A stretch of 20,628 nt of DNA from a virus. The DNA is taken from positions 1 to 20,628 of IMG/VR virus record IMGVR_UViG_3300010885_038267. The stretch is one strand, 5' to 3'. Below the pieces are notes generated by a model. That model did no database searches. It worked only from the letters and a program-made list of their open reading frames with translations, and was not told the DNA's origin. The translations under genes were made by a program, and so were the position numbers. Below are positions 1 to 20,628 of the stretch, piece after piece; the stretch's first letter is position 1; the number at the start of each line of letters is the position of its first letter.

Positions 1-141
1 CACACATGTAGAGCATCTAACATCATTAGAATCCATTCCGCAATATTCACAAGTGAGCATAAAATATACAATCAAGTGATATTTAACATCTTGCCTAACA
101 AAATTGTTTTTTAGACTAGGAATAATGGATGGCTTACTCAT
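1..141 (-). CDS. Zinc-ribbon-like small protein, 3' end outside window
   Basis: The first 47 codons of a gene that runs off the left edge of the window. The start ATG (141-139) overlaps the TGA of the upstream glycosyltransferase-like gene as ATGA, and a good ribosome binding site (AAGGA, six bases before the ATG) lies inside that gene's last codons. The visible end holds a CxxC pair, three residues after a methionine-leucine stretch (CEYC), and a second pair ten residues on (CSTC). This is the usual pattern of a zinc ribbon or small zinc finger. The function is unknown because the remainder is missing. It closes the visible part of the overlapping cassette that starts at 2792, so it is probably co-translated with the glycosyltransferase and methyltransferases. 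The reading frame and start are well supported. Zinc binding is inferred from the cysteine spacing. Confidence 0.7.
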   Translation of the reverse strand, partial: MSKPSIIPSLKNNFVRQDVKYHLIVYFMLTCEYCGMDSNDVRCSTCV

Positions 142-1106
142 AGTTTTCCTTTCACTATCGGCGCAATGTAATTGTTCACAAAGTTCTGTGAGCGATACTT
201 TTCTACCGTGTCCAGCCCGTTGAGGTAGATTTGATGAAGGTCGCTTTTGTAAATTCCATCTCCAGAAAGTTTAATGAATTCATAATAAGGAGATAGTCGA
301 ATACAATTTACGCCATCAATCCAGTCATAAGCACGGGCAATGCAATCATCCCAATAAGCTGGTATTGAATTGCAGGCGCTTTCGTTGTCGCGGAAACATC
401 GAAATCCATTTCCTGGCAAACTTACACTAATCTTAGCCATGCTCTGGTAGTGCATGACAGTGCTTATATCGCGTCGAGTCGTGTGTGGACTATGAATCGT
501 TGCCCATACTCGTTTATGATTTGCGTAATCAAAATTTTCAAATTGATCCCAAGCGGAAATAATACTAATTCCGTTATGAAGTGCGTTGGTAAAAATTTCG
601 CCATGAAATCGAGGGCGTGATTCGTGAGATAAGCCCCACGAAAAGAAAACTTCTATCGCTCTTTTATCAAAATCTTCCTTGCTCTGAACAGGCCACGCCG
701 GAAGATAACAAGGAAATTCAATAGGATGCAACCAGTTGCTACGTTCACGCTCAAGCAATTCACGTTTGAAATAAACGATTGGTTTATGATCGCGCACAAA
801 GGCATCAAGCTTCATCCATTCTGGACCTGAGACGCAAGCGAAGTTGGCTGAGTTTTGACCCAGAATGTGTGAATCAGTTCCATCTTTCCAAGATGATCCA
901 TATTCTAAATAATCAAAGATCACCCACGGCTTACGAATCTCATGGAGCGAGTGATTGAAAATGTAATCTCCGTAATAGCTTACAGGAATAATCACCACAT
1001 CTGCCTCATCTTGACTTGTTGCCACGTTAAAGAAACGCAACAAATTTGCGTTAATTGTGCCGTCAATTCGGCCATGTAAATCAGGGCTGATTATGTGGAC
1101 TTTCAA
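138..1106 (-). CDS. Glycosyltransferase-like protein (exostosin/GT47-like C-terminal half)
   Basis: A 322-residue protein with no signal peptide. The N-terminal part has alternating beta strands typical of a Rossmann-like half (ADVVIIPVSYYGD, WVIFDYLEY). Around residues 225-265 the segment SVSLPGNGFRCFRDNESACNSIPAYWDD resembles the G-x-G-x-x-x-R-x-x-E-x-x-x-x-x-I-P block that binds the sugar nucleotide in exostosin-like and related glycosyltransferases (quoted in parts: SLPGNGFRCFRDNE, then SIPAYWDD). The C-terminus (LDTVEKYRSQNFVNNYIAPI) is also of that type. The start is TTG (1106-1104), overlapping the TGA of the preceding gene, with GGAG seven bases upstream. It is the fourth gene of an overlapping cassette with two methyltransferases, so a role in modifying a sugar, cell-surface or nucleotide substrate is plausible. 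The family call is from motif resemblance only and the substrate is unknown. Confidence 0.55.
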   Translation of the reverse strand: MKVHIISPDLHGRIDGTINANLLRFFNVATSQDEADVVIIPVSYYGDYIFNHSLHEIRKPWVIFDYLEYGSSWKDGTDSHILGQNSANFACVSGPEWMKLDAFVRDHKPIVYFKRELLERERSNWLHPIEFPCYLPAWPVQSKEDFDKRAIEVFFSWGLSHESRPRFHGEIFTNALHNGISIISAWDQFENFDYANHKRVWATIHSPHTTRRDISTVMHYQSMAKISVSLPGNGFRCFRDNESACNSIPAYWDDCIARAYDWIDGVNCIRLSPYYEFIKLSGDGIYKSDLHQIYLNGLDTVEKYRSQNFVNNYIAPIVKGKL

Positions 1107-1330
1107 ACTTGTTCTCCTTTCGGTTTATCAGGGCGTTCAATTTTTGGCCCCCATTTTGCAATTTCAAATGGCTTAGGTAAGCAAGCTTGCCCTGTAACAA
1201 AATTGTAGGCTTGCATAGCAAGAAATGGCGGGTCTCCATATACATCAACAATTAAATTGAACCATTGAAATGCGTCAGTAGAAGCCCAATAAATTCCAGC
1301 TTTTTTTGGCATGTCAGGGTCATTAATCAA
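1103..1330 (-). CDS. Hypothetical phage protein, 75 aa
   Basis: A small soluble protein of 75 residues with many aromatic residues and prolines (GIYWASTDAFQWFNLI, FEIAKWGPKI). No named domain is recognised. The pattern of an N-terminal P-x-x-G-I-Y-W and a C-terminal W-G-P-K-I is reminiscent of small proteins that recur in phage genomes, but I cannot assign a role. The start is TTG (1330-1328), chosen because it overlaps the TGA of the upstream methyltransferase and has a strong GGAGGA six bases before it. The first internal ATG (1312) has no such site. The gene's own last codons (GGA GAA CAA GTT) supply the ribosome binding site for the glycosyltransferase-like gene that follows, so it is locked into the operon by translational coupling. 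Confidence 0.75.
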   Translation of the reverse strand: MINDPDMPKKAGIYWASTDAFQWFNLIVDVYGDPPFLAMQAYNFVTGQACLPKPFEIAKWGPKIERPDKPKGEQV

Positions 1331-2289
1331 GCTTGTTCCTCCTGTTGTTCAGGTTTGGCAATTTGAGAATCATCCTCTTCCGTCTTTGGCTTGCAATTGT
1401 AAGCGCGTTTAGGCTTTACCGTTTCTACCGTGACAATTTGCTCGTCAATGTTGGCAATGGATGCCTCGGCTAAGGCTTCTGTCATTCCTACGGGCAACGC
1501 TTGAATTAAATTAGTCTCACGCCAAGCTTTCATGTTAGCCTCTGGTATTTCTGAACTTGGAGGATGAAATATATTTGGCTTCTTCATCACCACATTCACA
1601 TGCCCGTCTATCCATTTGTCGAATTTAACATCAACAAAACTTTCACCTAGCCATTCTTCAAGATATTCTTGAGTCGGCAAGAAAAGGTGTTCAGGATGAT
1701 AATCGGAACCTCTTATTCCAGTGCCGTCACTTAGAATTACTGGCAACATCATCACTGCAATTCCATTTGGCTTAATCAGGCGATAGACTTCCGCCATGAA
1801 AGTTTCAGGGTCGGTTGAATGTTCTAAAACGTCCATTCCTACAATAAAATCAAAAGACTCGGCTTTCCATCCAATATCAATCGTGATCTTTGGGAAAGCT
1901 CCATAGTTTAATGATGGATACGGCCCCGCTATTTGACGTATTTCTTTTTCATAGTCATCACTGTATTCAATGCCGACGACTGAATCATAATGCAACGTTA
2001 GCAATTTCAGCATTTCTCCAGGAGCGCAAGCAATCTCCAATGCGTTCTGGCTTATTTCAGATGGAATGTATTTCAAAACGCTTTCGCACTTCGTTAATCC
2101 AGCTTCGTTTTTGTAGCCGTTAACGTTAAAAACCTGCTCTTCAATAGTTGAAGTGTTTGGACGATTCCAGTAGTCTTTAGCGTAAAACGCATCAAGATCA
2201 ACTTCGCCAACACGGTGAAGCGTGCCACATGTTAGGCAACGCTCGTAGTCAGGGATTTCTGAAAGTAAAAAACTGTGGATGTGACTCAT
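1327..2289 (-). CDS. Class I SAM-dependent methyltransferase with N-terminal CxxC
   Basis: A 320-residue Rossmann-fold methyltransferase of the Methyltransf_23/11 kind. The SAM-binding motif I is at about residues 83-92 (ALEIACAPGE). An acidic ribose-binding residue follows at about 108 (VVGIEYS), motif post-III/IV is at 146-157 (FDFIVGMDVLEH), and the beta-strand LIKPNGIAVMMLP is at 171-183. A C-x-x-C pair (C18, C21) near the N-terminus resembles the zinc knuckle seen on sugar- or lipid-modifying methyltransferases of polysaccharide clusters. The tail after about residue 245 is Glu/Pro/Lys-rich and probably disordered. Its final codons (GAG GAA CAA GCT TGA) contain the SD sequence of the next gene. 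It starts at ATG 2289, overlapping the stop of the smaller methyltransferase. The enzyme class is clear. The substrate is not: a sugar or surface substrate is suggested only by the neighbouring glycosyltransferase-like gene. Confidence 0.85.
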   Translation of the reverse strand: MSHIHSFLLSEIPDYERCLTCGTLHRVGEVDLDAFYAKDYWNRPNTSTIEEQVFNVNGYKNEAGLTKCESVLKYIPSEISQNALEIACAPGEMLKLLTLHYDSVVGIEYSDDYEKEIRQIAGPYPSLNYGAFPKITIDIGWKAESFDFIVGMDVLEHSTDPETFMAEVYRLIKPNGIAVMMLPVILSDGTGIRGSDYHPEHLFLPTQEYLEEWLGESFVDVKFDKWIDGHVNVVMKKPNIFHPPSSEIPEANMKAWRETNLIQALPVGMTEALAEASIANIDEQIVTVETVKPKRAYNCKPKTEEDDSQIAKPEQQEEQA

Positions 2290-2792
2290 ACTTTTTCAAC
2301 AACTTGAAGCCAGCTATACGGTCCAAAATTAGGCTCAACAAAGATTTCTTTCCAAGGTCCAGTCTTTGCGAGCACGTTGTCACGGAATGTTTGCAGTCCA
2401 TAATCGGCAGATTTGTGCGCGTCATTAAGCCCTTGACCTGTGGCGGCACAATGGGCGAGAAAACGTTGCTGGTCAGGGCAGTTTGTAATGATTCGACCAG
2501 AAACTTTCAAAACTCTCCTCCACTCAAAAATGATCTTTACAAGGTCATCATACGTCCAGTCTTCTAACAGATGCGCAGAATAAATGTAGTCCAGCGATTC
2601 GTCGCAGAAACCGGATAGGCAATCCGCTGAACCCCTAAGAATCTGCTTGTCGCCTCCAACTCGTGTATAAGGCTGGGGCATGTCCATTGTAATAGCGTGG
2701 GGGACAACCGCGTCACCACCAAAACCACAATCAATGCCTAATCCGACACAAAAAGGAGCTAAAATACTTCGCGATGCTGCTGTTTCACTCAT
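2286..2792 (-). CDS. Small SAM-dependent methyltransferase-like protein, 168 aa
   Basis: A 168-residue protein with the core of a class I methyltransferase. Motif I is weak but recognisable (GLGIDCGFGG, residues 17-26). An acidic loop follows, then the typical segment S-L-D-Y-I-Y-S-A-H-L-L-E-D-W at 67-79 (SLDYIYSAHLLEDW), helix D-L-V-K-I-I-F-E-W-R-R-V-L-K and strand GRIITNCPD. This is the layout of Methyltransf_11-type enzymes, but shorter than usual (about 200-250 residues), so the C-terminal substrate-binding part is minimal. It starts at ATG 2792 just after a small 52-aa gene, without a clear SD. Its stop overlaps the start of the larger methyltransferase (ATGA). Two methyltransferases in tandem may act on the same product or as a pair. 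That is inference. Confidence 0.75.
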   Translation of the reverse strand: MSETAASRSILAPFCVGLGIDCGFGGDAVVPHAITMDMPQPYTRVGGDKQILRGSADCLSGFCDESLDYIYSAHLLEDWTYDDLVKIIFEWRRVLKVSGRIITNCPDQQRFLAHCAATGQGLNDAHKSADYGLQTFRDNVLAKTGPWKEIFVEPNFGPYSWLQVVEKV

Positions 2793-2793
2793 A

Positions 2794-2952
2794 CTATTTT
2801 TTCTTAGGCATCAAAACTTTCTTTAGCGCAGGATTTTTAGCCTTTGCTTCTGGACTGGCTTTCCTAGTGGATGCAGCAAGGATTGCATTTGCATTTTTAA
2901 TTGGCAAACCTTCTTTTTTGGCAATTTTGGCAGCTACTTTTTTAAATGACAT
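2794..2952 (-). CDS. Small basic phage protein, 52 aa
   Basis: A 52-residue, strongly basic protein with no cysteine. The layout is a Lys/Ala-rich helix (MSFKKVAAKIAKKEGLP), a middle A-I-L-A-A-S-T-R-K-A-S segment and a tail ending in KKK. The phrase AILAASTRKAS followed by A-K-x-x-N-P-A-L-K-K-V recurs in many small phage proteins as far as I recall, but no function is established that I can name. A nucleic-acid or virion-binding role is only suggested by its charge. It lies between the 115-aa gene and the methyltransferase cassette, with its stop (TAG 2796-2794) just before the methyltransferase ATG at 2792. No SD is visible. The frame is supported by composition, position and lack of any better gene in this interval. 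Confidence 0.7.
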   Translation of the reverse strand: MSFKKVAAKIAKKEGLPIKNANAILAASTRKASPEAKAKNPALKKVLMPKKK

Positions 2953-2977
2953 GGCGTTTGTTTGGTTTGGGTTAATT

Positions 2978-3325
2978 TTAACCTACGTTCAATTCCTTAA
3001 ATTTTTCTTCCCATTTTGCTTTGCGCACCGCGTTTTCTTTGTCGTCAATTACGCAAACGTCAGCGCCTTCTTTTTTCTTGTAAGCGCACATTAAACTAGG
3101 TTCAAACTTGTGCATTAAAACATCTCCCAAAGATTCAGCAAATCGTTTAGCGGCGTGAACATCGTTTAATGAATTGCCGATTAAATCAAGGCTTTTGACA
3201 AGTGTTTGCGTTTTGTCTTGCGTATCAAAACATATTCCAAGAATATTAAAGTTTCCAGAAGCTTTTGTAAAACGAAGCTCGATTCTAAATCTTCCTTCTA
3301 AATGAAGTTCTTCTTGATTTTCCAT
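2978..3325 (-). CDS. Hypothetical protein, 115 aa
   Basis: A 115-residue soluble protein of unknown function. The N-terminal 50 residues form alternating strands (LEGRFRIELRFTKAS, FNILGICFDTQ). A mixed helical middle follows (DVHAAKRFAESLGDVLM), then a charged C-terminus (KENAVRKAKWEEKFKELNVG). No enzyme motif, membrane segment or signal peptide is visible. It starts at ATG 3325, five bases after the stop of the 56-aa gene. The GGG two bases before the ATG is too close to be a good SD. It belongs to the leftward run that follows the large terminase, so a packaging- or head-related accessory role is possible but not shown. Confidence 0.7.
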   Translation of the reverse strand: MENQEELHLEGRFRIELRFTKASGNFNILGICFDTQDKTQTLVKSLDLIGNSLNDVHAAKRFAESLGDVLMHKFEPSLMCAYKKKEGADVCVIDDKENAVRKAKWEEKFKELNVG

Positions 3326-3329
3326 ATCC

Positions 3330-3500
3330 CTATTCCGCTTGAATGGTTAAAAATTTCTGGTCAATCACTTTGCCGTAAGTATTAATCTTACGATTTGTTT
3401 TTGACATACCATTTCTGATAGCTTTTTCTGTTTCTGGCAAGATATGAATGCACATTGTTTTGCGCTCAGGTTCTTTAGGTCTGCCAGTTTTTCTCACCAC
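3330..3500 (-). CDS. Small basic protein, possible DNA-binding (ribbon-helix-helix-like), 56 aa
   Basis: A 56-residue basic protein starting at GTG (3500, or the adjacent GTG at 3497), with a stop at 3330. It begins V-V-R-K-T-G-R-P-K-E-P-E-R-K and continues with a short strand (TMCIHILPETEKAIR) followed by a helix. A basic G-R-P-K arm before a strand that leads into an amphipathic helix is what one sees in small ribbon-helix-helix or AT-hook-like proteins, but the resemblance is loose. No ATG is available in this frame: the open frame begins at a stop at 3519-3521, so a GTG start is needed. No clear SD is visible. It is the first gene after the large terminase in the leftward block. Confidence 0.6.
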   Translation of the reverse strand: MVRKTGRPKEPERKTMCIHILPETEKAIRNGMSKTNRKINTYGKVIDQKFLTIQAE

Positions 3501-3554
3501 TTTTATTAATCTAAAATGTTATTGATGGCAACAAGTATTTCTTGATACTGTTAT

Positions 3555-5573
3555 TTACTGCCAAGTTCCACCGTCGAATTCCATAGCCATTGCTGGAGTT
3601 TCCGATTCTGGACGCCTGTAGCCTTTCTTAAATCTATCCATTCCAAATACGTCTTCACCTCCAGATATTCTTACCTGAACGTCAACCATGTTGCCCATAA
3701 GGTCTGCCATTTGAATAAATTTACATCCTGGCTTTGGAGTTTTTAAAGCTCGCTCAATGCTGGAAAGGCCAAACTTCTGACGGCATACGTCCACCATCAA
3801 AACCCAAGCATCCGCTTTATCTGGAGAGCATTTGAGACGTTTTGAAAACTCCGCTTTGGCTTCTACTTTGATTTTTCCTTTACTGCCCTCGTCAACGTAA
3901 GTGGCTTCGGTAAGCTGAAATGTAATCTCAGGGATCATTCCGCGAATTTGACCACCACGAATCAATTCACGGGGGCAAACCCAAAGCTCATCGCGCTTAG
4001 TGTGAAATCTATCTTCTGCTTTACGACTATCAGTAAGTGAAACTGGCTTATCAGAAGGCTTGGATTTGAAATTCGTCCGCATCATCTGCCCTACATCGCG
4101 AGCAATAAGAGGCGCAATATTGCCGCCTCCTGTAATATCCATGTTTACATTCTCAATGCGCAAAGGCATGGCATCGGTAGGATTGGCAAACCTTTCCTCC
4201 TCCATTGTCTTTTTGAACTGCCTTGCAATCTGCTCTTCCTTAGAAGTAGAATCGCGCATGTTCTGATGATAGATGATAAGCTCCGACGTTTCGCACACTT
4301 TGAGATTGTAAGCTTTCCCATCTTTGACTCGTTGCGCCGTTCCCATCTTGCCAATTACAAGGGCGCACTCATCTCCACCTTCACCGTAAGCTGTATCAAA
4401 TCCAGCTACTAGCGTAGGCTTTTCAATCCATGCCGTTTCTTTTTTGTCTGCTTTGTAAGCAATAATTTCATTTTCAGAATAGATGTTGCTGCTAACTCCA
4501 ATAGGGCTAAACCAACCGCGCACATCTCGCCAATAACCAGGAGTGTCTTTTCCGCCGTTATCCGTTTCAATGTTCTTGAGCGATTGGATTGTGGGAAGTC
4601 CAGGCCATAGCGTCTTTCCAGCAAGCACATTAGGGCTTTGCAAAGCATCAAATCGAATGGCGTAAGCGCCTGCTACACATTCCCATTCCATCGGCCCCTC
4701 CTCCGTAACGCTGGACCAGCCATCAAGAGGCGTTACAAACCTTCCAGCGATGGAACTTCGTTTAGTGGGGTTAAACGGCCCCATAAACCTGCTTCGCTCG
4801 TTGGAGGCAAGGTTAGAATTTACCGTTCCCATTAGGGAATCATTAAGCGTGTCTAATTCGTCCGCTAAAACAACAAGAAACCCGCCATAAGCTTTTGTTC
4901 CTTGAATTTTTGCAGAAGAATCTTTATCGCTGCCTTGCTCACTTGCGACAAGTTGAACGCCAGCACCGTCAATACGAACCCCATTAAGTTCATAGCGAAT
5001 GCAGGAATCAGATTCAATAATGCGCCCAGGAAGATAAGCTGGATCGCCCATGTATTGCGCTAGTTGTTGCCAAGCCAATTTTACTTCCCCCCAAATTTTA
5101 CCTTTAGAAGCTCCAAGCGTTGTTGAAGTAACAAGAATCTTTACGCGCTTTCCATAGACAAAGAATAGCGTTGCGGCAAGCATTGCCATAAAACGGCTTT
5201 TGCCACTGCTAGCGCTCCCAAGCACGCCTAGCCTACGATGTTTTAAAAAAGCGGTCATCATCCGCTCTGCATTCGGATTCCAAGTAAAGTTGAACAGCGT
5301 ATCTTCCGTGCCGTAAACAATGCTGACTAGCTTCTTAAAGTGATACTCAAAGCCTTTGTGTCCTTTAGGGCAATTGCCAAAGCTTTCCCCAGGGCCATCA
5401 GGAGCGCGTTGGCACATCTGCAATTCCAATTCCCAATTCTCAATCTTGGCCGCTTTCTTCTGACGATTCCAGTAAGGACGCCAAATAGCACCGTAGGCTA
5501 AACGATGCAAAGCAGGATCATCAGGCGGGAAAGCCTGTATCTGCTCTTTGGGGATTACTTTCTTGATGGCCAT
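3555..5573 (-). CDS. terL: Terminase large subunit
   Basis: The 672-residue motor that pumps phage DNA into the prohead and cuts the concatemer. The ATPase domain has Walker A GSASSGKS at 119-126 and Walker B FLVVLADELDTL at 232-243 with the acidic pair D238-E239. The S-x-x-x-G-K-S form with A-S-S-G-K-S is typical of terminases. The RuvC-like nuclease domain starts at about 386 with VAGFDTAYGEGGDECAL (D392 as first metal ligand). It has a middle region including LTDSRKAEDRFHTKRDELW and a late acidic pair at about 600 (SPDKADAWVLMVDV). The length is at the upper end for the family. The first 100 residues include a Cys-containing segment (C54, C68) of unknown purpose. It starts at ATG 5573, 15 bases after the 60-aa gene. 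The small subunit is probably the gene at 7754-8347, separated from it by a plus-strand HNH insertion. Confidence 0.95.
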   Translation of the reverse strand: MAIKKVIPKEQIQAFPPDDPALHRLAYGAIWRPYWNRQKKAAKIENWELELQMCQRAPDGPGESFGNCPKGHKGFEYHFKKLVSIVYGTEDTLFNFTWNPNAERMMTAFLKHRRLGVLGSASSGKSRFMAMLAATLFFVYGKRVKILVTSTTLGASKGKIWGEVKLAWQQLAQYMGDPAYLPGRIIESDSCIRYELNGVRIDGAGVQLVASEQGSDKDSSAKIQGTKAYGGFLVVLADELDTLNDSLMGTVNSNLASNERSRFMGPFNPTKRSSIAGRFVTPLDGWSSVTEEGPMEWECVAGAYAIRFDALQSPNVLAGKTLWPGLPTIQSLKNIETDNGGKDTPGYWRDVRGWFSPIGVSSNIYSENEIIAYKADKKETAWIEKPTLVAGFDTAYGEGGDECALVIGKMGTAQRVKDGKAYNLKVCETSELIIYHQNMRDSTSKEEQIARQFKKTMEEERFANPTDAMPLRIENVNMDITGGGNIAPLIARDVGQMMRTNFKSKPSDKPVSLTDSRKAEDRFHTKRDELWVCPRELIRGGQIRGMIPEITFQLTEATYVDEGSKGKIKVEAKAEFSKRLKCSPDKADAWVLMVDVCRQKFGLSSIERALKTPKPGCKFIQMADLMGNMVDVQVRISGGEDVFGMDRFKKGYRRPESETPAMAMEFDGGTWQ

Positions 5574-5588
5574 TAAGCAAGCTTACAC

Positions 5589-5771
5589 TTATCTGCCGGA
5601 TTTGCCATCATCGTCATCCTCCAGATTACATTGTTTCAAGCTTTCCATGTAATCGGCTTTAACAGCTTCTAATGCGCCAATAACGGAGAAGGCAGACAGG
5701 TTAACGCATTCATGTTCCCAACGCTTAAGAACGGCGTGAAATTCATCGTAAATCATGTGGGCTTCGGTCAT
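5589..5771 (-). CDS. Hypothetical protein, 60 aa, first gene of the terminase block
   Basis: A 60-residue acidic protein, probably all-helical (MIYDEFHAVLKRWEHEC, VIGALEAVKADYMESLKQC), ending in an acidic D-D-D-D run. The open frame continues upstream to 5993, but the extra part is rich in F, H, Y and C and unlike phage protein. The ATG at 5771 has AGGA at the right distance (CAGGAATATATG), so I place the start there. No domain is recognised. Its position just before terL, its small size and its helical nature are compatible with an accessory packaging protein, but the better small-terminase candidate lies at 7754-8347. Transcription probably begins in the intergenic region 5772-5961, which holds a perfect palindrome and a TATACT hexamer on this strand. 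Confidence 0.65.
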   Translation of the reverse strand: MTEAHMIYDEFHAVLKRWEHECVNLSAFSVIGALEAVKADYMESLKQCNLEDDDDGKSGR

Positions 5772-5883
5772 ATATTCCTGATAGCACAAACCTTTTTCAA
5801 AGCAATATGAAAAAATTTGGAGGGGTGTTGATTTTGGAAAATGTGGGAGAAAAAACTTATGCTTTTCCAGAATACTAACACGT

Positions 5884-5910
5884 TCACTTATAACGAAAAA
5901 GTATAAGTGA
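5884..5910. promoter_or_regulatory. Operator-like perfect inverted repeat between divergent genes
   Basis: TCACTTATA (5884-5892), nine-base spacer, TATAAGTGA (5902-5910): a perfect 9+9 dyad with a centre-to-centre spacing suited to a dimeric repressor. It sits between the leftward 60-aa/terL block and the rightward gene at 5962. On the minus strand the right arm contains a good -10 hexamer, TATACT (5905-5900), so repressor binding would block leftward transcription directly. The regulator is not identified in the window. Confidence 0.55.
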
Positions 5911-5925
5911 TGTTTAAAGCGCCAC

Positions 5926-5955
5926 TTGACGATATTTAAAGGAATGGTGTAACAT
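5926..5955 (+). promoter_or_regulatory. Putative sigma70-type promoter for the 100-aa gene
   Basis: TTGACG (5926-5931), an 18-base spacer, then TAACAT (5950-5955). The predicted transcription start falls at about 5962, which is the GTG start codon of the next gene, so the message may have no leader. The -35 box is near consensus and the -10 box is moderate. Confidence 0.4.
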
Positions 5956-5961
5956 TTAACC

Positions 5962-6264
5962 GTGAATCCTTTTGCCCGCATAGATGACCGCACCGTTGCT
6001 ATTCAAGCGCGAACGTGTCCTTTGGCTAAAGCTGAGATTCAAAGACGCCTACAATGGGAAAAAAACTTCCTAGCCGTTGGCGAACCAATCAAATCATCCA
6101 CTTGTCCGCCTTGGATCAATAAACCAAAACTAGACACTTCTAAGGCATCGACTATCCACCTACACCGACGCGCTAAAAAACGCGCCCTATTCATTGCTTC
6201 CAAGTCCATCAATAAAGCGGAACGCAACGCCGCACAGTTTAAACTTGGATTACCCCTTACATAG
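5962..6264 (+). CDS. Hypothetical basic protein, 100 aa, GTG start
   Basis: A 100-residue basic protein of unknown function. It is rich in Lys and Arg in the second half (HLHRRAKKRALF, SKSINKAERNAAQFK) and has two cysteines (C19, C48). No known domain is recognised. It starts at GTG 5962, the first start codon in the open frame. There is no SD, and the start coincides with the expected transcription start of the promoter at 5926-5955, so leaderless translation is possible. It lies on the strand opposite to the terminase genes, together with the downstream HNH nuclease, from which it is separated by 261 bases containing a folded element. The two may form one inserted unit. Coding status is likely but not certain: composition is protein-like, and no competing frame is better. 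Confidence 0.55.
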   Translation: MNPFARIDDRTVAIQARTCPLAKAEIQRRLQWEKNFLAVGEPIKSSTCPPWINKPKLDTSKASTIHLHRRAKKRALFIASKSINKAERNAAQFKLGLPLT

Positions 6265-6275
6265 CTCCTTGCAGA

Positions 6276-6327
6276 TGTGGGAACGCAGCAGGTAACCCCT
6301 AGAGCACTTCTCTAAAGCTGCCCCACA
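6276..6327 (+). other. Nested stem-loop (three stacked helices) downstream of the 100-aa gene
   Basis: Three nested perfect helices. TGTGGG (6276-6281) pairs with CCCACA (6322-6327), GCAGC (6285-6289) with GCTGC (6317-6321), and TAGAG (6300-6304) with CTCTA (6310-6314). This gives 16 base pairs in 52 bases, with the second and first helices abutting on the 3' side. It begins 11 bases after the stop at 6264. There is no U-tract, so it is not a classical intrinsic terminator. It may be a transcript end or a structured RNA. The rest of 6265-6525 shows no supported gene. Confidence 0.4.
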
Positions 6328-6525
6328 ATCAAGATAAAGCGCCCTATGAATTGAATTTCCAAAAGGAGAGAGAATAGCCTTGCTATGCCCATTTATAATT
6401 AGGTTTTTAGCCTGCGTAGCAATATTCAGTTTAGGTTGGTGTTGTTTATTTAAAATAAAACAATAGGGGTTGCGATATTGCGGATATGTAAGTTGTTTTT
6501 TATCAGCTTTGTGTTATATATAATA

Positions 6526-7227
6526 ATGACATCAAAAATTATTCCGTTATGTGAACATTGCTCATCTGTTTTAACTCCATCTAAAGGACGTAAAAAGAAA
6601 AGGTTTTGCAATCAAATTTGTGTCAATGCCCACAATAAGCCAAGGTTAAAAGCTAGAAATAAGTTACGATCCGAGCAAAACTTTCATACATGGGCCACTT
6701 TAGAAAAAGGGCTATGTTCAATATGCTCAAGCGATTTACCTATTCCAAGACCTATAAACCAAAAAGTCTGCTCAGATGCAAATTGCAAGAAAAGACACAA
6801 ATCAATTATTGATGCTCGCGGAATAGCTAGGAATCCAGCGCGCAACGCTCGCGCTCTTTTCGCAAACAGATTAAGAGAACTTGTTGTGAAAAAAGGGCTG
6901 CAAAAAATTAATGCAGCACTTCCATATATTGGATGTTCAGGACCGGAACTTATAGCATGGATTGAATCTCAATTTGAAAAAGGCATGTCTTGGCAATCAT
7001 GGGGTGTATTTGGATGGCACATAGACCATGTTATCCCAGCAAGTTGGTTTGATTTTACAAATAAAGATCATCTTTACGTTGCTCTTAACTGGCGCAACAT
7101 ACGACCTTTGTGGGCAGAGGTTAATGTCCTCAAATCCGACTCTCTTCCAAAATGCATAATACCTGAACTTTTAGAGATGGCTGAAAAAATAGGGGTTGTT
7201 CGTAATGGTGTAAGACGTATAGAATAA
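6526..7227 (+). CDS. Free-standing HNH endonuclease with two Cys4 zinc motifs
   Basis: A 233-residue nuclease. The N-terminal half has two Cys4 clusters: C9-x2-C12 with C28-x3-C32 (CEHC ... CNQIC), and C64-x2-C67 with C82-x4-C87. Both are probably zinc-stabilised DNA-contact or structural modules. The C-terminal half has the HNH core: W-H-I-D-H-V-I-P-A-S-W-F (H165, D167, H168), then L-N-W-R-N-I-R-P-L-W (N188) and A-E-V-N-x-x-K (N200). This is the form found in phage homing endonucleases. The open frame extends to a TTG at 6478, but ATG 6526 begins the recognisable protein. There is no SD: the sequence before the ATG is AT-only (TATAAT at 6519-6524 lies too close to act as promoter for this ATG). 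It lies on the strand opposite to the flanking terminase genes, which fits a mobile HNH inserted in the packaging region. Confidence 0.85.
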   Translation: MTSKIIPLCEHCSSVLTPSKGRKKKRFCNQICVNAHNKPRLKARNKLRSEQNFHTWATLEKGLCSICSSDLPIPRPINQKVCSDANCKKRHKSIIDARGIARNPARNARALFANRLRELVVKKGLQKINAALPYIGCSGPELIAWIESQFEKGMSWQSWGVFGWHIDHVIPASWFDFTNKDHLYVALNWRNIRPLWAEVNVLKSDSLPKCIIPELLEMAEKIGVVRNGVRRIE

Positions 7228-7753
7228 ATAAGTTTCAAAAAATATAGAGGGTTATAGGCACTCTATTGATAATCTTCGCGCCTGAGCGAAAAGAGCCCAG
7301 TGGGAGGGGCGTGGTGGGGTGTCCTCTCCGCCCTCTGTGGCCATCTAAGACCAGTTCACGATCTCCGCCTGTCTAGTGCTCCAGTCCTAGCTCTCCGATG
7401 CCTTTTAGCCACGTTTTTAGGCTTATTTCTAGCCTTGTGGAACACTTCACTTTCTATAATTTCTACCAAGTGGCCTATAACATTTCAGAAATTACCACCG
7501 CGCAAATAGTCGCAATGCACACAAAAGACGCTGCAATGCTTATGAGAGTAGGGATAAAGCGTTTGAGGTCGTATGAATTCCTATTTCATGCTAGTCCCAT
7601 TATATAAAGTTATCGGGTATAGCTAAAGAATAACCATCATTTTACCCTGCGCTGAGTGTCGCAAATGGGACATTACGGGACATTCTACAAAATCATCTCT
7701 CACAATCGCTATTCTAGCGGTCTTTACTGTATTCGTGTCTAATGACACTAGAA
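7228..7753. other. Intergenic region without a convincing gene (526 bases)
   Basis: Between the HNH gene and the small-terminase-like gene, which converge here. It contains a G-rich run (GGGAGGGG...GGTGGGG, 7302-7319), then a mixed GC-richer stretch to about 7400. A tandem GGGACATT pair lies at 7667-7684. A perfect GTGTC-TAAT-GACAC hairpin (7735-7748) lies just past the stop of the leftward gene and may mark its transcript end. Two short overlapping plus-strand open frames (7300-7509 and 7398-7607) look unlike phage protein. The composition shift suggests inserted or non-coding DNA. Confidence 0.5.
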
Positions 7754-8138
7754 TCACTCTAAAACGTCATCTTCAACCGTTTCCGCCTCAATAAAAGCCA
7801 CTTCGTTCTCCTGGCGAGTCCAAGGACCAACACTAACTGCAACCTGAACGTTCGTTGTGTTACCCTGTGATGCGTCATTTCCGCTGATCTTCGACAGCAT
7901 GCGCGCTAAAGTGGCTCCGTCTTGGATGGTTTCAGGAGTCGGCACGGTCCACGCATCAAGGGCTGCGGCTGTTTTGTGGGTCAGGCCTGCTAAGGTTTTC
8001 ATCCCCGCCTCTTTTGCGGCCTTCACCGTCATTTCTAGTGCCGTCATGGACAATTTTTGTTCATCATTTGTCCCTTGGTGGACAATTTTTGTCCCTTTTT
8101 GGGTGCTGGGGACATTCTCAGGGACATTTATTTGTCCC
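7667..8138. repeat. GGGACA/TGTCCC cluster, three phased palindromes; candidate packaging or regulatory site
   Basis: Seven exact GGGACA or TGTCCC words start at 7667, 7677, 8069, 8090, 8109, 8121 and 8133, plus two TGGACA variants at 8047 and 8079. They form palindromes GGACAATTTTTGTTC (8048-8062, one mismatch), GGACAATTTTTGTCC (8080-8094) and GGGACATTTATTTGTCCC (8121-8138, perfect), spaced 32 and 41 bases, close to three and four helical turns. A direct tandem GGGACATT-AC-GGGACATT lies at 7667-7684. The palindromes lie in codons about 70-100 of the small-terminase-like gene, in a low-constraint linker. Phage pac sites are known to lie in or near the small terminase gene, as in SPP1 and P22. 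Confidence 0.6.
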
Positions 8139-8347
8139 TCTTTAGGTTGTCGACTGATGTGGCGTGCTACACGTCCTGGAATGGGCCAATCGTAGCGTTG
8201 CGCCCGTTTCTTCAGGGATTCGTGATTGAGGGTGGGAAATAGGCTTATGATGGCGTCAAATGGAGTGCCAGCGATTGCGGCTCGCTCGATTGATTGCCAT
8301 TGCTCAGTGGTGAGTGGAGATGTGCGGCCCATAAATGTTGATAGCAT
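7754..8347 (-). CDS. Terminase small subunit-like DNA-binding protein
   Basis: A 197-residue protein. Residues 12-60 form a helix-turn-helix-like domain (TEQWQSIERAAIAGTPFDAI, then SLKKRAQRYDWPIP). The order I-A-x-x-F-P before a recognition helix ending K-K-R-A-x-x-x-x-W-P is characteristic of phage small terminases and related HTH proteins that start with a resolvase-like fold. The middle (about 70-100) is a low-complexity linker that overlaps the GGGACA palindromes. Residues 100-160 are helical (MTALEMTVKAAKEAGMKTLAGL, oligomerisation type) and the C-terminus is acidic. The start is ATG 8347, or possibly ATG 8332 (MGRTSPL). Neither has an SD. It would bind the packaging site and load the large subunit. 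The function is inferred from fold-like pattern and position; a transcriptional regulator is the alternative. Confidence 0.6.
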   Translation of the reverse strand: MLSTFMGRTSPLTTEQWQSIERAAIAGTPFDAIISLFPTLNHESLKKRAQRYDWPIPGRVARHISRQPKEGQINVPENVPSTQKGTKIVHQGTNDEQKLSMTALEMTVKAAKEAGMKTLAGLTHKTAAALDAWTVPTPETIQDGATLARMLSKISGNDASQGNTTNVQVAVSVGPWTRQENEVAFIEAETVEDDVLE

Positions 8348-8472
8348 TATCTGAAACGGGCTTTAATGCAAGTTAGTTGCGCTTAGGGCTGCGATATTTG
8401 CCGAAATCGCGGGCGGATGTGCGAGATTTTGGACGGTTGAAAGGTTCAAATGCAGATTGTTTCACTTTTAGC

Positions 8473-8500
8473 TTGATAATCTAAGCGGATAGCTTATTGT
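8473..8500 (+). promoter_or_regulatory. Putative promoter for the rightward ArdC cassette
   Basis: TTGATA (8473-8478), 16-base spacer, TATTGT (8495-8500), 48 bases before the ATG at 8548. It lies in the divergent gap 8348-8547. The same gap has an imperfect GCGAT...ATCGC dyad near 8389-8408. The match to sigma70 consensus is moderate. Confidence 0.35.
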
Positions 8501-8547
8501 TATGTCGTGCTCAGTTAAACAACGAAAACAATCGAACTAGACCGACA

Positions 8548-8871
8548 ATGAAAACAAATATCAACATAGGGACTCACGTTGAACGAATCGCCAGCGACTA
8601 CACAAATGGACGCAAGGGTGAAGTGGTTGAGATTAACGGTGAACGTGCTCGCGTTCGCTGGACTAACAGCCCTCGCACCTGGGTAAACTTCAAATTCTTG
8701 AAAGTGCTCACCGCTGCTACTCCTGCGGTGGTCAAGGGCGAGTGGATGCAGACGCCAAATAGGAGGTCTTGCACTGCTTTTCGCGTTTGTGCAAACAAAG
8801 CGACTGGCGAAATTTGGCATGAATACCAAGGCAAACGTAAATTTGTAAAAGGGGAATGGATTACAGTTTAG
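8548..8871 (+). CDS. Small KOW/SH3-like protein, 107 aa
   Basis: A 107-residue basic protein. Residues 10-40 (GTHVERIASDYTNGRKG, then EVVEINGERARVRW) have the G-x-V-x-x-I ... G-x-x-G-x-V-x-x-I-x-x-x-x-A-x-V-x-W layout of a KOW or SH3-like beta barrel, a small nucleic-acid or protein-binding module. The C-terminal part (FRVCANKATGEIWHEYQGKR) is rich in aromatic and basic residues. I place the start at ATG 8548 (ACAATGAAAACA). The open frame extends to 8497, but that part lies in the promoter region. No SD is seen. It is the first gene of the rightward cassette that includes ArdC, and is followed by a hairpin at 8883-8906. Function unknown; the fold suggestion is by pattern only. Confidence 0.65.
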   Translation: MKTNINIGTHVERIASDYTNGRKGEVVEINGERARVRWTNSPRTWVNFKFLKVLTAATPAVVKGEWMQTPNRRSCTAFRVCANKATGEIWHEYQGKRKFVKGEWITV

Positions 8872-8882
8872 ATTCCTCCCGT

Positions 8883-8906
8883 CTCGCCATCCTTTGGGGT
8901 GGCGAG
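8883..8906 (+). other. Strong hairpin in the 107-aa / ArdC intergenic gap
   Basis: CTCGCCATCC (8883-8892) pairs with GGGTGGCGAG (8897-8906), ten pairs with one U-G, and a UUUG loop. It starts 11 bases after the TAG of the upstream gene. A weaker GCAAT-CAA-ATTGC hairpin (8913-8925) follows, with CCTTTT behind it. Together they could be a weak terminator, or an RNA processing or stability element ahead of the ArdC gene. Confidence 0.5.
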
Positions 8907-8963
8907 CATGGAGCAATCAAATTGCCCTTTTAAGAACAACAAAATCAGAACAGAAAGAACAAC

Positions 8964-9839
8964 ATGAAAAACGAAGACCAAACAAGTGAGCAAGTAGATG
9001 TTTATCAAATCGTAACAAATCGCATTATTGAACTTTTAGAAGCAGGCGTCGTGCCTTGGCATAAGCCGTGGGCTGCTGGTGCAGAGGAGCCGATGAACCT
9101 AGTCAGTAAAAAGCCTTATCGCGGCGTCAACGTGTGGCTTTTAGCCGCATCCGGTTATAGCTCGCCTTATTGGGTGAGCTATAAGCAAGCTCAGGAACTC
9201 GGCGGCCAGGTTCGTAAAGGAGAATCCTCTACGCTGGTAGTATTCTGGAAAATGCTGAAAGGCAAAGACAAAGCAACGGGTGAAGAAAAGACAATTCCAA
9301 TGCTTCGCTATTATCGCGTTTTCAACGTTGAGCAATGCGACGGCCTTGAATATCCTAAGCAAGAGCCTCGCAATCCTGGATTCAATCCGCTGGCTGAATG
9401 CGTTAAGATTGTGGACGGCTACAAGCTTGGTCCCATCATTCAGCACAAATCGCAACGCGCCTGCTATTCGCGTCAAACTGACATGGTAAACATGCCATTG
9501 CCAGAATCGTTTGATTCATCGGCTGAATACTACTCGACACTTTTCCATGAATTGACGCATTCAACGGGTCACGAATCGCGCATCGGACGCTTGCAAAATT
9601 CTGTGTCTGGGTTTGGGTCAACCAGCTACGCAAAGGAAGAATTGATTGCAGAAATGGGCGCGGCGTTTCTTTCAGCTGTTGCTGGCATTGGTGTTCGAGT
9701 GATGGACAATTCAGCGGTTTACATCGCTAGCTGGCTGGCACATTTCAAGAATGACAAGAAATTGGTTGTAGGTGCTGCCGCTGCCGCTCAAAAATCAAGC
9801 GAGCTTATTCTAGGTCGTGAATCCCCTACATTTGCTTAA
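8964..9839 (+). CDS. ardC: ArdC-like anti-restriction protein (ssDNA-binding domain plus zincin protease domain)
   Basis: A 291-residue protein of the ArdC family. Family members shield incoming DNA from host restriction, and the C-terminal domain has a metallopeptidase fold. The N-terminal ssDNA-binding domain (about 10-125) has the signature V-P-W-H-K-P-W at 30-36, N-L-V-S-K-K-P-Y-R-G-V-N at 45-56 and the strand segment RKGESSTLVVFWK at 84-96. The zincin domain carries H-E-L-T-H (195-199), an A-H-x-x-G-H-like extension (HSTGHESR), and the third ligand in E-E-L-I-A-E (225-230). The family length is normal. It starts at ATG 8964 with an A-rich leader and no good SD. The stop TAA (9837-9839) is followed four bases later by a hammerhead ribozyme. 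Position in an early rightward cassette fits a protein needed at DNA entry. Confidence 0.92.
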   Translation: MKNEDQTSEQVDVYQIVTNRIIELLEAGVVPWHKPWAAGAEEPMNLVSKKPYRGVNVWLLAASGYSSPYWVSYKQAQELGGQVRKGESSTLVVFWKMLKGKDKATGEEKTIPMLRYYRVFNVEQCDGLEYPKQEPRNPGFNPLAECVKIVDGYKLGPIIQHKSQRACYSRQTDMVNMPLPESFDSSAEYYSTLFHELTHSTGHESRIGRLQNSVSGFGSTSYAKEELIAEMGAAFLSAVAGIGVRVMDNSAVYIASWLAHFKNDKKLVVGAAAAAQKSSELILGRESPTFA

Positions 9840-9842
9840 ACA

Positions 9843-9890
9843 AGTCGAAACCCTTCGGGGTCTGCCAGTGATGCTGGCACTGATGAGACT
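9843..9890 (+). ncRNA. Type II hammerhead ribozyme (self-cleaving RNA)
   Basis: A complete hammerhead in the type II permutation, in which stem II is the open helix. Stem II: AGUC 9843-9846 pairs with GACU 9887-9890. Core GAA: 9847-9849 (G12, A13, A14). Stem III: ACCC 9850-9853 with GGGU 9858-9861, closed by a UUCG tetraloop 9854-9857 and including the conserved A15.1-U16.1 pair. Cleavage nucleotide: C9862 (C17; GUC triplet 9860-9862). Stem I: UGCCAG 9863-9868 with CUGGCA 9874-9879, loop 9869-9873. Core CUGAUGA: 9880-9886. Every conserved core position is present and all 14 pairs are Watson-Crick. Predicted cleavage is between C9862 and U9863. That would split the ArdC message from the downstream small genes, leaving a UUCG hairpin at one end and the stem I hairpin at the other. 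Confidence 0.93.
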
Positions 9891-9917
9891 AACAATAAAA
9901 GAAGAAAGCAATAGAAT

Positions 9918-10097
9918 ATGAAGACAATTCAACTCGAAGCAGGAAAAAGCGACAATAACGAAATTCTCCGCTCCGCTGGAGTAAAAGCGATCCATCAAGG
10001 CTGGTATAGTGTCCAATATCGCGGAATCAGCTTGGATAAATCCACCGTTTGCGGTGCAAAAAGAAACAAAAAAGGAGAAATTAGCTACAACGTTTAA
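9918..10097 (+). CDS. Hypothetical small protein, 59 aa
   Basis: A 59-residue protein, basic, with short strands around a central turn (GVKAIHQGWYSVQYRGISLD) and a basic tail (CGAKRNKKGEISYNV). No family is recognised. The start ATG (9918) is preceded by an A/G-rich AGAAGAAAGCAATAGAAT leader, which contains AAGAAAG but no strict SD. It is the first gene downstream of the hammerhead cleavage site. After cleavage its message would begin with the stem I hairpin about 55 bases before the start codon. The frame is supported by composition and by close packing with the next gene (17 bases). Confidence 0.65.
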   Translation: MKTIQLEAGKSDNNEILRSAGVKAIHQGWYSVQYRGISLDKSTVCGAKRNKKGEISYNV

Positions 10098-10114
10098 CCA
10101 CTAAAAGCAACAAT

Positions 10115-10333
10115 ATGACCACACTAACACCCATTCAACAACGGCTTTCACAAGCCATTACTGCAAATGAAACTGACGAAGTAAACGCCGATTTCATCGT
10201 CCACGCGGTCAACAACCATAAAGCTTTGCTTCGCGCCTGCGTAGCTGCTTTAACCATTGTAAACCGTGAGCAAGGCGAAGGCTCTATTGCTAACGATCTC
10301 CGTGAAGCTATCAGAAACGCAAAGCAAGCCTAA
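10115..10333 (+). CDS. Hypothetical protein, 72 aa
   Basis: A 72-residue, probably all-helical protein (TPIQQRLSQAITANE, FIVHAVNNHKALLRACVAAL, ANDLREAIRNAKQ). The H-A-V-N-x-x-x-x-L-x-x-A-x-x-A-L segment is of a type often seen in small phage proteins of unknown function near recombination genes. There is no membrane segment. The start ATG lies after CAACAAT without an SD. The stop at 10333 is followed after three bases by the next ATG, so these genes form one transcript. Confidence 0.7.
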   Translation: MTTLTPIQQRLSQAITANETDEVNADFIVHAVNNHKALLRACVAALTIVNREQGEGSIANDLREAIRNAKQA

Positions 10334-10336
10334 CCC

Positions 10337-10435
10337 ATGAACTCCAAACGCCATTCATTCGCATGGTTCGCCATCCTCGTCGCGGCATCGTTCGCGGCCT
10401 GGGTGGCGGTAATCTACAAGCTTGTAAACCTATGA
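10337..10435 (+). CDS. Single-pass membrane microprotein, 32 aa
   Basis: A 32-residue protein with a short basic N-terminus (MNSKRHSF) and one hydrophobic helix (AWFAILVAASFAAWVAVIY), ending K-L-V-N-L. It starts at ATG 10337, three bases after the previous stop, and ends at a TGA that overlaps the ATG of the next gene (ATGA, 10432-10435). That tight junction on both sides is the main argument that it is real. By the positive-inside rule the N-terminus is likely cytoplasmic. Its role is unknown. Small single-helix phage proteins can act as holin-like or inhibitor peptides, but nothing here shows that. Confidence 0.55.
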   Translation: MNSKRHSFAWFAILVAASFAAWVAVIYKLVNL

Positions 10436-10758
10436 AGCTCCTATCCTACTCCTGCCAAAGTGGTTATGATCGTCCTGATTATAATCGAATCTTAAAAGCC
10501 AGTTACGGCACTTTCAAAAATAGGCTGGCAATCGCAAAGCAATTATTGCTTGATAATCATGGCGGCTGTCGTGCCTGCGATAACTGCTTTGAAATGGGCG
10601 ACGGCGACAAAATAGCTATCGCTTTGGTTGAAGCGGCCATGCAATCGCCTGAACTCAAGGCAACGTTTGCCCGCGACTATTCCCCTAATTGCCTGCGCGA
10701 TGGATTCCCTGAGCGCTGGTTGGACTTTTACGAATCAAATAACCTGCAACTTGTTTAA
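10432..10758 (+). CDS. Hypothetical Cys-rich protein, 108 aa
   Basis: A 108-residue protein with a C-x2-C-x2-C cluster (GGCRACDNCFEMGDGD) around residue 46 and two further cysteines (C8, C83). This could bind a metal, but the spacing does not match a named zinc finger. Helical segments flank it (TFKNRLAIAKQLLLD, KIAIALVEAAM). The open frame continues upstream to 10363, but there it overlaps the membrane microprotein in another frame. The ATG at 10432 overlaps the microprotein stop (ATGA), which marks it as the real start. Function unknown. Confidence 0.65.
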   Translation: MKLLSYSCQSGYDRPDYNRILKASYGTFKNRLAIAKQLLLDNHGGCRACDNCFEMGDGDKIAIALVEAAMQSPELKATFARDYSPNCLRDGFPERWLDFYESNNLQLV

Positions 10759-10762
10759 CCCT

Positions 10763-10984
10763 ATGACCATTCAAACTCTCCCCGAAGGCTCTTTAATCCT
10801 TCACAACGGCCAATCCTACACCCTGCAACGTCCTACTACCGTTCAAGAATCACAAGGCAGCGTCTCAGCTATTGCTTCTGCCCTTGGAAGCTTAGGACGT
10901 GGTAAGACAAGCGAGGCTAAAAAGCTGGCCAGTGCTGCAAATGGAAAGAAAGGTAAACGGCCTAAAATGGTGAAATCAATTTAA
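10763..10984 (+). CDS. Hypothetical basic protein, 73 aa, last gene of the ArdC cassette
   Basis: A 73-residue protein. An N-terminal beta part (LPEGSLILHNGQSYTLQRP) is followed by a small-residue helix (SVSAIASALGSLGRGK) and a very basic tail (KKLASAANGKKGKRPKMVK). The tail suggests nucleic-acid binding but no family is recognised. I place the start at ATG 10763, four bases after the upstream stop. The longer open frame to 10628 overlaps the 108-aa gene and is rejected. It is followed by the intrinsic terminator at 11055-11085. Confidence 0.65.
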   Translation: MTIQTLPEGSLILHNGQSYTLQRPTTVQESQGSVSAIASALGSLGRGKTSEAKKLASAANGKKGKRPKMVKSI

Positions 10985-11054
10985 GCTTGCATTACATCCG
11001 CAATCAGCTTAGATAATCACGTCTACTGTTCTATTGTTGTTCTTCCTTCTGCTT

Positions 11055-11085
11055 AAAAGCCGTCCTGTAATGGGGCGGCTTTTTT
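11055..11085. terminator. Bidirectional intrinsic terminator between convergent operons
   Basis: AAAAGCCGTCC (11055-11065) pairs with GGGCGGCTTTT (11073-11083), eleven pairs with one U-G, seven-base loop, followed by six T (11080-11085), G and four more T. It ends the rightward ArdC cassette (stop at 10984). On the other strand the stem is followed by TTTT, so it may also stop the leftward replication operon ending at 11119. Confidence 0.9.
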
Positions 11086-11118
11086 GTTTTAGAACTTCCG
11101 ATGCAGCAAACTAGCAAG

Positions 11119-11406
11119 CTAGTCGCTGATCTCTTTGTTCTGCGAAAGGCAAACCCAGTGCCAGGCGTCCTTGATTTTGACGGCACCTATCGCCTTTGAA
11201 GCGCTCGGTGAAACGGGATCATCAGCACGAAATGAAGCGTGAACATGTCCGGTGGCATCGCTGAAAATGAAGCACATCCCAATTCCATCATGCGCACATC
11301 TCACAGTATCTGCGAAGGGCAGAGGACACCTCAGCGGTCGCAGAACCACAGGTTGCAGGCAACCCCCTTCGCTCTGGTGCGTCTCTTCTGGTTGCGTCGT
11401 CTTCAT
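11119..11406 (-). CDS. Hypothetical protein, 95 aa, last gene of the replication operon
   Basis: A 95-residue protein with C- and H-containing segments (LRCPLPFADTVRCAHDG, GMCFIFSDATGHVHASF) that look like a small beta-rich fold. No enzyme motif is certain. The ATG at 11406 overlaps the stop of the 72-aa gene (ATGA, 11406-11403), so it is preferred over the longer frame to 11442. Function unknown. It is the distal gene of the leftward operon, next to the terminator at 11055-11085. Confidence 0.6.
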   Translation of the reverse strand: MKTTQPEETHQSEGGCLQPVVLRPLRCPLPFADTVRCAHDGIGMCFIFSDATGHVHASFRADDPVSPSASKAIGAVKIKDAWHWVCLSQNKEISD

Positions 11407-11621
11407 TTCGCTTCGGAGGTTGCCTGACCCTGACCGTTCCATGCTTCAAAAGCTTCGTTGTATTCTTTTTTCCAATCTGGAAACTCATTATCTCGTCGCA
11501 TCTTAAAAATGCCTCTCAACATCGTTAAACTGGAAAACGTTCTGTCGCCAGCCAAAAAAGCGGCAATCGCTTCGGTTTCCTCTTTTTGGAGCGGGTATGT
11601 GGGATGCGGGATTGTGTTCAT
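11403..11621 (-). CDS. Hypothetical protein, 72 aa
   Basis: A 72-residue protein, mostly helical, with a charged acidic-aromatic C-terminal half (FPDWKKEYNEAFEAW). No domain is recognised. ATG 11621 has an A/T-rich leader without an SD and lies 56 bases after the primase-helicase stop. Its last codons (TCC GAA GCG AAA) overlap the next start. Composition and the ATGA overlap with the 95-aa gene support coding. Function unknown. Confidence 0.6.
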   Translation of the reverse strand: MNTIPHPTYPLQKEETEAIAAFLAGDRTFSSLTMLRGIFKMRRDNEFPDWKKEYNEAFEAWNGQGQATSEAK

Positions 11622-11677
11622 TTAAATGATCTATACGGTTTTTTGCTTTGTGTTTTTGCTTCTTTTTGGTCTGGTGA

Positions 11678-13510
11678 TTAATCGCTAGAATGGCGTTTGT
11701 AGGGCGGCTTACTGTTTTTTACTTGCTTCGGGTCTAATCGCTTTGGCGGGTCGCAGTGAGTAAACGAATACCGATAAGGATTAAATTTCAGGTAAAACGT
11801 TGATAGCCAGCCAGTTTCACGTTGCTTTTCAAGCATGATTTCCGTGTCGTGCATTGCGTCCAACTCATCTTTTGCAAGCGTTCCATCCCTTCGCGCTTGG
11901 TCTTTTTCGCTATTTCTGACAATGATAGCGATATTGTCGCAGTTGTTAGCGATAAGCGATGATCCTTTGATTGAATCAAGGCTAGGCCCTGATCCTTGCG
12001 CAGTTTTTCTTGAATGAGCTACCATGTGAATATGAATTCCGGTGCTTTTAGCTAGCTCCTGCAATCGGTTAAGAAACTTTCCTTGTGCTGGATAATCTTC
12101 CTCAAGATCTTCAATTCTCATTAAGCTATCAATAACATAGTGCATGATTCCATATCGTTGAAAAGCAAAGCGAATCATCTCTAAAAGCTTGTCTTGATTG
12201 ATAAATCCAATTACATCAGCAAAGAAAATTAAATGACCGTAACTATCCAAGAAAGCGGCTCCCTGACTTGGTGAAAGCTCACTTCCCATTTTTGACATAG
12301 GCGCGGCCATCTTACGAAGAATCGTTTCTGCCTTCATCTCCATTGAGGCTATGAAAATAGGATTATCACTAATGATAAGCGCAAGCATGAGGTAATTTAA
12401 AAACGTAGATTTTCCCGCGCTAGTTTTACCAGTCCAAACCGTCACTTCTCCTGGCCTAAAATAGAATCCCTCATAAGGCCATGCTTTCTTGAAAAATGGC
12501 ATTGTGAACGGCTCTGGCTTGCTTCGTAACTCTTCGGCTAATCGTGGCCCTAAATCGCTAGCAAGGACTAATCCTTCAAGCTTTGGCGGTTTGGCATCCC
12601 TAATCCATGTTTCCGCATCTTGAGCCGTAAAACCATCTCGCAAGCAATCATTAGCGTCTTTCCTTGGTAGCTTCACAACAAGGCAACGATGAATTCCTAG
12701 CCTGTCGATAACTTTAGAAGCAATAGCCGCTCCTGTTTTATCCATGTCAAAACTGACGTAAATGTGATCAAATGCCGCAAGATTTGCCCACTCGTAATCA
12801 ACCCACGATAACCCGCTGCCGTTAGGAACGGATAATGCCGGAATTCCCCATTGATTCCATGTCATGGCGTCGATTTGACCTTCACAAAGCAAAACGGTTT
12901 TGGCTTTAAAGGCTGAATCAGGCAAAGCTTGCCAGCCGAATAAGGACGGGGCGCAACCTGTATCTTGCCATACTTTCTTCTTTTCGTCGCCAGTTGGTAA
13001 ATTGCGGAATGATCGGTTGATTAGTTCGCCGCTAGGTGAGTAAGACGGGAAAACAATAGCTCTCGCGTCTGGCTTTCCTGCAACCTTAAATCTGGTTAGA
13101 ACTTCGGCTGAAATTTTGCGCTTTGAGGTCAACCATTGCATCGCTGACCCACCTTCGGCCAAAGGGTGTATTCCGTTGGTAGAAGGCTTGCTGTAAACTT
13201 TAGCCTTTTCTTGTATTGGATCAACGATTCCAAGCCACTCTTTCGCCTGCTTAATTGCTTCCGGCTTGGTGATATTCCGTGATAGCTGCCAAAGGTCTAA
13301 AAGATCGCCATGTTGATCTTCATCAGCCCAATCCCTCCAACTTCCCGCGTGTTGCCCGCTTAATTGCACTTTAAGCGAGATTCCAGCGCTTCCAGAGGCA
13401 TCTCCGGCTAGCCACTCGCCTTTGACTGCCTTGCCGCCAGAAAGCAGCATTGCGCAAACTGCGTCGGCTCTGTCCGCGAGCCTCTTTGAAATGTCAGATA
13501 CAGAGTGCAT
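11678..13510 (-). CDS. Bifunctional TOPRIM primase / DnaB-type helicase
   Basis: A 610-residue replicative enzyme like phage T7 gp4: it makes RNA primers and unwinds DNA as a ring. The N-terminal 100 residues match the primase zinc-domain position (GDLLDLWQLSRN, then EAIKQAKEWLG) but lack the four zinc cysteines. The TOPRIM fold has V-L-L-C-E-G-Q-I-D-A at 206-215 and the D-x-D motif FDMDKTG at 254-260. The RecA-type helicase has Walker A GKTSAGKST at 361-369, Walker B H-Y-V-I-D-S-L at 457-463, and M-V-A-H-S-R-K at 496-502. The ring-type family length is normal. ATG 13510 overlaps the stop of the replication protein (TAATG). Its neighbours upstream (DnaD-like protein, helicase, methyltransferase) show that this is the replication operon. 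Confidence 0.93.
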   Translation of the reverse strand: MHSVSDISKRLADRADAVCAMLLSGGKAVKGEWLAGDASGSAGISLKVQLSGQHAGSWRDWADEDQHGDLLDLWQLSRNITKPEAIKQAKEWLGIVDPIQEKAKVYSKPSTNGIHPLAEGGSAMQWLTSKRKISAEVLTRFKVAGKPDARAIVFPSYSPSGELINRSFRNLPTGDEKKKVWQDTGCAPSLFGWQALPDSAFKAKTVLLCEGQIDAMTWNQWGIPALSVPNGSGLSWVDYEWANLAAFDHIYVSFDMDKTGAAIASKVIDRLGIHRCLVVKLPRKDANDCLRDGFTAQDAETWIRDAKPPKLEGLVLASDLGPRLAEELRSKPEPFTMPFFKKAWPYEGFYFRPGEVTVWTGKTSAGKSTFLNYLMLALIISDNPIFIASMEMKAETILRKMAAPMSKMGSELSPSQGAAFLDSYGHLIFFADVIGFINQDKLLEMIRFAFQRYGIMHYVIDSLMRIEDLEEDYPAQGKFLNRLQELAKSTGIHIHMVAHSRKTAQGSGPSLDSIKGSSLIANNCDNIAIIVRNSEKDQARRDGTLAKDELDAMHDTEIMLEKQRETGWLSTFYLKFNPYRYSFTHCDPPKRLDPKQVKNSKPPYKRHSSD

Positions 13511-14385
13511 TATTTAATTGTTCTAGGGTCGAAAACTGCGTCAAAATCATGTGGCGTTCCTTCCCACTCCTCTTTTGCTTTCTTGCGACGTATGGCGAGG
13601 TCTAGGTTAAATCCTCCTTCTGAGTCAAAAAGATCATCAAAATCCTCGTTTTTTGCTTCTGCGGCTGCTTTGGCCTCGGCATACCATTGAGCTTGTCGTT
13701 CGTATTCTGGCGCGTATTTGGCCATAAACTCGGCAGCAGTCGGTGAAGCTGGCTGTGTAAACCCGTTAAATTTCTGCTTTTGGCTAGGCAACCAATTCTG
13801 AGATTTCCATTTTCGCATTCCAGCTTGCCAGTCTTTTGACGGGGTATTGCCATTCTTCCAGCCATTTGCCTCCCAATGGTCAAACATGAATTCGCCGTCT
13901 ATGGCTTGGAGTCCAATTTCAAGAGCGTATGAAACAAGTTCGTCTAAAGTGCCTCTAGCTTTATTTACTTTCGGCTCGCTCTTTTCCGTTTCCGTTTCCT
14001 TGTCTTTATCCTCTTCCTTATCCTTATCCTTATCTTGGAGGGTATTGATACCCTTTGGATACCCTTCTAAACCATGTTTTAACAAAGACTGAAAGACAGG
14101 ATTGTGTGCTTTGCATTCACGGCTAAGATTACCATATTGATAGGGGATGAACTTCGTCACAATCCATTTCTCACAAGAAAGTTTTACAACTCTATCACCT
14201 AAGTCTGAAAGGGTATCCATAGGTATTGGCATACCTATCTGAAAGCTTGCTAGCTCAAGATCAATATCTATGATTCCGGCATTATCGCATGAATCTAAAA
14301 GCCACATCCAAAGCAGTTTAGCTCTAGGTTTCAACTTTCTAAACCATGGGTCTGCCCACTTAGAGGTTTCGGTAAAGCGTTTAAT
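13510..14385 (-). CDS. DnaD-like phage replication/replisome-organiser protein, probable ATT start
   Basis: A 291-residue protein. The N-terminal 110 residues (KRFTETSKWADPWFRKLKPR, then LLWMWLLDSCDNAGIIDIDL) have the winged-helix pattern of phage replisome organisers that load helicase, and match the common start M-x-R-F-T-x-T-x-K-W-x-D-P-W-F-R-K-L. A charged low-complexity linker follows (about 117-135, D-K repeats), then a second helical domain (EFMFDHWEANGWKNG, W-x-A-G-M-R-K-W). The usual ATG is absent. TTG 14334 would remove the conserved first 17 residues. GGAGG lies five bases before an ATT codon at 14385-14383 that overlaps the upstream stop (ATTAA), so I infer ATT initiation. The gene is followed by the primase-helicase with a one-base overlap. 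Confidence 0.82.
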   Translation of the reverse strand: MKRFTETSKWADPWFRKLKPRAKLLWMWLLDSCDNAGIIDIDLELASFQIGMPIPMDTLSDLGDRVVKLSCEKWIVTKFIPYQYGNLSRECKAHNPVFQSLLKHGLEGYPKGINTLQDKDKDKEEDKDKETETEKSEPKVNKARGTLDELVSYALEIGLQAIDGEFMFDHWEANGWKNGNTPSKDWQAGMRKWKSQNWLPSQKQKFNGFTQPASPTAAEFMAKYAPEYERQAQWYAEAKAAAEAKNEDFDDLFDSEGGFNLDLAIRRKKAKEEWEGTPHDFDAVFDPRTIK

Positions 14386-14770
14386 AAAAGCCTCCTTTCA
14401 TGCAGCATTTCTCACACAAAGGCTCATGCTTGCCATTTCTGCCCGCCACATCACTTACTTGAAGTGATTCATTGCACTTGTGACAGTGCAACTTGGTATC
14501 AATCGACGAATTTATAAAGCTTTCCGTAATAGCCTCAAGGCTACCATTGTGGACCTCGTGAAGCTTTTCATGGCACTTCTCGCATAAAGTGACAAGCGCC
14601 TCGTCGTCATAATCCCAAATCTTTCGGCCTTTCTGGTAGTATCTGTGATGAACGTTGAGTGTTCTGTCATCACGATCACAACGGCGACATCTAAAATTGT
14701 CACGCTTCATAATCTGCAAACGCTTCTTTTGCCAGCGTGGATCGCTATAATCTTCAAATTGGAATTTCAT
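14381..14770 (-). CDS. HNH endonuclease, 129 aa, with C-terminal zinc ribbon
   Basis: A 129-residue HNH protein. The Y-x-x-x-x-W-Q-K-K-R-L-Q-I-M-K-R-D-N-F-R-C start (residues 8-28) leads into the core: C28-x2-C31, V-H-H-R-Y-Y (H41, H42), E-A-L-V-T-L-C-x-x-C (C63, C66) and H67/H71. This is the classic Cys4-HNH fold. A second ribbon follows, C96-x2-C99 and C119-x2-C122. I start it at ATG 14770. A TTG at 14782 is possible, but the ATG gives the usual N-terminus. Its last codons (AAA GGA GGC TTT) supply the SD for the replication protein. It is preceded by a terminator-like RNA at 14781-14842. Phage HNH proteins of this size assist packaging or act as mobile nucleases. Confidence 0.88.
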   Translation of the reverse strand: MKFQFEDYSDPRWQKKRLQIMKRDNFRCRRCDRDDRTLNVHHRYYQKGRKIWDYDDEALVTLCEKCHEKLHEVHNGSLEAITESFINSSIDTKLHCHKCNESLQVSDVAGRNGKHEPLCEKCCMKGGFY

Positions 14771-14780
14771 AATAGGGCGC

Positions 14781-14842
14781 AAAAAACCCCTGAAAAGAAT
14801 TCCACGGAAGACCCCTTTCGGGCATGGAACTCATTTCAGAGG
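14781..14842 (-). terminator. Branched hairpin with U-tract directly before the HNH gene; terminator or attenuator
   Basis: On the minus strand, CCUCUGAAA (14842-14834) pairs with UUUCAGGGG (14795-14787, one G-U), enclosing UUCCA/UGGAA (14829-14825 with 14804-14800) and a CCC-GAAA-GGG mini-hairpin (14822-14820 with 14815-14813). Six U follow at once (14786-14781), and the HNH ATG lies ten bases further. A typical intrinsic terminator form, but it sits in the middle of an operon. The other bases of 14843-14931 show no gene. Confidence 0.65.
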
Positions 14843-14931
14843 TCGGATTAACTGCTTAAATCTGGTTTACGCTGGTCTTCACAACGTAAATGTCTTTTCG
14901 ACTCTCTAAACTGCCATCTTTTGGGGGAATG

Positions 14932-15213
14932 TCAATCCTGACCCTTTTCGCGTTTTTGAAATTTGGCTAAATCAACAACCTCGTTGTAAAAGCCATTATC
15001 CGTTTTTTCACCCCAATAACCATCAACCCTTGCGGCAAGTGAAATTGCTCGCAGCCTTCCAGCAAGTTTGATAGCCTCCATGTAATGGCCGTTAGGATAT
15101 TTCTTGGCAAAATCTAAAACCAAGTCATTAACTCGTTGAGATAGACCGTCGCGGCCTAACCGTTTACCCTCGGCCCGTAATTGTTTTGATTGTTGAAGTG
15201 AATGTATGCTCAT
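14932..15213 (-). CDS. Hypothetical helical protein, 93 aa
   Basis: A 93-residue basic, helical protein (HSLQQSKQLRAEGKRLG, VNDLVLDFAKKYPNG, AIKLAGRLRAISLAARVDG). No family is recognised. It begins at ATG 15213, 24 bases after the methyltransferase stop, and is preceded by an A/T leader without an SD. It is the last gene before the branched terminator-like element at 14781-14842, so it may end the promoter-proximal half of the leftward operon. Function unknown. Confidence 0.65.
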   Translation of the reverse strand: MSIHSLQQSKQLRAEGKRLGRDGLSQRVNDLVLDFAKKYPNGHYMEAIKLAGRLRAISLAARVDGYWGEKTDNGFYNEVVDLAKFQKREKGQD

Positions 15214-15237
15214 ATTTTTTGGCGTGTTAGACGGGGA

Positions 15238-16203
15238 TTAAACTACAAAAAGCTCTTGTTCAGTGTGCGTTTTAATATTTTCCAAATTTTTCACCGCTTG
15301 ATTATAATAAGACTCTTTAAGCTCTACGCCTATACCCTTACGCCCATTAACGACTGCTCCATAAACCTCACTTCCTACACCCATGAACGGAGTAAAGACA
15401 ACCTCTCCAGGATTCGACCAAAGCACACAAGCGCGTTCGATGACATCTAATTGTAATGGATGGCAATGGCGCTCGTCGTCGTTTTCTTTTGCTGAACGAT
15501 GTGAAAGCACATTATCAATTCGGATATCATCCCAAAATGCATCAGCGTAACGCCTCCAAATCCAATGAGAAAAGCGATTTTTCTTTTGATCGCCTTCCAT
15601 GTTTTTCAGGTGCAAAAGCTCGGCTGGCATCGCTTTCTCTCCGGCGTAGCGTTCCAATCCGGTAGGGTGAGCCACGGGCACAGCATTGTCGCCACTGCGA
15701 CGGAAAATCAAGAGTTGATCCGCGTTCGCCATTGAACAGCGCGTAGAGTCCTCGCAGCAAGTGCGGTGAGCTAGTGACTTCATCATGGTCCGGTTGCGCA
15801 CCGTCAGCGGCTCCTTCCAAATGAAATAACGATGAGTGAACCGCCATCCGTTTTTTTCATGAAGCCGGATGACATCGCCTGGAAAATCTAAAAGTGAGTC
15901 ATTTCCACTGTTTCCAGTTGGAATGTCCATGCAATGAACGGCGGTCATACGGCCTGGCTTTGTAAGCCGATGTAGTTCTTTGATGACAAATTCATAATGC
16001 TCGTCAAATTCTTTTGCGTCCATGGAATTAGAAATATCTTCAGGGTCTGAACTATATTGATATAATCCGCCGCTTCCAGTCTTAAAAGGAGGTGAATATA
16101 TTGAAAGATCAATACACTCTTTTTTCATTTCTTTCATTACGGCCACACAATCGCCATTATATAATGCGTGTGTATTTGTTATAATTTGGTTTTTAACGCT
16201 CAT
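15238..16203 (-). CDS. DNA methyltransferase, beta class (N4-cytosine/N6-adenine)
   Basis: A 321-residue DNA amino-methyltransferase. The catalytic motif IV S-P-P-F at 37-40 (LSIYSPPFKTGSGG) precedes the SAM-binding F-x-G-x-G block at 270-277 (FTPFMGVGSE) and the ribose-binding G-I-G-V-E-L at about 291-296. Order IV before I defines the beta class. The S-P-P-F/Y form is commoner in N4-cytosine enzymes, while D-P-P-Y is usual for N6-adenine. The target-recognition region lies in the middle (about 120-230). It starts at ATG 16203 with an A-rich leader. It is 25 bases from the helicase gene and has no partner restriction nuclease, so it probably protects phage DNA or regulates. The recognition sequence cannot be read from this. 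Confidence 0.92.
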   Translation of the reverse strand: MSVKNQIITNTHALYNGDCVAVMKEMKKECIDLSIYSPPFKTGSGGLYQYSSDPEDISNSMDAKEFDEHYEFVIKELHRLTKPGRMTAVHCMDIPTGNSGNDSLLDFPGDVIRLHEKNGWRFTHRYFIWKEPLTVRNRTMMKSLAHRTCCEDSTRCSMANADQLLIFRRSGDNAVPVAHPTGLERYAGEKAMPAELLHLKNMEGDQKKNRFSHWIWRRYADAFWDDIRIDNVLSHRSAKENDDERHCHPLQLDVIERACVLWSNPGEVVFTPFMGVGSEVYGAVVNGRKGIGVELKESYYNQAVKNLENIKTHTEQELFVV

Positions 16204-16228
16204 ATTAATTTACTTTTGTTGTTATGTT

Positions 16229-17653
16229 TTATAGCCAGCTAGGAATGACTTCTTTTTTTGTGAATTTATCCACACGTTCAAGACTTACCGCGTGATTCAT
16301 TTGCTTAATAAGTTCATCAAACATGCGGTCAGCTAATGCTGATTTTCGAGTCATGTTTTCTCGGATTCTTACTTCTCCTTCACTAGCAATAATATCTACT
16401 GTGACGGGGTTCTTTTGACCAAACCTCCAACAACGTCGAGTTGCTTGGTAGTATTGCTCATAGGAGTGCGACGCAAACGTAACAACATGATTGCAGAATT
16501 GCCAGTTAAGTCCCCAAGCTCCAATTTTTGGCTTCAAAATCAACACTCGCTTATCTTGACGAGTAAATGAATCATAGGCTGCTTCTTTTGCGTCGTCGTC
16601 CATTGATCCCTTAACTTGGACGCTATTTGGAATAATCTTTTCCAACATATCGCCTTCATTATTCATGTGACACCAGACAACGGCGGGCCGATTATGAGCA
16701 ACTAAATCTGCCGCTAACTGGCAACGCTCGTTAAGCGTCCGCCTGCGCTCATCTCGTTCCTCGCCAAGCCCAAATGCTGGCATAGTAAAGAGCATGCCTT
16801 CCGGTGGCGTTGTTGCTTTGACCATGTGTTCACGCTCAATTAGTAAAGGCAATTCATAGCCTTTATCGTTAAACCCAATATCAGAAGGTTTCCTACAAGC
16901 TCTTGCCCAAGAACAAACCCAACGCCAAAAATGATCGTGAGCGTGACCTTTTAATCTCCATCCGTTAATTGCTTGAGATACACGAAATGAAATCTTGCCA
17001 AAGTGATTTGCTTGTTTCTCAAGAGTGTTAATTTTTTTCTCGTATTGATCGGTTGTTTTTTGATCCATTTGCTTAAAAAAGCGCGTTAGCATATCGGAAT
17101 TATTTAAATCACCTAATGCCTCGGATGAAGTTCCTAATTCTGTAAAATCGTTAGGTGCTGCCGTTGCCGTCCAAAGTGAACGGTAAGGAATTTTTAGCAT
17201 AAAACGAGTTACTGCTTTTTGTGTTGCTCCTGTAGCGTGTTTAATGATTGAGCTTTCGTCACAAGCAACGCCGACAAAATCAGACGGGTTAAATAAATGA
17301 AGCTTCTCATAGTTCGTTACAGTAATTCTCCCCATTACTTTTCCGTCTCTAGAGCGTAATGCCTGAATGCCAAATTTAAAAGCTTCCGCGACAGTCTGAG
17401 CGCCAACAGCAAGCGGTGTCAAAATAAGCACGTTTCCGTTAGTGTTTTCTATAATGTTTTGACACCAAACTAATTGCATAAGGGTTTTGCCAAGTCCGCA
17501 ATCAGCAAAAATGGCGCAACGCCCTTTTTCAATCGCCCATGTTATTAGGGCTTGTTGGAAAGGAAAAAGGAAATCAGGCATGAATACCGGATCAAATCCG
17601 CAACGCTCTCCTAGTTGCGTTTTAGCATTTAAAAAATCTTTATAATCGCTCAT
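16229..17653 (-). CDS. SF2 (SNF2-like) DNA helicase/translocase
   Basis: A 474-residue superfamily 2 ATPase. Q-motif-like FPFQQALI is at 30-37, motif I A-D-C-G-L-G-K-T at 50-57, motif Ia LILTPLAV at 76-83, motif II D-E-S-S at 132-135, and motif III T-A-T-A-A-P-N at 162-168. In the second RecA lobe, motif V is I-G-A-W-G-L-N-W-Q and motif VI is Y-Y-Q-A-T-R-R-C-W-R-F-G-Q. The Q-x-x-R-x-x-R-x-G-Q pattern is typical of SNF2-type translocases. The length is short, so it lacks accessory domains. It starts at ATG 17653; the SD (AGGAGGA) lies in the last Glu codons of the gene before it. It may work with the adjacent methyltransferase or in replication and recombination. The task is not shown. Confidence 0.92.
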   Translation of the reverse strand: MSDYKDFLNAKTQLGERCGFDPVFMPDFLFPFQQALITWAIEKGRCAIFADCGLGKTLMQLVWCQNIIENTNGNVLILTPLAVGAQTVAEAFKFGIQALRSRDGKVMGRITVTNYEKLHLFNPSDFVGVACDESSIIKHATGATQKAVTRFMLKIPYRSLWTATAAPNDFTELGTSSEALGDLNNSDMLTRFFKQMDQKTTDQYEKKINTLEKQANHFGKISFRVSQAINGWRLKGHAHDHFWRWVCSWARACRKPSDIGFNDKGYELPLLIEREHMVKATTPPEGMLFTMPAFGLGEERDERRRTLNERCQLAADLVAHNRPAVVWCHMNNEGDMLEKIIPNSVQVKGSMDDDAKEAAYDSFTRQDKRVLILKPKIGAWGLNWQFCNHVVTFASHSYEQYYQATRRCWRFGQKNPVTVDIIASEGEVRIRENMTRKSALADRMFDELIKQMNHAVSLERVDKFTKKEVIPSWL

Positions 17654-17656
17654 ATT

Positions 17657-18112
17657 CTACTCTTCCTCCTTTTCAACTTTGTATCCGTTTTTGGTATGTA
17701 CGACGCCGCTAAGATGTAGCAATGTTTTTAAGCAAAATGTAATCACATCTTCCTTCATGCGTAGTTCTTTGACTAGGTAGTCTATAGTGTAAGCCTTGCC
17801 CTTGTGCTTCGTGAGAAAGGTGAGGACTTTAAGCATCTGCGCCTTTTGCTCTGGCGTGAAGTTAAAGCGTTTCAAGATCAGCCTGTAATCGTATTTTACA
17901 GGTTCTACTTCGCAAACGATATTAGTTCCCGCTTTCAATCCAGTAGGCTTTCCTGCTGGCATTTTAGCAACAAGACTATTGCGGAAATCCTTAGCCTCTT
18001 GGAGCGTTGGGAAAGTTCTGCTATACGTGTTGCCAAGCCTGTCTAGGCGGACTTGGTAAGAACCTGAGCTTAGAAGTTGAATGCCTGTTTCTATTTTTGT
18101 TCGTTTGCGCAT
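17657..18112 (-). CDS. Two-domain DNA-binding protein: AP2-like N-terminus, winged-helix-like C-terminus
   Basis: A 151-residue protein. Residues 8-50 (TGIQLLSSGSYQVRLDRLG, then YSRTFPTLQEAKDFRN) match the three-strand AP2/integrase arm-binding domain that begins G-x-x-x-x-x-x-G-x-Y-x-V-R. Residues 85-150 (FTPEQKAQMLKVLTFLTKHK, YTIDYLVKELRMKEDVITFC) form a winged-helix-like repeat of helices. Such small two-domain proteins bind DNA as early phage regulators. No recombinase catalytic residues are present, so it is not an integrase. The stop is three bases before the helicase start region, and the C-terminal K-E-E-E codons contain the helicase SD. Function: DNA binding likely, target unknown. 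Confidence 0.7.
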   Translation of the reverse strand: MRKRTKIETGIQLLSSGSYQVRLDRLGNTYSRTFPTLQEAKDFRNSLVAKMPAGKPTGLKAGTNIVCEVEPVKYDYRLILKRFNFTPEQKAQMLKVLTFLTKHKGKAYTIDYLVKELRMKEDVITFCLKTLLHLSGVVHTKNGYKVEKEEE

Positions 18113-18120
18113 GGTGTTAA

Positions 18121-18708
18121 TTAATTATCAAACCAGAATACAAGCCGAGCTTCAAAACCTTGAGCCAAGAAACATTTCATGGCGGCTAGGATCGCCCAAT
18201 ACTCAGCAATCCAAGTAATAGCATTGTCTTTACCTTTAGCTTCCGTTGTTATCGCCTCAATGTCGTTTGGTGAATTAAGCTTAGGCGTATTAAGCTGATA
18301 GCCGGAAGCCTTCAAGTAAGCTGCAATAGCTAACTCAAACTCATTGGTCGTAAGCGATGAATGACTGTGCCAATCAGGATGACTGACATAATTATTTATT
18401 ATATGATTTTCAGGGTATTTTAAAACACATCCAGATTTCAACCATCTTTCAGCTTGTTCTACTGAGCAATATCCTTCACTATCGTTTTTTGAATCAGTTA
18501 CAAAAAGCCAATAATCGCCAGATGATGCGTAAGCCATATCATCGGTAACACCTTTTGGTTCAAGATGTGGAATGTCATCAACCCTGACGCCAGCCATAGC
18601 TCCAAACATGGAATAGTTACGACCAGGATTAATGCGTCCGCCAAAATCTTTCCAGCTGTCACTTTTAGGCTTCTTGAATTCTATGTAACAATGAATATCG
18701 CAGCCCAT
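18121..18708 (-). CDS. Conserved phage protein beginning MGCDIH, 195 aa
   Basis: A 195-residue protein. The N-terminus M-G-C-D-I-H-C-Y-I-E-F and the following W-x-x-F-G-G-R-I-N-P-G-R-N-Y-S-M-F-G are characteristic of a widespread phage protein whose function I cannot name. The central part has several aromatic clusters (SSGDYWLFVT, YVSHPDWHSHSSL), and the C-terminal half is helical (WIAEYWAILAAMKCFLAQ). The start is ATG 18708. The upstream GTG (18723) gives five extra residues but is not conserved in type, and GAGGA lies in the last codons of the neighbouring gene nine bases before the ATG. Likely early-expressed, as second gene of the leftward operon. Confidence 0.8.
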   Translation of the reverse strand: MGCDIHCYIEFKKPKSDSWKDFGGRINPGRNYSMFGAMAGVRVDDIPHLEPKGVTDDMAYASSGDYWLFVTDSKNDSEGYCSVEQAERWLKSGCVLKYPENHIINNYVSHPDWHSHSSLTTNEFELAIAAYLKASGYQLNTPKLNSPNDIEAITTEAKGKDNAITWIAEYWAILAAMKCFLAQGFEARLVFWFDN

Positions 18709-18709
18709 A

Positions 18710-18898
18710 TTAAGCTTCCTCACTTTCTACTCTTACGGCTAATTGTTTAATATCCTCCATCGGAATCTCAGGCCCAATGATGCCTTCGACTTTAAGCTTG
18801 GATACAGTCAAGTAAATTGGCTCTATGTTGCGTTGTGCGGTGACGACTACATTTAGAATGGAGCCGTAAATCATTAAGCGGACTACTATTTTGTTCAT
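18710..18898 (-). CDS. Hypothetical protein, 62 aa, first gene of the leftward replication operon
   Basis: A 62-residue protein with a beta-rich N-terminal half (NKIVVRLMIYGSILNVVVTA) and an acidic C-terminus (VRVESEEA). No domain is recognised. It starts at ATG 18898, about 30 bases after the expected start of the promoter at 18936-18964. Its last codons (GAG GAA GCT TAA) hold the SD for the MGCDIH gene, and the two are one base apart. It is the promoter-proximal gene of a run of about eleven genes reaching 11119. Function unknown. Confidence 0.65.
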   Translation of the reverse strand: MNKIVVRLMIYGSILNVVVTAQRNIEPIYLTVSKLKVEGIIGPEIPMEDIKQLAVRVESEEA

Positions 18899-18935
18899 GG
18901 TGTTCTGTTGTTTGTTGGTTTCCTTTGACGATGCG

Positions 18936-18964
18936 ATTTAAAAGCATTTGTCTTAATTTGTCAA
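18936..18964 (-). promoter_or_regulatory. Strong leftward promoter of the replication operon
   Basis: On the minus strand: a perfect TTGACA (-35, 18964-18959), 17-base spacer, TTAAAT (-10, 18941-18936), with the ATG 38 bases on. The -10 and its flanks lie in an imperfect dyad (GACGATGC at 18927-18934, GCATTTGTC at 18944-18952), which could be an operator. Confidence 0.65.
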
Positions 18965-18993
18965 ACGGAAAACTAAGTTTTTAACAAAATTAC

Positions 18994-19021
18994 TTGCCAA
19001 GCTTACAAAAGCACATAAACT
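18994..19021 (+). promoter_or_regulatory. Putative rightward promoter of the recT cassette
   Basis: TTGCCA (18994-18999), 16-base spacer, TAAACT (19016-19021). The expected start at about 19028 leaves almost no leader before ATG 19031. It is divergent from the leftward promoter at 18936-18964, so the gap acts as an early-early switch region. Confidence 0.4.
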
Positions 19022-19030
19022 GATTTGACA

Positions 19031-19210
19031 ATGAGCCAACCATTTAAAATCACATCAATTAGCTTTACTGATGCCATTTATAAAATGGCTGATAAGCAAA
19101 GAAAGCGCAAAAAGAAAAGTCGAAAGGAGAATGTCACTTTCACCAAACACATGTCCGAACTCGTCAAAGAAGAGGAAGAACGCTACAAAGCAAAAACACA
19201 AAGCAAATAA
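19031..19210 (+). CDS. Small basic-acidic protein, 59 aa
   Basis: A 59-residue protein. A short N-terminal segment (MSQPFKITSISFTDAIYKM) is followed by a very basic run (KQRKRKKKSRKENV) and a charged helix (HMSELVKEEEERYKAK). The basic run would bind DNA or RNA. No family is recognised. I start it at ATG 19031. The TTG at 19025 (TTGACAATG) is not needed. No SD is seen. It is the first gene of the rightward cassette leading to RecT, so it is probably expressed early. The similar -1/0 spacing and ACAATG context at 8548 and 19215 suggests a common type of start in this genome. Confidence 0.6.
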   Translation: MSQPFKITSISFTDAIYKMADKQRKRKKKSRKENVTFTKHMSELVKEEEERYKAKTQSK

Positions 19211-19214
19211 GACA

Positions 19215-19541
19215 ATGAAACCAATTAAAGATATACAAACACGAATTAATGAAAAGGCTTTATCAGATGCAACGGCGGCTGTATCAAATTTAATGGCCGA
19301 TTTTAGATCGAAGCTTGAACAGCTTGTCAAGCCGTCCACAGACAGTGCTGAATGCAGGCTTTCTTTTTATAGGGAAGGAAATCAAAGCAACGTTACTATT
19401 CGTGCTATCACGTTTGATATTGAAAGAGTGATTATTCCTCTTGCTGTTGCGCAAGCCCAAGAAAAAGCTTCTGCCGATTTTATCAATCGAGTCGCAAAGC
19501 TAGAAACTGAACTTGAAGACATTCAAAGTCAAATTAACTAA
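19215..19541 (+). CDS. Hypothetical protein, 108 aa, coiled-coil ends
   Basis: A 108-residue acidic protein. The N-terminal helix (KDIQTRINEKALSDATAAV) and the C-terminal helix (FINRVAKLETELEDIQSQ) have heptad-like spacing. A beta-rich middle lies between them (CRLSFYREG, NVTIRAITFDIERVIIPLA). The start is ATG 19215 (GACAATG), four bases after the previous stop. The longer frame to 19071 overlaps that gene. No named domain is recognised. Coding is supported by codon composition and tight packing. Function unknown. Confidence 0.65.
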   Translation: MKPIKDIQTRINEKALSDATAAVSNLMADFRSKLEQLVKPSTDSAECRLSFYREGNQSNVTIRAITFDIERVIIPLAVAQAQEKASADFINRVAKLETELEDIQSQIN

Positions 19542-19545
19542 CACC

Positions 19546-19791
19546 ATGACAATCCTACAACCACGATCACCACAAGAAGCTCAAGCATACGGCGCAATTC
19601 TAAGCCGCGCCCAAGCAAGACACGCTCGTAAGCACAACCAAGCTCGCACACTAGACCTGCGAAAGTCTATGCCATTGCGCGACGAGAACCGGAAGAAGTC
19701 TGAGCATTTGACCACCAAGCGCGAAGTTATTACTTTGCTTGTCGTCGGCCATATCGTCTTTGGCTGTCTTTGGGCAATCTTTAAAAAGTAG
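19546..19791 (+). CDS. Small protein with C-terminal membrane helix, 81 aa
   Basis: An 81-residue protein. The basic N-terminal part is Arg/His/Gln-rich (AYGAILSRAQARHARKHNQAR) and the last 20 residues are a membrane helix (EVITLLVVGHIVFGCLWAIF) with K-K at the end. This makes it a likely tail-anchored single-pass inner-membrane protein with the basic domain in the cytoplasm. The start is ATG 19546 (CACCATGAC), four bases after the previous stop. The longer frame to 19513 overlaps that gene. No family is recognised. Its role is unknown. Confidence 0.65.
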   Translation: MTILQPRSPQEAQAYGAILSRAQARHARKHNQARTLDLRKSMPLRDENRKKSEHLTTKREVITLLVVGHIVFGCLWAIFKK

Positions 19792-19793
19792 GT

Positions 19794-20042
19794 ATGGTTT
19801 CCATCAAATATTCAGTCGAGATTCACAACTTGAAATTTGTTTATAGCTGGTCATACGGCAGCGATGAAACGAGGTTTGAGCCTGCAACGCCGGATGAATG
19901 CGTTATCGTTAAAGCCCTTACAAAATCGGGCGATAACATCATTGAGTTCATCGAAAGCGATTTTTGCAAAGAGGCAAAGCTAGTTGAAGAAATTTTAGAT
20001 CGTCACTACGACGGCAACCCGAAACATGGAACAAAAGAATAA
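19794..20042 (+). CDS. Hypothetical acidic protein, 82 aa
   Basis: An 82-residue acidic protein. The N-terminal strands are VSIKYSVEIHNLKFVYSWSY, the middle helix is ATPDECVIVKALTK, and a helical C-terminus follows (CKEAKLVEEILDRHYDG). No catalytic motif is seen. ATG 19794 lies two bases after the previous stop (TAG-GT-ATG), and AGG five bases before the ATG falls in the overlapped stop. Coding is supported by tight packing in the rightward cassette. Function unknown. Confidence 0.7.
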   Translation: MVSIKYSVEIHNLKFVYSWSYGSDETRFEPATPDECVIVKALTKSGDNIIEFIESDFCKEAKLVEEILDRHYDGNPKHGTKE

Positions 20043-20066
20043 ATCATTATCAAAATACAAAACACT

Positions 20067-20231
20067 ATGAAAAAGAATACTTGGCGCAAACTTGGCAGTC
20101 ATCCAGCACACAAACCCGTTATTCCGCCTAAAGATAACGCCGCACATTACACGCATCACGTTATTAAGGGTCTTTCCACCGAATCCTGCAAATGTGAAAA
20201 CGGTCATCGCGCATGTGGATTTCGCGGCTAA
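20067..20231 (+). CDS. Small Cys/His protein, 54 aa
   Basis: A 54-residue basic protein with a C-terminal C-K-C-x5-H-x2-C cluster (SCKCENGHRACGF), a possible small metal-binding knuckle, and a His-rich middle (AAHYTHHVI). No known family. The start ATG (20067) is preceded by AAACACT, the same seven bases as before the RecT start at 20249. The shared leader supports both starts. Function unknown. Confidence 0.65.
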   Translation: MKKNTWRKLGSHPAHKPVIPPKDNAAHYTHHVIKGLSTESCKCENGHRACGFRG

Positions 20232-20248
20232 CCAATAACCTAAACACT

Positions 20249-20628
20249 ATGAGCAACGAAATAACTACCACTCAGCGAATTGAAAACCGAGTTGATAAAT
20301 CAATCACCGGAAGCCTTGGCCTAACAAATACAGGGGCGCTTGCTTTTAGCGATGTCTCTCAAATCATGGAGGTTGCTAAACTAATGGCCATTTCACAAGT
20401 AGCCGTTCCTAAACATTTGAGGGACAATCCTGGCGCTTGTTTTGCAATCGCTATTCAAGCTAGCGAATGGCAATTATCACCTTTCTCAGTGGCTAACAAA
20501 AGCTATTCTGTTAATGATCGCCTAGCTTATGAGGCCCAGCTAATTAACGCTGTAATTCTTCGCCGCGCCCCTATTGTTGGACGCTTTAAGGTTGCTTATT
20601 CTGGAGAAGGTCCATCGCGCCGTTGCAA
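20249..20628 (+). CDS. recT: RecT/Bet-type single-strand annealing protein, 3' end outside window
   Basis: The first 126 codons of a single-strand annealing protein that pairs complementary DNA ends during phage recombination. The conserved start is visible: S-D-V-S-Q-I-M-E-V-A-K-L-M-A (residues 37-50), then V-P-K-H-L-R-D-N-P-G-A-C-F-A-I-A-I-Q-A (56-74), W-Q-L-S-P-F-x-V-A (78-86), V-N-D-R-L-A-Y-E-A-Q-L-I (92-103), and the strand R-F-K-V-A-Y-S-G-E-G (112-121). This is the form found in RecT proteins of many phages and prophages. ATG 20249 follows the AAACACT leader, with no SD. The remaining part, expected to be as long again or more, lies beyond the window. An exonuclease partner and a single-strand binding protein would be expected next. 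Confidence 0.85.
   Translation, partial: MSNEITTTQRIENRVDKSITGSLGLTNTGALAFSDVSQIMEVAKLMAISQVAVPKHLRDNPGACFAIAIQASEWQLSPFSVANKSYSVNDRLAYEAQLINAVILRRAPIVGRFKVAYSGEGPSRRC

Follow-up and report, generated by a model that had tools for sequence, protein, structure and literature searches.

GGGACA palindromes within a small-terminase-like phage gene form a candidate self-recognition site

Introduction

The packaging site pac of phage P22 is one 22-bp asymmetric sequence situated inside the coding sequence of the terminase small subunit (TerS) (PMC9611059), and pac of SPP1/SF6 comprises several repeats in or beside the TerS gene that are candidate TerS sites, those of SPP1 being direct repeats that span promoters and the start of the gene (PMC4737164). 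How does TerS find the place where packaging begins? A review describes start-site recognition as unclear and controversial, partly because the TerS proteins that have been studied bind weakly and without sequence preference (PMC9611059), and in vitro TerS often binds weakly and non-specifically (PMC9611059, PMC4737164). In a model of PaP3 TerS, two juxtaposed HTHs clasp a cos site of ~20 bp. A different arrangement is found in oriλ, where repeated sites occupy the middle of the gene for their own DNA-binding protein, the initiator, next to a flanking AT-rich tract; in Stx phages, the O protein is 13 residues longer where iterons have been added (PMC7466680).

The window examined here, meaning the whole stretch of 20,628 b, is a source record classed as a linear virus record and possibly a fragment, and it carries a dense array of GGGACA words in a TerS-family gene. 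The array resembles P22 pac in lying within TerS coding sequence, but consists of three palindromes, single half-sites and a distal tandem pair instead of one asymmetric sequence; it resembles pac of SPP1/SF6 in having several repeats that are candidate TerS sites, but these are mainly inverted and lie mid-gene. The mid-gene position recalls oriλ, whereas the gene is a relative of TerS and has no flanking AT-rich tract. No palindrome array inside a TerS gene was described in the openly licensed papers that we searched.

Results

Seven exact GGGACA/TGTCCC words (GGGACA at 7667, 7677, 8109 and 8121; TGTCCC at 8069, 8090 and 8133) fall within the 472 b from 7667 to 8138, just as the earlier note on this DNA had counted, and the rest of the record holds two, at 2701 and 20421, so the palindromes are not scattered evenly, an outcome that the note had named as counting against its proposal. 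The total of nine is ordinary (shuffle mean 5.51; 9 of 100 shuffles reach nine); what is unusual is the clustering, with seven of nine words in 472 b. The Poisson expectation for such a stretch is 0.123, against the previous estimate of about 0.2, and the tail of 7.7e-11 makes this the most extreme 472-b cluster among all hexamers of the record, in a ranking of words with at least three different letters that leaves out low-complexity words. Across 60 dinucleotide shuffles, no hexamer had a tail better than 1.5e-7; none of the 60 equalled the GGGACA cluster, and we therefore reject chance as its cause.

Table 1. Coordinates of the array and of the genes around it.
Feature	Position	Strand	Remarks
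Terminase large subunit (TerL)	3555..5573	-	phrog_2, E 4.4e-15; 29-34% identity to 11 relatives
Small ORF between TerS gene and terL	5589..5993	-	no family found
Endonuclease VII-like gene between TerS gene and terL	6478..7227	+	phrog_1035, E 2.9e-8
Tandem GGGACATT pair, 10-base period	7667-7674 and 7677-7684	+	between TerS stop and convergent endonuclease-like gene
TerS-family gene, 197 aa	7754..8347	-	homologues near terL; hhalign; HTH in AF2 model
Imperfect palindrome GGACAATTTTTGTTC	8048..8062		one arm mismatch
TTGTCC-N6-GGACAA, overlapping outward-facing pair	8068..8085		includes TGTCCC word at 8069
Palindrome GGACAATTTTTGTCC	8080..8094		perfect arms; with 8095, full GGGACA word on minus strand
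Single half-site GGGACA	8109..8114	+	exact word
Palindrome GGGACATTTATTTGTCCC (coding strand GGGACAAATAAATGTCCC)	8121..8138		perfect arms
Primase/helicase directly downstream of candidate initiator	11678..13510	-	phrog_239, E 6.2e-92
Candidate replication initiator with GGGTATC/GATACCC repeats	13510..14334	-	repeats at 14040-14064 and 14211-14216

The geometry of the array (Table 1) needed some correction. Three palindromes had been reported, starting at 8048, 8080 and 8121; the second and third have perfect arms, whereas the first is imperfect. Their spacing had been given as 32 and 41 b, of which the first figure stands and the second becomes 42.5 b from centre to centre; the phasing, at 3.05 and 4.05 turns of 10.5 bp, is thus tidier than was stated, and this near-whole-turn spacing is suggestive, with only two intervals, picked after the fact. 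The palindromes (8048-8138) lie inside the gene, the tandem pair outside it, 70-87 b beyond the stop codon. An alternative reading of the array is as outward-facing TTGTCC-N6-GGACAA; sequence alone therefore does not fix the recognition unit.

The array reflects constraint on the DNA and not on the protein alone. The 15-mer GRACAAAAATTGTCC is present twice in different reading frames, encoding TKIVH in one and EQKLS in the other, and the repeats at large are spread over frames (GGGACA in 2, 0 and 0; TGTCC in 2 and 1). When the TerS gene was rewritten in synonymous codons, following their usage in eight of the record's ORFs, five or more in-gene words arose in 1 of 20,000 trials (mean 0.51) and all three palindromes in none of the 20,000, and codon bias was rejected as the source of the array. 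Because the repeats stand in different frames and recoding rarely restores them, the DNA itself is constrained, and the array is accordingly a cis site that runs through a tolerant part of the protein, the linker. Alignment with relatives places extra residues, including the array-encoding stretch, between the HTH and the C-terminal part, where the relatives have a short proline/alanine linker instead. Frames, recoding and alignment together bear out the earlier suggestion that the words sit in a linker whose codons are free to vary.

What is the gene in which this array lies? The protein, whose start is possibly codon 6 (base 8332), is laid out as an N-terminal HTH, a linker and a helical C-terminal part, and direct family scans of it found no family. 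A pattern scan for TerL found at least 119 loci with matching ORFs (E 1.5e-86 to 4.3e-54 among the first 90 matches listed), and the best 80 relatives from an alignment search with TerL were kept. In seven TerL-family loci among these 80, all from metagenomic phages, the gene just upstream of terL is homologous to ours by phmmer (L481, 3.7e-5; L424-L427, 2.1e-4; L429, 1e-3; L442, 6.6e-3) and ends 124-151 b ahead of the terL ORF, with which it shares the strand; a more distant homologue, in L491, was found via profile several kb from terL. Members of this group share two features, an HTH whose end reads KRAxRExWPxP and a helical segment in the C-terminal part, and hhalign matches our protein to the group at E 4.1e-6. 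Four of five group members match phrog_51 (terminase small subunit), the best at 6.6e-5, which indicates homology of our gene to recognised TerS genes. Some TerL-family loci have a second, divergent HTH gene type next to terL, certain members of which match small-terminase PHROGs; its profile matches the first group at E 7.9e-6 when our protein is left out and more weakly, at E 0.0048, when it is included.

Structure prediction adds an N-terminal DNA-binding domain. A second AF2 model, trusted for residues 1-50 only (block mean pLDDT 70-89) and poor for the rest, including the C-terminal part, predicts helices at 9-20, 25-31 and 37-47, and this HTH fits a GcrA-like DBD (Z 6.3, rmsd 2.1, 49 residues aligned; Foldseek E-values not significant), so that the protein, as modelled, has the N-terminal HTH expected of a TerS. 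AF2 run on the single sequence yielded a poor model (pLDDT 39.7), and a fold search with that model was uninformative; a BFVD structure search gave no significant match. An assignment to phrog_5789 (E 0.11) was dropped, with no match in 37 records including this one. The label of small-terminase-like gene, proposed from the letters of this DNA, is therefore supported by homology and by the position of the relatives next to terL.

Close relatives that might show whether the palindromes persist are lacking in the databases searched. None of the TerS protein was found in viral contigs, phages, plasmids or genome contigs; an alignment search of the viral contigs with TerS returned the L424 group again and one further contig, and tblastn with the TerS relatives gave nothing in phages or plasmids. 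A joint pattern of RAxRxxWPxP and GGGACA picked out 62 stretches, judged by eye to be either unrelated ORFs or frames arising by chance. Among 28 genes of this TerL family that are TerS-like or candidates for TerS, a set that takes in weak profile matches (E up to 3), none has a comparable array; their best hexamer tail is 2.4e-6, against 7.7e-11 here. The earlier note had proposed asking whether relatives keep the palindromes while the linker amino acids change, and among the distant relatives found the outcome is negative, these having neither the linker stretch nor an array.

The TerS gene lies upstream of terL on the same strand, ~2.2 kb away with two genes between. Elsewhere in the record, GGGTAT/ATACCC is the second most clustered hexamer and falls inside the candidate initiator gene, where the GGGTATC repeats occupy different reading frames; the C-terminal motif of this protein matches two array-bearing ORFs from the scans of other phages described below (L222, 1.6e-8; L204, 4.3e-5). 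On these sequence features, the GGGTATC/GATACCC repeats are likely the replication origin of the phage. Cumulative GC skew tracks the coding strand and gives no origin position.

Discussion

We propose that the array is a candidate set of self-recognition sites, pac- or cosB-like, for the TerS encoded by the same gene, a reading to which we give a probability of roughly 0.47. The N-terminal HTH of TerS would contact DNA, two juxtaposed HTHs sharing one palindrome of 15-18 bp; the three palindromes on one helix face, together with the distal tandem pair, would nucleate the terminase complex, which would in turn mark the spot (pac or cosB) for TerL to begin packaging. By analogy, an HTH pairing of the PaP3 type would suit palindromes of this length. 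That TerS is the binder, and packaging the role, we infer. The candidate initiator's own repeat is a different word, GGGTATC, so the TerS product is the obvious reader of GGGACA, and pac of P22 and of SPP1 provides a precedent for TerS. The simplest reading would then be two genes for HTH proteins, each with an internal set of sites and each protein reading the sites of its own gene. We can also imagine, though we consider it doubtful, that the locus is the packaging counterpart of oriλ in the O gene, a TerS gene having gained a linker that encodes phased palindromes for its own TerS, with paired HTHs of the oligomer nucleating on three symmetric sites.

Several observations count against a packaging site: the 28 genes of the same family have no comparable array; arrays elsewhere lie mostly in initiator genes, with no convincing TerS among their ORFs; the TerS sites described for P22 and SPP1 are asymmetric or direct repeats, to which TerS often binds weakly; and an opposite-strand gene as well as a small ORF come between the TerS gene and terL. 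If the reading is right, the TerS site would be sequence-specific and symmetric, in contrast to the sites described for P22 and SPP1, which are asymmetric or direct repeats and bound weakly, and a TerS gene with near-identical palindromes under DNA-level constraint would provide a well-defined substrate for experiments. Should the array prove to be an origin instead, an origin would be lodged in a packaging gene; either outcome would aid the interpretation of cis sites in uncultured phage genomes.

Where such arrays occur in other phages bears directly on the first alternative, that these are iterons of a replication origin, perhaps a second one, bound by an initiator and happening to sit in a TerS-family gene. 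GGGACA-N(3-8)-TGTCCC-N(0-30)-GGGACA was found at at least 119 loci of viral contigs and the analogous GTGACA pattern at at least 120. After removal of loci without an ORF of 100 aa over the array (12 and 32, respectively) and of two duplicates from each set, 105 and 86 ORFs remained; the family counts that follow are lower limits, since each array is represented by the longest ORF that covers it and some of these are antisense. The GGGACA set is rich in replication-initiation PHROGs, with overlapping counts of at least 19 (phrog_270), 15 (phrog_678) and 13 (phrog_428) of 105, along with matches to DnaD-like or primosomal families and, in Pfam, HTH_36 in at least 13 and DUF1376 in at least 7 of the 105. 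In the GTGACA set, HTH_36 is present in at least 28 and Phage_rep_O in at least 27 of 86. The GTGACA scan also tested the idea of TerS-like proteins with VT-rich linkers; it found initiators instead, and the idea is unsupported.

The base rate of GGGACA/GTGACA arrays, judged by these family matches, points to replication, and suggests that GnGACA is a widespread candidate half-site for phage replication origins with initiators of the HTH_36, DUF1376 and Phage_rep_O types; in the openly licensed literature, we found no paper linking GGGACA to phage replication. The initiator-gene arrays (L002-L240) share with ours the same or a one-base-different half-site, the inverted arrangement and the placement in a coding linker, whereas the 191 array-bearing ORFs listed gave no convincing match to TerS profiles (best 0.074) and the gene here is TerS-like. 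The iteron-driven lengthening of O in Stx phages (PMC7466680) is comparable in kind to the linker stretch seen here. Against an origin stand the identity of the host gene, which is not initiator-like, the separate initiator-like gene beside the primase/helicase with a repeat set of its own, and the base composition, AT being 46-55% in 8000-8399 against 57% overall. The two marks of an origin of the O/initiator type, repeats in an initiator gene and an adjacent AT-rich tract, are thus both absent, and we consider an origin at this position unlikely.

Less probable again is an operator array through which TerS or some other HTH protein, acting as regulator, would control transcription of the packaging genes from within the gene. 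Palindromes 15-18 bp long would fit a dimeric HTH regulator, and the distal pair could be joined to the three near-phased palindromes in a loop that represses transcription, but the sites lie 210-300 b inside the gene and 70-87 b past its end, with none in the upstream region 8348-8500.

That the palindromes are arm-type sites for an integrase, belonging to an attachment site, seems to us improbable to a still greater degree. TTGTC-N8-GACAA, a form also taken by 8068-8085 here, recurs 199-245 b upstream of the terL ORF in 10 of 198 TerL-family loci with arms kept and spacer changed, and distant TerL relatives have, between integrase and terL, a stretch that by eye is tRNA-like, with TTGTCA-N6-TGACAA and a tandem TGACA pair on its flanks. 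However, no integrase was seen among the proteins scanned, which do not include every ORF of what may be a fragment, no tRNA gene was found, and the palindromes here lie in TerS coding sequence; moreover, in a third group TTGTC-N8-GACAA is found where a helicase gene starts, and unrelated places thus share the form. As a site shared by the family it was rejected, its locations differing (int/attP region, helicase gene start), and for this reason it is retained solely as a lead for this alternative. That the linker received, in frame, a small palindromic insertion now without function, as relatives lacking the linker stretch might suggest, has the slimmest chance of all, as the record has no second copy and the sites reach beyond the gene end.

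Some observations made along the way concern other loci. Upstream of terL in L308, L311, L365, L399 and six further loci, TTGTCA-N6-TGACAA with a varying spacer lies beside the start of an integrase gene and a stretch resembling a tRNA 3' end, and the whole is a candidate attP with arm sites. In other loci (L379 at 793, L384 at 1826, L328 at 453 and L335 at 4707, gene-oriented, among others), a palindrome of the type TTGTCTAT-N2-4-AGACAA by the start of a helicase gene keeps its arms while the spacer varies, and by this pattern is a probable operator. GGGACA/TGTCCC words also reach high density per ~300 b in L106 (26 words, 768-1065), L077 (22, 9408-9713) and L029 (18, 673-969), those of L077 and L029 lying inside an ORF that resembles a membrane protein. 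In the window itself, 8964-9839 holds an ArdC-like anti-restriction gene with ArdcN and MPTase-PolyVal domains; it is encoded on the plus strand, opposite to the prevailing direction of the genes.
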